NCBI RefSeq assembly: GCF_900105155.1
Contig: NZ_LT629762.1
Coordinates: 5,465,501-5,529,500, forward strand
Length of the DNA: 64,000 nt
Reading direction: 5' to 3'
Source: Pseudomonas prosekii
Lineage (GTDB): Bacteria > Pseudomonadota > Gammaproteobacteria > Pseudomonadales > Pseudomonadaceae
Numbering within the stretch: the first letter of the stretch is position 1; each line of letters opens with the position of its first letter. Both the position numbers and the translations under genes were made by a program. Shown piece after piece: positions 1 through 64,000 of this stretch. Under the pieces are notes generated by a model. It was not told the origin of the DNA. It ran no database searches and saw nothing but the letters and a program-made list of their open reading frames with translations.

Positions 1-1
1 C

Positions 2-451
2 AACTTCAATCACATCCCGGTCAACGCGCCGCGCTGCCCGCTCCACAGCTACCACCGCGACGGCGCTATGCGCACCGATGGCAACCTCGGCTCGACCCTG
101 TCGTATTACCCCAACAGCTTCGGCGAATGGCAGGATCACCGGCAGCTGCACGAACCGACCTTGCCGCTCGACGGCGATGCCGGGCACTGGGACCAGAGCC
201 TCGTCGAAGACCATTACGAGCAACCCGGCAAGCTGTTTCGCCTGATGACCTCGCTGCAACAACAATTGCTGTTCGACAACACGGCGCGGGCCATGGGCGA
301 TGCGCCGCAGATGATCAAACAGCGACACATCGACAACTGTGCCAAAGCCGATCCGGCGTACGGCGCCGGCGTGGCCAAAGCCTTGAACCTGAGCCCGAGC
401 ACGGTCGAACCCGAAGCCGAGACCGAGACCGACTTGCGCAGCGTTCTTTGA
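2..451 (+). CDS. catalase, C-terminal part (5' end outside window)
   Basis: The frame is open from base 2 to a TGA at 449-451, giving the last 149 residues of a haem catalase, which breaks down hydrogen peroxide. The stretch has the family's C-terminal landmarks: [12 protein letters not shown] near the start, PNSFGEWQD about 15 residues later, then the helical tail with LFDNTA and the IKQRHIDNC segment. Distal His, proximal Tyr and most of the beta barrel lie upstream of the window, so the clade cannot be settled; the short tail without an added flavodoxin-like domain points to a small-subunit enzyme. The next gene begins 57 bp downstream on the same strand and may be cotranscribed. Confidence 0.93.
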
Positions 452-508
452 ATTCACCTGGCTCTCGTTAACCCGTCAACCCGTCAATCCGTTACGTGGA
501 GAACACTC

Positions 509-1072
509 ATGAGCAGCAGCGATTCCAACAAAAAAGCATTGGTGGTCGTCGATATCCAGAACGACTATTTCCCCGGCGGCCGCTGGGCGCTTTCGCAGGT
601 CGAGGAGGCCGCCGCACAAGCCGCGCGGGTCATCGAGCGGTTTCGTGAGCGCGGTGATCTGGTGGTGCATATCCGCCATGAATTCAAGGACGCCAACGCG
701 CCGTTCTTCCGCCCCGGCAGCGAAGGCGCACAGATCCACCAAAGTGCGAAAAACCGTCAGGACGAGCCAGTGGTGCTCAAGCATTACATCAACTCGTTCC
801 GCGAAACCGAGCTCAAGGACATCCTCGATCAGCACGGCATCAACGAAGTGGTGGTGGTCGGCAACATGAGCCACATGTGCGTCGACGGCATGACCCGCGC
901 GGCGGTGGATTTCGGCTACACCACCACCGTGCTGCACGATGCCTGCGCCACGCTGGACATGGAGTTCAACGGGGTCAAGGTGCCCGCCGCGCAGGTGCAC
1001 GCGGCGTTCATGGCGGCACTCGCATTCGGCTACGCGCCGGTCATTTCCACCAGCGAATACCTCAACCGTTGA
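509..1072 (+). CDS. cysteine hydrolase, isochorismatase-like family
   Basis: A 187-residue cytosolic hydrolase of the isochorismatase-like fold. The usual catalytic triad is visible as Asp15 (VVVDIQNDY), Lys91 (VVLKHYINSF) and Cys124 (GNMSHMCVDG), with the family's non-prolyl cis-peptide region just before the cysteine. Enzymes of this family hydrolyse amides, carbamates or vinyl ethers such as nicotinamide, ureidoacrylate or isochorismate; the substrate here cannot be read from the sequence. The ATG is preceded by GGAGA at good spacing. It lies between the catalase and an AraC regulator on the same strand, so the regulator is a plausible controller. This is one of three members of the family in the window (see 14141 and 29881). 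Confidence 0.9.
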   Translation: MSSSDSNKKALVVVDIQNDYFPGGRWALSQVEEAAAQAARVIERFRERGDLVVHIRHEFKDANAPFFRPGSEGAQIHQSAKNRQDEPVVLKHYINSFRETELKDILDQHGINEVVVVGNMSHMCVDGMTRAAVDFGYTTTVLHDACATLDMEFNGVKVPAAQVHAAFMAALAFGYAPVISTSEYLNR

Positions 1073-1206
1073 TCCATTGAAAACGGCGGGCGGATGGGCG
1101 GCATGGGCCGTCGCTTGGCCTGCCGTTTTCGTCGTCTATGCTGATGACCTGGACCGAACTGGCATGGAGGCTGCCGTCTACTGTCCGGGATCATTGAGGT
1201 GCGTCG

Positions 1207-2157
1207 ATGGTGCAGTTGATCTGCTCGGAATTCGATGAGTTCGAAGAGGCTTTATACGGCGTGCAGGGTCGTTATGTGCTGCGCACGCGGCAGCAGCGCG
1301 ATTGGCAACTGAACGTCGTCGACCTCAATGGCGTGGCGCTGATGAGCGGCCGCGAGGGCGCGGGCACGGTCTACACCGGGATCGGCCTGCCAGGTTACTT
1401 CAATATTTTCGTGCCGCTGACCGCGCACGAATCGACCGTGGTCGACGGCCATGCCTTCAACCACCGGCGGGTCGGCTGGATGGTGCCGAACGCGATGTTC
1501 CACATCAACGCGAAGAGCCCGGCGAGTTGGCTGACGGTGGCGATGTCCTGCGAATTGGTGTTGCGCTGGGCGGCGATCCGCGAGGATGAATTCGACTTTT
1601 CGCTGCTGCATCGCAACCTGGTGAGCAATGCCCAGCGCCACCTCGGCCCATTGTTATGGCTGGCGCGGCGGCTGTTTCACATCGACGCCCACGCACCGCA
1701 AGCGCTGCACACCGACGCGGCGGAGCAAGCCGCGCGCACCGAGGTGATGGGCGTGGTGTTTCGCCTGTTGCTGCCGGTCGATCCGGTGCACGCGGCGCCG
1801 CGCCACAACCGCGACCACAAAGACATCCTGCGCCGCGCGCTGGAACTGCTCGACACCCTGGACATCCAGTCGGTGTACACCGAAGACATTTGCCAGGCGA
1901 CCTGCGCGTCAGAGCGCACGGTGCGCAACGTTTTCAACGAATACCTCGGCATGAGCCCGCATCGCTATTTGATGATCCGCCGCTTGCACGCGATCCGCGC
2001 AGCCATCCGCCACGCCGGGCCGGAGGACACCATCACGCACATTTGCGCACGCTTCGGCGTGTGGGATTTCGGTCGGTTCGCCAGCCTCTATCGACAGTAT
2101 TTCGGCACGCTGCCGGCGCAATCGCTGAAAGCCGCCAAGGCCTTGAGCCACTTATAG
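1207..2157 (+). CDS. AraC-family transcriptional regulator
   Basis: A 316-residue regulator. Residues about 1-200 form an N-terminal sensing region of the AraC-binding-like type, and about 215-310 carry the two helix-turn-helix motifs of the AraC/XylS DNA-binding domain (first helix region CASERTVRNVFNEYLG, then SPHRYLMIRRLHAIRAA, second motif ending in FGRFASLYRQYFG). The start is chosen because GAGGTG sits 6 bases ahead of the ATG. It follows the cysteine hydrolase on the same strand and converges with the short AraC-like gene at 2176. The DNA-binding domain is clearly similar to that neighbour, suggesting an old duplication. The effector is unknown. Confidence 0.9.
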   Translation: MVQLICSEFDEFEEALYGVQGRYVLRTRQQRDWQLNVVDLNGVALMSGREGAGTVYTGIGLPGYFNIFVPLTAHESTVVDGHAFNHRRVGWMVPNAMFHINAKSPASWLTVAMSCELVLRWAAIREDEFDFSLLHRNLVSNAQRHLGPLLWLARRLFHIDAHAPQALHTDAAEQAARTEVMGVVFRLLLPVDPVHAAPRHNRDHKDILRRALELLDTLDIQSVYTEDICQATCASERTVRNVFNEYLGMSPHRYLMIRRLHAIRAAIRHAGPEDTITHICARFGVWDFGRFASLYRQYFGTLPAQSLKAAKALSHL

Positions 2158-2175
2158 CCAGTATCACGGCCAGCT

Positions 2176-2574
2176 TCACAGCAAGGTCCGCAACAGGGTT
2201 TTGCTCGGATATTCACCGAACAATTGATGGTAATCGGCGGCCATCCGCCCGCTGTCGGAGAAGCCAAAGCGCAGGGCGATCTGGCTGACCGTTTGCGTAG
2301 TCGGATTGGCGATCGACAACGCCGCACGCACCAGGTGCAAACGACGAACATGCAGATAACGATTAGGCCCGACGCCGAACACTTCCTTGAAAATCGAACG
2401 CAAGGTGCGTTCGCTGACCCCGGCCTGGCGGCACAGGTCGGACAAGCGAATCGGTTGCTCGTCGGCGCCTTGCAGCAGCGCCACCACCCTGGCGATGCTG
2501 GCCTGACGCTTGGCCTGCTGCCAGTTGATGCGAGGGCTGGTTGCGGTCGCAAGTGCAGGGTCCGGTGTGTTCAT
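2176..2574 (-). CDS. short AraC-type DNA-binding protein without sensor domain
   Basis: A 132-residue protein that is almost only an AraC-type DNA-binding domain: about 35 leading residues, then two helix-turn-helix motifs (CRQAGVSERTLRSIFKE and the QIALRFGFSDSGRMAADY region). AraC regulators usually have about 300 residues with an N-terminal effector domain, which is absent here, as in SoxS/MarA-type proteins whose activity is set by their abundance. It converges with the full-length AraC gene at 1207 and shares its DNA-binding pattern. It diverges from the alpha/beta hydrolase at 2789 across a region with a long inverted repeat, so it may control that gene. Start: ATG at 2574; the upstream signal is weak. 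Confidence 0.8.
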   Translation of the reverse strand: MNTPDPALATATSPRINWQQAKRQASIARVVALLQGADEQPIRLSDLCRQAGVSERTLRSIFKEVFGVGPNRYLHVRRLHLVRAALSIANPTTQTVSQIALRFGFSDSGRMAADYHQLFGEYPSKTLLRTLL

Positions 2575-2632
2575 GTCGGCGCGTTATCTGCCTTGATTGA
2601 CTTGCTCAAGCGTGGCGCCGAGCGCGAAACGG

Positions 2633-2697
2633 CACTACGTAAAACAGGCAAATTTGCAGCGGTTGTTGTCGGCGCAACGTGCCGATTTTACGTAGTG
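2633..2697. promoter_or_regulatory. 12-bp inverted repeat between divergent genes
   Basis: CACTACGTAAAA at 2633-2644 is matched exactly by its reverse complement at 2686-2697, with four further pairing bases inside after two mismatches. It lies between the short AraC-type gene (leftward) and the alpha/beta hydrolase (rightward). Whether it is an operator for looping regulation, a hairpin in a leader RNA, or a small repeat element cannot be decided from the sequence. Confidence 0.6.
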
Positions 2698-2788
2698 AGC
2701 CGCCGCTGTATCTCACCATGCTGTGGCAGTTAATTGCCCGGCACCACGCCATGAACATCCGCCAAAACTCCCAGGGAGTGCAAAAACC

Positions 2789-3613
2789 ATGAGCACCTTC
2801 ACCACCCAAGACAACGTGGAAATCTATTACAAGGATTGGGGCAGCGGCCCGGTCGTGGTGTTCAGCCACGGTTGGCCGTTGAACGCCGACAGTTGGGAAG
2901 CGCAGATGTATCACTTGGCCGCCAACGGCTTTCGCTGCATTGCTCATGATCGGCGCGGGCATGGCCGCTCCAGTCAGCCGTGGGACGGCAATGACATGGA
3001 CCATTACGCCGACGACCTCGCGCAGTTGCTCGACCACCTCGACGTCACCGACGTGACGCTGTTCGGTTTCTCCACGGGCGGCGGCGAAGTGGCGCGTTAC
3101 ATTGGCCGTCACGGCACCGCGCGGGTGAAGAGGGCCGGGCTGATTTCGGCGGTGCCGCCGCTGATGGTCAAGACCGACGCCAACCCCGGTGGTCTGCCGG
3201 TGTCGGTGTTCGACGGCATTCGCCAAGGCCTGCTGGCCGACCGCTCGCAGCTGTTTATCGACATCCCGAGCGGGCCGTTCTTCGGTTACAACCGGCCCGA
3301 TGCCAAGCCGTCGCAAGGCGTGATCAATGCCTGGTGGCTGCAAGGCATGCTCGGTGGCCACAAAAACACCCACGACAGCATTAAAGCGTTTTCCGAAACC
3401 GACTTCACCGAGGACCTGAAGAAGTTCGACGTGCCGACCTTGATCATCCACGGTGACGACGACCAGATTGTGCCGATCGAGGCGGCGGGGCGGGCCTCGG
3501 CAAAATTGATCAAGGACAGCCAACTGATCGTCTACGAAGGCGCGCCGCACGGCATCACCGACACGCACAAGGAACGGCTGAGCGCAGACCTTTTGGCGTT
3601 CGTGCAGTCCTGA
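2789..3613 (+). CDS. alpha/beta hydrolase, chloroperoxidase/esterase type
   Basis: A 274-residue alpha/beta-fold hydrolase of the cofactor-free haloperoxidase/esterase group. Oxyanion motif HGWP is at about 27-30, the nucleophile elbow GFSTGGG places the nucleophile at Ser95, the acid is in HGDDDQIV and the catalytic His in the APHGIT segment near the end. An in-frame GTG/ATG extension to 2723 exists, but the ATG at 2789 has an AGGGAG-like ribosome binding site and matches the family start. A strong terminator follows. Substrate unknown; such enzymes are often esterases or lactonases and show perhydrolase activity in vitro. Confidence 0.9.
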
Positions 3614-3635
3614 AAATAAAGCTCGATTGGTATCA

Positions 3636-3664
3636 AACGAAGCCGCTTACCCAGCGGCTTCGTT
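3636..3664 (+). terminator. rho-independent terminator
   Basis: A perfect 12-bp stem (AACGAAGCCGCT at 3636-3647 and its complement at 3653-3664) with loop TACCC, 22 bp after the alpha/beta hydrolase stop. The T tract is short and interrupted (TTGTTGTC). Confidence 0.75.
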
Positions 3665-3850
3665 GTTGTCAGCATTGCTGTCGGCGTTGCTGAAAAAGCA
3701 ATAGTCATTTGCGATTCAGGCGGATTGTGGCTCTGCGTGCCTCCAGTTAGCATCGACGCAACTTCAACATTCAGCACTTCCCAGGTGAGTTCGAGGCGGC
3801 GTAGTCGGCCTTGCTCACAGCTTTCAATCCCCTTATTCGCAGGTACTCAA

Positions 3851-4981
3851 ATGTCGAAACTCTTCGAAGACTTCCGCATGGGCGACATCACGCTGAACAA
3901 CCGCGTGGTCATGGCGCCGCTCACCCGATCCCGTGCCCCGAACGACGTCGCTGACGAGCGCATTGCGCTGTATTACGCGCAACGCGCTACTGCCGGTTTG
4001 ATCGTCAGCGAAGGCACGCCGATCTCCCGCGAGGGCCAGGGTTACCTGTTCAACCCGGGCATCTTCAGCGCCGAGCAAATCGCCGGATGGCGCCTGACCA
4101 CCGACTCGGTGCACGCCATCGGCGGCAAGATGTTCGCGCAACTCTGGCACGTCGGTCGCGTCTCGCATTCGTCGATTCAGGAAGGTGGAAAACTGCCCGT
4201 GAGCGCGTCCAGCAAACGTCCGGTGGGTGCGACGGCGTTCGGTTATGACGCCGATGGCCAACCCGCACTGGTGGAACCGCCGGCGCCGCGTCAGCTGAAC
4301 ACTGAAGAGGTTTCGCGCATCGTCGGTGAGTTCGCCCAAGCGGCGGAAAATGCGATTGAAGCCGGTTTTGACGGCGTGGAAATCCACGGCGCCAACGGTT
4401 ATCTGCACGAGCAGTTTCTCAATCCGCTGGTCAATGACCGCACCGACCAATACTCCGCTGCTGAGTTGGACAACCGTCTGCGCTTCACCCTGGAAGTGAT
4501 CGACGCCGTGGTCGCCCGAATCGGCGCCGGGCGCGTCGGCATTCGCGTTTCTCCTTACGGGCAACTCTTCGACATGCCGTGGTACCCACAAATCGACGAA
4601 ACCTACACCGCGCTGGCTGCCGAAATTGGCGCGCGCAAACTGGCTTACGTGCATGTGATGGACCAATCCGGGTTCCCGGCGCCGGGCACCGAAGATACCG
4701 GCGGCGGCCCAAAGGATGCGTTTATGAATCTGCTGGCGGCGATGAAATCCAGGCTGGCGCAAACTGCCTTGATCCTCGCGGGCGGCATGACCCGCGCTCG
4801 CGCAGAAGATTTGATCAATGACGGCATGATCGACCTTGCCGCGTTCGGTACGCCGTTCATCAGCAACCCGGACCTGGTCGCACGCCTGAAAAACAACTGG
4901 CCGCTGACCGAAGCGCAACGCGCAACCTTTTACGGTGGTGGCGCCGAGGGCTACATCGACTACGCGCCGCATCAGGGCTAA
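3851..4981 (+). CDS. alkene reductase, Old Yellow Enzyme family (NemA/XenB-like)
   Basis: A 376-residue FMN-dependent ene-reductase that uses NAD(P)H to reduce activated double bonds, nitro-esters or N-ethylmaleimide-type electrophiles in the cytosol. Seen directly: MAPLTRSR near residue 21, QLWHVGR at 97-103, and the substrate-binding HGANGYLHEQFL with His179, Asn182 and Tyr184. Length fits the NemA/XenB group. An upstream in-frame start at 3725 is rejected because residues before the ATG at 3851 do not resemble the family. The gene is monocistronic, with a terminator 30 bp downstream, and is followed by a LysR regulator on the same strand. Confidence 0.93.
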   Translation: MSKLFEDFRMGDITLNNRVVMAPLTRSRAPNDVADERIALYYAQRATAGLIVSEGTPISREGQGYLFNPGIFSAEQIAGWRLTTDSVHAIGGKMFAQLWHVGRVSHSSIQEGGKLPVSASSKRPVGATAFGYDADGQPALVEPPAPRQLNTEEVSRIVGEFAQAAENAIEAGFDGVEIHGANGYLHEQFLNPLVNDRTDQYSAAELDNRLRFTLEVIDAVVARIGAGRVGIRVSPYGQLFDMPWYPQIDETYTALAAEIGARKLAYVHVMDQSGFPAPGTEDTGGGPKDAFMNLLAAMKSRLAQTALILAGGMTRARAEDLINDGMIDLAAFGTPFISNPDLVARLKNNWPLTEAQRATFYGGGAEGYIDYAPHQG

Positions 4982-5011
4982 GCGCCGGATCTTTGCTGGC
5001 CTGAGGTATCG

Positions 5012-5041
5012 ACAGCCGTTACATTTGTAACGGCTGTTTTG
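5012..5041 (+). terminator. rho-independent terminator
   Basis: An 11-bp perfect stem ACAGCCGTTAC / complement (5012-5022, 5027-5037) with loop ATTT, followed by TTTTG. It ends the alkene reductase transcript. Confidence 0.8.
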
Positions 5042-5078
5042 CTGTGTCCGCCGAAAAACTTCCTGATGAGAGTTGCCC

Positions 5079-6038
5079 ATGCACCTGAAAGCGCACCGCT
5101 ACTTTGCAATGGTTGCCGTGACCGGCAGCTTCACTGCGACGGCGCGGCATTTCCAGGTGCCGGCCTCATCGGTGTCGCGTTTTATCGCCGCGCTCGAACG
5201 CGAGGTCGGCCAGCAACTGCTGTATCGCAACACGCGCGCGGTGAAACTCACCGACGCCGGCGAGCGCTATTACCTGCAAATCCGCGACGTGCTGGAATTG
5301 CTCGACGCCGCCGACGAAGAAATCATGGGCAAGGGCGCCGAAGCAGGTGGCCTGGTGCGGATCAACGCGCCGGTAGCGTTTGGCAGTTTGCACATCGTCA
5401 AACTGCTTAATGGCCTCTACGACAAATACCCGAAATTGACCGTGGAACTGACGGTCACGGATGCCTATATTGACCCGATTCAGGAGGGCGCCGACCTCAT
5501 TTTTCGCGTCGGTCATCTGCAGGATTCCGGTTTGATCGGCCGCAAGATCTGCGATCAGCAATACGTGCTGTGCGCCAGCGCCGACTACCTGAAAAAACAC
5601 GGCAAACCGAGCTCGCCGCAAGACCTGAAAAACCACGCCTGCCTGGTCTACAAAGGCACGGGCGGCGCCCAGCGCTGGTTTTTCCGCACGCCCGGCGACG
5701 GCCAATCTGGCGGTGAGCATGTCGAAATCATCGATGTGCACGGCCCGCTGCGCAGCAACAACGCGCAGGTGCTGGTGGAAGCGGCGCTGGCAGGGCGGGG
5801 AATTGTGTTTTTCCCGTCGTGGTTGTTCAGCCGCGAAAGCTTCGTCAATCAACAGCTGATTCGGCTGTTGCCGCAGTGGCAAGGCTCGGTGGAGCAGTCG
5901 CCGAGCCAGATACACTTGCTCTCGCCGGAGAATCGCCTGCGTTCTCAGAAGGTGCGGGTGGTGTGGGATTACTTCCTGCAGGCGATTGGCACGCCGCCGT
6001 ATTGGGATGATTTGGGTGATGGCACCCAGACTCGCTGA
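5079..6038 (+). CDS. LysR-family transcriptional regulator
   Basis: A 319-residue LysR regulator. Residues 1-60 form the winged helix-turn-helix (FTATARHFQVPASSVSRFIAAL) and the rest a periplasmic-binding-type effector domain of the CrgA-like subclass (GLVRINAPVAFG, RVGHLQDSGLIGRKI). I place the start at the ATG 5079 rather than the TTG two codons earlier. It sits downstream of the alkene reductase on the same strand, behind a terminator, so the two may be functionally linked (CrgA-like regulators often control stress oxidoreductases). That link is inference; no operator was identified. Confidence 0.9.
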   Translation: MHLKAHRYFAMVAVTGSFTATARHFQVPASSVSRFIAALEREVGQQLLYRNTRAVKLTDAGERYYLQIRDVLELLDAADEEIMGKGAEAGGLVRINAPVAFGSLHIVKLLNGLYDKYPKLTVELTVTDAYIDPIQEGADLIFRVGHLQDSGLIGRKICDQQYVLCASADYLKKHGKPSSPQDLKNHACLVYKGTGGAQRWFFRTPGDGQSGGEHVEIIDVHGPLRSNNAQVLVEAALAGRGIVFFPSWLFSRESFVNQQLIRLLPQWQGSVEQSPSQIHLLSPENRLRSQKVRVVWDYFLQAIGTPPYWDDLGDGTQTR

Positions 6039-6077
6039 GAACGGCTTGCGGCGTTCCGAGGAACGCCGCAATTCACC

Positions 6078-6518
6078 TCAGCGGTTGTTGCGCAAAATCG
6101 AAAAGTTCAACGCCGCCGCGACGCAGAGCCACGCCAGATACGGCAATAGAATCAGCCCGGTGATGACATCCAGGCGCATCGCCAATACCACCATCGCCGC
6201 GACCACCAGCCACAGCAACGAAATGATCACCATGCCGGCGAAAATCCGGTGCGCGCCGAAAAATACCGGCGTCCACAAGGTGTTCAGCGCAATTTGCGCG
6301 GCCCACAACGCCAACACCACTTGGCTGCCCGGTATCAGGCTCAAGCGATATCCTGCCCAGGAAATCAGCAGATAAATCGTCGTCCACGCCACGGGAAACA
6401 ACCAATTGGGCGGGGTGAAACGCGGTTTGATCAGCGCTTGGTACCACGGGCCGGGTTTGAACATGATGCCGGTGCTCGCCGCGGCACCGCAGGCTAGAAG
6501 AAAAACAAAAAAAGTCAT
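6078..6518 (-). CDS. TspO/MBR-family membrane protein
   Basis: A 146-residue protein with five predicted membrane helices, the TspO (peripheral benzodiazepine receptor) fold, which binds porphyrins and sterol-like ligands. Recognisable motifs: FKPGPWYQALIKPRFTPPNW early on, the W-rich segment AWTTIYLLISWAGY, WAAQIALNTLWTPVFFG, and the C-terminal PYLAWLCVAAALNFSI. The longer frame to 6620 is rejected: the ATG at 6518 has AAGGACAG upstream and gives the family's usual length. It lies between a LysR gene and a lipoprotein gene; no operon is evident. Confidence 0.92.
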   Translation of the reverse strand: MTFFVFLLACGAAASTGIMFKPGPWYQALIKPRFTPPNWLFPVAWTTIYLLISWAGYRLSLIPGSQVVLALWAAQIALNTLWTPVFFGAHRIFAGMVIISLLWLVVAAMVVLAMRLDVITGLILLPYLAWLCVAAALNFSILRNNR

Positions 6519-6649
6519 CGTCTGTCCTTGGCTGAAGTCAGCTATCTGGGATTGAGAAGCCACGTCGGCCGTCTCAGGGTTGGAGGCCCAGCGCTGCAAA
6601 AAGGTCAGGAGATGCTGCAAGATTTTTTGCTTATGGTTGCGGTCATCGA

Positions 6650-6710
6650 AAAGGGGACAGATTTACTTATCGCTCCTCTCAGGGGCTGAAAAATAGATCC
6701 GTCCCTTTTC
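6650..6710. repeat. GGGGACAGATTTA palindrome, degenerate copy
   Basis: AAAAGGGGACAGATTTA on the left and a decayed complement ending CCGTCCCTTTT on the right, separated by about 30 bp. It is the same family as the palindromes at 12441 and 43119. Confidence 0.6.
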
Positions 6711-6716
6711 AGGGGC

Positions 6717-7190
6717 TTAACCCTTCTGTTCGTCCTTCAAATCATCCAAGTCGTCGATGATTGCTTCATCACTGTCCGCCATCGCTTCTTGCATGTCTTT
6801 GGCGATAGTTGTTTGCACTTTCATGATTTTCTCGGCGAGTGCGCGACCTTCTTTTGAACCGACAATCATCGCCATTGCCTGCTCGGGATGTTGATTGGCG
6901 CGGATCATCAGATCAAGTTCGTCGTTGTCGAAGTGATCGGCGTACACATCGACCATGTCGCTTTTCAGTTGGTCCGGATCAATGTTATCGCGCACTACGT
7001 TGCGCACTTGTTCGCGCTCCAGCATGGGATAGCGGGAAGCGTAAGCCGCTGATGCGATATCAACGATAGTGCCGTATTGCTTGGTCAGGCCGCTGACTTC
7101 GATCAACTCTTCAGCCTTGTCCTTACTGCCGCCACAACCTGCCAATGCCGCTGCCAACAACACAGCCAGCGTTACCTTTTTCATGCTCAT
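6717..7190 (-). CDS. putative lipoprotein, DUF2059-like
   Basis: A 157-residue exported protein. The N-terminus is a lipoprotein signal: MSMKKVTLAVLL, then the lipobox LAGC with the cysteine at about residue 19. The mature part is acidic and helical with repeated leucine-rich stretches, ending in an Asp/Glu-rich tail (DDLDDLKDEQ). The pattern of alternating helices and a middle segment DELDLMIRANQHPEQ resembles DUF2059 proteins, but that assignment is uncertain. I choose the ATG at 7190 because AAGGA lies at the right distance for it. Function unknown; probably envelope-located. Confidence 0.75.
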   Translation of the reverse strand: MSMKKVTLAVLLAAALAGCGGSKDKAEELIEVSGLTKQYGTIVDIASAAYASRYPMLEREQVRNVVRDNIDPDQLKSDMVDVYADHFDNDELDLMIRANQHPEQAMAMIVGSKEGRALAEKIMKVQTTIAKDMQEAMADSDEAIIDDLDDLKDEQKG

Positions 7191-7227
7191 GAGCATTTGT
7201 CCTTGATGATTTTGGGAGGTGCAGCGT

Positions 7228-7446
7228 TTAGCGGCGATTCAAATGAATCGCGCCGATGACCACAACGATGATGATGCCGCCGATAAATGCGCCGAATGCG
7301 GGGAACATTGCGGCCGGCCAAATCAAGCCTCGGCCCAGGTTGTAGGCGAAGCTGGCGTGGGAATAGATTGTGAACATCCACGAGTAAAGTGCGTAAATCA
7401 GGCCGATCACGAAGTAGCCGGAAATCAGCGTTCCTTTGAGGGTCAT
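7228..7446 (-). CDS. small membrane protein of unknown function
   Basis: A 72-residue protein with two hydrophobic helices (LISGYFVIGLIYALYSWMF and FGAFIGGIIIVVVIGAI) joined by an amphipathic loop, ending in the charged NRR. AAGGAAG four bases upstream supports the ATG at 7446. It lies 37 bp upstream of the lipoprotein gene on the same strand, so the two could form a small operon. I do not recognise the family. Confidence 0.75.
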   Translation of the reverse strand: MTLKGTLISGYFVIGLIYALYSWMFTIYSHASFAYNLGRGLIWPAAMFPAFGAFIGGIIIVVVIGAIHLNRR

Positions 7447-7530
7447 GGTTCTTCCTTGTGACGCTGTAGTTTGATCCCCCGGCAAAATACTATTTGTGTG
7501 ATGTCATTTCAATATCGCTGTCGCTGGCAT

Positions 7531-8421
7531 TTAACCAATCCGGTCATTGCCCAGAGAATCACGCTGCATCGATTGCAGGTTTTTCTCGATGGTTTCGCAG
7601 ATCGCTTCCATTTGGATTTGATGTTCGCTGGAGCGAAACGGGCTTTGCAGGTCGGTGCCGATGCGTTCGATAGCCAACAGCATAAAACCGACCACGGTTG
7701 AGGCCAGCGGGGTAAACCAACCCAGCGACTCGACGAGGCCAACCGGCACGATCAGGCAGAACAGCGAAATAAACAGCCGTGGAAAGTAAACATAAGGGTA
7801 GGGCAGAGGCGTATTGGCGATCCGCTCCATGCCGCCCTGGCTGTTGGACAGTTCGACCAGCGTCGATTCCAGCCGCGTGAGGCGAATGCTGTCGAGCCGC
7901 CCGGCCTTGTATTCCAGGGCCAGCAGGGCGGCCGAGCCATTGAGCACGTCGTTGGCGAAGTTGTTGGTGGTGGCGCTGCGGGCGAACTCTTCGGCCGGGA
8001 TAAATGCGCGAACCTCGTCCGGGCAGGGCTCGCCCTTCAGGTGCGCGGCCAGGCAGTTCACGTAGGCGACGTGGCGACGCACCAGCGTCGACTTCATCGG
8101 GTTGATTTCGCCGTCGGTGTCGTCGAGCAATGTCAGCACTTGGCGGGTAAAACTGCGTGAATTGTTGACCATCGAGCCCCACAGCGTCCGCGCTTCCCAC
8201 CAGCGGTTGTAGGCGCTGCTGTTGCGAAAACTGATCAGCACGATCAGCGCCGAACCCAGCAAAGTCAGGGGCATCAGCGGCAGGTTGATCTTGGTGTTGA
8301 GGAACAACATGTAGTCCATGGTGACCGCGATGTCCCACAGCAGCAGCCAGAACAAGGCCCAGCCGACATAACCCATGGTTTTGATCATCAAGCGGTATTT
8401 TTCAACGATGGCAGCTTTCAA
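7531..8421 (-). CDS. bestrophin-family channel-like membrane protein
   Basis: A 296-residue protein of the bestrophin-like (formerly UPF0187, E. coli YneE) family, members of which form pentameric ion channels. Family marks: ISFRNSSAYNRWWEARTLWG in the first third, a long helical cytosolic middle, then LFCLIVPVGLVESLGWFTP and the IERIGTDLQSPF segment. The start codon appears to be TTG at 8421, with GAGG seven bases upstream; no in-frame ATG at the beginning fits the family as well. It stands alone, with a long non-coding stretch upstream. Ion selectivity cannot be inferred. Confidence 0.88.
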   Translation of the reverse strand: MKAAIVEKYRLMIKTMGYVGWALFWLLLWDIAVTMDYMLFLNTKINLPLMPLTLLGSALIVLISFRNSSAYNRWWEARTLWGSMVNNSRSFTRQVLTLLDDTDGEINPMKSTLVRRHVAYVNCLAAHLKGEPCPDEVRAFIPAEEFARSATTNNFANDVLNGSAALLALEYKAGRLDSIRLTRLESTLVELSNSQGGMERIANTPLPYPYVYFPRLFISLFCLIVPVGLVESLGWFTPLASTVVGFMLLAIERIGTDLQSPFRSSEHQIQMEAICETIEKNLQSMQRDSLGNDRIG

Positions 8422-8930
8422 ACAGGAACCTCGCGGCGAGCGGTAAACATCAAGACCCTTGCTCGGACGCGGTTTGGTGGCGAAAGGTTCGCGATTGACT
8501 GTAATCAGAGGTGTCGGTCGTCAGGTTTTTCGGCGTCTGCAACGGGCCTGATGGCTGTTTGCTGGCTTCTAAACATGTTTAGTGGGATCTGTTTAGCGAC
8601 ACCCGTTGTAACGTCCTGAAGACTACAAAACCTTGTGCCTTTGCCTACGGTTAAGACAGAATCCGCCGGCTTGTGCGCCTTGCTCTTGAGCCCTATTGTT
8701 TGCCTGCCACTGCTCATCAGTGGTCGGGTTTAGTAGCTCGAGAGTTTTAGTGAGGTGCATCAACTCTGTTCATTCAGGTATTTCGGTATCTGTATTTGAT
8801 GGCAGTTGTGCGCAGGGCACCTTCGGGTGCGCCGGTTTTTGCTAAACCTCCCGGTCTACTAACCTGCGTACAGCTGCCACCCTTCTTTTAGTAGGGAATG
8901 GTTGCGGCCCTTCAATGAGGTATAGCAACT
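8422..8930. other. 509-bp non-coding stretch with a UUCG hairpin
   Basis: No convincing gene. The rightward part, about 8760-8930, looks like a leader for the DUF6124 gene: a stem GCACC/GGTGC (8817-8821, 8826-8830) closes a TTCG tetraloop and is followed by GCCGGTTTTT. I see no clear promoter boxes that I would place with confidence. Confidence 0.5.
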
Positions 8931-9299
8931 ATGTTCAAAGTAACGCCGAATCCCCCGAATACCGGTCCAGTACCTTACGACGCCACTTTCGATCTCGATC
9001 CGCAAAAGATGAAAGTCGCAGCAGACCGCGCGCTCGAGTATTACCTCAATCCCGGGGCGACGAAAACGCAGATAGCGCCGCGCAAACCCAGCAACATTTT
9101 TGCCATCGACGCAGACGCCGACGACGAGACCTTACTTGTTGATGCGTGTGATGCGTTGGCCTCCGCCAGCATCATCGTCAACGACATGGTTGGCTTGACG
9201 GACAACCCGCGACGGCAAACGCTGCTGGTGCTGCAACGGGTAATTACGATGGGCGAGTTAGCGGTCAATCGGTTGCTGGATAACCACAAGCCTGGATAA
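8931..9299 (+). CDS. DUF6124-family protein
   Basis: A 122-residue cytosolic protein of a family that I recognise as typical of Pseudomonas (DUF6124). The N-terminal TPNPPNT motif, the RALEYYLNP helix, the DETLLVDACDALASAS helix, and a C-terminal hydrophobic helix ending in GELAVNRLLDNH are the features seen. The ATG at 8931 has an AATGAGG site 9 bases upstream. Function is unknown. A REP palindrome follows at once, and a structured leader precedes it. The gene downstream at 9371 is on the same strand but is probably unrelated. Confidence 0.88.
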   Translation: MFKVTPNPPNTGPVPYDATFDLDPQKMKVAADRALEYYLNPGATKTQIAPRKPSNIFAIDADADDETLLVDACDALASASIIVNDMVGLTDNPRRQTLLVLQRVITMGELAVNRLLDNHKPG

Positions 9300-9304
9300 T
9301 TCAG

Positions 9305-9334
9305 GCCGGTGAGGGGGCTTGCTCCCTCACTACA
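9305..9334. repeat. REP palindrome
   Basis: GTGAGGG and CCCTCAC flank GGCTTGCT, the arrangement of Pseudomonas REP elements. It lies between two same-strand genes. Confidence 0.8.
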
Positions 9335-9370
9335 GAATTGACGGATCAAGAAACGAAAAGGGATTTGCTG

Positions 9371-9922
9371 ATGACACTCAAGGGCTTGTATCAATCAGTT
9401 CTGCGTAAGTTCTATTCCATTGCGGGTTCTTTGCGGTCGCGCAAGACACCAAAGTTCGAGGAGTTTGACGTGCAGTCCGCCATTCATGCGGTGTGTTCCG
9501 CAGACGATGTGTCGGACGCTTTTGAAATCTTCAAAGAAAACCTCGAGATTCTGCGTGATTGGCGGATTTTGTATGCCTGCACCGATGACAGAGGCTCCTT
9601 TAAAATCGGCCGGCGCAGTTTCGGCGCGAACGGAATTGTCTCGACCGCCATGCGCGGGCGTTCGCTGATAGTGCTGGATAAAGAGTTTGCAACGTCGACC
9701 GCGCCAATCAGCTACCCGATAGGTTATGGCGTGTACGCAGATTCCAACGTAGCGACCTTCATCATGAAAGCGTCCTACGGCGTCTCCAAATCGAAGGACT
9801 TGCCTGCATTCATTTCCGGTATTCGAGAAGTGTTAACTCTGCAGGATCTTAAAACGCTCAATCCGTTTTATTACTTGTGGGAATGCCAAAGAAGTTGGGA
9901 TGAATCGCCCCGGGTTTTCTAG
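9371..9922 (+). pseudogene. hypothetical protein, 3' end replaced by insertion sequence
   Basis: An open frame of 183 residues from the ATG at 9371 (AGGGA seven bases upstream; a TTG at 9338 is less likely). I do not recognise it. It has a basic N-terminus (YQSVLRKFYSIAG), a central segment DAFEIFKENLEILRDW, and a C-terminal part ending in ECQRSWD. The last six residues and the stop codon come from the insertion sequence, whose left end is at 9900/9901. The native C-terminus is therefore lost, though the length removed is unknown. The protein may still be made. Confidence 0.65.
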
Positions 9923-10800
9923 ACACTCTCCAGGCTCGCTGCGTAACGCTTTTCAAACTCTACCGGTGACAGCTGATTGTTGAAACTGTGGCGTCGTTTT
10001 GGGTTGTAAAACATCTCGATGTAATCGAACACATCATCCCGAGCATCCTGGCGTGTAGTGTAGATTTTACGCTTGATCCGTTCCCGCTTTAGCAGCTGGA
10101 AAAAGCTCTCCGCCACAGCGTTGTCGTGGCAGTTACCTCGACGACTCATGCTGGCCACCAGGTTGTTAGCTTTCAAGAAGCTTCGCCAGTCTGAGCTGCT
10201 GTACTGACTGCCTTGATCTGAGTGGATCATCACCTCTTGCTTCGGCTTACGTCTCCAAACCGCCATCAGCAGTGCATCAATGGCTACGTCGCTGGTCATC
10301 TGCGACTTCATTGACCAACCAATGATCTGGCGTGAAAACAGATCGAGCACCACGGCCAAATACAGCCAGCCTTCATATGTTCGGATGTAGGTAATGTCTG
10401 TGACCCAGACTTTGTTGGGTTCTCTGACATCGAATTGGCGCTTCAGTAAGTTCGGTGAGGCAACGGCTGGTTTACCGCCATATTTTCCCGGCCTCCGTCG
10501 ATACCCAGTCTGAGAACGTAAACCCTCAAGGCGCATCAACCTAGCCACCCGGTGACGGCCACAGCTCTCACCAACCTCTCGCAGGTCATCATGGATCTTG
10601 CGATAGCCATAAACGCCACCGCTTTCCAGCCAGGAGTGTTTGATCAATCCAAGCAGTCGCTGATCGTCCTTGGCTCGCGCAGATTTTGGTTCTGATAGCC
10701 ACGCGTAGTAGCCGCTGGGATGAACCTTGAGCGTCAGGCAAAGCCGTCGAATCGCGTAATGACCCGATTGCTGCTTAATAAAGGCGTACTTCAGCCGCAC
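9919..10800 (-). CDS. IS3-family transposase OrfB (integrase core)
   Basis: The 293-residue catalytic part of the transposase. An HTH_21-like region precedes the rve integrase core with the DDE triad at Asp135 (VTDITYI), Asp195 (HSDQGSQY) and Glu231 (AESFF), the last two 35 residues apart as in the family. The apparent GTG start at 10800 lies inside the end of orfA. The active enzyme is expected to be an OrfAB fusion made by -1 frameshifting. No internal stop or frameshift is visible, so the element may still be mobile. Confidence 0.95.
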   Translation of the reverse strand: MRLKYAFIKQQSGHYAIRRLCLTLKVHPSGYYAWLSEPKSARAKDDQRLLGLIKHSWLESGGVYGYRKIHDDLREVGESCGRHRVARLMRLEGLRSQTGYRRRPGKYGGKPAVASPNLLKRQFDVREPNKVWVTDITYIRTYEGWLYLAVVLDLFSRQIIGWSMKSQMTSDVAIDALLMAVWRRKPKQEVMIHSDQGSQYSSSDWRSFLKANNLVASMSRRGNCHDNAVAESFFQLLKRERIKRKIYTTRQDARDDVFDYIEMFYNPKRRHSFNNQLSPVEFEKRYAASLESV

Positions 10801-11069
10801 TCCTTGGCAAAGTACGCGGCGGCCTTTTTTAAGATGTCTCGCTCCTCCGTCACCCGTTTCAGCTCGGCACGTAGACGACGAACCTCAGCGCTTTGATCAT
10901 CCTCCTCAACGCGCTGTTCTTGGGGCTTGGTGTAGCGCTTAACCCAGGCATAGAGGCTGTGCACGGACACACCCAATCGTGCAGCCACCTCCGAGACAGG
11001 AAGCTGCTTTTCGGTCACTTGCTTGACCGCCTGGATTTTGAATTCTTCGGGATATCGCTGGTTGCTCAT
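10791..11069 (-). CDS. IS3-family transposase OrfA (DNA-binding part)
   Basis: A 92-residue protein with a helix-turn-helix of the HTH_8/TnpA type (EVAARLGVSVHSLYAWVKRY) followed by a leucine-zipper-like coiled coil (EVRRLRAELKRVTEERDILKKA), which lets OrfA and OrfAB multimerise. It overlaps orfB by 10 bp. The reading ATC TTA AAA AAG near 10825-10834 contains the A-AAA-AAG slippery heptamer used for -1 frameshifting in this family. Confidence 0.93.
   Translation of the reverse strand: MSNQRYPEEFKIQAVKQVTEKQLPVSEVAARLGVSVHSLYAWVKRYTKPQEQRVEEDDQSAEVRRLRAELKRVTEERDILKKAAAYFAKECG
10825..10831 (-). promoter_or_regulatory. programmed -1 frameshift site of the IS
   Basis: On the minus strand orfA reads TTA AAA AAG; the A-AAA-AAG heptamer is in the phase needed for a -1 slip into the orfB frame, about 40 bases before the orfA stop. 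Confidence 0.75.
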
Positions 11070-11131
11070 GGCACCTCCTAATGGGCCTCATTTTAAGGCT
11101 TGGAGGTGTCTACGAAACTAGGGGCGATTCA

Positions 11132-11603
11132 TACCGGTGCCTCGTCGACCGAGCTCCAGTACCAAGGCAAAACAAGCCTCCACTGAAAGATAGGGAGCCG
11201 GGGCCGTGCCAGAAGGCCACTGAATCGAGAATGAAACGGTGTCTTGGCGCTCGTCGATGCAAAGTTTGTCGGGACTGCACAGGCGCTGCAAGCGCGATAA
11301 CCGCGCCAGTCCGTCACGAAAATCAGCCGCATACAACGCAGCGACAAACGCCATTTTGTGTTTCGCACTGGGTGTGTCGCGAACCATTTTTATCGCGAAT
11401 GCAGGGTCTGCAGAAAGCGCCTCAATGGCATCCCAGACGGCAAACAACTGATGCGTGCTGACAAAGGATTCGTTCAGGTGAAGGCCATGGGGCAGTTGAG
11501 CGTGCTGCTCAATCAACCAGGGATCCAGTCCCAGCTGCTCTATAGATTCCCAGAACACCCTGGGCAATTTACACCGCTCGGCGCTGGTGTGAAGGTACGG
11601 CAT
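11132..11603 (-). pseudogene. AraC-family regulator, C-terminus removed by IS
   Basis: The N-terminal about 150 residues of an AraC-type regulator with an arabinose-binding-like sensor domain of the kind followed by a C-terminal DNA-binding domain (LPRVFWESIEQLGLDPWLIEQ, then FAVWDAIEALSADPAFAI). The frame reaches VEACFALVLELGRR and then runs into the insertion sequence, so both helix-turn-helix motifs are missing and it cannot bind DNA as a normal AraC protein. Start: ATG at 11603 with GGAG seven bases upstream. It diverges from the glutathione transferase at 11758 and may once have regulated it. Confidence 0.85.
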
Positions 11604-11757
11604 TTCTGAGCTCCGAACCGCAGGAGAGCGGCAATGCAGAGTGCAACGCGCCGCTAATGGCGCGTTCGGCAAGTATTCTGGCGGATTTTGCCCACGGGCT
11701 GACACAACTTCGCTCTTACCATTGTCGTCAACAAACCGAGCCAAAAAGGACCTCACG

Positions 11758-12435
11758 ATGACAATGACGTTCTATACCAACCCCAATTCTCGCGGACGCA
11801 TGGTGCGCTGGATGCTCGAAGAAATCGGCTGCGCGTATGAGACGGTGGTAATGGATTACCAGCCGACCAGTCAGGCTGACCGTTGGGGTGGTGCTGCGCT
11901 GGCAGTGCCAATGGTGGCCGACGCTGATGACCTGCGCGTCAGTTTTTTTCGCGACGTCAACCCAATCGGAAAGATCCCGGCGCTGGTGCATAACGGGCAA
12001 ACCATAACAGAAACCGCCGCCATCTGTGCGTACCTGGCTGACGCATTCCCCGAAGCCGGGCTGGCTCCAGTGGCGGCGGAGCGGGCCGCCTATTACCGTT
12101 GGATGTTTTTCGCTGCGGGGCCTCTGGAGCAGGCTGTCACTAACCACCGCGCCGGTTTCAACCCAGAGCCGGATCAGGAGTTCTTCTTTGGCTACGGCAG
12201 CTATGAGCGCACCGTCGATCAACTGGAACGCGCGGTGTTAGCGCAGCCGTTTATTGCTGGTGAACGCTTCACCGCTGCAGACGTTTATGTGGGTTCCCAC
12301 ATTGGCTGGGGGCTAGGCTTAGGCACCTTGCCGCACAGAGCCGCGTTTCTCGCTTACGCCAAGAAGTTAACGAGCCGCGACGCCTATAAACGTGCGGTGG
12401 CGAAGGATGAAGCGTTGCTGGGTGCGACTGTCTGA
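11758..12435 (+). CDS. glutathione S-transferase family protein
   Basis: A 225-residue cytosolic protein with a thioredoxin-like N-terminal domain (TFYTNPNSRGRMVRWMLEEIG; Ser11 in the catalytic position) and glutathione-contact residues in the VNPIGKIPALVHNGQTITET segment, then an all-helical C-terminal domain (RAAYYRWMFFAAGPLEQAV). It conjugates glutathione to electrophiles or acts as a related thiol transferase; the substrate is unknown. AAGGA seven bases upstream fixes the ATG at 11758. The broken AraC gene diverges from it, so it may have lost its specific control. Confidence 0.93.
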   Translation: MTMTFYTNPNSRGRMVRWMLEEIGCAYETVVMDYQPTSQADRWGGAALAVPMVADADDLRVSFFRDVNPIGKIPALVHNGQTITETAAICAYLADAFPEAGLAPVAAERAAYYRWMFFAAGPLEQAVTNHRAGFNPEPDQEFFFGYGSYERTVDQLERAVLAQPFIAGERFTAADVYVGSHIGWGLGLGTLPHRAAFLAYAKKLTSRDAYKRAVAKDEALLGATV

Positions 12436-12440
12436 TACGC

Positions 12441-12490
12441 AAAAAAGGGGACAGATTTATTTTTAAGCAAATAAATCTGTCCCCTCTTTT
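12441..12490. repeat. GGGGACAGATTTAT palindrome
   Basis: Two 20-bp arms (12441-12460 and 12471-12490) with one mismatch around TTTTAAGCAA. It lies just after the glutathione transferase stop and could double as a terminator hairpin. Same family as 6650, 25087 and 43119. Confidence 0.85.
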
Positions 12491-12508
12491 GAAAAGCGTC
12501 TGAGAACC

Positions 12509-12976
12509 TCAAGTCGGACCTTCGGCGGACGTATCGCTACTTTGATCATGAGCCAGTACAAAACCTCGCGCAGTCAGCCTGGCAGCTAGAAATCTTAATG
12601 CTCGACGGAAGACCGGATGACAGTCGTCATACGGCAAATTATCGAGCGGAGCCCAAAAAAAGTTGAAGGTGTGGCCATGGTCGTCGAGCGTGAGATGAGC
12701 CCATTGCTCCGGCAAGGACGCATGCGTAAAACACAGCTGGAATGACCATATCTGGTCGAGATGCCCGGCGTCCCAGCAGCCCAGATCGCTGACAACCGAG
12801 GCAGCTGCAATGCCCGATTCTTCGCTTAATTCGCGCAGGGCAGTTTCAGCCGGAGTTTCGCCTTTCTCGATTGTCCCTTTGACCAGTTGTACGCCCGCTA
12901 CTGGATGGCGGAACAGGAGGATACGTGCACCAGGAATGCTCGAGAGGATGACGGGGCAAGCCTTGTTCGGTGACAT
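12509..12976 (-). CDS. Nudix hydrolase
   Basis: A 155-residue hydrolase of nucleoside diphosphates linked to other groups. The Nudix box runs from Gly34 to Ile56: GTIEKGE, then RELSEESGI, matching the G-x5-E-x7-REU-x-EE-x-GU pattern, with the metal-binding glutamates intact. The substrate cannot be named. It faces the glutathione transferase and stands alone; upstream it is back to back with no obvious regulator. No distinctive signal for control was seen. Confidence 0.92.
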   Translation of the reverse strand: MSPNKACPVILSSIPGARILLFRHPVAGVQLVKGTIEKGETPAETALRELSEESGIAAASVVSDLGCWDAGHLDQIWSFQLCFTHASLPEQWAHLTLDDHGHTFNFFWAPLDNLPYDDCHPVFRRALRFLAARLTARGFVLAHDQSSDTSAEGPT

Positions 12977-13092
12977 GCGATTTCCTTATCGACAACGAAG
13001 CACACAGCTTACGACCTTATCCTCTGCGTGAGTGGCCAGATATTCTGATGTCCGCGATAGGCCGAAACCACTCACTCAAACACCTCCCCCCA

Positions 13093-14004
13093 TCAAACAG
13101 CAACATCTCCGGCAAAATACGGAGATTTCCCGAAATACTCGATCAACAATTCCGCAAACACCCGGATCTTCTGCGCCGGATGCTGGCCTGCCGGGCGGAC
13201 TAAATAGGCACCTGCTGGCGGTGGTGGATAACGCGTCATGATCGGCACCAGTGCGCCGGATTCCACGCTGTCATACGTGAGGCAATCGGGCAGATAAGCG
13301 ACCCCGAGTCCTGCGACGGCGGCGGCGACTAGCGCGATGCCGTTGTCAGCCTTGAAGCGTCCTTGCGGGCGAATGGTGACGACCTTGTCGCCATCCATGA
13401 ATTGCCAGGCTTCGGTGCTCTGCATCAGGGCTTGATGGGCGATCAGTTCCTCCGGTTTCTCGGGTGAACCATGAGCCTTGATATAGCCCGGACTCGCGAC
13501 GAGCTTGCCGTTGATTGGGCCGATGCGTCTTGCGATCAGGTTGGAGTCCTGCAGGTAGCCGACGCGGATCGCGCAGTCGTAACCTTCGGCGATGAGGTCA
13601 ACGAAGCGGTCGCTGTAGCAGGTCTGGATCTGAAGTTGCGGGTGCCGCACGGCCATTTCCGCCAGTACGGGGGCGAAGTGAGTCGGGCCAAAAGAAAGCG
13701 GCGCGGCCACTCGTAAACGACCTTGCAGCGCGCCGGCGGGCAGGATCGCTTCCCTGGCTGCTTCCATTTCTGAGCAGACCCTCGCGGCATAGTCGCGAAA
13801 GGTCGCGCCCTCCTCAGTCAGCGCCGCGCCGCGAGTCGAGCGTGTCAGCAACTGCACGCCAAGCTGCGCTTCCAGCCGCGCCAGCCTGCGACTGACGATT
13901 GACTTGGACACGCCCAGCCGGACTGCGGCAGGTGAAACGCCCCCGGCGTCAGCAACCTCTACGAATGTCTGAAGCTCTTCGATATCCAAACGGGCGTTCC
14001 TCAT
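13093..14004 (-). CDS. LysR-family transcriptional regulator
   Basis: A 303-residue LysR protein: N-terminal helix-turn-helix (FVEVADAGGVSPAAVRLGVSKSIVSRRLARLE) and a CrgA-like effector domain (GRLRVAAPLSFGPTHFAPVL, then RVGYLQDSNLIARRI). GTG and TTG codons lie in frame upstream, but the ATG at 14004 is favoured. It is transcribed away from the YcaC-type hydrolase at 14141, with 136 bp between the two start codons, the usual arrangement for a LysR regulator and its target. Confidence 0.9.
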   Translation of the reverse strand: MRNARLDIEELQTFVEVADAGGVSPAAVRLGVSKSIVSRRLARLEAQLGVQLLTRSTRGAALTEEGATFRDYAARVCSEMEAAREAILPAGALQGRLRVAAPLSFGPTHFAPVLAEMAVRHPQLQIQTCYSDRFVDLIAEGYDCAIRVGYLQDSNLIARRIGPINGKLVASPGYIKAHGSPEKPEELIAHQALMQSTEAWQFMDGDKVVTIRPQGRFKADNGIALVAAAVAGLGVAYLPDCLTYDSVESGALVPIMTRYPPPPAGAYLVRPAGQHPAQKIRVFAELLIEYFGKSPYFAGDVAV

Positions 14005-14140
14005 TTCGCGACACAGCCAAACACCTGGCAACACTACCGGATTAAGCAGGGGAACAGCAGAGTGTCGTTCGAAGGCAACGTCGCCGCTGGCGTCTGCCGC
14101 TCATTACCAATCCGATTCATAACGACAACAGGATGCACTA

Positions 14141-14794
14141 ATGACTTTTCGTAACGGCCTTACCTCGCTTCTTCGTCCTGAAGATTCGGTGCTCGTTCTG
14201 ATCGACCACCAGCCTTTCCAGCTCACTAACCTGAACAGCCATGAGCCGCAAATGGTGGTCAACAATGCGACGGCGTTGGCGAAGGCTGCCAAGGCGTTCA
14301 ACGTGCCGACCATTTTGACCAGCGTGATAGCCGAGCGCGGCGGTTTCATCTTTCCGCAAATCCTCGATGTTTTTCCCGGCCAAGAGGTGATTGATCGGAC
14401 GCTGATCAATACCTGGGAAGACCCGAAAGTTGTGGACGCGGTGAAAGCGACGGGCCGCAAGCAACTGGTTATTGCGGGACTGTGGACCGAAGTCTGCGTC
14501 GCCATGCCGGTGATCCAGGCACTCGGCGAAGGCTGGGATGTAACGGTGATCACTGACGCGTCCGGCGCGGTTTCGGTCGAGGCCCATCAAGTGGCGATCC
14601 AGCGCATGATTGCGGCGGGCGCGAACATGATGACTTGGCTCGCTCTTGCCGCAGAGTGGCAGCGTGACTGGGCTCGGGAGGAAACGGCCGGTACGCTGAC
14701 CGATGTGCTGCTGCAGCATGCTGCCGGTAGCGGTATTGCGTACTTGTGGGAGCAGCAGTTGCTCAACGCGCCAGTGCCGACCAGCGCCGGGTGA
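14141..14794 (+). CDS. YcaC-type cysteine hydrolase (isochorismatase-like)
   Basis: A 217-residue hydrolase of the isochorismatase-like fold. Asp22 (VLIDHQPF) and Cys119 (WTEVCVAM) are the catalytic acid and nucleophile; Arg86 in DRTLINTW stands where most members have lysine, as in E. coli YcaC. YcaC forms ring-shaped octamers, and its natural substrate is unknown. The gene diverges from the LysR gene at 13093. The C-terminal part (LLQHAAGSGIAYLWEQQLL) extends beyond the minimal fold, again as in YcaC-like proteins. Confidence 0.9.
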   Translation: MTFRNGLTSLLRPEDSVLVLIDHQPFQLTNLNSHEPQMVVNNATALAKAAKAFNVPTILTSVIAERGGFIFPQILDVFPGQEVIDRTLINTWEDPKVVDAVKATGRKQLVIAGLWTEVCVAMPVIQALGEGWDVTVITDASGAVSVEAHQVAIQRMIAAGANMMTWLALAAEWQRDWAREETAGTLTDVLLQHAAGSGIAYLWEQQLLNAPVPTSAG

Positions 14795-14920
14795 TCTGAG
14801 TTGGGGATGAAGAGTCGGTTGGTTGCTCGCCAAATGCCTCGCGAGTCTTCATCTCCTTTCGCTGAAACTGGACAAGTGCTTGGCCGGAAACCGTCCGTCG
14901 TGGAGGAAAAATTGGGTATT

Positions 14921-14944
14921 GATATATCGATAAATCTCGATATC
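14921..14944. promoter_or_regulatory. imperfect palindrome upstream of arsR-type gene
   Basis: A GATATATCGAT...ATCTCGATATC dyad ends 10 bp before the regulator's ATG. It resembles the perfect palindrome at 15271, so it is probably the autoregulatory operator. Confidence 0.6.
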
Positions 14945-14953
14945 ATCCGGCCC

Positions 14954-15256
14954 ATGGACTTACTCGAAATATTCAAAGCACTCTCAAATCCGGTACGCCT
15001 TCAAATCTTGAAAGGCTTGAAGGACCCCTTGAACAATTTCCCTGCGCAGGATGAGGGTGACGTTTTCATGGTGGGTGTCTGCGTCAGCAGTATCCAGGAG
15101 GGTGTCGGGCTGTCGCAGTCAACGGTGTCGGGTTATCTCGCAACCCTGCAACGAGTGGGCCTGGTCGAAGTCAGGCGCATCGGTCAATGGACGTACTACA
15201 AACGCAATGAAGCAACCATCAGTGCCCTTGCCGAGTTGATCGGGAAAGATCTGTAA
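14954..15256 (+). CDS. ArsR-family transcriptional regulator
   Basis: A 100-residue winged-helix repressor. [20 protein letters not shown] is the ArsR opening helix pair, and the recognition helix is in [21 protein letters not shown]. It has only one clear cysteine and no CxC metal site, so it is more likely to sense a small organic or redox signal than a metal. The upstream in-frame extension to 14801 is rejected. It is first in an apparent operon with a quinone-reductase-like gene and a monooxygenase-like gene, and palindromes of the type ATATCGA lie before and after it. Confidence 0.88.
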
Positions 15257-15270
15257 TTTTTTACCGCACC

Positions 15271-15290
15271 ATATCGAGATATCTCGATAT
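15271..15290. promoter_or_regulatory. perfect 20-bp palindrome, likely ArsR operator
   Basis: ATATCGAGAT followed directly by its reverse complement. It lies between the ArsR-type gene (15 bp after its stop) and the next start codon (29 bp before), and a related dyad precedes the ArsR-type gene. Confidence 0.7.
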
Positions 15291-15318
15291 TCCTTTTTAT
15301 CGATACGAGGATTTCAAA

Positions 15319-16293
15319 ATGAAAGCGATGCTACTCAAATCATTTGGCGGCCCGGAATCGTTCGAGCTCTGCGACGTGCCCAAGCCAGTGCCGGGTGTGG
15401 GACAGGTCTTGGTGCGGGTACACGCAACCTCCATCAACCCTTTGGATTTTCAGGTTCGGCGCGGCGATTACGCTGACCTGGTGCCACTGCCGGCGATCAC
15501 CGGACATGACGTATCAGGCGTTGTCGAAGAAGTCGGGCCGGGGGTGACGGGCTTCGCTCCGGGCGACGAAGTCTGGTACACCCCGCAAATATTCGACGGC
15601 CCAGGCAGTTATGCCGAGTACCACGTTGCGGCCGAAAGCATCATCGGCCACAAACCGCCATCGCTGAGCCATCTTGAGGCTGCCAGTCTGACTTTGGTAG
15701 GCGGCACTGTTTGGGAAGCACTGACCGTGCGAGCGGCGCTCAGGGTAGGGGAGAGCATTCTGATCCACGGCGGCGCGGGAGGCGTGGGTCATGTCGCGAT
15801 CCAAGTCGCAAAAGCCATTGGCGCGCGGGTCTTTACCACCGTGCGCGAAGCGAATTTCGAGTTCGCCCGCAGCATGGGTGCCGATGTGCTCATCGACTAC
15901 AAACAGGAAGATTACGTCGACGCCATCCTGCGCGAAACCGGCGGCCGAGGCGTGGATGTGGTGTTCGACACCATCGGCGGCGACACCTTGTCGCGCAGCC
16001 CGGATGCGCTGGCTCAACTGGGCCGCGTGGTCTCGATTGTCGACATCGCGCAGCCGCAAAACCTCGTTCAGGCCTGGGGCAAGAACGCCAGTTATCACTT
16101 CGTCTTCACCCGACAAAACCGCGGCAAGCTTGATGAGCTGAGCACGTTGGTCGCTCGCGGTCAGTTGCGGCCACACGTTGGCGCGGTCTATTCGCTGGCC
16201 GATATCGGCCTGGCCCATGCTCGGCTGGAAAGTCCCGACAACGGCCTGCAAGGCAAAATCGCGATTGCAGTCGAGCCATCGCTCATTTCGTAA
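15319..16293 (+). CDS. zinc-independent NAD(P)H quinone reductase-like protein (MDR family)
   Basis: A 324-residue medium-chain dehydrogenase/reductase of the quinone oxidoreductase group. A GroES-like N-terminal domain ([16 protein letters not shown], then [14 protein letters not shown]) is followed by a Rossmann domain with the nucleotide loop [20 protein letters not shown] at about 153-172. Zinc-ligand cysteines are absent. Such enzymes reduce quinones or enones with NADPH. GAGG before the ATG fits. It lies downstream of an ArsR-type repressor with a 20-bp palindrome directly upstream, and 42 bp before the monooxygenase-like gene. Confidence 0.92.
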
Positions 16294-16335
16294 GTGCGGA
16301 ATGTCAGCCGTCTAAGTCGTATCAGAGGAAACGCC

Positions 16336-16629
16336 ATGATTTATGAAATTGCTCTGCTTCCCGTGCACAAAGAGCGCATTGAACAATTCAAAAGTGCCTT
16401 CGCCGAGGTCGCGCCGTTGCTCACCCGCGCGAAGGGTTACGGCGGCCATTTGCTCGCGCAAGGAATCGAAACCCCCGAGCATTTCAACCTGATAGTGCGC
16501 TGGGCTTCACTTGAAGATCACTCGCCGGGCTTCGAGGCGAGTGAAGACCATCAGATGTTCATGCTGGGCCTGGAGGATTATTTTTCTGAAGAACCGAAGG
16601 TCCACCATATCGAAGGAGCAGTTTTTTAA
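16336..16629 (+). CDS. antibiotic biosynthesis monooxygenase-domain protein
   Basis: A 97-residue small alpha-beta barrel protein of the ABM family. Motifs: AEVAPLLTRAKGYGGHLLAQG and the HFNLIVRWASLEDHSPGF strand-helix. Members are cofactor-free oxygenases (quinone-forming), haem-degrading enzymes or autoinducer-processing proteins; the exact role is unknown. AGAGGA upstream selects the ATG at 16336 over the in-frame 16294. It is the last gene of the ArsR-type operon, and its pairing with a quinone reductase suggests handling of quinones or other reactive carbonyls. Confidence 0.85.
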   Translation: MIYEIALLPVHKERIEQFKSAFAEVAPLLTRAKGYGGHLLAQGIETPEHFNLIVRWASLEDHSPGFEASEDHQMFMLGLEDYFSEEPKVHHIEGAVF

Positions 16630-16796
16630 CTCGATCGATGCTCATCGCCGTGCAGCGATAAATTGTCAGATAGGCCCGTGAATACTTCACGCTCAGCCGT
16701 TGCAGCAAATGGCCTACCTGACATCTGGAGCTGCCAGCGGTCAACGAACAGCTGGAGCGCGGCGGGCATCGCTCGCCGCACTCCGCACTCCACCGT

Positions 16797-18656
16797 TCAC
16801 ACCTGATCCAACGCCTCAACCACACCTTTGTCCTCGCCCAAAAAACCACCGCTCTGATGCTGCCAAAGCCGCGCGTAAACGCCATTCTTCGCCAGCAATT
16901 CGCTGTGCGTTCCCTGCTCGATAATGCGCCCGTCATCCATCACGATGAGCCGGTCCATGGCGGCAATCGTCGACAGTCGATGGGCGATGGCGATTACGGT
17001 TTTGCCTTGCATCATCTCATCGAGGCTTTCCTGGATCGCAACTTCGACCTCCGAGTCCAGCGCGCTGGTGGCTTCGTCGAGCAGCAGGATCGGGGCGTTT
17101 TTTAGCATGACCCGGGCGATTGCCACGCGTTGGCGTTGGCCGCCCGACAACTTGATGCCGCGCTCACCGACCAAGGTGTCATAGCCGCTATGCCCCTGGC
17201 GGTCGCTGAGTTGGCTGATGAACTCGTCGGCCTGCGCATTGGCGGCGGCGCTGCGGATTTGTTCATCCGTCGCGTCGGGTCGGCCGTAGGCAATGTTGTC
17301 GCGGATCGAACGGTGCAGCAGGGACGTATCCTGCGTGACCATGCCGATCGAGGCGCGCAGGCTGTCTTGCGTCACTTTCGCGATGTTTTGGCCGTCGATG
17401 CAAATCTCGCCGCTGTCGACGTCGTAGAAACGCAGCAGCAGGTTGATCAGCGTGGATTTACCGGCGCCTGAACGCCCGACCAGGCCGATTCTTTCGCCCG
17501 GGCGGATGTTCAGGTTGAGGCCGCTGAGCACTTGGCGCTCGCCGTTGTAGTTGAAGCTGACATTGTTGAAAGTCACCGCGCCGCCGGTGGTCTGCAGCGC
17601 GCCCGCATCCGGCGCGTCCTGCACTTTGGTGCCGAGGGTCAGCGTCGCCATGCCATCCTGGGCGGTGCCGATGCTTTCGAACAGCGACGTCATTTGCCAC
17701 ATGATCCAGTTCGACATGCCGTTGATCCGCAACGCCATCGCCGTGATCGCCGCCACGGCACCCGCGCCGACCGCGCCGGCATGCCACAGCCACAACGCAT
17801 AGCCGCCCGCCGACATGATCAACGCCACTACCAGTGCCTGATTGACGATCTCGAACTGGCTCACCAGGCGCATCTGGCGGAAACCGGTTTGCTTGAAATC
17901 CTCCATCGCCGCACGCGCGAAATGCGCTTCGCGATTGGAGTGGGAAAACAGTTTCACCGTGGTGATGTTGGTGTACGCGTCCGAAATTCGCCCGGTCATC
18001 ATCGACCGTGCGTTGGCCTGCTCCTGGCCGACTTTGCCCAGACGCGGCACGAAATACCACATGGCCAAGCCGAACAACACGAACCAGGCCATGAAGGGCA
18101 GGATCAGCTTCAGCGCGAAGCCGCCGGCCAGCGCGATGATCGCGATGAAATACACGCCGATCCCTGGCAGGATTTCGATCATTGTGAACAGCACGTCGCG
18201 CACCGCCAGCGCAGTCTGCATGACCTTGGTGGTGACGCGGCCGGAGAACTCATCGGAAAAAAACGAGAGGCTTTGTCGCAGCATCAGCCGGTGGAAATCC
18301 CAGCGCAGCCGCAACGGCAAGTTGATCGCCAATACTTGGTGCTGGACCATCGTGCGCAACGCCACCAGCCCGACGCTGGTCACCATGACAATGCCCATGC
18401 CCCACAACACGCGACTTTCCTGCGCCGCCGCTTCACCGCCGGCCTGCCAGGTCGAGAGCAGGTCGACGATCTGTCCCAGAAACGAAAACAGCCACGCTTC
18501 GTAAATCGACACACCGGCACTCAACAGCGCCAGCGCCAGGATGTAACCGCGAGCGCCGCGCGTGCAGGCCCATAGAAACCGGGCCAGGCCGGCGGGCGGC
18601 GGTGGCACTTCGTCAGGTGGGAAGGGGTCGAGTCTTCGTTCAAATACACGAAGCAT
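16797..18656 (-). CDS. ABC exporter, fused membrane and ATPase domains
   Basis: A 619-residue half-transporter that should dimerise in the inner membrane. Six membrane helices occupy about residues 25-330, and the ATPase about 365-600. Walker A is GRSGAGKST near 397, the signature LSGGQ is near 505, Walker B ILLLDEAT near 523, and the switch His is in AIAHRLST. It resembles the MsbA/multidrug group, but the cargo (lipid, peptide or drug) cannot be fixed. The longer frame to 18974 is rejected because ATG 18656 begins the family-like sequence. It stands alone, diverging from the kinase-like gene at 18801. Confidence 0.92.
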   Translation of the reverse strand: MLRVFERRLDPFPPDEVPPPPAGLARFLWACTRGARGYILALALLSAGVSIYEAWLFSFLGQIVDLLSTWQAGGEAAAQESRVLWGMGIVMVTSVGLVALRTMVQHQVLAINLPLRLRWDFHRLMLRQSLSFFSDEFSGRVTTKVMQTALAVRDVLFTMIEILPGIGVYFIAIIALAGGFALKLILPFMAWFVLFGLAMWYFVPRLGKVGQEQANARSMMTGRISDAYTNITTVKLFSHSNREAHFARAAMEDFKQTGFRQMRLVSQFEIVNQALVVALIMSAGGYALWLWHAGAVGAGAVAAITAMALRINGMSNWIMWQMTSLFESIGTAQDGMATLTLGTKVQDAPDAGALQTTGGAVTFNNVSFNYNGERQVLSGLNLNIRPGERIGLVGRSGAGKSTLINLLLRFYDVDSGEICIDGQNIAKVTQDSLRASIGMVTQDTSLLHRSIRDNIAYGRPDATDEQIRSAAANAQADEFISQLSDRQGHSGYDTLVGERGIKLSGGQRQRVAIARVMLKNAPILLLDEATSALDSEVEVAIQESLDEMMQGKTVIAIAHRLSTIAAMDRLIVMDDGRIIEQGTHSELLAKNGVYARLWQHQSGGFLGEDKGVVEALDQV

Positions 18657-18800
18657 GCTGGTCTCCAAAACGATCAAGTTGCGGGGATTCTGCCACTGAT
18701 CGGTTGCTTTGAGGGTTTTGCGAAGTTTGAGTGCGGCACTGAGGCGAGGTATGCGATATCTTGCCGACGTCAAAATCGGCTCATATTCATGGAGGAAAAA

Positions 18801-19343
18801 ATGCGGATGTACATCACAGGTGCCTCGTGTGCGGGCGTCACCACGCTGGGGCAAAACCTCGCAACGCTGCTCGGTGTACGGCATGTCGATGTCGATGATT
18901 TTTACTGGATGCCGACCAATCCTCCTTTCACCACCAAACGACCTGCCGAAGAGCGCGTGTCGTTGATCCAGCAAAAATTCGCTGACGAAGATTGGGTGCT
19001 GAGTGGCTCATGTATGGGCTGGGGAGAAACGCTGATTGCTCCTGCCGATCTGATTGTGTTTGTCGTGACGCCGACGCCGATTCGCCTTGAACGCCTGGCC
19101 GCACGGGAAACGCGGCGCTTCGGCAATCGGATAGCCCCGGGCGGAGACATGCACGAGATACATGTGGCTTTTCGCGAGTGGGCTTCGCAGTACGACGATC
19201 CCAATTTTTCAGGACGCAATCGAGCTTGGCACGAGGCTTGGTTATCCCGGCAAAAGGCGCCGGTGTTGCGTGTTGATGGGGTGGAGAGTGCTGAGACGAT
19301 GGTTGCGGGTGTTGTTGATGTGTTGTCGCGGGTATCGCAATAG
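18801..19343 (+). CDS. P-loop kinase-like protein with altered Walker A
   Basis: A 180-residue protein related to adenylate-kinase-like small ATPases. The N-terminal loop reads GASCAGVTTLG at 7-17, so the usual lysine of GxxxxGK[ST] is replaced by Val13. Related proteins often carry a Thr there, suggesting a family trait and not damage. Further features: VDVDDFYWMP, a glutamine-rich helix, and the RLERLAARETRRFG lid. GGAGG five bases before ATG 18801 selects this start over 18789. Substrate unknown. A conventional relative lies at 27566. Confidence 0.82.
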   Translation: MRMYITGASCAGVTTLGQNLATLLGVRHVDVDDFYWMPTNPPFTTKRPAEERVSLIQQKFADEDWVLSGSCMGWGETLIAPADLIVFVVTPTPIRLERLAARETRRFGNRIAPGGDMHEIHVAFREWASQYDDPNFSGRNRAWHEAWLSRQKAPVLRVDGVESAETMVAGVVDVLSRVSQ

Positions 19344-19421
19344 GCCGAAACCGGCATGACTGAAGTTCGCGTCGATACATTCTTTCTGCCAACTGGGTTC
19401 TTTTCATTTCACGGATGATCA

Positions 19422-19862
19422 ATGCGACAGATTCAGATTCAACAGATCCTGCATCTTCCGGTGCAAATCGCCGCGCTGGAGAGAGAAGCGGTCGCCGAAG
19501 GTTTCCGCTTCCTCACTCGCTTGATTGAGGAATGGCATAGCGGAATTAACCGCTTCGATGCGCCGGGTGAGTGCCTGATGGCAGCCTATCAGAGCGATAA
19601 CCTGATAGGGATTGGTGGCATTACCGTTGACCCCTATGCGCCAACTGAGACCGGCAGGTTGCGCAGGTTGTATGTCGCCGCTTCAGCACGCAGACAGCAC
19701 GTTGGACAATTGCTGGTAGCCACGCTAGTCGAGCGCGCTAGTCAGCAATTTAATGTGCTACGCCTATCAACCGATACCCCGGAGGGCGACGCATTTTATC
19801 TGCGTTGCGGATTTCAACGGTCGAATGAGGACCGTGCTACTCACGTCATGCATCTTCGATGA
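19422..19862 (+). CDS. GNAT-family N-acetyltransferase
   Basis: A 146-residue acetyltransferase. The central strand LIGIGGITVDPYAP and the CoA-binding segment RRLYVAASARRQHVGQLLV (the R/Q-x-x-G-x-x/A pattern is ARRQHVG) are visible, followed by LRLSTDTPEGDAFYLRCGFQR, the usual C-terminal beta-bulge region. Substrate unknown. It is separated by 78 bp from the kinase-like gene on the same strand. The ribosome binding site is weak. Confidence 0.88.
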   Translation: MRQIQIQQILHLPVQIAALEREAVAEGFRFLTRLIEEWHSGINRFDAPGECLMAAYQSDNLIGIGGITVDPYAPTETGRLRRLYVAASARRQHVGQLLVATLVERASQQFNVLRLSTDTPEGDAFYLRCGFQRSNEDRATHVMHLR

Positions 19863-20029
19863 TTCATACAGCGCTGCCACGGCATATCGCTGCTTGGAGA
19901 AGGAAGAAGTCGCCCAATTTTTCAGTCATTAATCGAATCAATAACAACCATTAACTCAATGAAGTTCTCATATCAGCAGCGCGGCGTAAGATCGGCTCCA
20001 TTCCAAACCACTCCACGGAGCACACGATA

Positions 20030-20398
20030 ATGAAACGCCAAACCATCCTCGGCATCGCTTTTTCGATCTTCGCACTGAATGCTTTCGCAGCGACTCCTGC
20101 CCAACCTGTGGTCGCTGAAGGCGGCTCGGATCGTCTGATGCAGAACCGCGTCGCCGAAGGTGGCGCTGATCGCCTGCTGGAAAAACGCGCAGTTGCGGAT
20201 AATTCGGATCGTCTGTTCAGCGACGCGGTCGCCGCTGCTACGCAAACCGATCCACTGTTCAGCGACGCGGTTGCCGCCGCTACGCAAACCGACCCGCTGT
20301 TCAGCGATGCCGTCGCAGCGGATGGTTCGGATCGTCTGAAAGGCAATCTGGTTGCCGAAGGTGGCGCAGAACGTCTGCTCGAACGCCGTGCAGTCTGA
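20030..20398 (+). CDS. exported repeat protein ('phage infection protein' type)
   Basis: A 122-residue protein with a Sec signal peptide (MKRQTILGIAFSIFALNAFA, cleavage after AFA) and a mature part built almost wholly of 13-14-residue repeats of the form VAEGGSDRL-x5. Two central units are identical at protein level (FSDAVAAATQTDPL, coding period 42 bp from 20213). Pseudomonas proteins of this pattern are commonly labelled phage infection protein, but I know of no firm functional evidence. A strong terminator follows. The predicted location is the periplasm or outer surface. Confidence 0.85.
   Translation: MKRQTILGIAFSIFALNAFAATPAQPVVAEGGSDRLMQNRVAEGGADRLLEKRAVADNSDRLFSDAVAAATQTDPLFSDAVAAATQTDPLFSDAVAADGSDRLKGNLVAEGGAERLLERRAV
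20213..20296 (+). repeat. two tandem 42-bp coding repeats
   Basis: Units 20213-20254 and 20255-20296 differ at few bases, and a third starts at 20297 before diverging. They encode FSDAVAAATQTDPL copies. Confidence 0.85.
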
Positions 20399-20426
20399 AT
20401 GCATGGTTCCAGCGTAAGACTCGATG

Positions 20427-20457
20427 AAAAGCCCGGCCTCATCAGCCGGGCTTTTTT
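20427..20457 (+). terminator. rho-independent terminator
   Basis: An 11-bp stem AAAAGCCCGGC / complement (20427-20437, 20445-20455) with a T run. It may act in both directions, since the convergent oxidoreductase gene ends at 20486. Confidence 0.88.
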
Positions 20458-20485
20458 GCTGTTCGGGTGAATGAACGTCGCGGGT

Positions 20486-21373
20486 TCAGCGAAACATCAG
20501 CGATTGATGCGCCGCGCCGCCGGTACGTGCGCCGTCACCCACCGCAATAGCGACATTGCCCGCACCTATCGCCGCATCTCCGCAGGCAAACACGCCGGTT
20601 ACGCTGGTTTCGCGCATCGCATCGACCTTGATGAAATCTCCCGTCGGCCCGACCTCAAATGCGCACCCCAATTGCGCCGCCAACGGGCTGCTCATGCGCG
20701 TCCGAGGCTGGGTAAACAGTCCTGCGAATTTCAGCACACGACCGCTGGCGAGAGTCACCTCGGCGTGTTCGCCGCCGATCGACAATACGGGTTCGGTCAC
20801 TAGCGTCACGCCACGCTTGGCCAGCGCTGCCAACTGCTCGGCATCCGGTTCGAACACTTCGTTGAGCAACAGTGTGGTTGGGCCCCAGTCCGGCAACATC
20901 AGCGCGTGATGGATCGCCATTGGCGACGCCGCCAACACGCCAATCTGCCCGCCGTCCAATTCATAGCCGTGGCAATACGGGCAATGAAACACACGCCGCC
21001 CCCAGCGCTCCGCCAGCCCGGGAATGTCCGGCAGTTCATCGACCACGCCCGTGGCGAGAATCAAGCGCCGCGCCGCGAATTGTTCGCCGTTTGCGACGGT
21101 GATCACGTATCCATCATCGCCGCGCGTTGCCTCAACGGCGGGCTGCGAAAGCCACTCCACGGTTGGATACGCCAGCAATTGCGCACGAGCTTCGTCGGCT
21201 ATTGCCCCAGGGTCGCGGCCATCCTGGCCAAGAAATCCGTGGGAGCTGTTGGCGAAGCGGTTGCGGCGTTGTCCAGCATCGATGATCAACACCTTTCGCC
21301 GCGCTCGGGCCAATTGCAAACCTGCGGAAATGCCGGAATAGCTGCCGCCAACGATGATCACGTCATAAGTCAT
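20486..21373 (-). CDS. thioredoxin-reductase-like FAD/NAD(P) oxidoreductase
   Basis: A 295-residue flavoprotein of the thioredoxin reductase fold. The FAD motif is GGSYSGISAG at 9-18, the redox-active CPYC is Cys131/Cys134, and the second FAD contact is GVFACGDA near 260. Its length and CPYC spacing fit the family, but such stand-alone members near Rrf2 or Lrp regulators often reduce other disulfides or small molecules. The gene diverges from the Rrf2-type regulator at 21514, with an inverted repeat in between, so that regulator is its likely controller. Confidence 0.9.
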   Translation of the reverse strand: MTYDVIIVGGSYSGISAGLQLARARRKVLIIDAGQRRNRFANSSHGFLGQDGRDPGAIADEARAQLLAYPTVEWLSQPAVEATRGDDGYVITVANGEQFAARRLILATGVVDELPDIPGLAERWGRRVFHCPYCHGYELDGGQIGVLAASPMAIHHALMLPDWGPTTLLLNEVFEPDAEQLAALAKRGVTLVTEPVLSIGGEHAEVTLASGRVLKFAGLFTQPRTRMSSPLAAQLGCAFEVGPTGDFIKVDAMRETSVTGVFACGDAAIGAGNVAIAVGDGARTGGAAHQSLMFR

Positions 21374-21424
21374 GAATCAGTCTCCGTCGATCTTCGACCT
21401 GCTCGAAGAAATCTAGACACAACG

Positions 21425-21465
21425 TAAGTTACATGAAGTTGGCGTGTCAACAGTCTCGTAACTTA
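21425..21465. promoter_or_regulatory. inverted repeat between oxidoreductase and Rrf2-type gene
   Basis: TAAGTTAC (21425-21432) and GTAACTTA (21458-21465), separated by 25 bp, lie in the 140-bp divergent promoter region. They are candidate half-sites for the Rrf2-type protein. Confidence 0.5.
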
Positions 21466-21513
21466 TGCTGTATCGAGCGATACTCGCCGGCGCACATTCA
21501 GGAAACCGCATCG

Positions 21514-21942
21514 ATGAGAAATGACACGCGCCTGTCGCGCATGCTGCACGTGCTGATCCACATGGCTCGCCACGACCAACCGGCCACGTCCGACACCATC
21601 GCGCAGATGCTCGGCACCAATCCGGTGGTGGTTCGGCGGACCATGGCGCTGCTGAAAAAACAAGGTTATGTGCGCTCGGAAAAGGGCCACAGGGGAGGGT
21701 GGACGCTGGCAAAGCCGCTGGCAGAAATGACCCTGCTGGACATCCACCAAGCGCTGGGCTCGTCCTCGCTGTTCGCCATCGGTTTATCGACCGACCATCC
21801 GCAATGCCTGGTCGAACAAGCGGTGAATGCCGCGCTGACCGAAGCGTTTGACGCGGCGCAAGCATTGCTGATTGATCGCTTGGGCAGCGTCACGCTGGAA
21901 CAGTTGGCGAATGATTTCGAGCGACGATTTCGGGAGCTGTGA
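21514..21942 (+). CDS. Rrf2-family transcriptional regulator
   Basis: A 142-residue winged-helix regulator. RNDTRLSRMLHVLIHMA is the family N-terminus, and TIAQMLGTNPVVVRRTMALLKKQGYV the recognition region, followed by the GHRGGWTLAKPLAEMTLLDI wing. The three cysteines that bind an iron-sulfur cluster in IscR/NsrR are missing (a single Cys remains), so it resembles YwnA-type members that sense by another route. ATG 21514 is preceded by AGGAAA. It diverges from the CPYC oxidoreductase. Confidence 0.9.
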   Translation: MRNDTRLSRMLHVLIHMARHDQPATSDTIAQMLGTNPVVVRRTMALLKKQGYVRSEKGHRGGWTLAKPLAEMTLLDIHQALGSSSLFAIGLSTDHPQCLVEQAVNAALTEAFDAAQALLIDRLGSVTLEQLANDFERRFREL

Positions 21943-21998
21943 AGCGGCTGGATCTGTCCACGAAACAGGCCGCTCCAGGGACGGCTACGGTATTCAGA

Positions 21999-22351
21999 TC
22001 AATGACGGCCAGCCGTGGTCGGCGCTGCAATCAGAACCTTGCTGCGAGCCGGAACGAAGGATTTGCCGGTCGCCAGCAAAGCGGGCAATTCATCAAAACG
22101 ACCCGATTCCGTGCCGACGATCAACGCCTTCGCCGTATCAATTGCACTGCCACCACCGACCGCGATCACCGCGTCACACTCGCCGGCCTCTTGCCAAAAT
22201 CGCTCGTAAGTACCACGCAACTGGGTAACGTCGGGATTGGGCTGCACGTCCTCGATCACATACACCAGCCGCTCGCCCAGCAAATCCTAAATGCGATCAA
22301 CCAGCCCCAGCCGAAACGCGTACCAGCGGGATTGTGGAATCGGGCAATCAT
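21999..22351 (-). pseudogene. iron-containing alcohol dehydrogenase, fragment
   Basis: Remains of the N-terminal third of a group III alcohol dehydrogenase. The first segment (MIARFHNPAGTRFGWG) is in one frame. The continuation (LVDRI, an in-frame TAG, then DLLGERLVYVIEDVQPNP) is in another, leading to the intact NAD-binding motif VIAVGGGSAIDTAKAL, then stopping after APTTAG. So there is a frameshift near 22310, a nonsense codon, and loss of the iron-binding C-terminal domain. No active enzyme is expected. It marks the edge of the disturbed 22-32 kb stretch. Confidence 0.8.
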
Positions 22352-22493
22352 GGCGGGGATACTGCTTCCGCGCGAGTTGTTGGGAGTGGGCCTATGGTCG
22401 ATTCGGGACGTCTGCTTATCAACACCCTGACCGACGATGAAATGACCGGTCCGGGTTCTTGACTGGGGGCATGGAGTGGGAATGGCTGTCAGC

Positions 22494-22517
22494 GTCTGCT
22501 TTCGGCCAAAAGTAGAC
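22494..22517. repeat. GGCCAAAAG repeat, copy 1
   Basis: GTCTGCTTTCGGCCAAAAGT and following AGAC, itself dyad-like. It is one of eight recognisable copies between 22.4 and 32.2 kb. Confidence 0.7.
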
Positions 22518-22743
22518 ATTAACGTCGGAGATAACTTGTGGCTTATAAGCTGGCAAAATCGACCAATCAGACGTTCATGTCGATCAATCCGCTAGTCCCT
22601 CTCATGCTCGCCCAGTCGGCATGAATGTCCCGCAAGTGGGGCAGTCAACCCATCGCGCGCTATTTGCATAACACTCTCGCCGCACGTTCGCCAAATCTTC
22701 CCCGCCATCTCGCATGGAGATCCGAGAATGAACTCGCCCCCCA

Positions 22744-22802
22744 TAACCGGGAGCCATTTCTCGCAGCAAGGCGGCTCGCGATGAATCGGCAGCAGCCCCT
22801 AG
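22744..22802 (+). repeat. 59-bp inverted repeat, left arm
   Basis: It matches the reverse complement of 24872-24930 at 53 of 59 positions by eye. The core is GCCATTTCTCGCAGCAA. The two arms bracket the chemoreceptor gene. Confidence 0.85.
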
Positions 22803-23017
22803 CGCAGCGAATGCTCACAATTAGCGCGGCCTGGCTCACCCATCCAGGGTACCTATACAGACATAGCGCTACACGTCTTTACAGCGCTCGCAGGATTCTA
22901 TCGGCCCAAAGATGGCCTTGAGCTGTATCGCCGCAAAACAGTAGTCAGCCCAATAGCACGACCTCTATTTCTCGCGAGTGCCAGAAACCGGACGTTACTG
23001 ACCGTTCATCGGGCTGA

Positions 23018-23086
23018 GTGATGTCATGACGACATCACGCCAATATAGCTGTACAAGACTTGTACAGGCATAGACGCTTGTACAAG
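23018..23086. promoter_or_regulatory. cluster of perfect palindromes upstream of chemoreceptor
   Basis: GTGATGTC-ATGAC-GACATCAC (23018-23038), CTGTACAAG-A-CTTGTACAG (23049-23067) and CTTGTACAAG (23077-23086). They end 133 bp before the chemoreceptor start codon and look like operator sites for dimeric regulators. Confidence 0.55.
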
Positions 23087-23219
23087 TTTCAACTAGCCAG
23101 GAAATAACGCCGCTGCTCGTTGCCGTCGAACAAAAGAATACCTGCGCAGGATGCGGACAAGGGCAAATACATACCCTGCAGGTGTCCCTAAATTGCTTCT
23201 CCCATTACGCAGGTACATC

Positions 23220-24875
23220 ATGCCATCGCACACTCCTAGGCTTTCTACACGGACCAGCCTCTATGCCGGCTATGCCAGCCTGCTCGCGTTTATGTTGCTG
23301 ATCGCCGCTATCTCGCTGTACGCCTTGGCTAACAGCAACAAGGACTTTTTTCTCTACGTTAATGGCGTTAATGCAAGCACCCGCCTGGCCAACACACTGA
23401 ACGACGCCGCCGCCCAGCGCGCGATTGCCCTGCGTAACATCGCCTTGAACAGCAATGTCACCGCGAGAGGACTTCAGCGGGGCGCTATTGCCGCCAATGA
23501 ACAAATGGTGGCCAGCAGCCTCGCCGCGCTACGCCAGGCAATTGATAGCCAAAATGATGTGTCGCCCAAAGCACGTGAACTACTCTCAACCATCGAGCAG
23601 GTCGAGAGCCGCTACAAACCGGTAGCGCAGACCATTGCCGAACACCTGTTCAAGGGTGAAAACGACGAGGCCCTGCGCATGGTCAGCGAGCAGTGCACAC
23701 CATTACTGGCCGAGCTGACCCAGGCAATTGGCGAATACCTGCGCTACACCAACCAGAAGGCCGACCTGCAGGTCAGCGAAAATGAGGCTAACTATCTGTC
23801 ACAACGCAACCTGCTACTCGCCATTTCTGCGCTGGCCGTCTTGCTAGCAGCGGTACTGGGCTACGTCATCAGCCGCAACCTGCTGCGCGCGCTGGGTGCA
23901 GAACCGAGCGAACTCAACCAGCTCGCCCAACGAGTTGCCCAAGGCGATTTGCGCGCTAGCGAGCGCACGATTGAACCACCCCAAGCCAGCATAATGGCCG
24001 CCCTGCTGAGCATGCAGGAGAACCTGCGGGACATGACCAAGGGCATAAACCTCTCCTCACAGACTGTGGCCGAATCCAGCCAAGAGCTTAGCCAATCGAG
24101 CATGAGAAATGCCGAAAGCGTGGCCATGGCACAGTGCGAGGTCGAGCAGATCGTCACCGCCGTTCACCAAATGGCCGCCACCGTGCAAGATGTCGCGCGC
24201 AATGCCGAATCCGCCGCCAGTGCCGCGAGCGAGGCCGATAGCGCGGCCCTGTACAGCCAGCAAAAGGCCAAAGATGCCGTCAACATGATCGGCGAGCTGG
24301 CCGAGACAATCGAACAGTCCAACATGGCCATGGGCCGGCTGAAGAATGAAACCGGCAATATCGGCGGCGTGCTTGAAGTGATCAAGTCGGTGGCCGACCA
24401 GACCAACCTGCTGGCCCTCAATGCAGCCATCGAAGCTGCCCGTGCTGGCGAGGCCGGACGCGGCTTTGCGGTGGTAGCCGACGAGGTGCGCAGTCTTGCA
24501 CAGCGCACCCAGAAGGCCACCTCCGAAATTGAGGGGCTGATCGCCAGTCTGCAGAAAATTGCCGACGAGACCTCGGAGCATATGCAACGCTGCAAGCACT
24601 CCAGTGCGCAGTCGGTGTCCGGCGTTTCCGAGGCCGGTGACGCGGTAAGCACGATCGTAGCCATGATCGAGCGGATCAACGGCATGAACCACCAAATCGC
24701 TGCTGCCGCCGAGCAGCAGAGTACCGTTGCCGAGCAGATCAGCCGGGGCATCGTGACCGTCAGCGAAAGCGCCGAGCAATCCGCTGCAGCCTTCCGCAGC
24801 GCTCAGCAGGAAAGCGAAGGACTGGCACGCACCAGCGTGACATTGCGAGAGAACATCTCGCGCTTTCAGCTCTAG
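23220..24875 (+). CDS. methyl-accepting chemotaxis protein
   Basis: A 551-residue chemoreceptor. Membrane helix 1 is about residues 15-35, then a periplasmic four-helix-bundle ligand domain of about 150 residues ([20 protein letters not shown]), helix 2 near 200-220, a HAMP linker ([20 protein letters not shown]), and a long signalling coiled coil whose tip [20 protein letters not shown] near 391 contacts CheA/CheW. It lacks a C-terminal CheR pentapeptide. ATG 23220 (AGGT upstream) is preferred to 23151. Both sides carry a 59-bp inverted repeat, the right arm overlapping the stop codon, suggesting the gene arrived as a unit. Ligand unknown. Confidence 0.93.
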
Positions 24876-24930
24876 GGTCTGTTGCCGTTTCATCGCGAGC
24901 CGCGTTGCTGCGAGAAATGGCCCCTGGTTA
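24872..24930 (-). repeat. 59-bp inverted repeat, right arm
   Basis: It starts inside the last codons of the chemoreceptor (the TAG stop is part of it) and matches 22744-22802 in inverse orientation. A further partly inverted echo (GGGGGCCATTTCCCTCGCAA) follows about 40 bp later. Confidence 0.85.
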
Positions 24931-25086
24931 GGCGCGGGCCGCATGTAATGGTCCGAGTCCTGCAACAACAGCGGGGGCCATTTCCCTCGCAACCCTGCGG
25001 ACCGGGCCTGTTTTTGCGCGATGCGGGGTTACTCGATGGCTCATTTGGCCTATAGAGCGGGAGATGTTCGTGGCCTGCCCCAAGAG

Positions 25087-25115
25087 AAAAGGGGACAGAT
25101 TTTTGGTCTGCCCCC
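25087..25115. repeat. GGGGACAGATTT palindrome, decayed copy
   Basis: AAAAGGGGACAGAT followed after a few bases by GGTCTGCCCCC. It is a shortened member of the family at 12441 and 43119. Confidence 0.5.
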
Positions 25116-25146
25116 AATTTTGCAATTCTTGCCATCTTTGCGCGTT

Positions 25147-25205
25147 TGCTTTTGGCCGGAAGCCACCGGGCACGAACGGCAGCTTTCGGCCAAAAGCAGT
25201 CATTC
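25147..25205. repeat. GGCCAAAAG repeat, copy 2 (full palindrome)
   Basis: Left arm TGCTTTTGGCCGGAAGCC, centre CACCGGGCACGAA, right arm GGCAGCTTTCGGCCAAAAGC then AGTCATTC. With the copy at 30647 it defines a unit of about 60 bp. Confidence 0.75.
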
Positions 25206-25234
25206 ACGACGCACGGATATTCTGCCGAATACAA

Positions 25235-25256
25235 CAAGCCCGCCAATGCGGGCTTG
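25235..25256 (-). terminator. hairpin terminator candidate for kup
   Basis: A 9-bp perfect stem CAAGCCCGC / complement with a four-base loop, 13 bp after the kup stop on the minus strand. The T tract is poor (TTGTATTC). Confidence 0.55.
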
Positions 25257-25268
25257 CTTGGTGATTTT

Positions 25269-27170
25269 TTACATCTCGACCTGCGTACCCAGCTCTATCA
25301 CCCGATTCAACGGCAACTTGAAGTATTTCAGGTTGCTATTGGCATTCTTCAGCAGAAACGCGAACAGGCCCTCTCGCCAGCGCGCCATACCAATACGCTT
25401 GGTTGGGATCACCGTCTCCCGGCTGAGGAAGTAAGTCGTGCGCATCGCGCTGAAATCCAACTCATTCAAATGACAAAGACTTAAGGCCATGGGTACATCG
25501 GGCTCCTCCATGAATCCGAAGTGGAGACTGACCCGAAAGAACCCTTCGCCATACGCTTCAACCTCAAAACGTCGGTCGGCTGTGACCCGAGGACTGTCTT
25601 CGGACACTACAGTGAGCAATACCACTTGCTCGTGCAGCACTTGGTTGTGCAGCAGATTGTGCAGTAGAGCATGAGGAACAGCATCGGCCCTCGCCGTCAG
25701 AAAAACCGCAGTACCCTGCACCCGATGCGGCGGCTGTGAACGGATACTGCTGATAAACATCGGCAGAGGCAGCGCGGTCTCATCCAACCGCTCGACGATG
25801 ATCTTTCGTCCCCTTTTCCAAGTGGTCATCAAAACAAACAGGCCAATACCGGCGATCACCGGAAACGCACCGCCCTGGAAAATCTTCGGCGCGTTGGCGG
25901 CGAAGTACAGGCTGTCTACCAGTAGAAAACCGAACAGCATCGGAATGGCCAGCCAGCGGGGCGTTTTCCAGAGGAACAGGACAACCGCCGAAGACAGAAT
26001 GGTGGTGATCAACATGGTGCCCGTCACAGCGACCCCATAGGCAGCGGCCAAGGCACTGGACGACTCGAAGCCGATCACCAGCAGAACAACACCGACCATC
26101 AACGCCCAGTTAACCGTACCGATATAAATCTGCCCCTGTTCCTGGCTGGAGGTGTGCTGGATGAACATCCGAGGGACGTAACCAAGCTGGATTGCCTGGC
26201 GCGTCAGGGAGAAAGCACCAGAGATTACTGCTTGAGAAGCGATGATGGTCGCAAGTGTGGACAGTGCGACCATCGGCAGCAATGCCCAGCTCGGCGCGAG
26301 CAGATAGAACGGATTGCGCACCGCCTCCGGGTTCTCCAGGATGAGGGCGCCTTGTCCAAAATAATTGAGCACCAGCCCCGGCAACACAAGAATGAACCAA
26401 GCACGGGAAATCGGTTTGCGACCAAAGTGGCCCATGTCCGCATACAGCGCTTCAGCACCGGTCAATGCCAACACGACGGCACCCAAAATTGCTACACCCA
26501 TTCCCGGATGAACGACGAAGAACTGCACTGCCCAAGCAGGGTTAAGCGCTTGCAACACTTCGGGCCGCTGCAAAATGCCGTAGATTCCGAGCACGCCCAA
26601 CACCACGAACCACAGCACCATAACCGGGCCAAACAGGGTGCCGATTCGAGCCGTGCCATGTTTCTGTATCAGGAACAGCGCCACCAGCACGATCACTGAC
26701 AAGGGCACCACCCAGTGCTCTATTCCGTCAAACGCTAGCTGTAACCCCTCAACTGCCGATAGCACTGAAATAGCTGGGGTGATCATGCTGTCCCCGTAAA
26801 AAAGTGCCGCGCCGAACAGACCGAGCAGAACCAGTACCTTGCTCATGTGCGGATAGGGTGCTGCGGCGCGGCGGGCTAACGCCGTCAACGCCATGATGCC
26901 GCCTTCACCCTGATTGTTGGCACGCAGAATAAACAGCACGTATTTGATCGAGACGACCCAAATCAGTGACCAAAAGATCAACGATAGAATGCCTAACACT
27001 CCGTCGTGATTTACCTGAACTCCATAGTGGCCGGAAAATACTTCTTTCAGTGTGTAAAGGGGGCTGGTGCCAATATCCCCGTAAACCACGCCGACAGCGG
27101 CGACAAGCAAGCCCACTCCTGACGTTTTGGATTGGGAATCTGCATGGGTACTGGTCACTGTTTCGCTCAA
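25269..27170 (-). CDS. kup: low-affinity potassium transporter Kup
   Basis: A 633-residue K+/H+ symporter of the inner membrane. The family opening [19 protein letters not shown] is at about 27-45, and some twelve membrane helices follow, with GEGGIMAL and [21 protein letters not shown] in the transport core. A C-terminal cytosolic domain of about 150 residues starts near 480. The start codon appears to be TTG at 27170; no ATG fits. It stands alone, flanked by copies of the GGCCAAAAG repeat, which suggests that this is an acquired or relocated copy, though that is inference. Confidence 0.95.
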
Positions 27171-27565
27171 GGGTCGCGTCTCTCAAATTACGGTGGAGAA
27201 AGTGCACGCCATCCTTGGGCAATACGATTTGCTGGGGCCATAAAAAATGATTGGCACATGGACCATCTAAAAAATCGCGGCCAGTATCGTTGCGGGTAAA
27301 AACACCTACTGTAAAAAAACCGTAAAAATTTGGATGAGTGATGTCACATTTCACAAGTGATTCAAACGTCTGTTTTGGGCGGGACCGCGTGTTGCCCCTT
27401 TATCCTGACGTCATGAGTTCTTGCAATGGATCGATTGCAGCTCTTCGCAACAGGTAGAAATCGGCCAAAAACGGACGTTCATGATGGTGCCCGATTGGGC
27501 TTTTTTTGATCGCAAGTGAGCACGGTATTTCGGCGTGAACTCAGGTGGCCGAGACTGCCATTCAA
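27171..27565. other. non-coding stretch upstream of kup
   Basis: It should contain the kup promoter; I cannot place it with confidence. It includes one GGCCAAAAG copy at 27460. No gene is seen. Confidence 0.5.
27460..27482. repeat. GGCCAAAAG repeat, copy 3 (single arm)
   Basis: ATCGGCCAAAAACGGACGTT then CAT: the right-arm form of the repeat. Confidence 0.65.
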
Positions 27566-28102
27566 CTATTCGAGGCAGATTTCAGGTGGCGCGGGCAAGC
27601 TATCCAGAAATGCGCCAATCTGTCGCTTGCATCGTAACTGCACCGTCGGGATCTGCGGGCCAATGGCCTGACGCACCGCCTCGATACCAGGGCGATAGCC
27701 ACGATCGAAATTCCATACGAAGTTCAGGAAGGTCAGGAACGCCCGGTCAAGCTTCTCTGTACAACCTGCAGGAAGGTCTGCGCGAGGTCGATTCAATATG
27801 CTGCGCAAGATCACCCGGGTGAAGCAGGTGAGCCGCGGCGTATCGAGCCAAATGATCAGGTCGGCACGAGGCAGGCGCAGGTCGAATGTGCGCCGGGCAT
27901 AGTTGCCTTCACAGATCCAGACATCCGCTGAGATTGCTTCGCTGACGCGTGCGCGAAACTGCTCGGCGTCTGGCTCAATCCAGCCGGGTTCCCAAAACAG
28001 GGTGTCCAGATGCACCACGGGTAAACCGAGACGCTTGCCCAAGGCTCGGGCAAGGGTAGATTTACCGCTACCGGCATTGCCAAGAATTACAATCCGTTGC
28101 AT
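27566..28102 (-). CDS. P-loop kinase-like protein (topology-modulation/adenylate kinase type)
   Basis: A 178-residue small ATPase with a complete Walker A GNAGSGKST at 8-16. It continues with the LARALGKRLGLPVVHLDTLFWEPGW segment typical of the FlaR/topology-modulation group, DVWICEGNYARRTFDLRLPRADLIIWLD, and an arginine-rich lid. It probably phosphorylates a small substrate, unknown. It resembles the gene at 18801 but keeps the catalytic lysine. It is solitary, with repeats on both sides. Confidence 0.88.
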   Translation of the reverse strand: MQRIVILGNAGSGKSTLARALGKRLGLPVVHLDTLFWEPGWIEPDAEQFRARVSEAISADVWICEGNYARRTFDLRLPRADLIIWLDTPRLTCFTRVILRSILNRPRADLPAGCTEKLDRAFLTFLNFVWNFDRGYRPGIEAVRQAIGPQIPTVQLRCKRQIGAFLDSLPAPPEICLE

Positions 28103-28250
28103 GGGGACTTCCTGTCGAAAAAAAAGCCGGCAATTGTGCGGGTTTTGGAGCGTCAGTTACAGACTGATAGACAACCGCGCCACAGACATGAGTTTTTTGT
28201 TGGTTGTTTTGCTATTTGCAGGCTGGAGCAACATGTCGCCGTCATTAAGC

Positions 28251-28280
28251 GGCTGTTTCCGGCCAAGAGCGGACGTTCAG
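28251..28280. repeat. GGCCAAAAG repeat, copy 4 (single arm)
   Basis: GGCTGTTTCCGGCCAAGAGC then GGACGTTCAG; the right-arm form. Confidence 0.65.
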
Positions 28281-28356
28281 CTTCTACAAAATCAGCGACG
28301 GTTCAAACATCCGCTCCTGCCCTTTAGCTAGCCAAGGCTTTGATATAACTCGAATT

Positions 28357-28791
28357 TCAGTTCGCAGCCCAAGACATTTCGATATGTGTGGTTGTTTCGC
28401 CAGTCCGGCGAAAGCCCAGACTTTCATAGAGCCTTTGTGCCAATGTGTTCGTTCGGAAAACGCCCAATTGCACGGGTACATTTCGGGCAGCCGCGTTCAG
28501 CTGGAGTTTCTTTAGAATGCGGGTGCCAATGCCCTTGCGTTGAAACTCCTGTGAAACAGCGATGTTCTGAACATAGATCCGATCTTCCTGGTCCAGGATC
28601 TGAACGTATCCAACAATCTGGCCATCGGCTTCAATAACTGAAGTGGCTGCGCACGCGAACTCCGCTGCAAAATGTGAGAGTTGCCAACTTTCATTCCAGC
28701 CCCATATTTTCTCGATGTGACTGTGGAAGACTGTTCGATGCAAGTCAAAGAGGGCTGCTCGATCAGAATCAGTTGCGGGGCGTAAAGTCAT
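28357..28791 (-). CDS. GNAT-family N-acetyltransferase
   Basis: A 144-residue acetyltransferase with the fold's N-terminal LRPATDSDRAALFDLHRTVF, the central strand QIVGYVQILDQ, the CoA-binding IAVSQEFQRKGIGTRILKKL (QRKGIG), and NTLAQRLYESLGFRRTGETT at the end. The pattern is that of amino-acid or antibiotic-type acetyltransferases, but the substrate is unknown. ATG at 28791; ribosome binding site weak. It lies alone in the accessory stretch. Confidence 0.9.
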   Translation of the reverse strand: MTLRPATDSDRAALFDLHRTVFHSHIEKIWGWNESWQLSHFAAEFACAATSVIEADGQIVGYVQILDQEDRIYVQNIAVSQEFQRKGIGTRILKKLQLNAAARNVPVQLGVFRTNTLAQRLYESLGFRRTGETTTHIEMSWAAN

Positions 28792-29156
28792 AATCGCTTT
28801 CTCGATCTCTACTAACGCATTTTCTCAGGTGCTGCTCTACATCGGCATGACCTTGATTTGTGCATTTTAAATTTGGCGAGGCTAGCGCCTGCAAAAGTAA
28901 ACAGCAATCCCGACCAGTACAATCCGCGACATCTGGCTGCTCTTGGACGTTTTCTGCCCGTGGCGACCGGCTGAAAACGGCCCGACTCTGCCGTTGGCAT
29001 AGGCAGAAAACGCCCCATTGCAGTCATTCACCTCAAACCTCTGTCCAGCGTGTTTCTGAAACGAGCCGACGCTAGGTAATTAACAGTTCGCGAAGGTGAT
29101 GGTGGGGTATATTCAGGTGATACGTCACTTAAAAATATATTAGGTAGAGACAGATC
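28792..29156. other. non-coding stretch
   Basis: No gene. About 28953-29034 there are badly decayed pieces that recall the GGCCAAAAG repeat (TGCAGTCATTCACC at its end). The part just before 29157 is AT-rich and should contain the promoter of the next gene. Confidence 0.45.
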
Positions 29157-29732
29157 ATGGCGGTGACACGGCGATTAGGTCTGGGTGTTTTTTTGGCTTT
29201 AGGCTTGGTTCCATTGTTTCATTTACTTTCTCCAGAGACGGCTTCACCGGTTGTCGCGGTGGATGGACGATGTGACGCCGCAAGTTTTCAAATTACATTG
29301 CCCTCATCAGTATGCACGTGGATAAAGCGTACTAAATCCAGTGTTGTTACATTCGGTGTTGAGCTGAAAGGTATGCGAATAGTCCAGCCGGACATAGTCA
29401 GAGGTTCTCATATGATTGTGCGAATAAGACCTGTCGAAACTCCGATTCCTCGGGGGCAAACAGCGCTAAAAGGGCTAGAGCCCACGTCTGTGACGGCAGG
29501 CAGAAGCGAATACAAGTTTCGAGGTCAGACCGTTTACCTGCTTCAGGGCATTGACGGAACGTCCGTTTACGTCAGTAGGGGGCTGACGACTTTTGAAGCC
29601 GACCGCCTCTACGGAAAAACGATTGAAGTGCTTTACCAGTATGATCGCCAACGCGATGACTTTGAGGCGCTGGATACTCAACTAGTTGAGCTTTTGAAGC
29701 GGGTAGATCTTCAGCAAAAGCCTTCTATGTGA
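29157..29732 (+). CDS. unknown exported or membrane-anchored protein
   Basis: A 191-residue protein that I do not recognise. The N-terminus (MAVTRRLGLGVFLALGLVPL) is a signal peptide or single anchor; the rest is mostly beta-strand-like with two cysteines (GRCDAA and SSVCTW) that could form a disulfide. The segment TALKGLEPTSVTAGRSEYKF and the C-terminal helix DFEALDTQLVELLKRVDL are distinctive. Codon use is more AT-rich than in the flanking chromosome. AGGTAGAG lies upstream of the ATG. It is surrounded by repeats and has no obvious partner. Confidence 0.7.
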   Translation: MAVTRRLGLGVFLALGLVPLFHLLSPETASPVVAVDGRCDAASFQITLPSSVCTWIKRTKSSVVTFGVELKGMRIVQPDIVRGSHMIVRIRPVETPIPRGQTALKGLEPTSVTAGRSEYKFRGQTVYLLQGIDGTSVYVSRGLTTFEADRLYGKTIEVLYQYDRQRDDFEALDTQLVELLKRVDLQQKPSM

Positions 29733-29783
29733 TGTGAACAACTTGCTAAAGAATTTCTTTGGCATGCCACCATTTTGTTATTT

Positions 29784-29829
29784 GAACGTCCGCTCTTGGC
29801 CGATTGCTGCCTGCCGTGGGGCAGCAGCC
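29784..29829. repeat. GGCCAAAAG repeat, copy 5
   Basis: GAACGTCCGCTCTTGGCCGA (left arm) then TTGCTGCCTGCC and a partial return GGGGCAGCAGCC. Confidence 0.65.
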
Positions 29830-29880
29830 ACGTAGAGCGGACAGATCGACTCAGAACTTGAGTCGATCTATCAATGCCGG

Positions 29881-30399
29881 TTAGAAACGCCAGTTCTCAG
29901 CGTGAACGACATGACAGAATGGGCCCGCCAGGGTTGCATTGTGATGAGCGACGATACTTTCAGCCTTCAATGCGGGAGTGTCGGTGCAGGTATGACCATC
30001 GGCGATCAGCACTGCATCGAATCCAAGATCTCGTGCGGCGCGGCAGGTGCTATCGACACAATACTGGGTCTTCATTCCGGCAATAACCACGCCTTGAGAA
30101 CCACAAGCCTTTAGTCGATCGGCCAGGTCAGTCATGGCGAAAGCGTTAGGTCGGCTTTTTGTGAAAATCACTTCATCGCCTTGCAGCGACAGTTCCTGCA
30201 CCAACTGCGTCAACGGGCTTCCAGGTTCGATAGGCGAGCCGGGCGGACCGACGTGGCGAGCAAGAAAAATTGGCGCGCTGGCCATGCGGGCTTTATTCAA
30301 CAGACTATTAAACGTATTCAGCAGCGCCTCACCAGCCCATGGTTTATCCGGGCCATGAAACAATCCAACCTGCATATCGAGAATCAACAGTGCATGCAT
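29881..30399 (-). CDS. cysteine hydrolase, isochorismatase-like family
   Basis: A 172-residue hydrolase with the triad Asp8 (LLILDMQVG), Lys81 (VIFTKSRPNAF) and Cys114 (KTQYCVDSTC). The FTKSRPNAF motif resembles nicotinamidase-like and YrdC-adjacent members that act on small amides. Substrate unknown. It is the third family member in the window and is only distantly similar to the other two. A hairpin followed by T-rich sequence lies 45-74 bp upstream on its strand (30444-30473). It stands alone on the minus strand within the accessory stretch. Confidence 0.9.
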   Translation of the reverse strand: MHALLILDMQVGLFHGPDKPWAGEALLNTFNSLLNKARMASAPIFLARHVGPPGSPIEPGSPLTQLVQELSLQGDEVIFTKSRPNAFAMTDLADRLKACGSQGVVIAGMKTQYCVDSTCRAARDLGFDAVLIADGHTCTDTPALKAESIVAHHNATLAGPFCHVVHAENWRF

Positions 30400-30443
30400 A
30401 GTGCTTTTCCTTGCGTTTGGACCAGCGACACAAGGGCAAAAGA

Positions 30444-30473
30444 AAAGGCCCTATCCATCACTGGCGGGCCTTT
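30444..30473 (-). terminator. terminator-like hairpin upstream of cysteine hydrolase
   Basis: On the minus strand AAAGGCCC ... GGGCCTTTTCTTTT: an 8-bp stem with a long 14-base loop followed by T-rich sequence, ahead of the gene starting at 30399. It could be an attenuator or the end of an upstream transcript. Confidence 0.35.
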
Positions 30474-30646
30474 GAAGTTCGTGCGTTATTGACTCACGAC
30501 GCCTCTCACGACCCGCCTCGGGCGGTCGTGGTAGTGGTGGTCGAGGCAATACGTAGCTGATTCATGAGTGGACAGTATCTGCACGGCGCCTGGTTGGCAA
30601 GGGGACAAGATCTACGCGATGGCTACTTCTTGTATTGCTCGTTGAG

Positions 30647-30704
30647 GTCCACTTCTGGCCGAAAGCCGCCGATCGCCAACGGCAGATATCGGCCAGAAGC
30701 AGAC
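30647..30704. repeat. GGCCAAAAG repeat, copy 6 (full palindrome)
   Basis: Left arm GTCCACTTCTGGCCGAAAGC, centre including CGATCGCC, right arm GGCAGATATCGGCCAGAAGC then AGAC. It is the clearest two-armed copy. Confidence 0.78.
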
Positions 30705-30794
30705 ACTCAAAAAGCGTCCTGAACGATCAGGTTCTCATGTCATGAAATCATCCAGCTGTCATACCATCGGCACATCGACAGAACGGAGGTTGAT

Positions 30795-31868
30795 ATGGGA
30801 AATGGTCAGGGCAAACGAGTCGTTGTCATTGGTGCAGGCATCGTGGGCGCGTCATTGGCGTATCACTTGGCAGGTAAAGGCGCGAATGTCACCTTGGTCG
30901 AGGCTGAAGGTATAGCTTCGGGAGTGACTGGCAGTTCATTCGCTTGGATCAATACCTCACACCCCGAACCTGACCCAATTGCGCAACTGCGCGGTTCTGC
31001 AATCAAGGAGTACCGCCGACTCGAAACGCAGCTGCCTGGTCTGAAAATACGATGGACAGGAGCCTTGTCTTACAGCGTGATGGCGAATGGAGCGCTGCCG
31101 ATCTCAGGTAACCAGACTTCGGCAAACCTAGTGTCTCGATCGCAGATTCTCGACCTTGAACCAAATCTAAAGAACCCTCCTCAGTCTGCTTTATATGCAA
31201 CTGAAGAAGGGGCGCTGGATGCAGTGGCAGTTTCGCATGCGTTAATCGCAGGTGCCGAGGCATATGGGGCGAAAACTCTCACTCAGACGCGAGTGCTCGG
31301 TTTTGTAACCCAGAGTGCAAAGGTGATCGGAGTCGAAACAACAATAGGCATCATCGATGCCGATATTGTCGTATTGGCAGCCGGGACAGGCATCTCGGAG
31401 CTGACAGGCATGCTTGAAGTGTCCCTGCCAATAGAGGCCTCGCCTGCCATTTTCATCCGTTACAAGTCACAACCCAACCTCGTGCACACCCTCATCTCCA
31501 GCCTTGAAATGGAAGTGAGGCAAAGTTCGGATGGTGCGTTGCTGGCGGCAGAAGATTACTTGGACGACGCCATGGAAAATCAGCCGGCAGCGATAGCGCT
31601 TCGAACTGCCAAGACAATCCAGAACGAACTCCATGGTGTTGTTTCCATAGATCTGGAATGGGCTTGTGTCGGACTTAGGCCCATGCCTGCCGATGGCATC
31701 CCCGTCATCGGTTATCTACCAAAAGTGGGCGGCGTTTATGTTTGTGCAATGCACCCTGGAATTACTTTGGCGGCGGTAGTGGGACGCCTGGCCAGCGAGG
31801 AGATCATTGATGACAAACCGTCCAGTGCCCTTTGCCCATGCCGGCCCGATCGATTCTTCCAAGCGTAA
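30795..31868 (+). CDS. FAD-dependent oxidoreductase, D-amino-acid oxidase/glycine oxidase type
   Basis: A 357-residue flavoenzyme of the DAO superfamily. The Rossmann dinucleotide motif VVVIGAGIVGASLAYHLA is near residues 8-25, SFAWINTSHPEPDP is an FAD/substrate region, and the C-terminal GVYVCAMHPGITLAAVVGRL closes the FAD site. Members oxidise amines (glycine, sarcosine, D-amino acids) to imines with release of hydrogen peroxide or electron transfer. The substrate is unknown. It is solitary in the accessory stretch, with single repeats on each side. Confidence 0.9.
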   Translation: MGNGQGKRVVVIGAGIVGASLAYHLAGKGANVTLVEAEGIASGVTGSSFAWINTSHPEPDPIAQLRGSAIKEYRRLETQLPGLKIRWTGALSYSVMANGALPISGNQTSANLVSRSQILDLEPNLKNPPQSALYATEEGALDAVAVSHALIAGAEAYGAKTLTQTRVLGFVTQSAKVIGVETTIGIIDADIVVLAAGTGISELTGMLEVSLPIEASPAIFIRYKSQPNLVHTLISSLEMEVRQSSDGALLAAEDYLDDAMENQPAAIALRTAKTIQNELHGVVSIDLEWACVGLRPMPADGIPVIGYLPKVGGVYVCAMHPGITLAAVVGRLASEEIIDDKPSSALCPCRPDRFFQA

Positions 31869-31889
31869 GGGATCCTCTTGTGAGAAGGC

Positions 31890-31911
31890 AATCGGCCAGA
31901 AGCTGACGTTC
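31890..31911. repeat. GGCCAAAAG repeat, copy 7 (single arm)
   Basis: AATCGGCCAGAAGCTGACGT then TC; the right-arm form. Confidence 0.6.
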
Positions 31912-31948
31912 TGATGTCTCATGGAAAACCGGCAAGGAGAAAGGGCCA

Positions 31949-32134
31949 ATGGACTTCATTATCGATTTGATAGCTCATCGAATTGGCGTGTTTGTGTTGG
32001 GCTTGCTGAGTGGCGGACGTTTCAAGGGAGAGAGTGGTTTTGCCTGGGGCTGGGCAGTTGTCGTCGGAGGCCTGATTCTGCTATCTCCATTCGCAGCATT
32101 CATAGCTGTGCTCATCTATACCAGTGGCCCGTGA
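31949..32134 (+). CDS. small membrane protein
   Basis: A 61-residue protein with two hydrophobic segments (IGVFVLGLLSGG and AVVVGGLILLSPFAAFIAVLI) joined by a short polar loop. An AAGGAG-type site lies just upstream, and the codon pattern looks coding. Family not recognised; probably an inner-membrane protein of unknown role. Confidence 0.7.
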   Translation: MDFIIDLIAHRIGVFVLGLLSGGRFKGESGFAWGWAVVVGGLILLSPFAAFIAVLIYTSGP

Positions 32135-32170
32135 ATTGATGTCTGAAATGGTTCAGAAGCTGCATTTCTG

Positions 32171-32200
32171 GAACGGTAGCTCTTGGCCGAACGCTGCCCG
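32171..32200. repeat. GGCCAAAAG repeat, copy 8 (single arm)
   Basis: GAACGGTAGCTCTTGGCCGA then ACGCTGCCCG; the left-arm form. It is the last copy before core-like genes resume. Confidence 0.6.
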
Positions 32201-32315
32201 CCGCGAAAACATTTCAGTACATGCCTTACGGCTCCCAATAGTTCGGCCTGCGCGATTGCAACGGCTACTACTTGGCACTCACCCAAATATCAGCAGGCAA
32301 TAACCGCCTCAGCAC

Positions 32316-32489
32316 TCAACCTTCATCAGAACCAGAAACCCCAGCCCCCTGGTTCGCCTCAGCCTCAGCTTCCAACTTCGCCCGATCCGCCTTACTCACG
32401 TATTTATCTTTGTTCACCGGCGCCAATTTGGAGCTGGCCTTCTTCGCGTGAGCCTTCAACAGTTGCTGAATTTTCTTTCGACGGTTCAT
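32316..32489 (-). CDS. DUF2986-family small basic protein
   Basis: A 57-residue, strongly basic protein beginning MNRRKKIQQLLKAHAKKASS, with the KYVSKADRAKLEAEAEA segment that I recognise as DUF2986. Function unknown; the charge suggests nucleic-acid or ribosome contact, which is inference. The ATG at 32489 is preferred to an in-frame GTG three codons earlier. It faces away from the GFA gene, 166 bp between start codons. Confidence 0.85.
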   Translation of the reverse strand: MNRRKKIQQLLKAHAKKASSKLAPVNKDKYVSKADRAKLEAEAEANQGAGVSGSDEG

Positions 32490-32566
32490 GATTTTCACCC
32501 AAGCTTGTAATTGCGCGAATGATATCAGCTCGACTCACAGCAGCAGATCCCCCCATTCGCCTCACG

Positions 32567-32615
32567 CGCAGCCAATCCCAGCCAACCTCAGCCAACCCCA
32601 GCCAATCACTGCTAC
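32567..32615 (+). repeat. short CAGCCAA tandem repeats
   Basis: At least four units of CAGCCAAYCC or close variants in about 45 bp, in the region between the divergent DUF2986 and GFA genes. Confidence 0.6.
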
Positions 32616-32655
32616 TTTTAATCAGTCCCCTACACCTGATCAAAAGGAGCCCCGC

Positions 32656-33048
32656 ATGGACCGATTTACCGGTGGTTGCCTCTGCGGCGATGTGCGATTC
32701 GAGGCGACGGGCCGCCCGTATCGAGTCGGCCTCTGCCATTGTCTGGACTGCCGCAAGTACCACGGCGCGCTGTTTCACGCGTCGGCGATTTTTCCGCAGG
32801 AGGCGGTGACGATTGAGGGTGAGACGCGTGATTACGCCGGGCGGTGTTTCTGTCCGCGTTGCGGCTCGTCGGTGTTCAATCGCAGCGGTGACGAAGTCGA
32901 AGTGAACCTCGGTGCGCTGGATGCGCCGGATCAGTTGCAGCCCACTTACGAAAGTTGGACGGTGCGCCGCGAGTCGTGGCTGCCGGCGTTTGCGCTCGGC
33001 AGGCATTACGTGGGCGACCGTGAAGGGCGAGGGCGCTCGGAGGATTGA
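32656..33048 (+). CDS. GFA-family zinc-binding protein
   Basis: A 130-residue protein of the glutathione-dependent formaldehyde-activating (GFA/Mss4-like) family. The zinc-binding cysteines are all present: Cys8 and Cys10 (GGCLCGDV), Cys27, Cys29 and Cys32 (LCHCLDCR), and Cys64, Cys66 and Cys69 (RCFCPRCG). Most family members are unassigned, and few truly act on S-hydroxymethylglutathione. AAAGGAG upstream selects the ATG at 32656 over the longer frame. Short tandem repeats lie just upstream. Confidence 0.92.
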   Translation: MDRFTGGCLCGDVRFEATGRPYRVGLCHCLDCRKYHGALFHASAIFPQEAVTIEGETRDYAGRCFCPRCGSSVFNRSGDEVEVNLGALDAPDQLQPTYESWTVRRESWLPAFALGRHYVGDREGRGRSED

Positions 33049-33069
33049 GTCGAGCGCCCGTTGCGCGGA

Positions 33070-35472
33070 TTACTCGACCACAGGTGGGGTTTTTTCGACG
33101 CCTTCGCTGATCAACATCATGCTTTGCGGTGACGACAGGGCGATGCCCATGTCGCGCAGGCGGCTGAGGACGGTGAACAGCAGGTCGCTGCGGGTGCCGC
33201 CGACGGTGCGCGGGCTGTTGACGTAGCCGCTGACGCTGATGACCAGCCCGGCGGTGGTCAGGTCTTTGAAAGTTACCGAGGGCGCGGGGTTGTCCAGCAC
33301 GGCTTCGTGTTCGGTGAAAGCGTCCATCAGCAGTTCACGAATCTTCAGCACGTCAGTTTCCAGCGGCAAGGTCAGGGTGATGCCGACCACGCCCAGCGCG
33401 TTGCCCATCGTCACGTTGCGTACGTTTTGCGTGATGAATTGCGAGTTCGGCACGATCACCGTCGAGCGGTCGGCCATCTGGATTTCGGTGGCGCGCACGT
33501 TGATGCGGCGGATGTCGCCCTCGACGCCGGCCAGGCTGACCCAATCGCCGACTTTGACCGGGCGTTCGGTGAGCAGGATCAGGCCGGAGATGAAGTTCTG
33601 CACAATGGCTTGCAGGCCAAAACCGATACCGACCGACAGCGCACTGACCACCCAAGTCAGGTTGGTCAGGCTGATGCGCAGGGTCGACAGCACGACCATC
33701 ACCACCAGCACCACGCCGATGTAACCGACCAGCGTCACCAGCGAGGCGCGCATGCCGGCGTCCATGTTGGTTTCCGGCAGCAGCTTGTCGCCCAGCCATT
33801 CCTTGAGTGCGCGGATGCCGAGCAGACCGGCGACCAGCAGAATCAGCGCGAGCAGAATGTCGCCGGGAACGATGTTCAGGTTACCCAGCGGTTTGTTGCG
33901 CAGATCCATCCGGGTGAAGCTTTCGAGCAATTCTCCGGGGCTGGAACCGGACGGCAGGAAGGCGAGTAAAACCGCAGTGAACAACAACAACGTGCGGCCG
34001 ATCCCCGCCAATACCGTGCTTGCCTGCGCCTGGTGACGCGGCGACAAACCGAGTGCTGCGCCGAGCGCCAGACCGCCGGGCTGCTTGGGTGAAAGCAGGG
34101 TTTCGCAGAGGTCACCGAAGCAGGCGATCAGCAGATAAGCCGTGGCTGACACCACGCTGATCCACAGCAGTTTCACCGTCAGGAAATACGCCAGCGTCAG
34201 GTAACCAGCGAGCAACGCCAGCAGGCTGAAGCCAACCCACACCGCGACGACAAACGGGATCAGCCCGGCAAAACCGGCGAGGCGTTCCAGCTCAAACTTG
34301 CGACGGGTGCGGCGATAGCGCAGCAGGGCGAAGAAAAACACCAGCGACACGGCCAGCGCGGTCAGGCCGTTGACCGCCACGGTCAGCGCCAGGCTGCTGG
34401 CGATCACGCTGTTGATCCGTTCCTGGGTGCCGATGAGCATCAGCGCCAGCGCCAGCACCACAGGGAAGTGGCCCATGGCGGTAGCGATCTGGTCAGGAAT
34501 CTGCGGCAAGCGCCAGGACGGGTGCGAGAGCATCAACAGAGCACGGCCGAGGCCAACGATGAAGGCGCAGAAAATGATCAGCGTCTGCAACTGGTTGAGC
34601 AGGTTGAGAACATCGGCGGACGGCGCGGCGTTGCTGGTGATGCCCCAGATCAGCAGCGCGGTCGCGGCGCCGATGGTCAGGATGGTCGCCAGCCCGACGG
34701 CGAGTGCCAAAGCGCTGCGGCGCAGCCGACCTTCAGGCAACCAGCGGATCATCAAGCGGATCAGCAACGATTCGAGCAAGCGTCGGCCGACCACCCAAAT
34801 CAACAGTGCGCCGAGCACCACGGCGATGAATTGCAGGCGATTGCCGGGTGCCATGGCGGTGGTGAAAACGTTTTTGACGTCTTTGAGCAGGCCTTGCAGA
34901 CGCCCCAGATCGTCGTCGGTCGGGCGAATAATGCTCGACCAGAATTCGGTGCTCAGCGGGCTCGCCGAGCGTGTACTGATTTGCGAGTCGAAGAGGCTGC
35001 GGCGCAAGCTGAAGATCTGCGTAGCCAGGTCACGGGCTGATTGGCTCAAGCCGCTGGTCTGCTTTTGGTCACTGATCAGGCGGTTCTTTTGGGCGGTCAG
35101 CGCTTTGCGTTGACTGCTGATGGTCGGCGCTTCGTCGCGTTCAACCGGGCCGAGAATGTTGATCTGCTCGTCGAGGTGCTCAATGTCGGTGGTTTGCTGC
35201 GAGGTCAGGCTGTCAGCCTGCTTTTGCACCTGCAACGCAGCCTGGCGCAGGCTCGACAGCAAGTCGTCGTTGGCGCTGACCGAGACTTTCTGACGGATCA
35301 GGTCGAGCTGATTGTTCAGGTCGTCCAGGCTCGCGGTTTCCGTCAACTCCGGCAGGCTGCGCGAATTGCTTTGCTGGGCGGGGTCGGGCTGAGCGAGGGC
35401 CGGCAACGTCACGCAGAGCAGCAACAGGGCGAACAGGCCCGTTATAAAGCGGTTCGGCGTGACGTGCTGCAT
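33070..35472 (-). CDS. mechanosensitive channel, MscS family with DUF3772-type N-terminus
   Basis: An 800-residue inner-membrane protein. A signal peptide (ending LPALAQ, about residue 28) precedes a periplasmic coiled-coil region of about 150 residues, followed by many membrane helices. The MscS core follows: a pore helix rich in Gly/Ala (VGIGFGLQAIVQNFISGLIL near 617) and the beta domain (ERPVKVGDWVSLAGVEGDIR), then the C-terminal alpha-beta domain. Such long MscS relatives relieve osmotic downshock. ATG 35472 is supported by GAGGGA. It lies 72 bp upstream of no partner on its strand other than the InaA kinase further upstream. Confidence 0.92.
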   Translation of the reverse strand: MQHVTPNRFITGLFALLLLCVTLPALAQPDPAQQSNSRSLPELTETASLDDLNNQLDLIRQKVSVSANDDLLSSLRQAALQVQKQADSLTSQQTTDIEHLDEQINILGPVERDEAPTISSQRKALTAQKNRLISDQKQTSGLSQSARDLATQIFSLRRSLFDSQISTRSASPLSTEFWSSIIRPTDDDLGRLQGLLKDVKNVFTTAMAPGNRLQFIAVVLGALLIWVVGRRLLESLLIRLMIRWLPEGRLRRSALALAVGLATILTIGAATALLIWGITSNAAPSADVLNLLNQLQTLIIFCAFIVGLGRALLMLSHPSWRLPQIPDQIATAMGHFPVVLALALMLIGTQERINSVIASSLALTVAVNGLTALAVSLVFFFALLRYRRTRRKFELERLAGFAGLIPFVVAVWVGFSLLALLAGYLTLAYFLTVKLLWISVVSATAYLLIACFGDLCETLLSPKQPGGLALGAALGLSPRHQAQASTVLAGIGRTLLLFTAVLLAFLPSGSSPGELLESFTRMDLRNKPLGNLNIVPGDILLALILLVAGLLGIRALKEWLGDKLLPETNMDAGMRASLVTLVGYIGVVLVVMVVLSTLRISLTNLTWVVSALSVGIGFGLQAIVQNFISGLILLTERPVKVGDWVSLAGVEGDIRRINVRATEIQMADRSTVIVPNSQFITQNVRNVTMGNALGVVGITLTLPLETDVLKIRELLMDAFTEHEAVLDNPAPSVTFKDLTTAGLVISVSGYVNSPRTVGGTRSDLLFTVLSRLRDMGIALSSPQSMMLISEGVEKTPPVVE

Positions 35473-35544
35473 TGTCTTTCCCTCGTTTGCATTGAGCGTT
35501 CCGGTGCACATTGGCAGGTCCGCGAACCTTTGGAGCGGCAAATC

Positions 35545-36264
35545 TTAGCTTAATGCCCGGCGTCGCGGTTGCACGTTTGCGTGGACATCGCTGCCGAGGG
35601 GCTGGCCGAGAATCTTTTCATAGCAGGCAAGGAACGTTCGCCATTCCGCCACGCTCCAGTACGAATGCCGGCGCAGTTGCGGAATATCGTGGCGCGCGGC
35701 GCTCAGAGTAGTGGCGCGGCCGTGGGATTTCTCCAGATCGAGCAACGCCAGTTCCACCTCGATACCTGCAGCGGTGTTCCGTTCCTTGATGAAAACATGT
35801 TTGGAACGCATGCAGCCGTGCTGCCAGCGGCCCAAATGCATTCTGGCCAGCAGGGTCGCCAGACGTTCGAGCAATTGCAGGTGTTCGTGTTCGCTCAAGC
35901 GGGCTTGCCCGCCATTGTCGTACCACGTGTCTAGGTCCTGAAAACCGTTCAGGTCCTTGGTCACCAATAGGCCCTGCCAAACGCCGTCGACCTTCTTGGC
36001 GCTGTAGAAAATCGGCTGGGGCGCGGGCACGCCGAGTTCCTGCAGTTTGGACAAGGCCTTGCCTTCGCGCAGCACGGTCGGACGGCCGAACGGGTATTTG
36101 AGGCTGCGAAACAGGTGGCCGGTTTGGCGTTTGACGTAAACAGTGGTGCCGTCATGCGTGACGCGCTGCACGCCGCTGGTGCCACTTCGGCGCACGTTGG
36201 GCTCTTCTACCCACGGGCCGGAGGTGTTCCACCAATAGTTGAAATCCTGATCAGTCTGGCGCAT
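35545..36264 (-). CDS. inaA: InaA-type lipopolysaccharide kinase-family protein
   Basis: A 239-residue kinase-like protein of the Kdo/WaaP (PF06293) family. Motifs: TTVYVKRQTGHLFRSLKYPFGRPTVLREGKAL (Lys in the ATP site), the helix LGVPAPQPIFYSAKK, ARMHLGRWQHGCMRSKHVF in the catalytic loop area, and LALLDLEKSHGR (Asp of the metal-binding DxE). InaA is known in Pseudomonas and E. coli as weak-acid inducible, and a role in LPS modification is assumed from the fold. ATG 36264 has CAGGAG upstream; the longer frame to 36399 is rejected. Same strand as the channel gene, 72 bp apart. Confidence 0.88.
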   Translation of the reverse strand: MRQTDQDFNYWWNTSGPWVEEPNVRRSGTSGVQRVTHDGTTVYVKRQTGHLFRSLKYPFGRPTVLREGKALSKLQELGVPAPQPIFYSAKKVDGVWQGLLVTKDLNGFQDLDTWYDNGGQARLSEHEHLQLLERLATLLARMHLGRWQHGCMRSKHVFIKERNTAAGIEVELALLDLEKSHGRATTLSAARHDIPQLRRHSYWSVAEWRTFLACYEKILGQPLGSDVHANVQPRRRALS

Positions 36265-36496
36265 CGCGCACTCCTGTTTGCGAAACAAAAAATTTCCAAA
36301 ACATTGCCATCGACGACCGATTGCTTCAATCGTCTGTACGAAAGTCTTGATACAGGGATCACTGACTGATGAAAAATACGGACGTTCAAGTTTGATCATC
36401 GGCGCGGGTTGCAGGTTGCTACGCGAATGCCCAGCCTTAAAACGACTCGGCAGTCACTTGCGTGCAGGCATCTGTCGCACCGCACCCTGAAACGAG

Positions 36497-36523
36497 AAAA
36501 ACCCGCAGCATGTGCGGGTTTTT
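36497..36523 (-). terminator. rho-independent terminator
   Basis: An 11-bp perfect stem AAAAACCCGCA / complement (36497-36507, 36513-36523), followed by T-rich sequence. It lies 21 bp after the NCS1 permease stop. Confidence 0.88.
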
Positions 36524-36544
36524 CAGGTTTGGAACAGTGACGAA

Positions 36545-37960
36545 TTACATGCCGCTCGCCAGTTTGCCGGTGGACAAGCGACGTTTGTACGCCGTGTCGC
36601 GGTTCGCCAGCCAGAAATACAGCGGCGACGTCACCAGCAGGCCGACCAGCCATGACAGGTCGGCGCCGTTGATGTGTTCAGAAATCGGCCCGACGTACAG
36701 CGGGGTGTTCATGAACGGGATTTGCACGATGATGCCGATCGCATAGGCCAGCAGCGCCTGCGGGTTGTAGCGACCATAAATGCCGCCATCGACGTGGAAG
36801 ATCGAGTCGATGTCGTACTGACCTTTATGGATCGCATAGAAGTCGATCAGGTTGATCGCGGTCCACGGCACCAACACCACCAGCAGCACCAACACCATGT
36901 CGACAAAGTGGCCGATGAAATCCGCCGAAGCGCCGACCGCCGCGAAGCAGCAACCGCCGAGAACAATCACCGAGATCACGGCGCGGCTCTTGGCGGTCGG
37001 GATCCAGCGATAGGCGAAGGTTTGCACCAGGGTGATCAGCGACAGCACCGCGCCGTAGAGGTTGAGGGCGTTGTGGCTGATGACGCTGAGCAGGAACAAC
37101 ACCAGCATCAACGGGCCGATGGAGCCGGTGGCGAGTTTGACCGCGTCCATGGTGTCCATGCCGATTGGCGTCGCCAACACGGCAACGGCGCCAAAGATAA
37201 ACGACAAACTGGAACCGAGCACGGTGCCCAGATAGGTGGTCCAGAACGTTGAGGCGACCGGCACGTCCGCCGGCAGGTAACGCGAATAGTCGGAGACGTA
37301 AGGGGCGAAGGCGATTTGCCAAAGCGCCGCCAGCGACACCGTGGCCAGCCAACCAGAGATGTTGAAGCTGCCGCGGGTGAGGAAGTCGGCGGTCTGCACG
37401 TGGGTAAAGATGTAGCCGAAGCCAAGCACGATGCCGGCGCCGAGCACCCAGGTGCCGATGCGGTTGAGCACGTGAATGAAGCGGTAGCCGATGATGCCGA
37501 TGATCCCCGAACCGAGCGCGCCGATAACGATGCCGACCGGCACTGGCACGCTGTCGACCACGCCGTGCAGCGACTTGCCGGCGAGGACGATGTTGGAGGC
37601 GAAGAAACCGATGTACATGATGCCGGCGATCAGCACTACCAACAGCGCACCGAGCGAGCCGAACTGGGCGCGGCTCTGGATCATCTGCGGGATACCCATT
37701 TGCGGGCCTTGCGCCGAGTGCAGCGCCATCAGCACGCCGCCGACCAGATGCCCGACCAGAATCGCGACAATGCCCCACACCAGGTTCAGGTGAAACAGTT
37801 GCACGCCGAGGGCGCCGGTGACGATGGGCAGCGGCGCGATGTTGCCGCCGAACCAGAGGGTGAACAAATCCCGGACCTTTCCATGGCGATCTTCCGGTGG
37901 CACGTAGCCAATCGTGTGTTTCTCGATAAGCGGGGCGGAGGTTGTTGCAGTGGTGACCAT
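36545..37960 (-). CDS. NCS1-family permease (purine/cytosine/hydantoin type)
   Basis: A 471-residue transporter with about twelve membrane helices, an inner-membrane cation symporter for nucleobase-like heterocycles. Family marks: LFTLWFGGNIAPLPIVTGAL (helix 1), the FAPYVSDYSRYLP motif (substrate region), and SHNALNLYGAVLSL (helix 8). GGAG before ATG 37960 decides the start over TTG 37972. It diverges from the LysR gene at 38264 (303 bp apart) and lies close to the monooxygenase operon, so it probably imports that pathway's substrate. A terminator follows. Confidence 0.93.
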   Translation of the reverse strand: MVTTATTSAPLIEKHTIGYVPPEDRHGKVRDLFTLWFGGNIAPLPIVTGALGVQLFHLNLVWGIVAILVGHLVGGVLMALHSAQGPQMGIPQMIQSRAQFGSLGALLVVLIAGIMYIGFFASNIVLAGKSLHGVVDSVPVPVGIVIGALGSGIIGIIGYRFIHVLNRIGTWVLGAGIVLGFGYIFTHVQTADFLTRGSFNISGWLATVSLAALWQIAFAPYVSDYSRYLPADVPVASTFWTTYLGTVLGSSLSFIFGAVAVLATPIGMDTMDAVKLATGSIGPLMLVLFLLSVISHNALNLYGAVLSLITLVQTFAYRWIPTAKSRAVISVIVLGGCCFAAVGASADFIGHFVDMVLVLLVVLVPWTAINLIDFYAIHKGQYDIDSIFHVDGGIYGRYNPQALLAYAIGIIVQIPFMNTPLYVGPISEHINGADLSWLVGLLVTSPLYFWLANRDTAYKRRLSTGKLASGM

Positions 37961-38178
37961 GGCGAACTCCAAGGCAAAGTGAGTACGTGGACGTACTTCG
38001 GTGAGCGCCGCGTGAACGACGCTTTTCTTGTTGGAGTGATCATGTGCAAAGCACCGGCATAGATAAATTAGTAAGTTTGTTGCTTCAAACCTTAAAAAAT
38101 ATATGCCCCGGGTTTTCCTCGCTCCGGTATGTTCCGGGTGTGGTGTTCTCGCGGTTCAACCAGCCAGCGCTGCCTCTT

Positions 38179-38203
38179 GTGGGAGCAAGGCTTGCTCCTG
38201 CAG
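38179..38203. repeat. REP-like palindrome, degenerate
   Basis: GTGGGAGCAAGGCTTGCTCC followed by TGCAG; a REP element in the LysR/permease divergent region. Confidence 0.55.
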
Positions 38204-38263
38204 ATATTCCAGGACAGGTGTGTGCAGGGCAGGTGTTTGGGGTGTTTTTTTCAGGAGGTCTGC

Positions 38264-39175
38264 ATGGCCGCTTATAACTTGCGACAGTTGCGCTATTTCG
38301 TCACCACCGCCGAGTGCGGCAGCGTGGCAGAGGCTTCGCGCAAGCTCTACATCGCCCAGCCGTCGGTGTCGACGGCCATCAAACATCTGGAAGAAAGCTT
38401 CGGCGTGCAGCTGTTTATCCGCCACCACGCCCAGGGCGTTTCGCTGACGCCGAGCGGCTCGCGCTTCTACCGCAAGGCGCTGGAACTGCTGCGGGTCGCC
38501 CACGAATTCGAGCAAAACGCGCTGGCGGACAACGACGTGGTCGCCGGACAAATCGATATCGGCTGCTTCGAAACCGTCGCGCCGCTGTACCTGCCGCGTT
38601 TGATCGCCGGTTTCAAGGAACGCTGGCCGGGCGTGGAAATCCGCATTCGCGACGGCGAACAACAGGAACTGGTCCAGGCCCTGACCGCCGGCAGCATCGA
38701 CCTCGCAATGCTCTTCGAACACGACCTCGACAGCACCATCGAAACCGTCGCGCTGATGCCGCCGCAGCAGCCTTACGCGTTGCTTCCGGCCGACCATCGC
38801 TTCGCCCAGCAAGCGAAAGTATCGCTCGATGATCTGGTGCTGGAACCGATGATCCTGCTCGACGTAGTGCCGAGCCGGACCTACTTCGTGAGCATTTTCG
38901 AAGAACGCGGTTTAACCCCGCATATCGTCTTCAGCTCACCGTCTATCGAGATGGTGCGCGGTATGGTCGGGCGCGGTTTTGGTTTCTCGATCCTCGTGAC
39001 CAAACCGTTTTCGCCGTATACCTACGACGGGCAGAAAGTCGTGTGCGTGCCGCTGGCCGAAACCGTGACCGGCTCCGGCTTGTCAGCGGCGTGGTTGAGG
39101 AGGGCGCAACTGACCAAACCGGTGCAGTTGTTCGTCGATTATTGCCAGGAAGAACTGGCCCGACTTTACACCTGA
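38264..39175 (+). CDS. LysR-family transcriptional regulator
   Basis: A 303-residue LysR protein. The helix-turn-helix is NLRQLRYFVTTAECGSVAEASRKLYIAQPSVSTAIKHLE and the effector domain spans about 90-300 (IDIGCFETVAPLYLPRL). The start has a very strong AGGAGG site. It is divergent from the NCS1 permease and convergent with the operon ending at 39222, so it lies in the centre of the catabolic locus and is its obvious regulator. Longer in-frame starts upstream are rejected. Confidence 0.92.
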   Translation: MAAYNLRQLRYFVTTAECGSVAEASRKLYIAQPSVSTAIKHLEESFGVQLFIRHHAQGVSLTPSGSRFYRKALELLRVAHEFEQNALADNDVVAGQIDIGCFETVAPLYLPRLIAGFKERWPGVEIRIRDGEQQELVQALTAGSIDLAMLFEHDLDSTIETVALMPPQQPYALLPADHRFAQQAKVSLDDLVLEPMILLDVVPSRTYFVSIFEERGLTPHIVFSSPSIEMVRGMVGRGFGFSILVTKPFSPYTYDGQKVVCVPLAETVTGSGLSAAWLRRAQLTKPVQLFVDYCQEELARLYT

Positions 39176-39221
39176 GCGGCGGATACCTGAGCGGCGGCCA
39201 CCTGAGCGTCTGGCTCAGGCC

Positions 39222-40373
39222 TCAGGCGCTGATCGACAGCAGCAGCCGCTGCAGCATTGCATCGCAACCGTGCAACTGCGCGAGGCTGACAAATTCGTCC
39301 GGTTTGTGCCCCTGCTCCATGCTGCCCGGCCCGCACACCACCGTGGGAATCCCCGCCGCATCAAACAAGCCGCCTTCAGTGCCAAACGCAACGGTGCCGA
39401 ACTCGCGCGAACCGGAAAACGCCGCAATCAGTTCCGCCGCTTCACTGCGCGCATCGGTAGCCAGACCGGGATACGCCGACAGCTCGCTGAAACGAATATC
39501 GCTCTGCTCACTGACCGCGCGCATGCGTGGCAGCACGTGTTGCTCGGCGTAGCTTTGCAGCGCCTGCGCAACTTCGCTCGGATCATGCGAGGGCAGGGCG
39601 CGGATCTCGAAATCGAAGCGGCAATCGGCGGGGACGATGTTCAGCGCCTTGCCGCCAGATATGACCCCGGTTTGCACGGTGCTGAACGGTGGATCAAAAC
39701 GCGCGTCGTGATGCTCCGGGGCTCGCAGGCGCTGACCGATTCGCCCGAGTTCGCCGATCAGCTCGGCGGCGTATTCAATCGCGTTCACGCCTAGCGGCGC
39801 GTAGGCCGAATGGCAGGCTTCGCCGTGAACGTCGCAGCGCATCGCCAGTTTGCCCTTGTGCCCGAGCACCGGTTTCAGCTCGGTCGGCTCGCCGATGATG
39901 CACAACATCGGTTTGACCGGGCGCTGCTCCAAGGCTTTCAGCAACGAGCGCACGCCGAGGCAGCCGACTTCTTCATCGTAGGACAGCGCAATGTGCACCG
40001 GCCGTTTCAGCGTCGCTTCCACCAGCGCCGGAACCAGCGCCAGAACACAGGCGATGTAGCCTTTCATGTCGGCAGTGCCGCGCCCGTAAAGCTTGCCATC
40101 GCGCTCGCTCAATTCGAACGGCGCGACACTCCACGGCTGGCCATCGACCGGCACCACGTCGGTGTGTCCGGACAAAACGATGCCCGGCAGCTGCGCTGGG
40201 CCAATGGTCGCGAACAGATTGGCCTTGCTGCGCTCATCGTTGTAGACCAGCTCGCACGGCACGTCGAAACCGGCAAGATAATCGCGGACGAATTCGATCA
40301 GTTGCAGATTGGATTCGCGGCTAGTGGTGTCGAACCCCACCAGCGTGGCAAGCAAGTCGCGGCTGTGGCTCAC
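39222..40373 (-). CDS. M20-family amidohydrolase, acetylornithine-deacetylase-like
   Basis: A 383-residue di-metal amidohydrolase of the ArgE/DapE group. Metal ligands are visible: His and Asp in SGHTDVVPV, Asp in YGRGTADMKG, Glu-Glu in SYDEEVG, and the C-terminal GHKPDEF His. It removes N-acyl groups from amino-acid-like substrates. Pseudomonas uses other enzymes for most arginine-cycle acetyl transfer, so a catabolic role is more likely in this operon. The start GTG overlaps the stop of the preceding DUF1028 gene (GTGA), giving translational coupling. It is the last gene of the operon. Confidence 0.92.
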   Translation of the reverse strand: MSHSRDLLATLVGFDTTSRESNLQLIEFVRDYLAGFDVPCELVYNDERSKANLFATIGPAQLPGIVLSGHTDVVPVDGQPWSVAPFELSERDGKLYGRGTADMKGYIACVLALVPALVEATLKRPVHIALSYDEEVGCLGVRSLLKALEQRPVKPMLCIIGEPTELKPVLGHKGKLAMRCDVHGEACHSAYAPLGVNAIEYAAELIGELGRIGQRLRAPEHHDARFDPPFSTVQTGVISGGKALNIVPADCRFDFEIRALPSHDPSEVAQALQSYAEQHVLPRMRAVSEQSDIRFSELSAYPGLATDARSEAAELIAAFSGSREFGTVAFGTEGGLFDAAGIPTVVCGPGSMEQGHKPDEFVSLAQLHGCDAMLQRLLLSISA

Positions 40374-41047
40374 CGCTCGTCTCCGGCAACGCCGTAGCCC
40401 GGGGATTTGTCCGGGGCGAGGGCGCGGTCGATGTAGTCCTGAACCTGCGGGCGATAGGCGTCCCAGAGTTTCTGCAACTGACCGATCGGGTCTTCATCGG
40501 CCCAATCGACGCGCAAATTGATGATCGGCCAGGTCAGCTCGCCGACCACCACCATCGCCGCCGAATGCACCGGCCCGGCTTCACCGCCGGCCGCAATCGC
40601 AGCGTGCATCGCCGCGAGCAAACGGTCGGCGAGCTGGCCTTCGCCATGCTCGAACGCCTCGACCATCGCCTCGATTACCGAACGCTCGGCGAGCATGTTG
40701 CCGGCCGCCACGCAGTGTTCGCCGGACACCGCATTGTGCGTGCCCAAGGTCTGCGCGCCGCTGAAATGCGCGGTGCGCCCGAGGTGGTCGATTGCGGTGA
40801 TTTGCCGGTATTGGCTGTAGCCGTTGCGGGTCAGCACTTTGTCCAGCGCTTCGGCGGGCGCGAGGCCTTGCTCCATGAGCGCGAGCGTGTCCGGGCCGAG
40901 CGACGGCAGGGTGATGTTCTGCGTCGAGACCGCGCCGACCCCCGGCAACAACCACGGGCAACGCGCGCCGACGGCAATGCTGGAAGAACTGATGGCGATG
41001 CCGAGTTGGCCGGTGTCGGGGCAGCGAGCGGTGATGGAAAAGGTCAT
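40370..41047 (-). CDS. DUF1028-family protein (Ntn-hydrolase-like)
   Basis: A 225-residue protein of DUF1028, whose members are predicted to have a fold like N-terminal nucleophile amidohydrolases. The family motifs FSITARCPDTGQLGIAISSSSIAVGARCPW and HCVAAGNMLA are clear. Function is not established; genomic association with amidases and M20 enzymes fits an amide-bond step. It overlaps the M20 gene by 4 bp and lies 153 bp after the RidA-like gene on the same strand, with a REP pair in the gap. Confidence 0.9.
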   Translation of the reverse strand: MTFSITARCPDTGQLGIAISSSSIAVGARCPWLLPGVGAVSTQNITLPSLGPDTLALMEQGLAPAEALDKVLTRNGYSQYRQITAIDHLGRTAHFSGAQTLGTHNAVSGEHCVAAGNMLAERSVIEAMVEAFEHGEGQLADRLLAAMHAAIAAGGEAGPVHSAAMVVVGELTWPIINLRVDWADEDPIGQLQKLWDAYRPQVQDYIDRALAPDKSPGYGVAGDER

Positions 41048-41112
41048 GGTTTTGCTCCTTTTTCAGGCTGGAAAGAGTTCAGGCCTGGCGAGTCGATTTC
41101 TGGGCGGGCCTC

Positions 41113-41178
41113 TTCGCGGGCGAGCCTCGCTCCTACTAAGGAACGCATACCCCTGTAGGAGCGAGGCTTGCCCGCGAA
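41113..41178. repeat. paired REP elements (BIME-like)
   Basis: TTCGCGGGCGAGCCTCGCTC (41113 on, to 41136) and its near-exact reverse complement at 41155-41178, in the gap inside the operon between the RidA-like and DUF1028 genes. Confidence 0.9.
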
Positions 41179-41200
41179 TGCCGCCATGCGGTTTCGCTGC

Positions 41201-41617
41201 TTACTCAGGAATCACCGCAATCACATCAATCTCCATCAACCACTGCGGCTGCCCCAGCGCCGACACCACCAGCCCGGTCGAAATCGGAAACACGCCTTTG
41301 AGCCACTTGCCGACTTCCTGATAAACCGGCTCGCGGTAGCGCGGGTCGATCAGGTAAGTGGTGGTTTTGACGATGTGGCTGAGGTCGCTGCCAGCCTCTT
41401 CCAGCAACTGTTTGACGTTGCGCATCGCCTGCTCGGTTTGCGCGCGCGGGTCGCCGAGGCCGACCAATTTGCCGTCAAAATCGGTGCCGACCTGGCCCCG
41501 GACATACACCGTGTTGCCAGCGCGCACGGCTTGGCACAAGTCGTTATCCAGGCTTTGGTTCGGGTAAGTTTCCTTGGTGTTGAACATGCGAATACGGGTG
41601 TGAGTGGGCGTGGACAT
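41201..41617 (-). CDS. RidA-family protein lacking the usual catalytic arginine
   Basis: A 138-residue member of the YjgF/YER057c/UK114 family, trimeric deaminases of imine/enamine intermediates or diverged relatives. AVRAGNTVYVRGQVGTDFDG and the C-terminal LGQPQWLMEIDVIAVIPE define it. In archetypal RidA the P-A-R-S segment carries the carboxylate-binding Arg105; here the aligned segment is FPISTGLVVSA with no arginine. So it is not a standard RidA and may have another substrate or a structural role. It lies 21 bp after the monooxygenase gene, in the same operon. Confidence 0.88.
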   Translation of the reverse strand: MSTPTHTRIRMFNTKETYPNQSLDNDLCQAVRAGNTVYVRGQVGTDFDGKLVGLGDPRAQTEQAMRNVKQLLEEAGSDLSHIVKTTTYLIDPRYREPVYQEVGKWLKGVFPISTGLVVSALGQPQWLMEIDVIAVIPE

Positions 41618-41638
41618 GTGAAGCTCCTGAAAAAAGAA

Positions 41639-42949
41639 TTAAGCGCTGACGGTGGTTTTCGTGGCGGCAGGCAGGCTGTCGGCCTGACGCTCATCGGCAT
41701 CGCGGTACTCCAGGTACGAACGCTGGATGGCGATGTGGTCGGCGACATATTTGGCGTCGTGCCAGACGCCCCAGATAAACGACGAGCCGCGCCGCGACTG
41801 CCACGGCAGCCCGAGGAAATACACCCCGGCCTCGCTCGACACCCCGCGTTGATGCTGCGGTTTGCCGTTGGCGTCGAACGCGTCAACCTGCAGCCAGCTG
41901 TAATCGGTGGCAAAACCGGTGGCCCAGATGATCGACGTCACGCCCGCCTCGACCAGGTCGAGTTGCAGGATCGGCTTGGTCACGCACTCGGGATCGGCAA
42001 AGGTAATCCGCGCTTCCGGTTCTTCCGGCAGGTCGAGGCCATTGCGCTCGATGTAAGCGTCGGCGGCGTCCAGCAGCGCGCGGTAGTTTTCGTCGCCGCG
42101 CGCGAGGTTCTCGGACAGGTTCGGCTGGAACGTCGCGACGCTGCCATCGAACGCCTGGGTCAGGCCCACCAAGGTCATGCCGCGATGGGCGAGGCCACGG
42201 AAGTCCACGGTTTTGCCACCATGGGCGCCGCTGACGGCGATGGTCACGTGCTCACGGCCAGGTTTCATCGCCGCTTGATCCCACTCGCCGAGCACGCCCA
42301 GCCACCAGCAGAAATCACGGTTGCGGTAAGCGCGAGGAGGGCGGTCGTGGGCGCCGACCGAGAGGTAGACCTTTTTGCCGCTGCGCTGCAATTCATCGGC
42401 AATCTGCACACCGGAAGAACCGGCGCCCACCACCAGCACCGCGCCTTCCGGCAGTTGCTGCGGGTTGCGATAGTCGGCCGAGTGAAGCTGCTTGAACGGT
42501 GCGTCTTTCGGTGCAATCGGCGGGATTACCGGGCGCTGGAACGGCCCGGTCGCCGCGACTACACGATTGGCTTCGATCACGCCTTCCGAGGTTTCGATGG
42601 TGAAGCCGGGACGACCGACGTTGCGCTGGACTTTCTTCACTTCAACGCCGGTGCGAATCGGTGCGTTGAATTTTTTTGCATAGGCTTCGAAGTAATCGGC
42701 GACCCGCTCTTTCGGGGCAAAACCGTCGGGGCTGACGTCGTCAAACTCAAGCCCCGGAAAGCGATCGTGCCAGGCCGGACCGTTGGCCACCAACGAATCC
42801 CACCGCCCGGTGCGCCAGCGTTCGGCAATGCGGCTGCGTTCCAGCACCAGATGCGGCACACCGAGTTTGCTCAGGTGTTCACTCATGGCCACGCCAGCCT
42901 GACCGGCGCCGACGATCAACGTGTCTGTTTTTATTTTATCTGTGGTCAT
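41639..42949 (-). CDS. flavin-containing monooxygenase (CzcO-like)
   Basis: A 436-residue flavoprotein monooxygenase. The FAD Rossmann motif GAGQAG is near residues 15-20 and the NADPH motif GAGSSG near 180. Between them, the FKQLHSADYRNP segment matches the FMO-type fingerprint and not the Baeyer-Villiger one. It oxidises a soft nucleophile (N or S) or a ring carbon with O2. ATG 42949 is preceded by AAGGG; the longer frame to 43021 is rejected. It is first of the operon monooxygenase, RidA-like, DUF1028, M20, all leftward. Confidence 0.92.
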   Translation of the reverse strand: MTTDKIKTDTLIVGAGQAGVAMSEHLSKLGVPHLVLERSRIAERWRTGRWDSLVANGPAWHDRFPGLEFDDVSPDGFAPKERVADYFEAYAKKFNAPIRTGVEVKKVQRNVGRPGFTIETSEGVIEANRVVAATGPFQRPVIPPIAPKDAPFKQLHSADYRNPQQLPEGAVLVVGAGSSGVQIADELQRSGKKVYLSVGAHDRPPRAYRNRDFCWWLGVLGEWDQAAMKPGREHVTIAVSGAHGGKTVDFRGLAHRGMTLVGLTQAFDGSVATFQPNLSENLARGDENYRALLDAADAYIERNGLDLPEEPEARITFADPECVTKPILQLDLVEAGVTSIIWATGFATDYSWLQVDAFDANGKPQHQRGVSSEAGVYFLGLPWQSRRGSSFIWGVWHDAKYVADHIAIQRSYLEYRDADERQADSLPAATKTTVSA

Positions 42950-43118
42950 CTCAATACCCTTCGAAGTGGGAGTCAGGTCGGTTATGACCTGCCATCTCTT
43001 GGGCTCAAGACTAGGGTTCACCCTGGTATCGGTAAAATATTATTAAGCTGGGAACTGAGCATAAATAACGGATGCAGAGGGTTTGCGCGCGGCTGTGCGG
43101 CGGGTTGGTGTATCAACC

Positions 43119-43167
43119 TTTAAAGGGACAGATTTATTTTCCAGACAAATAAATCTGTCCCTTTAAA
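43119..43167. repeat. GGGACAGATTTAT palindrome (perfect)
   Basis: 21-bp perfect arms (43119-43139 and 43147-43167) around TCCAGAC. It lies between the monooxygenase gene and an exported-protein gene, and is the best copy of the family at 6650, 12441 and 25087. Confidence 0.88.
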
Positions 43168-43186
43168 CGGTCCCCTTGAACCGAAG

Positions 43187-43618
43187 CTATTTGGTTTTCC
43201 AGTGGCCGCCGCCCGATTCGCAATCGATCCGCGCCTGATCGATGTGTTCGGCGCCGTAGTAGTACGTCGTGACTTGGGCGTTGTTAGGGATGTTCAGCGA
43301 TTTGGCGTTTTTGTCTTTGCTGGTGGAGTGCGGGTTGGCCAGGGATTCCTGGGTCAGCGTGGCCACGCAAGTGGCTTGGTAACGATCGGCGCAATGCTCG
43401 ACTTTTTTCTTGGTGCTGCTGAGCATTTCCTTGCTTTCGTTGCTGCACGACCAGTCGATGGAGTTCACCGGCATGCCTTCGTACTCGTAGCAGGTATGCG
43501 ATTCGACCGCGGGCACGGAAGGGCTTTGTGATCGGGTTTGCACATCACAACCTTCAGCCATGGCAAGTGCCGGGCTGAGGCTGGCGATAAAAAACAGAAG
43601 CGGCAGTCTACTGTTCAT
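43187..43618 (-). CDS. exported cysteine-containing protein of unknown function
   Basis: A 143-residue protein with a Sec signal peptide (MNSRLPLLFFIASLSPALAMA) and six cysteines spread through the mature part, probably three disulfides in the periplasm. Segments SIDWSCSNESKEMLSSTKK and CADRYQATCVATLTQESL are notable. No family recognised. It stands alone upstream of the monooxygenase operon, on the same strand but separated by about 240 bp with the palindrome in between. Confidence 0.7.
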   Translation of the reverse strand: MNSRLPLLFFIASLSPALAMAEGCDVQTRSQSPSVPAVESHTCYEYEGMPVNSIDWSCSNESKEMLSSTKKKVEHCADRYQATCVATLTQESLANPHSTSKDKNAKSLNIPNNAQVTTYYYGAEHIDQARIDCESGGGHWKTK

Positions 43619-43742
43619 CGGGATTTCCTCCAGGGAGCGCTTTCCTCGGAGGAGGGACAGCGCTTATAGAGTTTCGAAAACAGCAGCGGGCGTGGGGTTC
43701 AATTCGTTTTGCGCAGCATCTCGCTCGACCTGCTGACACAAA

Positions 43743-43868
43743 CCCTGTGGCGAGGGGGCTTGCCCCCGTTGGGTTGCGCAGCGACCCCCAGCTTCCCCAT
43801 GAAAGAAACGGATGCCTGGATTTACGACTGCTGCGCAGCCGAACGGGGGCAAGCCCCCTCGCCACAGG
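43743..43868. repeat. long REP-based inverted repeat
   Basis: Arms of about 39 bp (CCTGTGGCGAGGGGGCTTGC and on, to TGCGCAGC) are repeated in inverse with two mismatches at 43830-43868. It extends beyond the usual REP core. Confidence 0.85.
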
Positions 43869-43891
43869 TGGTCACTATGCAGTTGTGTTGT

Positions 43892-44320
43892 TCAGCCTTT
43901 GCTTGCCGCCAGGTACGCACCCAGCCGCTGGCCCATCTCCGCGCCGAGGGCTTGCAGACCGCTCAACGGGCGGACCATTACCTCGAACTCGACAATTTTT
44001 CCGTCCTCATTGAAACGGATCATGTCGATGCCCTTCAGCTGTTTGCCACTCACGCTGGCGCTGAATTCCAGCACCACATTCAAGCCATCGGCGGTCGCCA
44101 GTTCTCGGTGGTAGGCAAAGTCCTCGAACACCCCGAACACCGTGTTCAGAATCATCGAAACCACCGCCGCGCCGGGGTAAGGCGTGTGCGCCATCGGCGA
44201 GCGAAACACCGCGTCAGGGGCGAGCAACGAGGGCAAGGCTTGCAGGTCGCCGGTGCGAATCATCGTGTGCCATTGGCTCAAGGATTGCGCGGCTTTGGGG
44301 TGCAGTTGCAGTTCAGACAT
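43892..44320 (-). CDS. SnoaL/NTF2-like fold protein
   Basis: A 142-residue protein of the NTF2-like superfamily. It starts MSELQLHPKAAQSLSQWHTM, with RTGDLQALPSLLAPDAVFRSPMA as the cone-forming helix and strand, and IDMIRFNEDGKIVEFEVMVRPLSG as the typical final sheet. Members are small enzymes (cyclases, isomerases, hydrolases) or binding proteins; the role here is unknown. AAGGACTGAAC before ATG 44320 selects the start. It diverges from the HD-domain gene at 44463. Confidence 0.88.
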   Translation of the reverse strand: MSELQLHPKAAQSLSQWHTMIRTGDLQALPSLLAPDAVFRSPMAHTPYPGAAVVSMILNTVFGVFEDFAYHRELATADGLNVVLEFSASVSGKQLKGIDMIRFNEDGKIVEFEVMVRPLSGLQALGAEMGQRLGAYLAASKG

Positions 44321-44462
44321 GTTCAGTCCTTTATTTTTGTTGTTAGATGAGCGCACAGAAGTATCGTCAAAAGCGCCGATATTGCCAGTATTGCCCACGA
44401 TCAGACGATTGTCGGGAGCGGTACTGGCCTTTGGATATGGGACCTACCTCAGGAAAACCAAG

Positions 44463-44885
44463 ATGAGCCAGACACTGGAACGCGCGATTGCAATCGCTGC
44501 GGCTGCGCATGAAGGGCAGGTCGACAAGGGCGGATCGCCTTACATTCTGCATCCGCTGAAAGTGATGCTGCGGGTGAGCACCCTGGAGGAACGTATCGTC
44601 GCCGTGCTCCACGACGTGGTCGAAGACACCGGCATCAGCCTCGAAGCGTTGCGTCAGGAAGGGTTCAGCGAAGCGGTGCTGGAAGCGATCCAGTCTGTCA
44701 CCAAAATACCAGGCGAAACCTATGAAGCCTTCGTCGAACGCGCGGCGCTGAACCCGATCGGCCGAGTGGTCAAACTCGCTGACCTGGAAGAAAACAGCGA
44801 CCTGTCACGAATCGCCCAACCTTCGTGGGACGATCTGGAACGCGTCGAGAAATATCGCCGCGCGATAGGCGTGTTGCGTTCGTAA
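44463..44885 (+). CDS. HD-domain phosphohydrolase, small (p)ppGpp-hydrolase-like
   Basis: A 140-residue HD-domain protein. KGGSPYILHPLKVMLRV, then VLHDVVEDTGISLEALRQEGF (the HD doublet), and VVKLADLEENSDLSRI at the end match the hydrolase domain of SpoT/Mesh1-type enzymes that remove pyrophosphate from (p)ppGpp or related nucleotides. There is no synthetase domain, so it is at most a hydrolase. CAGGAAA upstream supports ATG 44463. The divergent neighbour is an NTF2-like protein with no obvious link. Confidence 0.88.
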   Translation: MSQTLERAIAIAAAAHEGQVDKGGSPYILHPLKVMLRVSTLEERIVAVLHDVVEDTGISLEALRQEGFSEAVLEAIQSVTKIPGETYEAFVERAALNPIGRVVKLADLEENSDLSRIAQPSWDDLERVEKYRRAIGVLRS

Positions 44886-45217
44886 GCCCCACGCTCCAAC
44901 CCCGACCTTTTATCAATCCTGCGCAGATGTGCAGCAGCCCAAAACATGGGACCGCTGCGCGCTCCAACGCGAGCAAGCTCGCTCGCCACAGGTGCGAGGT
45001 TGAGGCTTGAGATTTGTGGTGTTGGGGGTGGCGCTTTCGCGAGCAGGCTCGCTCCTACAGGGGTTATCGGTAATGCATGAATCTTGGCCACATACCGATC
45101 AAAAGTAGGAGTGAGCCTGCTCGCGATCAACGATAACGCAGCTCCCCAGCCAAACCACAGGGGGCGGTGGTTGGCTAATGGCGGGGCAGGGTGCGGAGGT
45201 GTAACCCTAACTCCAAC
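44886..45217. other. non-coding stretch with REP pair
   Basis: No gene. It contains REP-type sequences including the pair at 45038-45126. Confidence 0.6.
45038..45126. repeat. paired REP elements
   Basis: TCGCGAGCAGGCTCGCTCCT at 45038 on and its near-complement at 45105-45126, plus a third partial copy (GAGCAAGCTCGCTCGCCACA) near 44973. Confidence 0.85.
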
Positions 45218-48200
45218 TCAATAAACATCGCGCAAATAGCGCTTCTGCTCGCTCATCTGCCGCCAGTAATCCGCGGCATTTTCCGCACTTAACCCACCGT
45301 GCTCCTGCGCCACCTCGCGCAGCACCCGGTCGACATCCTTGGCCATCTGACTCGCGTCGCCGCAGACATACAGCTGGGCGCCGTCCTGCAGCCAGCGCCA
45401 CAATTCGGCGCCGTGTTCTCTGATTCGGTCCTGCACGTAAATCTTCTGTGGCTGATCGCGGGAGAAGGCCAGGCTCAGTTGCGTCAGCAGGCCGTCGTGC
45501 TGCATGCCTTGCAATTCTTCGCGGTAGTAAAAATCGCTGGCAGCGTGTTGTTCGCCGAAGAACAGCCAGTTGCGACCCTGATCGCCACGGGCGCGACGTT
45601 CTTGCAGGAAGCCACGAAACGGCGCCACGCCGGTGCCGGGGCCGATCATGATCATCGGCACGTTGCCGTCGCCGGGTGCGCGAAAGTGCCGGGTTGGCTG
45701 CACGAACACCGGGACTTCGCCGCTGGCCACGCGGTCGGCGAGGAAGGTTGACGACACGCCTTTGCGTTTGCCATAGCGCACCGCTGCCACGGTCAAATGC
45801 ACTTCCTCGGGATGCGCCTTGGCGCTGGAAGAAATGGAATACAACCGTGGTTGCAGACGTTTCAGCGCGCCCAACAGCTCAGTCGCCGAGCACTCAATCG
45901 GAAACGCCTGCAGCACGTCCGCCAATTGCCGGCCCCAGAGCCAGTCCTTCAATTCCTCTCTGCGCTCACAGCTCAGCAACTGTTTCAGCTGTGGATTGGC
46001 GCTGCGCTCGGCGATGAACGTCAGGGTTTCGCGATTCGGCCGGGCAATCTCAAAGTGCTCGGTGAGCGCCTGGCGCAGTCCGATATCGCCGAGTTTGTCG
46101 ACAGTCACGCAGGTATCCGCGCCAAGCCGCGTGAGCGTGAGCACTTCGTCGACCAGTTCCGGACAGTTGCGCGGCCACACGCCCAAGGCATCGCCGGCCT
46201 CGTAGCGCAATCCGGAATCGGCCAGATCCAGCGAAAACATCCGCGTTTCCTTATGCCGGCTCTGCTGATTCAAGTGCAGATTATTCAGCAGCCGCGAAGC
46301 GTAAGGATTGCTTTTGCCGGGCGCTTCAATCGGGCTCTTGGCGACACCGGCGCTCAACGCCTGCGCCGGTTTCAGCAATTGATGAAACTGCTTCAGCCAG
46401 GCCTGCGCGCGTTCTTCAAACTCGGTATCGCAATCGACCCGATCCAGCAGCCGCGTGGCGCCCAGTTCCTGCAGGCGTTGATCGAGTTGTTTGCCGTGGT
46501 GGCAGAACTGCTCGTAGTTCGGATCGCCCAGCGCCAGCACGGCGAAACGCAGCGATTCCAGACGCGTTTCGGCGCGGCTCAAGGTGTGCCAGAAACCCTC
46601 GCCATTGTCCGGCGGATCGCCGTCACCGAAAGTGCTGCTGATCAGCGCCAACGTCTGCGTGTCCGCCAGTTTGCTCGCCGGGAAATCGGCCATCGCGCTC
46701 AATTCCACGGCGATGCCTTCTTCGCGCAACCGCGCGGCAAAACGCTGCGCCAATGCTTCGGCGTTACCGGTTTGCGAGGCCCACAACATCGTCACCGTCG
46801 GCCGGTTATCGTCGGCCAGCACACTCGTCGCCACGGCACTTTGCACCCGGCTGAACAAGCCGCCGAGCAAGCCGTCCAGCCATAACCGCGTGCCCTCGGC
46901 CATCGGCGCGTTGGCGGGCAGGGCAGGGACACCAGCGGCCTGGCGCCCGGCAGTCGATTGCAGGCCGCTGATAAAACCGGCGAGGTAGGTGCGTTCACTG
47001 TCGTTCAGTTGTGGCGAAGGCTGGCGGCTGATGCCGGCGAGCTCGGCAAAAGCCTCGATGCACGGCATGGGCAGTTCCTCAGTTGCACCGGCAAGGTCAA
47101 TGTCGGCAGGCGTCGCGACATGCAGAAACTGGTGCTCGATCAGTTCGACGCGCTGCAGCGCGACCGCGCAGAACTTGAATTCCGGCTGCAGCGAAATCGG
47201 GTCGACGGCATCGTTGGTCACCGCGTTGATCGCCAGGTTTTCGCCAAACACATCGTTCCAGTGAAACGGCGCAAAACAGTTGCCCTGACGCACCCGGTCC
47301 GTGACCACCGCCGGCAACACCGCACGGCCACGCAACGAACGAATCTCGAGGTGATCCTTGTCCTTGATCCCAAGGCTGGCGGCGTCTTCCGGGTGGATTT
47401 CAACGAAAGGCCCCGGATTCAGTTTGTTCAGCGTCGCGACTTTGCCGGTCTTCGTCAGCGTGTGCCACTGGTGCTGCAGGCGCCCGGTATTCAGCACAAA
47501 CGGGAACTGCTCATTGGGCATTTCTGCCGGCGACAAGTGAGGTCGGGCGAAGAAAATCCCCTTGCCGCGCTCAGTGGCAAATACGATGGCCGGGCGACTG
47601 CCGTCGTCATCAATCTTCAGCTGCTGACTCACGCCATCGTTCAGATAACGAATCGGATTACGCAACGCAGCCGCGTCGGCGGCGCACGGCCATTGCACTG
47701 GGCTCTCTCGCAAACGCGCATAACTCGCGCCGCGAATGTCATACCCGGTCTTCGGGTTCCAGGCGCGTTTGATCTCTTCAAATACCTGCGACGCCGAGCT
47801 GTAACTGAAGGCCTCGGCGAAGCCCATGGCGCACGCGACTTTGGCGATGATTTGCCAGTCGGGCATTGATTCGCCAGGCGCATCCACGGCTTTTTGCATC
47901 AGCGTCAGGTTGCGCTCGGAGTTGATCATCACGCCTTCGGCCTCGGCCCACAGCGCGCCGGGCAGCAAAATGTCGGCGTAGCGATTGGTCTCGGTGTCGA
48001 GAAAAGCATCCTGGGTGATCACCAGTTCGGCGTTCTGCAAACCTTCGATGACGGTCTGGCGATTCGGCGCCGAGGCGACCGGGTTGGTGCAGATGATCCA
48101 GCACGCCTTGATCTGTCCGGCGCGCATCTGTTCGAACATCGCCACTGTGCCGCCACTCACCGTGCGCGGCAGGCTATCGCGAGGGATTTGCCACAAGTCT

Positions 48201-49294
48201 TCAATAAATGCGCGATCGGCTTCGACCAGCACCGAACGCTGACCAGGCAAGCCCGGGCCCATGTAGCCCATCTCGCGGCCGCCCATGGCATTGGGTTGTC
48301 CGGTCAGGGAAAACGGCCCGCTGCCCGGCCGGCAAATGGCGCCGGTGGCCAGGTGCAAATTGCACAGCGCGTTGGTGTTCCAGGTGCCGTGGGTGCTCTG
48401 ATTGAGGCCCATGGTCCAGCAACTCATCCACTCGGCTGCCGCGCCGATCCATTCAGCGGCCTGACGAATATCGGCTTCGCGCAGGCCGGTAATCTCGGCG
48501 ACGGCGCTCGGCGAATAGTCTTCGAGGAACGCCGGCAGCGCTTCCCAACCTTCGGTAAAGGACGCGATAAAGTCCGGGTCGGTGTGGCCGTTTTTCACCA
48601 GCAGATGCAGCAAACCATTGAGCAACGCGAGGTCGGTGCCAGGTTTGATGTGCAGGAACAAACCGGCCTTGTCTGCGGTGGCGTTGCGCCGCGGGTCAAC
48701 CACGATCAACTTCGCCCCCGCCTTGACCCGATCCATCATGCGCAGGAACAGAATCGGGTGACAGTCGGCCATGTTCGCGCCGATCACCAGGAACACCTCG
48801 GCGTGGTCGAAATCCTCATAAGAACCCGGCGGCCCGTCGGAACCGAGCGAGAGTTTGTAGCCGCTGCCAGCGCTGGCCATGCACAGCCGCGAGTTGGATT
48901 CGATGTTGTGAGTGCGCACGAAACCCTTGGCCAACTTGTTGATCAGGTATTGCGCTTCCAGCGACATTTGCCCCGAGACATAAAACGCCAGCGCGTCCGG
49001 ACCGTGGCGATCCAGCAGATTGCGCAGGCGGCTGGCGGTTTCGTTGATCGCTTCATCGATGCCAATCTGCACCGGATCGCGACTGCGCTCCTGGCGCAAA
49101 AAGGCGTTTTCCATGCGTCCCGATTCGGCAATCGCCTGGCCGCAGGTCGTGCCTTTGGTGCAGATCCGCCCGAAATTGCTGGGATGGGTTTTATCACCGG
49201 TGACCTTGACCACCCGGTTGCTTTCGACCTGCATGACGATGCCGCAACCCACGCCACAATAGGGACATACGCTGCGTACGCTGGTGTGTGCCAT
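45218..49294 (-). CDS. nasA: assimilatory nitrate reductase fused to CysJ-like flavoprotein reductase
   Basis: A 1358-residue fused enzyme. Residues about 1-820 are a molybdopterin oxidoreductase with an N-terminal [4Fe-4S] site (Cys10, Cys13, Cys17, Cys45) and bis-MGD binding regions, reducing nitrate to nitrite. After a linker, a flavodoxin-like FMN domain (WASQTGNAEAL near 833) and an FAD/NADPH reductase domain (RLYSISSSAKAHPEEVHLTV; IMIGPGTGVAPFRGFL) follow, ending DVY as in CysJ. The fusion lets NADPH feed the nitrate site directly. ATG 49294 has GAGGGAC upstream. It diverges from nirBD, with an ANTAR-type leader and terminator ahead of the start codon. Confidence 0.95.
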   Translation of the reverse strand: MAHTSVRSVCPYCGVGCGIVMQVESNRVVKVTGDKTHPSNFGRICTKGTTCGQAIAESGRMENAFLRQERSRDPVQIGIDEAINETASRLRNLLDRHGPDALAFYVSGQMSLEAQYLINKLAKGFVRTHNIESNSRLCMASAGSGYKLSLGSDGPPGSYEDFDHAEVFLVIGANMADCHPILFLRMMDRVKAGAKLIVVDPRRNATADKAGLFLHIKPGTDLALLNGLLHLLVKNGHTDPDFIASFTEGWEALPAFLEDYSPSAVAEITGLREADIRQAAEWIGAAAEWMSCWTMGLNQSTHGTWNTNALCNLHLATGAICRPGSGPFSLTGQPNAMGGREMGYMGPGLPGQRSVLVEADRAFIEDLWQIPRDSLPRTVSGGTVAMFEQMRAGQIKACWIICTNPVASAPNRQTVIEGLQNAELVITQDAFLDTETNRYADILLPGALWAEAEGVMINSERNLTLMQKAVDAPGESMPDWQIIAKVACAMGFAEAFSYSSASQVFEEIKRAWNPKTGYDIRGASYARLRESPVQWPCAADAAALRNPIRYLNDGVSQQLKIDDDGSRPAIVFATERGKGIFFARPHLSPAEMPNEQFPFVLNTGRLQHQWHTLTKTGKVATLNKLNPGPFVEIHPEDAASLGIKDKDHLEIRSLRGRAVLPAVVTDRVRQGNCFAPFHWNDVFGENLAINAVTNDAVDPISLQPEFKFCAVALQRVELIEHQFLHVATPADIDLAGATEELPMPCIEAFAELAGISRQPSPQLNDSERTYLAGFISGLQSTAGRQAAGVPALPANAPMAEGTRLWLDGLLGGLFSRVQSAVATSVLADDNRPTVTMLWASQTGNAEALAQRFAARLREEGIAVELSAMADFPASKLADTQTLALISSTFGDGDPPDNGEGFWHTLSRAETRLESLRFAVLALGDPNYEQFCHHGKQLDQRLQELGATRLLDRVDCDTEFEERAQAWLKQFHQLLKPAQALSAGVAKSPIEAPGKSNPYASRLLNNLHLNQQSRHKETRMFSLDLADSGLRYEAGDALGVWPRNCPELVDEVLTLTRLGADTCVTVDKLGDIGLRQALTEHFEIARPNRETLTFIAERSANPQLKQLLSCERREELKDWLWGRQLADVLQAFPIECSATELLGALKRLQPRLYSISSSAKAHPEEVHLTVAAVRYGKRKGVSSTFLADRVASGEVPVFVQPTRHFRAPGDGNVPMIMIGPGTGVAPFRGFLQERRARGDQGRNWLFFGEQHAASDFYYREELQGMQHDGLLTQLSLAFSRDQPQKIYVQDRIREHGAELWRWLQDGAQLYVCGDASQMAKDVDRVLREVAQEHGGLSAENAADYWRQMSEQKRYLRDVY

Positions 49295-49339
49295 CTTCGT
49301 CCCTCGATCCGTTACTTGCTTTTTGCCCGGCGCCAAAAC

Positions 49340-49390
49340 AAAAAAAACGCCATGTGACCCTCCGTTATGCAAACGGGAGTTACACGGCGT
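49340..49390 (-). terminator. leader terminator of nasA
   Basis: On the minus strand, ACGCC.TGT.A stem sequences pair with the complement ACATGGCGT around the CTCCCGTTTGCATAACGGAG hairpin, followed by eight T residues, 46 bp before the nasA start. Its 5' arm overlaps the second hexaloop hairpin (49384-49399). Confidence 0.8.
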
Positions 49391-49422
49391 CTTTGTCGTA
49401 GGTGGGCAATCAGCGTTGACTG
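49384..49422 (-). promoter_or_regulatory. dual hexaloop (ANTAR-target) element, nasA leader
   Basis: P1 at 49407-49422: CAGTC-AACGCT-GATTG on the minus strand, with A at loop position 1 and G at 4. P2 at 49384-49399: ACGAC-AAAGAC-GCCGT, also A1 and G4, with one mismatched pair. The 7-base linker and overlap with the terminator match the antitermination motif recognised by NasR/NasT-type ANTAR proteins. Confidence 0.75.
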
Positions 49423-49436
49423 CTTTGAGGTGTTAC

Positions 49437-49453
49437 TAGCAAGTCACGCGCCA
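49437..49453 (-). promoter_or_regulatory. sigma-54-type promoter of nasA
   Basis: Minus strand TGGCGC-GTGAC-TTGCTA: GG and GC elements separated by exactly 10 bases. The predicted transcript start falls about 5 bases before hairpin P1, as expected for an antitermination leader. Confidence 0.75.
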
Positions 49454-49562
49454 TAACCGATGATCAGTATTCAACGCCGGTAAATCAGCGGGTCGGGGCT
49501 GAACGCGCGGCTATTCGCAGCGCTGACTCAAGCTGTAATCGATGCACTTTTTTATAGCGCCG

Positions 49563-49581
49563 TGCACCAGTCGGATGCGCA
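49563..49581. promoter_or_regulatory. possible NtrC-type enhancer
   Basis: TGCACCAGTCGGATGCGCA, a partial dyad close to NtrC binding sequences, placed between the two divergent sigma-54-type promoters. Weak match. Confidence 0.3.
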
Positions 49582-49655
49582 ATCGTCGCCGCCCAGCGTC
49601 GATGGCAATCGCAATAAATCGCCGAGTCGCCCGGTTTCAAGGGGGGGCGCGGCGA

Positions 49656-49672
49656 TTGGCACAAACGCTGCA
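49656..49672 (+). promoter_or_regulatory. sigma-54-type promoter of nirB
   Basis: TTGGCACAAACGCTGCA: GG and GC with N10 between (49658-49659 and 49670-49671). The start would be near 49683, so the leader before the first hairpin is about 85 nt. Confidence 0.65.
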
Positions 49673-49767
49673 AGTCGTCAGGCAAACCCATTGCGAATAC
49701 GCGTTGGGTCGCCCCCTCGGTCAACGACGATCGAATGGCCAACTGGTCGTGGGCAACATCGGTGGAG

Positions 49768-49819
49768 CAGGCATAGATGCCTGATCACAACACCGCAAAA
49801 GAACAGGCAAAGACGCCTG
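49768..49819 (+). promoter_or_regulatory. dual hexaloop (ANTAR-target) element, nirB leader
   Basis: P1 at 49768-49783: CAGGC-ATAGAT-GCCTG. P2 at 49804-49819: CAGGC-AAAGAC-GCCTG. Both have perfect 5-bp stems and loops with A1 and G4. A 20-nt linker separates them, and P2's 3' strand is the 5' arm of the terminator at 49813. Confidence 0.85.
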
Positions 49820-49848
49820 GAACCGCAAGGTTTCAGGCGTTTTTTTTT
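49813..49848 (+). terminator. leader terminator of nirB
   Basis: A 12-bp stem (ACGCCTGGAACC / complement with one G-U) around a GCAA tetraloop, then eight T residues, 39 bp before the nirB ATG. Forming hairpin P2 would block it. Confidence 0.92.
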
Positions 49849-49887
49849 GCTTTTTGAACCGTGATTGGCCGTGCAAGGGTGCTTCTT

Positions 49888-52449
49888 ATGAATTCCAATG
49901 TTGCCGCGTTGAACAAACTGCAAACGCTGATCGTGATCGGCAATGGCATGGTCGGACATCATTGTGTCGAACAACTGATCGAGCGCGGAGCGCTGGCGGA
50001 CTATCGGCTGCACGTCTTCAGCGAGGAGCCGATGCGTGCCTACGACCGCGTGCATCTTTCCGAGTATTTCACCGGCCGCGATGCCGAATCGCTGGCGCTG
50101 TCGGATGCGTCGCTGTACCAGACGCCGGGCGTCACGCTGCACTTGGGCGTGCCGATTCTGCAGATTGATCGCGAGCGCCGCGAGGTGATTACCGCGCAGG
50201 GTTGCGTGGCCTACGACAAGTTGGTGTTGGCCACCGGTTCGTACCCGTTTGTGCCGCCGATTGACGGCGCCGAAGGTGACTCGCGGCTGGTCTATCGCAC
50301 GCTCGAAGACCTCGACGCCATCCGTGCGGCAGCGGCCAATGCGCGGCGCGGAGTGGTGGTCGGCGGTGGTTTGCTGGGTCTGGAAGCGGCCAATGCCCTC
50401 AAGAGCCTGGGGCTGGAAGCGCACGTGGTCGAGTTCGCCCCACGCTTGATGCCGGTGCAACTGGATGACTTCGGCGGTCTGGCACTGAAGGCGCAAATCG
50501 AGCGACTGGGCGTCGGTGTGCACCTGTCCCGCGCCACGCAGTCGATCAGCGCTGGCGAGGATTACCGCTACCGGATGAATTTTGCCAATGACGAATTCCT
50601 CGAAACCGACCTGATTGTGTTCTCCGCCGGGATCCGTGCGCAGGATGCGTTGGCCCGCGACTGCGCGTTGGACATCGGGCCGCGCGGCGGCGTGGTGATC
50701 AACGACGAATGCCTCAGCAGCGACCCGAACATTTACGCCATCGGCGAATGCGCGGCGTGGAACGGCAGCCTGTTCGGCCTCGTTGCGCCGGGTTACCAAA
50801 TGGCCCGCGGGGTTGCCGCTCAGTTATGCAAGCAGGGCGCCGAGCCGTTCCTTGGCGCGGACATGTCGACCAAACTCAAATTGCTCGGCGTTGACGTCGG
50901 TTCGATCGGCGATGCCCACGCCCACACGCCGGGCGCGCGCAGCTATCAGTTCATCGACGAAGCGAGCGCCAGCTACCGGCGTCTGGTAGTCGATGCCAGC
51001 GGAAAACACGTGATCGGCGCGGTGCTGGTCGGCGATAACAGCTACTACGACACGCTGCTGCAATACCTGCAGAACGCGATTGCCTTGCCAGCGGAACCGG
51101 CCAGTCTGATCCTGCCGTCGTCCGGAGGCGCGCCGACCCTCGGCCCCGGCGCACTGCCGCAAAGCGCTACTGTCTGCTCGTGCCACAACGTCAGCAAAGG
51201 CTCGATCTGTTCCGCAATTGACGGCGGCTGCACCGACCTCGGCTTGCTCAAAGCGCAGACCAAGGCCGGCACCGGTTGCGGCGGATGCGCCGGGCTGCTC
51301 AAGCAAGTTTTCGAGCACGAGTTGATTGCCCGTGGCGTCAGCGTCGACAAAAGCCTGTGCGAACATTTCGCCTACACGCGTCAGGAACTCTATGCGCTGG
51401 TGCGCGTTGAGGGCGTGCTCACCTTCGAAGAATTGCTCGCCAAACACGGGCGTGGCCACACCGGTTGCGACGTGTGCAAACCGGCGGTGGGCTCGATTCT
51501 CGCGTCTTGCTGGAACCAGCCGATCATGGACGCGTCGCTGGTGCCGTTGCAGGACACCAACGACACTTTCATGGCCAACATGCAGAAAAACGGCACGTAT
51601 TCGGTGGTGCCGCGCATCCCCGGCGGCGAGATCACCGCCGACAAACTGATCGCGATTGGCGTGGTGGCGAAAAAGTACGACCTCTACACCAAGATCACCG
51701 GCGGCCAGCGCATCGACCTGTTCGGCGCGCAGTTGCATGAATTGCCGGAGATCTGGAGCGAGCTGATCGAAGCCGGTTTCGAAACCGGCCACGCTTACGG
51801 CAAATCCACGCGCACGGTGAAATCCTGCGTCGGCAGCACCTGGTGCCGTTACGGTGTGCAGGACAGCGTGAAAATGGCCCTGCTGATCGAAGACCGCTAC
51901 AAAGGCCTGCGCTCGCCGCACAAACTCAAATTCGCCGTGTCCGGTTGCACCCGTGAATGCGCCGAAGCGCAGAGCAAAGACGTCGGCGTGATTGCTACCG
52001 AAAAGGGCTGGAACCTTTACATCTCCGGCAACGGCGGCATGCGTCCGCGTCATGCCGAGCTGTTCGCCACCGACCTCGACGATGACACGCTGATCCGCTA
52101 CATCGACCGTTTCCTGATGTTCTACATCCGCACCGCCGACAAATTGCAGCGCACCTCGGTGTGGCGCGAGAGCCTGGAGGGCGGTCTGGATTTCCTCAAA
52201 GAAGTAATCATCGAAGACAGCCTCGGGCTCGGCGCCGAACTTGAAGCGCAGATGCAGTTGGTCGTCGATCGCTACGAATGCGAATGGGCCAACGCCCTCA
52301 AAGACCCGGAAAAACTCAAGCGCTTCCGCACCTTCGTCAACGATAAACGCCCGGACCCGGACATCCATTTTGTTCAGGAACGCGGCCAACGGCGCCCGAT
52401 CATGGCCGCCGAACTCAACCTGATTCCGCTCACCGAGGAGATTGCCTGA
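49888..52449 (+). CDS. nirB: NAD(P)H nitrite reductase large subunit
   Basis: An 853-residue assimilatory nitrite reductase subunit that reduces nitrite to ammonium. An N-terminal FAD/NAD(P) reductase module covers about 1-340; a BFD-like [2Fe-2S] region starts with CSCHNVSKGSIC near 430; the sirohaem-[4Fe-4S] core follows, with CVGSTWCRYG near 647 and CTREC near 687. ATG 49888 has AAGGG upstream. The ATG of nirD overlaps its stop. Expression is probably controlled by the sigma-54-type promoter and the ANTAR-type leader, diverging from nasA. Confidence 0.96.
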   Translation: MNSNVAALNKLQTLIVIGNGMVGHHCVEQLIERGALADYRLHVFSEEPMRAYDRVHLSEYFTGRDAESLALSDASLYQTPGVTLHLGVPILQIDRERREVITAQGCVAYDKLVLATGSYPFVPPIDGAEGDSRLVYRTLEDLDAIRAAAANARRGVVVGGGLLGLEAANALKSLGLEAHVVEFAPRLMPVQLDDFGGLALKAQIERLGVGVHLSRATQSISAGEDYRYRMNFANDEFLETDLIVFSAGIRAQDALARDCALDIGPRGGVVINDECLSSDPNIYAIGECAAWNGSLFGLVAPGYQMARGVAAQLCKQGAEPFLGADMSTKLKLLGVDVGSIGDAHAHTPGARSYQFIDEASASYRRLVVDASGKHVIGAVLVGDNSYYDTLLQYLQNAIALPAEPASLILPSSGGAPTLGPGALPQSATVCSCHNVSKGSICSAIDGGCTDLGLLKAQTKAGTGCGGCAGLLKQVFEHELIARGVSVDKSLCEHFAYTRQELYALVRVEGVLTFEELLAKHGRGHTGCDVCKPAVGSILASCWNQPIMDASLVPLQDTNDTFMANMQKNGTYSVVPRIPGGEITADKLIAIGVVAKKYDLYTKITGGQRIDLFGAQLHELPEIWSELIEAGFETGHAYGKSTRTVKSCVGSTWCRYGVQDSVKMALLIEDRYKGLRSPHKLKFAVSGCTRECAEAQSKDVGVIATEKGWNLYISGNGGMRPRHAELFATDLDDDTLIRYIDRFLMFYIRTADKLQRTSVWRESLEGGLDFLKEVIIEDSLGLGAELEAQMQLVVDRYECEWANALKDPEKLKRFRTFVNDKRPDPDIHFVQERGQRRPIMAAELNLIPLTEEIA

Positions 52450-52835
52450 TGAGCCTTTCCATCCCCCAACGGGCACCCGCCATCGGCACCGCCGCCACTT
52501 GGCAACCGGTCTGCGAACAACAAGACCTGGTGAGCAATTCCGGCGTCGTGATCTGGCTCGACGGCGCGCAAGTGGCGCTGTTCTACTTGCCGGACGCCGA
52601 GGGCAAAACCCTCTACGCCATCGACAACCACGATCCGCAATCCGGGGCGAATGTGATCGGGCGCGGCTTGATCGGCAACATCAAGGGTGATCTGGTGGTC
52701 GCCTCGCCGATCTACAAACAGCACTTTCGCCTCGAGGACGGCCGTTGCCTGGAATACCCGCAGCAACGCTTGCGTGTCTGGCCGGTGCGGTTGCAGGGTG
52801 GTGTGGTTGAGATCGGACCTCTGCAGACTCGCTAA
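52449..52835 (+). CDS. nirD: nitrite reductase small subunit
   Basis: A 128-residue Rieske-fold small subunit of assimilatory nitrite reductase. VCEQQDLVSNSGVVIWLDG and YAIDNHDPQSGANVIGRGLIG show the fold, but the Rieske Cys/His ligands are missing, as in other NirD proteins. Its start overlaps the nirB stop (TGATG), giving coupled translation. A REP element follows the gene. Confidence 0.93.
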   Translation: MSLSIPQRAPAIGTAATWQPVCEQQDLVSNSGVVIWLDGAQVALFYLPDAEGKTLYAIDNHDPQSGANVIGRGLIGNIKGDLVVASPIYKQHFRLEDGRCLEYPQQRLRVWPVRLQGGVVEIGPLQTR

Positions 52836-52856
52836 GATTTGCCGGCGTGAATTGCA

Positions 52857-52888
52857 CTGTGGCTAGGGGGCAAGCCCCCTCACCACAG
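52857..52888. repeat. REP palindrome
   Basis: CTGTGG then GGGGGCAAGCCCCC then CCACAG; 22 bp after nirD. Confidence 0.85.
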
Positions 52889-53015
52889 GGTTTCTCTTAG
52901 CTATTACCTGACCATTCGTTCAATCGATAGTGAACATCACAAATAGCGAGTTCTGGTTTTTTAGCATCGGAGGAGGATGGCGACATACCGATTTCGCTTC
53001 TGAAGGAACTGCGCG

Positions 53016-53687
53016 ATGAGAATTTCAACTGTCCTGGCCCTTGTCGCTGCACTCAGCGGCGGTTTCGCCGCCACCGCCCCGGTTTATGCTGCCGAGCCGC
53101 AAACCTGCCATTTCCTGCCCGTTGGCGGCAGCAACGCCAGCCTGCAACACGGCCAGTCGGTCGGCGTGCTGTATAGCGAAAACACCGTCAACACCCTGCA
53201 ATACCTGGAGAACTACCACAGCGTCGCGGTCAACGGCAGCAAGAATCCCGCGCTCGATTCGCGCATCAGCAACGCCTTCGTCAAAAGCTCCGACCCAACA
53301 CTGGCGATCAACTGGCTGATGGGGTCGCTGCAAAAACAATTTGCCTCGGTGACCGTCTACGACAACCTCGACGCACTGGTGCAAGCGCACCCGGACGTGG
53401 TGGTGATGCTCGACACTTACAGCCGGCTGGTGAGCAAGCGCAATGACCAGGTCGAAGCGCGTTTCCTCGCCAAATTCTACGACGCCGACCTGCAATACAT
53501 CGGCAAGGCTGAAGGCGCCCGCGCCGAGCAAATGCCTTCAGTCTGGGTCCACGGCAAAGCGGTACCCGAGATCGCCGCGCAGATTGATCAGCAAACCGAG
53601 TTGCAAGTGAACGCGTTGAAGCAGTTCGATGCGTCGCTCAAGGCGTTAGTGACGGCGGGGAGTGTGGCGCGGGTGGCGAGCAACTGA
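53016..53687 (+). CDS. periplasmic protein of unknown function
   Basis: A 223-residue exported protein. The signal peptide MRISTVLALVAALSGGFAAT precedes a mature part with a VGVLYSENTVNTLQYLENY segment, a basic-acidic core, VDALVQAHPDVVVMLDTYSRL, and a C-terminal amphipathic helix (NALKQFDASLKALVTAGSVA). No family recognised. It follows nirD on the same strand, 180 bp away across a REP element, so is probably separate. The context gives no function. Confidence 0.75.
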   Translation: MRISTVLALVAALSGGFAATAPVYAAEPQTCHFLPVGGSNASLQHGQSVGVLYSENTVNTLQYLENYHSVAVNGSKNPALDSRISNAFVKSSDPTLAINWLMGSLQKQFASVTVYDNLDALVQAHPDVVVMLDTYSRLVSKRNDQVEARFLAKFYDADLQYIGKAEGARAEQMPSVWVHGKAVPEIAAQIDQQTELQVNALKQFDASLKALVTAGSVARVASN

Positions 53688-53695
53688 ACACTGGC

Positions 53696-54589
53696 TCATC
53701 GGCCCGCAGCGGTTTCGAGGGCTGTGGCTAAATGGCTCACGACGTGTGCCTCAACGATGCCTTGGTCAGCGTCCTCGAGAAACACCGCGCAGGTCGCGGT
53801 GTTTTCATGTTCGGCGCAGTGATGAACCGCCACCACGCTGCCCGGTCCACTGCCGGTATGTCCGCTTAAAACGCGCCCGCCGCGCACCGGCCCTTGCATC
53901 AACCCGAGGCCGTAGCCTGGCGCTATCCATGGTCGACCGGCGATTGGCCCGCCGAGCGGGTAGGCGGTTTGCATTTGGTTGCGCAGGGACGGACCGAGCA
54001 GTCCACCTGTCATCAGGCGTTCCAGGCACAAGGCTGCATCCTTCAACGAACCGACCAGCAAACCGTGATAAACCCAGCCTGGGTGGTACGCAGCAGCGCT
54101 GCCCATGCGCACGTTTTTCAACGCTTCCGGGGTCGTCGCCAGGCTCACGTTTGATAAGCCGAGCGGCGCGAAAACTCGCTGGATCAATGCCTGTTCCAGC
54201 GATAGATCGCACAAACGCGTGATCAGCCTCGACACATACAGATAGCCAACATTTGAATAGCCCCAGCCGGCTCCCGGGCCATAGCGCAGCCGGCCGGCAT
54301 CAAGGCGTTGGAGCATTTCATCGGCCGACCACGGGACGTCATTTCGCGCCACGGCCGCGTGGTAATCGGCCAGCTCGCCGTAGTCCGCCAGACCGGCCTC
54401 ATGCCGGAGCAACTGGCGCAAAGTGAACGGACCTTCCGGCAGCACCTCGTCGAGATCGATCACGCCGTCACGCACCAAAGTCAGCGCCGCAGCGGCGAGC
54501 AGCGTTTTGGTAAAACTCCACCACGGCACGATGGCGTCGGGCTGTTCGCCAGCGCTTGGTGAACCGTTTGAAACCAGGGAAAAAAGCAT
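53696..54589 (-). CDS. serine hydrolase, beta-lactamase/esterase (class C) family
   Basis: A 297-residue penicillin-binding-protein-like hydrolase. The catalytic S-x-x-K is Ser25-Lys28 (WWSFTKTLL), and the Y-x-N triad follows at Tyr111-Asn113 (GWGYSNVGY); the third box is HTGSGPGSVV near the end. There is no signal peptide, so it is likely a cytosolic esterase, lactamase or peptidase of the family, not a classical beta-lactamase. An in-frame TTG at 54634 would add 15 residues; the start is uncertain. Convergent with the unknown periplasmic gene. Confidence 0.85.
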   Translation of the reverse strand: MLFSLVSNGSPSAGEQPDAIVPWWSFTKTLLAAAALTLVRDGVIDLDEVLPEGPFTLRQLLRHEAGLADYGELADYHAAVARNDVPWSADEMLQRLDAGRLRYGPGAGWGYSNVGYLYVSRLITRLCDLSLEQALIQRVFAPLGLSNVSLATTPEALKNVRMGSAAAYHPGWVYHGLLVGSLKDAALCLERLMTGGLLGPSLRNQMQTAYPLGGPIAGRPWIAPGYGLGLMQGPVRGGRVLSGHTGSGPGSVVAVHHCAEHENTATCAVFLEDADQGIVEAHVVSHLATALETAAGR

Positions 54590-54734
54590 GGTGTGTGGCT
54601 CGAGGGCAGGGCGGCGCGTTTGCGTGAGGCGCAAGTCTGCCAGAAAGTCTTTGCTGTTTGTGTTCGTTGCGGACTTTGGCTAATCTCGCCCTACGTTGCA
54701 AAACCCGCACTAACCCGCATAAAAAGGCACAACC

Positions 54735-55520
54735 ATGCACGCGGCAATCGAGCTTCCTTCTCTGCGCCGGCAGAAAATCCTGCTGATTCTTGAGCGAGAC
54801 GGCAAAGTTATGGCTTCCGAGCTGAGTCAGCATTTCGCCGTTTCCGAAGACACCATCCGCCGCGATCTCGCGGAGCTGGACAGCGCCGGGCTGGTGCAGC
54901 GCGTGCACGGCGGGGCGTTGCCGCGACCGAAAGACACCGGCAAGGACTTTTTCACCCGTGTCAGCGAAACCGATGAGGTGAAAGCCCGCCTGGCGCAACT
55001 GGCTGCGGGGTACGTGAAGAATGGCCAGATTGTGATGTTCGACTCTGGCTCGACGACGTTGCAGATCGCGCGTTCGTTGCCTTCGGACATTGCTATAACA
55101 GCGGTCACGGCCTCGCCGATGATCGCGATTACCCTCGCGGAGTATCCGGGCATCAAGGTGATTCTGGCCGGCGGCCAGATTAATCCGTCGACACTGGCAG
55201 TGAGTGGGCACGAGACTTTGCGGTTGTTGCAGGGGATCAAGGCTGACCTGCTGTTTACCGGGGTTTGCGCGATTCATCCCGAGGTCGGCATCAGCTCTCT
55301 GCACTTCGATGAAGTACCGGTGAAACTGGCAATGCTCGACAGCGCCGCGCACGTGGTGGCGGTGACCACGGCGGACAAACTCGGCGCGGTCGAGCCGTTC
55401 GTGGTGGCGCCGTGCGCGCGTATCCACACGCTGATCACCGAGCACACCATGGCCTCCGGCAACATCGAGGACTACCGCAAACTCGGGATCGAAGTGGTGC
55501 AGATGACCGCTGCAGATTAA
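54735..55520 (+). CDS. DeoR/GlpR-family transcriptional regulator
   Basis: A 261-residue repressor: N-terminal winged helix-turn-helix (RRQKILLILERDGKVMASELSQHFAVSEDTIRRDLAEL) with the family signature VSEDTIRRDL, then a phosphosugar-binding domain of the ISOCOT-type fold (VMFDSGSTTLQIARSL and LFTGVCAIHPEVGIS). It probably senses a sugar phosphate; the target genes are not next to it. It diverges from the serine hydrolase; a weak ribosome binding site precedes the ATG. Confidence 0.92.
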   Translation: MHAAIELPSLRRQKILLILERDGKVMASELSQHFAVSEDTIRRDLAELDSAGLVQRVHGGALPRPKDTGKDFFTRVSETDEVKARLAQLAAGYVKNGQIVMFDSGSTTLQIARSLPSDIAITAVTASPMIAITLAEYPGIKVILAGGQINPSTLAVSGHETLRLLQGIKADLLFTGVCAIHPEVGISSLHFDEVPVKLAMLDSAAHVVAVTTADKLGAVEPFVVAPCARIHTLITEHTMASGNIEDYRKLGIEVVQMTAAD

Positions 55521-55540
55521 CGCCCAACCCAATCTCCGCC

Positions 55541-55814
55541 CCCACAGGGGATAGAGTTGGCCATAGATTTCGGGTACCACACAAACCCTGTAGGAGCTGA
55601 GCTTGCTCGCGAAAGCGGTGGGTCAAATTGCATTGATGGCGGCTGACACACCGCTATCGCGAGCAAGCTCGCTCCCACAGGGGATGTAGGGTTGGCCATA
55701 GATTTCAGGTATCCCCCAAACCCTGTAGGAGCTGAGCTTGCTCGCGAAGGCGGTGTGTCAGGTTGATTTGATGGCGGCTGACACACCGCTATCGCGAGCA
55801 AGCATCGCTCCCAC
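55541..55814. repeat. two tandem ~135-bp REP-bearing units
   Basis: Each unit contains a REP pair: TAGGAGCTGAGCTTGCTCGC on one side and CGCGAGCAAGCTCGCTCCCA on the other, plus the shared spacer GTTGGCCATAGATTTC. Units begin at CCCACAG 55541 and 55674, so a BIME has been duplicated. Confidence 0.85.
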
Positions 55815-55823
55815 GAAGCCCAA

Positions 55824-56675
55824 TCATTGCGCGCCGAACATTGCGGTCCAATAAATCCCGCTGTCGCTCTTGGGGTCTACCGCGTACGCCGCGCCCAGTT
55901 CCTTGAACTGCGGGTTCATCAGGTTGGCGCAATGCCCCGGACTGCCAATCCAGCCGTCCACCACTTTGCGAATGGTGTCTTGGCCGGCGGCGATGTTTTC
56001 GCCGATTTGCTGGTAGCTGTAACCGGCCAGTTCCGCGCGGTCACCCGGGGTGCCGCCGTTGCGGTCCTTGTGGTCGAAGTAATTGTTGTTGGCCATGTCC
56101 CGACTGTGCGCTTCGGCGGCGCCGCCGAGTATTGCGTTCCAGGCCAGCGGCGTGGTTGCGGCGAACGCCTGGCCGCCGCACTGACGCGGTTGCGCGCGCG
56201 CCGCATTGAGCAGTTCCAGCAACTTTTGCCCCTCGGCCGCCGCATCGCCCAGACGTGCACTCAACAACGGACGCGCGAGCACAATCCGCCATTCGCGACC
56301 CTCGCGGCTGACCCCGACGTCGATGTATTGCGGATTCAGCACCACCTGGCAAAAGCTTTCCTGCACCGCTTGCATCGCCGATTGCGCATCGCGCGGCCCG
56401 GAAAGGGTAATCGCCTGCACATTGACCATCGGGTATTTGGCTTGCGACATCGCTTGTTGCAAGTCGATGTTGTGTGTCGCCGACAACACCAGGCGCGGGT
56501 CCGACGCCAGTGGTGGCAACTCCGGCGAGGCTTGCCCGCCGCAACGCTGCACCTGGCTGCGATAGGCGTTGATCGACTGCACCAGTTGCGTTTCTTCGGT
56601 GGCGAACGCTGCGCCAGCAAACGTCAGCCCCGACGACAACGCCGCAACACCCACAGCAAATGATAAAACGCGCAT
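55824..56675 (-). CDS. CAP/SCP-domain exported protein
   Basis: A 283-residue envelope or secreted protein. The signal peptide (ends about AFA, residue 25) is followed by a CAP domain in the second half. LLELLNAARAQPRQCGGQAFA opens the domain, and SRDMANNNYFDHKDRNG, GENIAAGQDTIRKVVDGWIGSPGHCANLMNPQFKELG carry the CAP motifs. The first half repeats a similar QSINAYRSQVQRCGGQA segment, suggesting an internal, degenerate second copy. Function unknown; CAP proteins are diverse. ATG 56675 with AAGGGGG upstream. It diverges from the SleB-type gene at 56828. Confidence 0.9.
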   Translation of the reverse strand: MRVLSFAVGVAALSSGLTFAGAAFATEETQLVQSINAYRSQVQRCGGQASPELPPLASDPRLVLSATHNIDLQQAMSQAKYPMVNVQAITLSGPRDAQSAMQAVQESFCQVVLNPQYIDVGVSREGREWRIVLARPLLSARLGDAAAEGQKLLELLNAARAQPRQCGGQAFAATTPLAWNAILGGAAEAHSRDMANNNYFDHKDRNGGTPGDRAELAGYSYQQIGENIAAGQDTIRKVVDGWIGSPGHCANLMNPQFKELGAAYAVDPKSDSGIYWTAMFGAQ

Positions 56676-56827
56676 GAAAATCCCCCTTGAACGGACTGCG
56701 CCCATGATGCTCGATTTCGTCGTGGGAAGGGCACTGGGTTTTTGCGGTTACTGGTCGATCTTTTTGAACAATTTGCCGTCTACACTGTAGCCAAGTCGCC
56801 TGCCGACGCCTGAAGAGCCCGCCCATC

Positions 56828-57451
56828 ATGCGTTTCCCCTGGATAGCCACTTGCCTCGCCCTGAGCTTTTTTGCCGGCCAGGTGTTCGCTGACGATCAGG
56901 AGCAAAAAAAGGAAGTGGCCGTGGACAAGGCCCAGGTTCTGGAAGAAAAAGCCGCCGACAAGGGCGCTGCAGCCCCGGCGCCGAAGAAAGCCGAGACCAT
57001 CACCCAATCCGAAGTTCAGGCCGTCGACCCGGCTGGCACCGCGCCGCTGGACGAAACCATCACGTGCCTGGCGCGCAGTATTTATTGGGAAGCGAAGGGC
57101 AAGGACAGCGCCGACATGGAAGCCGTGGCCAATGTAGTGATGAATCGCCTCGGTCATCCGGGCTTTCCGGACACGGTCTGCGGGATCGTCAAACAAGGCT
57201 CAGAACGCCACGCCTGCCAGTTTTCGTGGTGGTGCGACGGCCGTGCAGACAGCGTGCAGGAAGACCGGCCTTATGCGCTGGCCAAGGAAATCGCGCGCAA
57301 GGCACTCAACAAACAACTGCCGGATCGAACCCACGGCGCGATGTATTTCCATGACCGTTCGGTGAAACCGGACTGGACACAGGAATACGTGCGCACCGCG
57401 CGAATCGGCCGGTTCATGTTTTACAAACCGCGTGGCGGTTCAGCGAAATAG
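56828..57451 (+). CDS. cell-wall hydrolase, SleB family
   Basis: A 207-residue exported protein. The signal peptide MRFPWIATCLALSFFAGQVFA precedes a Lys/Glu/Ala-rich linker, then the Hydrolase_2 (SleB) domain: TCLARSIYWEAKGKDSADMEAVANVVMNRLGHPGFPDTVCGIVKQ, with the putative catalytic Glu in YWEAKG, and CQFSWWCDG. This domain cleaves peptidoglycan in spore germination proteins; in Gram-negatives its role in the envelope is less defined. It lies close to the CAP gene but on the opposite strand. Confidence 0.9.
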   Translation: MRFPWIATCLALSFFAGQVFADDQEQKKEVAVDKAQVLEEKAADKGAAAPAPKKAETITQSEVQAVDPAGTAPLDETITCLARSIYWEAKGKDSADMEAVANVVMNRLGHPGFPDTVCGIVKQGSERHACQFSWWCDGRADSVQEDRPYALAKEIARKALNKQLPDRTHGAMYFHDRSVKPDWTQEYVRTARIGRFMFYKPRGGSAK

Positions 57452-57455
57452 TGTT

Positions 57456-57524
57456 TCAGGCGTGACTGAGGGCAATCGCGAAAGACACCACGATCATGCA
57501 GGCGATGGCCAGATTGAAGTTCAT
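57456..57524 (-). CDS. possible 22-residue single-pass peptide
   Basis: ATG at 57524 reads MNFNLAIACMIVVSFAIALSHA and stops at 57456. It is short and wholly hydrophobic with a polar end, like small membrane proteins. No ribosome binding site is visible, so it may be chance. Confidence 0.22.
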   Translation of the reverse strand: MNFNLAIACMIVVSFAIALSHA

Positions 57525-57893
57525 CAGGAGTAAGTCCGGTCTGTAAAAAGTGTCGCCATCGTGAACAGATCAGCGGCGAATGAAAAATTCGCTTTTGTGA
57601 TTTGAATGATCGAGACAAATGATGTTTGGGTTAGAGGGAAATGTGCGTTGACTGGGAGATCGCGTTCGCGAGCAGGCTCACTCCTACAGGGAATCTCTGT
57701 CAGCCGCACAGTTTGTGTTCATAGCAGACAAACCCCCAACCGCGCCGTTCACCGAAATAAACAAAAATCCCAAGATCAGCACAGATCAAAAATGTAGGAG
57801 TGAGCCTGCTCGCGATGGGGCCTCCAGATCCAACATCACTGTCGGCCGAAACACCGCTTTCGCAAACAGGCCCATTCCCACAGGTGTTCGCGC
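57525..57893. other. non-coding stretch with REP pair
   Basis: No supportable gene. It holds two inverted REP elements (57665-57687, 57794-57816) and a decayed third one near 57859. Confidence 0.6.
57665..57816. repeat. pair of inverted REP elements
   Basis: TTCGCGAGCAGGCTCACTCC at 57665-57687 and its reverse complement at 57794-57816, about 106 bp apart. Confidence 0.85.
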
Positions 57894-58592
57894 TTACAGT
57901 TCCTGACCAAGGAAAATCAGCGTATTGCCATGCGCTTCAGCCGCTGCGCGTTGGTTGTAGCTGTCACGGTGCGAGCAGTTGAAGCCGTGCTCGGCTTCCG
58001 GGTACACGACAATTTCAACGTTGTCGTTGCTGTCGAAACGCTCGGCGATTTGCTCGACGGCTTCCAGCGGAATGTGGCTGTCGGCTTCACCGAAGTGCAT
58101 CAGAAACGGCACGTCGATCTGGTCGGCGCGGTCGAGTTGGTTCTGAATGCCGCCGCCATAGTAGGAGACCGCCACGTCGACCAGACCATTGGCGGCGGTG
58201 TTGTAGGAGAGCATGCCGCCGAAGCAATAACCGATCGAAGCAATGCCGCCGTCCAGGCCCGGCTGGGCTTTCAGCGCTTCGATGGTCAGTTTGATGTCGT
58301 CCTGCGCTTTGCCGACATCGGTGGCGTTCATCAGCTCAACGGCTTTTTTCCAGCCCGCTTCGTCATAGCTCAGCTCGATGCGCGGACCGCTGCGCCAGAA
58401 CAGATCCGGCGCGATCACCAGATAACCGTCGGCAGCGTATTGCTCGACGACCGAGCGGATGTGTTCGTTGACGCCGAAAATCTCCTGGATCAACACAATC
58501 CCCGGACCCTTTTGGGTATGCGGTATCGCCAGGTAAGCACCGAATTTACCTTCGGGGCTGTCGATCTCGATCCATTGGGTGGTCACGCTCAT
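57894..58592 (-). CDS. dienelactone hydrolase-family protein
   Basis: A 232-residue alpha/beta hydrolase of the dienelactone hydrolase type. The Cys nucleophile sits in IGYCFGGML, the acid residue is in HFGEADSHIP, and the catalytic His in EAEHGFNCSHRDSY. QEIFGVNEHIRSVVEQYAADGYLVIAPDLFWRS is the family N-terminal pattern. In catechol pathways these open the lactone ring, but stand-alone members take varied esters and lactones. It is next to a DoxX gene on the same strand (80 bp upstream), a possible operon. Confidence 0.93.
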   Translation of the reverse strand: MSVTTQWIEIDSPEGKFGAYLAIPHTQKGPGIVLIQEIFGVNEHIRSVVEQYAADGYLVIAPDLFWRSGPRIELSYDEAGWKKAVELMNATDVGKAQDDIKLTIEALKAQPGLDGGIASIGYCFGGMLSYNTAANGLVDVAVSYYGGGIQNQLDRADQIDVPFLMHFGEADSHIPLEAVEQIAERFDSNDNVEIVVYPEAEHGFNCSHRDSYNQRAAAEAHGNTLIFLGQEL

Positions 58593-58672
58593 GGGTGGCT
58601 CCTGTTGTCTTGCAAATGTGGTTGAAAGTGTGGGTGCACCTGTGGGGAAGCGCAGCTTATCGCGATGGTATG

Positions 58673-59185
58673 TCAGTTGCTGCGGCGCCAGAACAGCCGT
58701 GCCAGCAAGGCATCCAGACTGAGCTTGCCAGCGCCGCAGAGCAACAGCGGCATCAGGGCGGCAAGGTAAATCAACGGCAGTTTGAAGTTGCCATGTCCTT
58801 TGTTACTGATGGCATAGCCTTGGGCAAGTTCACTCAATGTAGACCAATCGGCCGGCCAATGAACAGCCGCCGTCGCCACCACCGTCACCACCATCAGACT
58901 GATTGCCGACAGCCGTGTGCCGAGGCCGACCAGCAAGGCGAGAGCGCAAATCAGCTCGGCCCACATCGACAATTCCCAGTTCAGCGTGGCCGGCAATTGG
59001 TTGAACGGGAATGGAAAAGCATCCTGAATATCCGCGAACCAGTTCTGGCCGTTCCATTTTTCCAGGCCTGATTCAAAAAACTCCCACGCCAGAAACACCC
59101 GCAGCGTCAGCGGCGCGACCCAGCTGCCTGCGCGGTCGAGGTTCAGGTGCAGGCCTTTGACGGCAGAGGAAATTGCAGTGTTCAT
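58673..59185 (-). CDS. DoxX-family membrane protein
   Basis: A 170-residue inner-membrane protein with four hydrophobic helices: [27 protein letters not shown] opens it, [20 protein letters not shown] and [16 protein letters not shown] follow, and [26 protein letters not shown] closes it. DoxX/DoxD-type proteins are associated with quinone or thiosulfate redox in some organisms, but most are unassigned. GGAGAT precedes ATG 59185; longer frames upstream are rejected. It may be cotranscribed with the dienelactone hydrolase. Confidence 0.9.
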
Positions 59186-59347
59186 GGCTTGATCTCCGTT
59201 CGATGCTTGGATTTTTTGATGAATCGACCAGCACATTTGATCAAGCGGCTGTATCTGCGATGTGTCATTGCGGCGAGGTTTCAGGCTGGAGGTGTATCGA
59301 AAACGCGGCTGTACACATTGCAATACAAGCCCACCCGATAAGCCCAT

Positions 59348-59369
59348 GTGGGAGCAAGCTCGCTGCCAC
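59348..59369. repeat. REP palindrome
   Basis: GTGGGAGCAAGCTCGCTGCC then AC, between two minus-strand genes. Confidence 0.8.
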
Positions 59370-59387
59370 AGGTATTCAGGGGTGAAT

Positions 59388-60011
59388 TCAGGAATACGCG
59401 TGGCGCTGGCTGCGTTTGTTTCTCAGCGCCAGTTTTCCGATCAGCCGCAGTGCAATCGCCGCGCACATCATGCCGAACGGCAGCACATACCACGCGCTCA
59501 TCGGGATTCGTTTGAAGTTGGAGTAGGTGAACACCGCCGCAAGCACCCACATGCCGGTCACGTGCAAGGCTTTCCAGGCTTTGGGGCCGATCATCTTCGC
59601 CGGGGTTTTGAACGAGGTGATCGCCATCAGCACAATAAACAGATAACCCAGCGACCCCGGAATGTTGCCGACCGTGGTCCGGCCCGGCCAGAACTCCGGG
59701 TTCAATTGCCCGTAGCTGTATATCAACACCGCGTGCACCAGATGCGAAAAGGCAAACGCCAAACCGATAAAACGCCGCTCCCGCACCAGTGATTTGCTCA
59801 GCGGCGAGGGCACCAGCACCGCGAGTGCCGAGGCCAGAAACGCCGCAAGAAACAGCACAAACGAGGTCCGCGCCGTCGCCCGAATGGCGCTGCGCGTGGC
59901 TTCCACCAGGTCGGGATTGAGCAGCAGGATCGCGCCGGTCATCAACAGCACCAGCAAGGACAGCAGGCCGAACAGCGACCAGCCGTGATAACGAGGAAGT
60001 GTGGCATTCAT
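59388..60011 (-). CDS. ferric-reductase-like transmembrane protein
   Basis: A 207-residue protein with five or six membrane helices ([89 protein letters not shown]). Histidines in FSHLVHAV and KALHVTGMW are placed for haem binding as in the ferric reductase-like (MsrQ) domain. No flavin domain is fused, so a partner would be needed. ATG 60011 is preceded by GGAGC; longer frame to 60140 rejected. Single gene. Confidence 0.85.
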
Positions 60012-60228
60012 GACAACGCTCCAAAGCAAGGGCCGACCGCGGTCAGCAGACGACAGGAGTTTGCCCGCCGCATGTATTGGCGCTGTGTCGTAAAACCGCG
60101 TTGATGCAACGCCATGTATCCCGAGGGCCGCCAGATACATTCGCCTACAAAACTGTGATTCGCCCCACGCCAGCCGCGTCTAGCGTCTGTGTCCGTCGAA
60201 ACCGGCGGGCGAGACTTCGGAACCGGGC

Positions 60229-61137
60229 ATGCAAGCGCTGTTGAACGAGATTCTTGACGCAGTTCATCCCCTGATCGGCCAGGGCAAAGTCGCCGACTAC
60301 ATTCCCGCGCTCGGCACCGTGCCAGCCAATCAATTGGGGATCGCCGTGTACGGCAACGACGGCGAGTTGTATTGCGCCGGCGACGCGCACACGCCGTTTT
60401 CGGTGCAGAGCATTTCCAAGGTTTTCAGCCTGGTGCAAGCCATCGATCATTCCGGCGAAGCGATCTGGCAACGCCTCGGCCACGAGCCTTCGGGCCAGCC
60501 GTTCAACTCGCTGGTGCAGCTGGAATTCGAACGCGGCCGCCCGCGCAATCCGTTCATCAATGCCGGCGCCCTGGTGATCTGCGACATCAACCAGTCACGT
60601 TTCGCCGCGCCGGCCCTGTCGATGCGCGATTTCGTCCGGCGCCTGTCCGGCAACCCGCAAGTGATGGTCGACGGCAAAGTCGCCGACTCCGAATACCAGC
60701 ACCGCGCGCGCAACGCCGCGATGGCTTACCTGATGCAATCATTCGGCAACTTTCACAACGACGTCGAAGCGGTGTTGCGCAGCTATTTCAGCCATTGCGC
60801 ATTGCGCATGAGTTGCGTGGACCTGGCCCGCGCCTTCTGTTTTCTCGCCAATGACGGCTTCTGCAAACACAGCGGCGAACAGATCCTCAGCGCGCGCCAG
60901 ACCCAGCAAGTCAACTCGATCATGGCCACCAGCGGCCTTTACGACGAAGCGGGCAACTTTGCTTATCGGGTCGGCCTGCCGGGTAAAAGCGGGGTCGGTG
61001 GCGGCATCGTCGCGGTGGTGCCGGGGCAGTTCACCGTGTGCGTCTGGTCGCCGGAATTGAACGTCGCGGGTAACTCGCTGGCCGGCATGGCGGCGCTGGA
61101 ACTGTTGAGCCAGCGGATCGGCTGGTCGGTGTTCTGA
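60229..61137 (+). CDS. glsB: glutaminase
   Basis: A 302-residue serine-dependent glutaminase that deamidates glutamine to glutamate. The catalytic pair Ser61/Lys64 lies in [16 protein letters not shown], and the family motifs [38 protein letters not shown] and [25 protein letters not shown] are all intact. Length fits bacterial enzymes. It is followed by a ProA-like dehydrogenase 76 bp downstream on the same strand, a plausible metabolic pair around glutamate. Confidence 0.96.
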
Positions 61138-61213
61138 CCCTCGCGCCGCTAATGACGCTTCGGCGGTTTTCCTATACATTTTCCGGCCGCCCTCTGCATG
61201 GTGAATCCGTTTC

Positions 61214-62716
61214 ATGTCCTTGATGCTCGAACGTCTCGTCGCTGGTACGCCGATCCCTTTTGCCGGCAACCGTGTCTCGGTGGTCAGCCCCGAACTGGCG
61301 GCGCGCTTCCAGCCCGGTGACCATCTGCTGGTCGAGCAGGTGAGTGGCGAGTTGTTGTTGATTCCGGTGGTGGATCAGCAAGCGGCAGCGGTGGCGATCG
61401 AGCGCGCCCAAGCGGCATTCAGCGCGCTGTCGGCGGTGTCGGACGCGGCCATCAGCGAGTTCTTTGATCGGTTCGCGCAACGTCTGGAAACCCCGGCCTG
61501 CTGGAGCTTGATCGAAGCCGCCAACCTCGCCGACATCGAACGCGCCAAGGGCCGTGGGCGTTCGACCACGCGCCTGCTCGCCGACGAACGCATGCGCCGC
61601 GACATGATCGCCGGCCTGCGCGCCTGGCGCGATGCCCCGGCCACGCGCGGCAAAGTCCTCAGTTGTGTCGAGCACGACGGCTGGAAAGTCGAGCAAGTGG
61701 TCTCGCCGCTGGGCATCGTCGCGTTTGTCTTCGAAGGTCGGCCGAACGTCTTCGCCGATGCCGCTGGCGTCTTGCGCACCGGCAACACCGCGGTGCTGCG
61801 CATTGGCAGCGATGCTTTGGGCACCGCGCAAGCCATCGTCACCCATGCCTTGAACCCGGCCCTGGCGGACGCCGGTTTGCCGGCCGGCGCGGTGTCGCTG
61901 GTGGAAAGCGTCAACCATGCCGCCGGTTGGGCGATGTTTGCCGACCGCCGTCTGTCGCTGGCGGTGGCCCGTGGTTCGGGTCGCGCGGTCAGTCAACTGG
62001 GCAGCATCGCCCAGCAGGCTGGCACCGCCGTCAGCCTGCACGGCACTGGCGGCGCCTGGTTGATCGCCGACAAACACGCCGATGCCACGCGCTTCGCCGC
62101 CGTGGTGCGCAATTCGCTGGACCGCAAAGTCTGCAACACCCTTAACGTTTGCCTGATCCACCGCGAGCGCGCCGCGGAACTGGTGCCGCTGTTTCTCGAT
62201 GCCCTGCAACAGGCCGGAGCCGCACGCCAGCAGGGCTGCAAATTGCACATCGTCGAGGGCAGCGAAACGCACTTGCCGAGCGATTGGCAGAACGCCAGCG
62301 TCGAGGTTTATCGCGCCGAAGGCTATGTCACCGAGGCTTTGGCCGAACCGTTGGCGGAAGATCAATTGGGCCGCGAGTGGGAGTGGGAAGAAACCCCGGA
62401 AGTCAGCCTGAAAATCGTCGACGACCTGGATCAAGCCATCGACCTGTTCAACCGCTACAGCCCGCAATTCACCGTGTCGCTGATCAGCGAAACCGCAGCG
62501 GCGCACGAGCGTTTCTACAATGCCGTGAACGCGCCTTTTGTCGGCAACGGCATCACCCGATGGGTCGACGGTCAATACGCGTTGAACAAGCCGGAATTGG
62601 GCCTTTCGAACTGGGAAAGCGGTCGACTGTTCGCCCGCAGCGCGATCCTCTCGGGCGATGGCGTGTTCACCGTGCGCAGCCGCATGACCCAGACCGATCT
62701 GTCGGTGAAACGCTGA
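61214..62716 (+). CDS. ProA-like aldehyde dehydrogenase
   Basis: A 500-residue protein of the aldehyde dehydrogenase superfamily, most like glutamate-5-semialdehyde dehydrogenase (gamma-glutamyl phosphate reductase): LGIVAFVFEGRPNVFADAAGVLRTGNTAVLRIG is the cofactor region, and DRKVCNTLNVCLIH contains the catalytic cysteine, as in ProA. It differs from ordinary ProA in several motifs and is longer, so it may be a paralogue with another substrate. The genome's true proA would be elsewhere. It follows glsB; the ribosome binding site is weak. Confidence 0.85.
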   Translation: MSLMLERLVAGTPIPFAGNRVSVVSPELAARFQPGDHLLVEQVSGELLLIPVVDQQAAAVAIERAQAAFSALSAVSDAAISEFFDRFAQRLETPACWSLIEAANLADIERAKGRGRSTTRLLADERMRRDMIAGLRAWRDAPATRGKVLSCVEHDGWKVEQVVSPLGIVAFVFEGRPNVFADAAGVLRTGNTAVLRIGSDALGTAQAIVTHALNPALADAGLPAGAVSLVESVNHAAGWAMFADRRLSLAVARGSGRAVSQLGSIAQQAGTAVSLHGTGGAWLIADKHADATRFAAVVRNSLDRKVCNTLNVCLIHRERAAELVPLFLDALQQAGAARQQGCKLHIVEGSETHLPSDWQNASVEVYRAEGYVTEALAEPLAEDQLGREWEWEETPEVSLKIVDDLDQAIDLFNRYSPQFTVSLISETAAAHERFYNAVNAPFVGNGITRWVDGQYALNKPELGLSNWESGRLFARSAILSGDGVFTVRSRMTQTDLSVKR

Positions 62717-62728
62717 GTCGGCTGAGCG

Positions 62729-63625
62729 TTAGCGAGAAAACTTTCGCGCGCCGGCCACGCAGAGGATCACCGCAACGGTGACGCCGAGCATTCCCAGGCT
62801 GACCTGCTCGTGCAGCAAAGTGGCGGCGAGCGCCAGACCGAAGAACGGTTGCAGCAATTGCAGTTGGCCCACGGCGGCAATCCCGCCCTGGGCCAATCCG
62901 CGGTACCAGAACACAAAACCGATCAACATGCTGAACAGCGAAACGTACGCCAGGCTCAGCCATGCCGGAGTGCTGATCGGCGCAAACGACGCCGGCAGGC
63001 GCAGCCAGGTCAGCGCTGCCATGAACGGCAACGCCAGCAGCAGCGCCCAGCAAATCACCTGCCAGCCGCCCAGGGTTCTCGAGAGTTTTGCGCCTTCCGC
63101 ATAACCGAGCCCGCACACCACCACCGCCAGCAGCATCAGCAGATCACCGGTCGGCGAGGCGCTCAGCCCTTGCGACACGGCAAAACCGACCACCAGCAAA
63201 CTGCCGAGAATCGAGAACAGCCAGAACGCCGGTTGCGGCCGTTCGCCGCCGCGCAGCACGCCGAACACCGCCGTCGCCAGCGGCAGCAGGCCGATAAACA
63301 CGATTGAATGCGCCGACGTCACGTACTGCAGGGCCAGCGCGGTCAGCAGCGGAAACCCGACGACCACGCCCAGTGCGACGACGATCAACGGGATCAGTTG
63401 TTGCCGGGCAGGGCGCTGTTCTTTGAACAGCCACAACAGGCACAGCGCGAGCACACCGGCAATGGTCGCGCGGGCGACGGTGAGAAATACCGGATCAAAT
63501 TCCAGCACCGCAACGCGCGTCGCCGGCAGCGAGCCGCTGAAAATCACCACGCCGATCAGGCCGTTGATCCAGCCGCGCGTGCTGTGTTGCAGCGTCGGGC
63601 TATTGAGGTTGGTGCTGCGTTCCAT
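62729..63625 (-). CDS. DMT-superfamily transporter (EamA type)
   Basis: A 298-residue inner-membrane exporter with ten predicted helices in two EamA repeats (GLIGVVIFSGSLPATRVAV in the first and GYAEGAKLSRTLGGWQVICWALLLAL in the second). Such proteins export amino acids, metabolites or drugs. It diverges from the MocR-type regulator at 63671 with only 45 bp between the start codons, so that regulator probably controls it. The substrate is unknown. Confidence 0.93.
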   Translation of the reverse strand: MERSTNLNSPTLQHSTRGWINGLIGVVIFSGSLPATRVAVLEFDPVFLTVARATIAGVLALCLLWLFKEQRPARQQLIPLIVVALGVVVGFPLLTALALQYVTSAHSIVFIGLLPLATAVFGVLRGGERPQPAFWLFSILGSLLVVGFAVSQGLSASPTGDLLMLLAVVVCGLGYAEGAKLSRTLGGWQVICWALLLALPFMAALTWLRLPASFAPISTPAWLSLAYVSLFSMLIGFVFWYRGLAQGGIAAVGQLQLLQPFFGLALAATLLHEQVSLGMLGVTVAVILCVAGARKFSR

Positions 63626-63670
63626 TCGGCGTCACTCCGTGTCTGCGGCGGGTTGCTTTCAGCGCATCCT

Positions 63671-64000
63671 ATGACTGAAGATCAGCACAATCAAAAAATT
63701 GTCATGGATACATTGGCGATGGCACGTTCCCGCTACAAGTCGTTGGTCGATAGCTTTGCTGCGGACATTCGCTCGGGCCAATTGCTGCCCGGCACGCGCT
63801 TGCCGACGCACCGTCAACTCGCCGCGAGCGAGGGCCTGGCGCTGGTCACGGCGAGTCGGGTCTACAGCGAATTGGAGGCGATGGGCCTGGTCAGTGGCGA
63901 AACCGGGCGCGGCACGTTTGTCCGCGAAACTTCGCTGCCGCACGGGTTGGGCGTGCATCAACCGAGCGTGGTAGCGGGCATGATCGACCTCAATTTCAAC
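63671..64000 (+). CDS. MocR-type regulator (GntR fused to aminotransferase), N-terminal part
   Basis: The first 110 residues, open to the window's end. The GntR-type winged helix is complete: YKSLVDSFAADIRSGQLLPGTRLPTHRQLAASEGLALVTASRVYSELEAMGLVSGETGRGTFV. The following VVAGMIDLNFN is the usual link to a PLP-dependent aminotransferase-like domain, which lies outside. MocR proteins sense PLP or amino compounds. The gene diverges from the EamA exporter. Confidence 0.9.
   Translation, partial: MTEDQHNQKIVMDTLAMARSRYKSLVDSFAADIRSGQLLPGTRLPTHRQLAASEGLALVTASRVYSELEAMGLVSGETGRGTFVRETSLPHGLGVHQPSVVAGMIDLNFN

Follow-up and report, generated by a model that had tools for sequence, protein, structure and literature searches.

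Two divergent leaders upstream of nasA and nirB in Pseudomonas prosekii are predicted targets of the ANTAR protein NasT

The Divergent nasA and nirB Genes

The window, i.e., the whole stretch of 64,000 nucleotides that was analyzed, belongs to a Pseudomonas genome of 6.09 Mb that consists of a single contig. It contains the gene nirB (49888-52449, plus strand), which encodes the large subunit of nitrite reductase (TIGR02374, 1037.9 bits), and the gene nasA (45218-49294, minus strand), whose product joins an assimilatory nitrate reductase to flavodoxin/FAD/NAD(P) reductase domains. The Pfam domains Molybdopterin, Flavodoxin_1, FAD_binding_1, and NAD_binding_1 were found in one long protein, and NasA is apparently a single-chain nitrate reductase. 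nirB is oriented rightward and nasA leftward, and their two divergent leaders lie between the genes. A preliminary description, made from the sequence alone, had placed two hairpins with defined loops and an overlapping terminator in each leader, and direct reading of the sequence confirmed this arrangement.

For comparison, 80 named nirB loci, the best 80 of 589 relatives, were used, which together with the window gave 81 leaders. The closest named NirB was that of P. frederiksbergensis 38F7 (96% identical; very near records may be left out). The gene nasA was found on the opposite strand within the fetched flank in 26 of these best 80 loci, five of which had short flanks, and together with the window 27 divergent nasA leaders were available. 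The second hairpin, P2, of nirB was present in all 26 named divergent pairs, and that of nasA had its usual form in 25 of them, the exception being locus L030. The strains are related, and therefore the leader counts given here and below are not independent draws.

At the left part of the window a C4 antisense RNA was detected (8795-8884, plus strand; RF01695, 78.6 bits). C4 antisense RNAs usually mark phages of the P1/P4/P7 type, and thus a prophage or its remnant may be present there.

Putative Promoters and a Candidate Enhancer

A sigma54-type -24/-12 promoter of nirB, TGGCACAAACGCTGC, was found at 49657-49671 (plus strand) with a TGGC-type pattern. The pattern was present upstream of P2 in 79 of the 81 nirB leaders (best 80 of 589 relatives plus window), compared to 4 of 81 on the opposite strand and a mean of 2.9 (maximum 7) in 50 shuffles. 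It was absent from L038 and L076, and in L060, L069, and L077 the match was off register and, as judged by eye, a better one lies close by. A sigma54 consensus has been given as TGGCAC-N5-7-TTGCT, and a predicted sigma54 promoter for nasT-type genes has also been reported (PMC12316311).

The sigma54-type promoter of nasA, TGGCGCGTGACTTGC, is located at 49439-49453 (minus strand) and corresponds to the first 15 positions of the Rfam narK model. All 27 divergent regions had the pattern at most 200 nt from the nasA start, and 25 of the 27 had it under a slightly tighter limit; the opposite strand gave 1 of 27, and 50 shuffles a mean of 1.7. Between the divergent promoters there are two NtrC-like dyads (49543-49579), which form a candidate shared enhancer; they were recognized with the NtrC consensus. 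A GCACCAGTNGGA-type site was present in 10 of the 27 divergent regions, namely the window and nine loci with a NirB that is 93-96% identical, and a different NtrC-like site in two of the 27. Such an enhancer, acting on both promoters, is no more than a candidate; it was observed in a single lineage and counted without a chance control.

The nasA Leader

The first hairpin of the nasA leader, P1 (49406-49423, minus strand; GCAGTC-AACGCT-GATTGC), has a predicted energy of -7.9 kcal/mol, and four of its five pairs had changes on both sides (alignment A2). P2 (49384-49399, minus strand; ACGAC-AAAGAC-GCCGT) follows after a linker of 6-7 nt, which is inside the range of about 5-12 nt of ANTAR targets. 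The intrinsic terminator with its T tract occupies 49340-49390 (minus strand; terminator 49390-49347) and was predicted at -22.9 kcal/mol with a z score of -4.8; the energy ranged from -22.9 to -25.4 kcal/mol depending on the stretch that was folded. The P1-P2 stretch as a whole was no more stable than its shuffles (z -0.6). In the P1/P2 set (alignment A2), 61 cells with changes on both sides were found, against 17.2 in shuffles (reached by 0 of 500), while the number of pairs with both-side changes and the number of further pair types were not above shuffles (175 of 500 and 79 of 500, respectively).

The one mismatch that had been reported for the nasA P2 is present. It is an A.C mismatch that adjoins the closing pair, and it was found in 27 of 27 divergent nasA leaders, which rules out a local mutation and strengthens the proposal that the two leaders differ in sensitivity. 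The loops had been described as six-base loops, and their sequences were correct. Two of them, ATAGAT of nirB and AACGCT of nasA P1, were predicted to form an additional A-U pair in the window and thus to close to four bases. Likewise, the P2 loop AAAGAC is indeed identical in both leaders of the window, but this identity is not conserved: the 26 other divergent nasA leaders have AAAGGC in 25 cases and GAAGGC in one. The latter, L030, is the only one of the 27 whose P2 loop starts with a G, and it represents a natural test of the A1 rule. In L067 the nasA P1 lacks G4, as judged by eye.

The nirB Leader Appears to Be Three-Armed

The nirB leader has a more elaborate predicted structure. In the minimum free energy (MFE) fold of the window, the order is a 5' stem, a junction that holds a distal hairpin, a two-tier arm, 8 nt, and P2. 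The 5' structural stem, P0 (49686-49709, all nirB elements on the plus strand), is followed by a three-way junction (49711-49754), whose closing stem (49711-14/49751-54) surrounds the distal hairpin P1* (49717-49734, loop AACGAC) and the side hairpin P1b (49735-49750). The arm Pm (49760-49795) has a base stem (49760-64/49791-95) and an apical hairpin (49768-49783, CAGGC-ATAGAT-GCCTG). P2 (49804-49819, CAGGC-AAAGAC-GCCTG) has a predicted energy of -7.0 kcal/mol, and its stem is invariant across 29 leaders. The terminator (49813-49848) has 12 base pairs (49813-49840) and a T tract (49840-49848), and it was predicted at -21.0 kcal/mol with a z score of -7.1. Its 5' arm starts at position 5 of the P2 loop and consists of loop positions 5-6 and the 3' strand of P2; the predicted folds extend into the loop.

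The structure was evaluated with an alignment of 29 leaders (alignment A1), which had been picked from 60 non-redundant leaders for alignability; L025 and more distant lineages were left out. In the stems, 84.3% of the cells paired versus 80.9% in shuffles, 15 pairs had changes on both sides versus 9.5 (0 of 500), and 43 further pair types were seen versus 37.9 (11 of 500); all slid versions were far lower. The fraction of paired cells was 100% for the terminator, 85% for the closing stem of the junction, 75% for P0, and 63% for P1b, which is weak. Six of seven pairs of the outer helix of P0 had both-side changes, and P0 was absent (gaps) in five of the 29 leaders. A pairing of columns 3-5 with columns 13-15 proposed by RNAalifold was disregarded, because these columns are the -24/-12 promoter elements. 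Thirty-seven leaders of other strains, with the window excluded, served to build an RNA model, R3, which matched the nirB leader of the window with 101.1 bits (E 8.4e-24); the next non-overlapping match in the genome had 26.4 bits and was at a tRNA terminator.

The terminator was analyzed in both leader sets. Position 5 of the P2 loop and its partner in the 3' arm of the terminator formed A-U 21 times, G-C seven times, and G-U once in the 29 leaders, and G-C 19 times, A-U 15 times, and G-U three times in the 37 leaders. Cells with both-side changes exceeded all shuffles in both sets. The number of pairs with both-side changes (469 of 500 for n = 29, 194 of 500 for n = 37) and the further pair types (469 of 500 and 460 of 500) were not above shuffles. 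In addition, RNAalifold predicted that the AAAG of the nirB P2 loop can pair with the T tract. Together with the reach of the terminator arm into the loop, this indicates that a loop-bound protein and the terminator should exclude each other.

The hairpin with the loop ATAGAT, which the preliminary description had named P1 of nirB, turned out to be real, but it is the middle one of three, and a better conserved hairpin, P1*, lies upstream of it. P1* was also found by hairpin enumeration that assumed no loop bases. The best conserved P1-type hairpin is thus additional to the one described before, and the nirB leader appears to be three-armed, with a third, distal P1-type hairpin beyond the textbook target of two hairpins. 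An enumeration of hexaloop hairpins closed by C-G in the 81 leaders, blind to the loop sequence, yielded A1/G4 in 95 of 129 cases, compared to 0 of 89 on the opposite strand and 7.6% in shuffles. For MFE folding 79 nirB leaders were used (L038 and L076, which lack the promoter pattern, were dropped), and a four-base loop plus closing pair was counted as a hexaloop. The arm proximal to P2 had an R1/G4 hexaloop in 63 leaders (A1/G4 in 44), a more distal R1/G4 hairpin was present in 63 (A1/G4 in 58), and both were present in 50, versus a mean of 0.1 in 20 shuffles and none in the reverse complement. Neither arm had R1/G4 in three leaders (L048, L051, and L067), and L067 is without any A1/G4 or G1/G4 hairpin upstream of the nirB P2.

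Which of the arms would be contacted by the regulator can be viewed in different ways. One possibility, which we take seriously without favoring it, is that only P1* and P2 are contacted by NasT and that Pm is a structural spacer joining them. The sequence of P1* is nearly invariant, with A1 and G4 in 29 of 29 leaders, whereas Pm varies and has A at position 1 in 19 and G in 10 of the 29, and five leaders (L054, L058, L061, L062, and L065) have kept the distal A1/G4 hairpin, while their proximal arm is without an R1/G4 hexaloop. A mere spacer is at odds with the finding that position 4 of the Pm loop is G in 29 of 29, with L041, L045, and L046, which have the canonical AACG loop on the proximal arm and G1 on the distal one, and with L059, L069, L073, and L077, where the only arm lies 13 nt upstream of P2.

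The reading of the preliminary description, that only Pm and P2 form the target and that P1* is a remnant or has another role, seems doubtful. The end of the Pm arm is 8 nt before P2, similar to the linkers of the narK leader (7 nt) and of nasA, and within the 5-12 nt of the eut leaders given in the available part of PMC3369931. Against this reading, P1* is better conserved than Pm in the 29 leaders, and 20 nt separate the apical Pm stem from P2; a linker of 14 nt already impaired induction in eutP (PMC3369931). It is very improbable that the hairpins act as DNA operators or are just the repeats that accompany terminators: P1* is nearly palindromic, which would suit a DNA site, and as RNA alone it reaches only z -1.3 versus shuffles, and every intrinsic terminator has an inverted repeat, but the A1/G4 loop bases are conserved while the stems covary, the DNA palindrome is broken by a G.U pair kept in 28 of 29 P1* hairpins, and the A1/G4 hexaloops are confined to one strand.

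NasT and a Predicted Regulon of Four Leaders

The preliminary description had suggested that the genome be searched for an ANTAR gene. A search with the profile PF03861 revealed a single one, nasT, directly after nasS; its product has a receiver and an ANTAR domain. The refuting condition named there, a genome devoid of ANTAR proteins, does not apply. A model of the canonical P1-P2 RNA, R2, matched before the MFS transporter gene that follows nasT (the narK leader, 51.6 bits), before nasA (48.2 bits), and before nasS (47.2 bits), and the next-best place in the genome had 18.0 bits. All three leaders were in the training set, and the gap to the next match is therefore the informative part. The bare P2 core, GNNAAAGACNNC, had 209 matches genome-wide versus 253 for the reversed control. 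When the window was scanned with R2 up to E 10, the nirB leader was not matched, a point against this leader being simply a second narK RNA.

A sigma54-type promoter precedes each of the four leaders in the genome. The nasST leader (L090:2700-2860, G000:C1:782700-782859) has its own such promoter followed by P1, P2, and a terminator, and about 1.6 kb upstream of it lies an rmf RNA (L090:946-1078; RF01755, 114 bits). The presence of a leader before nasS implies autoregulation of nasST, and NasT probably regulates itself through this leader. The four leaders, of nasA, nirB, the transporter gene beside nasT, and nasST itself, would fit a single NasT. The nasT regions of the own genome and of 40 of the 101 other genomes with NasT were compared. 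With a loose search, P1 and P2 were found before nasS in 28 of these 41 regions (some are doubtful; a strict pattern gave 23), and 20 of the 41 had them upstream of the gene that follows nasT. In at least six regions (L095, L115, L121, L122, L125, and L129) the nasS promoter was kept without the hairpins, as judged by eye.

Hexaloop stem-loops with A1/G4 and a C-G closing pair are present in both leaders of the window, three of them in the nirB leader; in both, P2 overlaps and is predicted to exclude an intrinsic terminator, and NasT is the only ANTAR match in the same genome. The earlier proposal of leaders of the NasT/NasR type that one regulator could free together is thus supported by the conserved A1/G4 loops, the covariation of the stems, and the terminator overlap. 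It is very probable that both are nitrate-responsive antitermination leaders that are freed by NasT through a switch between P2 and terminator, as members of a regulon of four leaders. We infer NasT binding, antitermination at this locus, and any order of induction from the sequence; that NasS releases NasT and that NasT binds a nasA leader is adopted by analogy from other bacteria.

The following mechanism is proposed. Under nitrogen limitation, transcription would begin at the two putative sigma54 promoters. In the absence of nitrate, NasS would hold NasT and P2 would yield to the terminator, whose 5' arm comprises the 3' strand of P2 and two or more bases of its loop; RNA polymerase would then stop before nirB and nasA. 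Nitrate or nitrite would lead to the release of NasT, which would bind a P1-type hairpin and P2 at their A1/G4 hexaloops. With P2 held by NasT, both operons would be read through. The same NasT would also serve the transporter leader and, autoregulatorily, the nasST leader.

Predicted P2 Stability Differs between the Leaders

The energies of P2 were calculated with nearest-neighbor parameters for the best P2 helix, with the outer pairs allowed to open. In this genome they were -7.0 kcal/mol for nirB, -4.2 for narK, -2.1 for nasS, and +0.3 for nasA. The same gradation was seen in the means of the four classes, i.e., -7.0 for nirB (80 leaders, L067 not scored), -4.1 for narK (20 leaders), -2.6 for nasS (23 leaders, range -6.5 to +0.4), and +0.3 for nasA (25 leaders, L030 and L067 not scored). 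When a five-pair stem was forced, the nasS value of this genome changed from -2.1 to +1.0, while the other three were unchanged; the rank of nasS next to nasA is therefore uncertain. The mean terminator energies were -23.2 kcal/mol for nirB (81 leaders), -25.4 for narK (20), -26.2 for nasS (24), and -27.5 for nasA (24), whereby the means of nasS and nasA include near-zero values, which are probably terminators cut short by the pattern.

Of the four classes, nirB thus combines the most stable P2 with the terminator that is weakest on average, and the reverse is true for nasA, so that nirB is predicted to be induced first and nasA last. According to these modeled energies, nitrite reductase would respond ahead of nitrate reductase, which suggests that a leader-specific P2 stability leads to an order of induction. 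With +0.3 kcal/mol the nasA P2 was predicted to be hardly stable alone, a point against the proposed mechanism. The full proposal is rather unlikely, namely that nirB has a three-armed target with a duplicated P1 and that the P2 stabilities of nirB, narK, nasST, and nasA are tuned and inherited, so that nitrite reductase is switched on at a lower level of free NasT than nitrate reductase. If true, the tuning of P2 would keep nitrite from piling up. The small regulon would present like contact loops on stems of very different, class-specific strength to one RNA-binding protein, and with four natural leaders and one protein the question whether the stability of the antiterminator sets the order of induction is directly testable.

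NasT and NasR in the Genus Pseudomonas

The distribution of NasT was analyzed in 119 Pseudomonas genomes, 102 of which encode NasT. NirB was found at E up to 1e-100 in 106 genomes, in 71 with at least 79% identity and in 35 with only about 35-38%. All 102 genomes with NasT were among these 106, and 13 genomes had neither protein. Proteins of the second kind, NirB-like with about 35-38% identity, occur in many of the 119 genomes, in several of them a few kilobases from nasT. Twelve of the 13 genomes without NasT and NirB had no ANTAR match, and the remaining one (G051, 9% contamination) had two.

Of the 71 genomes in which NirB reached 79% identity or more, 67 had NasT, and the other four (G001, G018, G043, and G068) have NasR, a NIT-ANTAR protein, instead. 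The corresponding loci (L145, L146, L147, and L148) have kept P2 and terminator of nirB, which rules out that the leader needs NasT itself; the leader is thus not tied to this protein. P1-type loops, as judged by eye, were clear in G043 and G068, one was seen in G018, and none was obvious in G001. In L145-L147 a protein that is 37-41% identical to NasS adjoins NasR. Within the genus the leader therefore appears to have been retained while its regulator was naturally exchanged between NasST and NasR.

R2 matched at E up to 0.01 in all 102 genomes with NasT, some of which had supplied training sequences, and in nine of the 17 genomes without NasT. The latter included three of the NasR genomes, G001 (weak), G043, and G068, while G018, which has NasR and a NirB orthologue, had no R2 match at E up to 0.01. 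The other six have neither NasT nor a NirB orthologue; the match was strong in G086 (4e-11) and weak in G003, G065, G074, G091, and G105. In G086, which had no ANTAR match, the nasA leader is kept before a nasA with a large internal deletion (L152, G086:C3:371700-374800), in which matches to residues 1-116 and 1270-1358 adjoin.

Comparison with Known Systems

NasT-dependent antitermination of a nirBD leader is already known. NalA, the nirBD leader of P. aeruginosa, is described in the available parts of two papers as having a sigma54 promoter, a terminator, and NasT-dependent antitermination (PMC12830290, PMC3973561, citing Romeo et al. 2012). The leader of the window is likewise located before nirB and has a sigma54-type promoter and a terminator. 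The two were compared by description; for NalA, those parts speak of neither a third hairpin, nor a divergent nasA, nor another leader.

The leaders of the window share A1/G4 hexaloops, the C-G closing pair, and a P2 exclusive with the terminator with the eut leaders of Enterococcus (EutV) and with Klebsiella nasF (NasR), as far as these are described in the accessible parts of PMC3369931 and PMC7496416; SELEX with NasR selected A1, G4, and the C:G closing pair (PMC7496416). In contrast to these two-hairpin targets, the nirB leader appears to carry one P1-type arm more and, ahead of P2, an arm of two tiers, and the nasA P2 has a fixed mismatch. In Paracoccus denitrificans, NasT binds the nasA leader RNA and nitrate frees NasT from NasS, and the part of the paper at hand describes one leader in the nasTS-nasA cluster (PMC3795266), whereas here there are four leaders at two places of the genome. 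In the open-licence literature, nothing was found on the narK motif or on ANTAR motifs of Pseudomonas nirB. As far as the literature was searched, the third arm, the leader-specific P2, the count of four leaders, the reading of RF03032 given below, and the NasR swap within the genus may be new, although this is uncertain.

The nasA leader matched the Rfam family RF03032, narK RNA, with 57.3 bits (E 4.2e-8, gathering score 43.2), and the transporter leader matched it with 82.4 bits. The nirB leader matched no Rfam family at the gathering score, and at E up to 10 only sub-threshold, unrelated families were retrieved; RF03032 was not among them, which rules out that the nirB leader is a second narK RNA. 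Positions 1-15 of the RF03032 model, GGCaCAgcucUUGCU, fit a sigma54 promoter by their GG-N10-GC spacing, and the 3' end that the model draws as "unpaired", ACGACAAAGACGUCG, corresponds to the P2 hairpin. From the model consensus and these loci we infer that RF03032 consists of promoter DNA plus an ANTAR target, which suggests that the family may mix promoter DNA with RNA and overlook its second hairpin.
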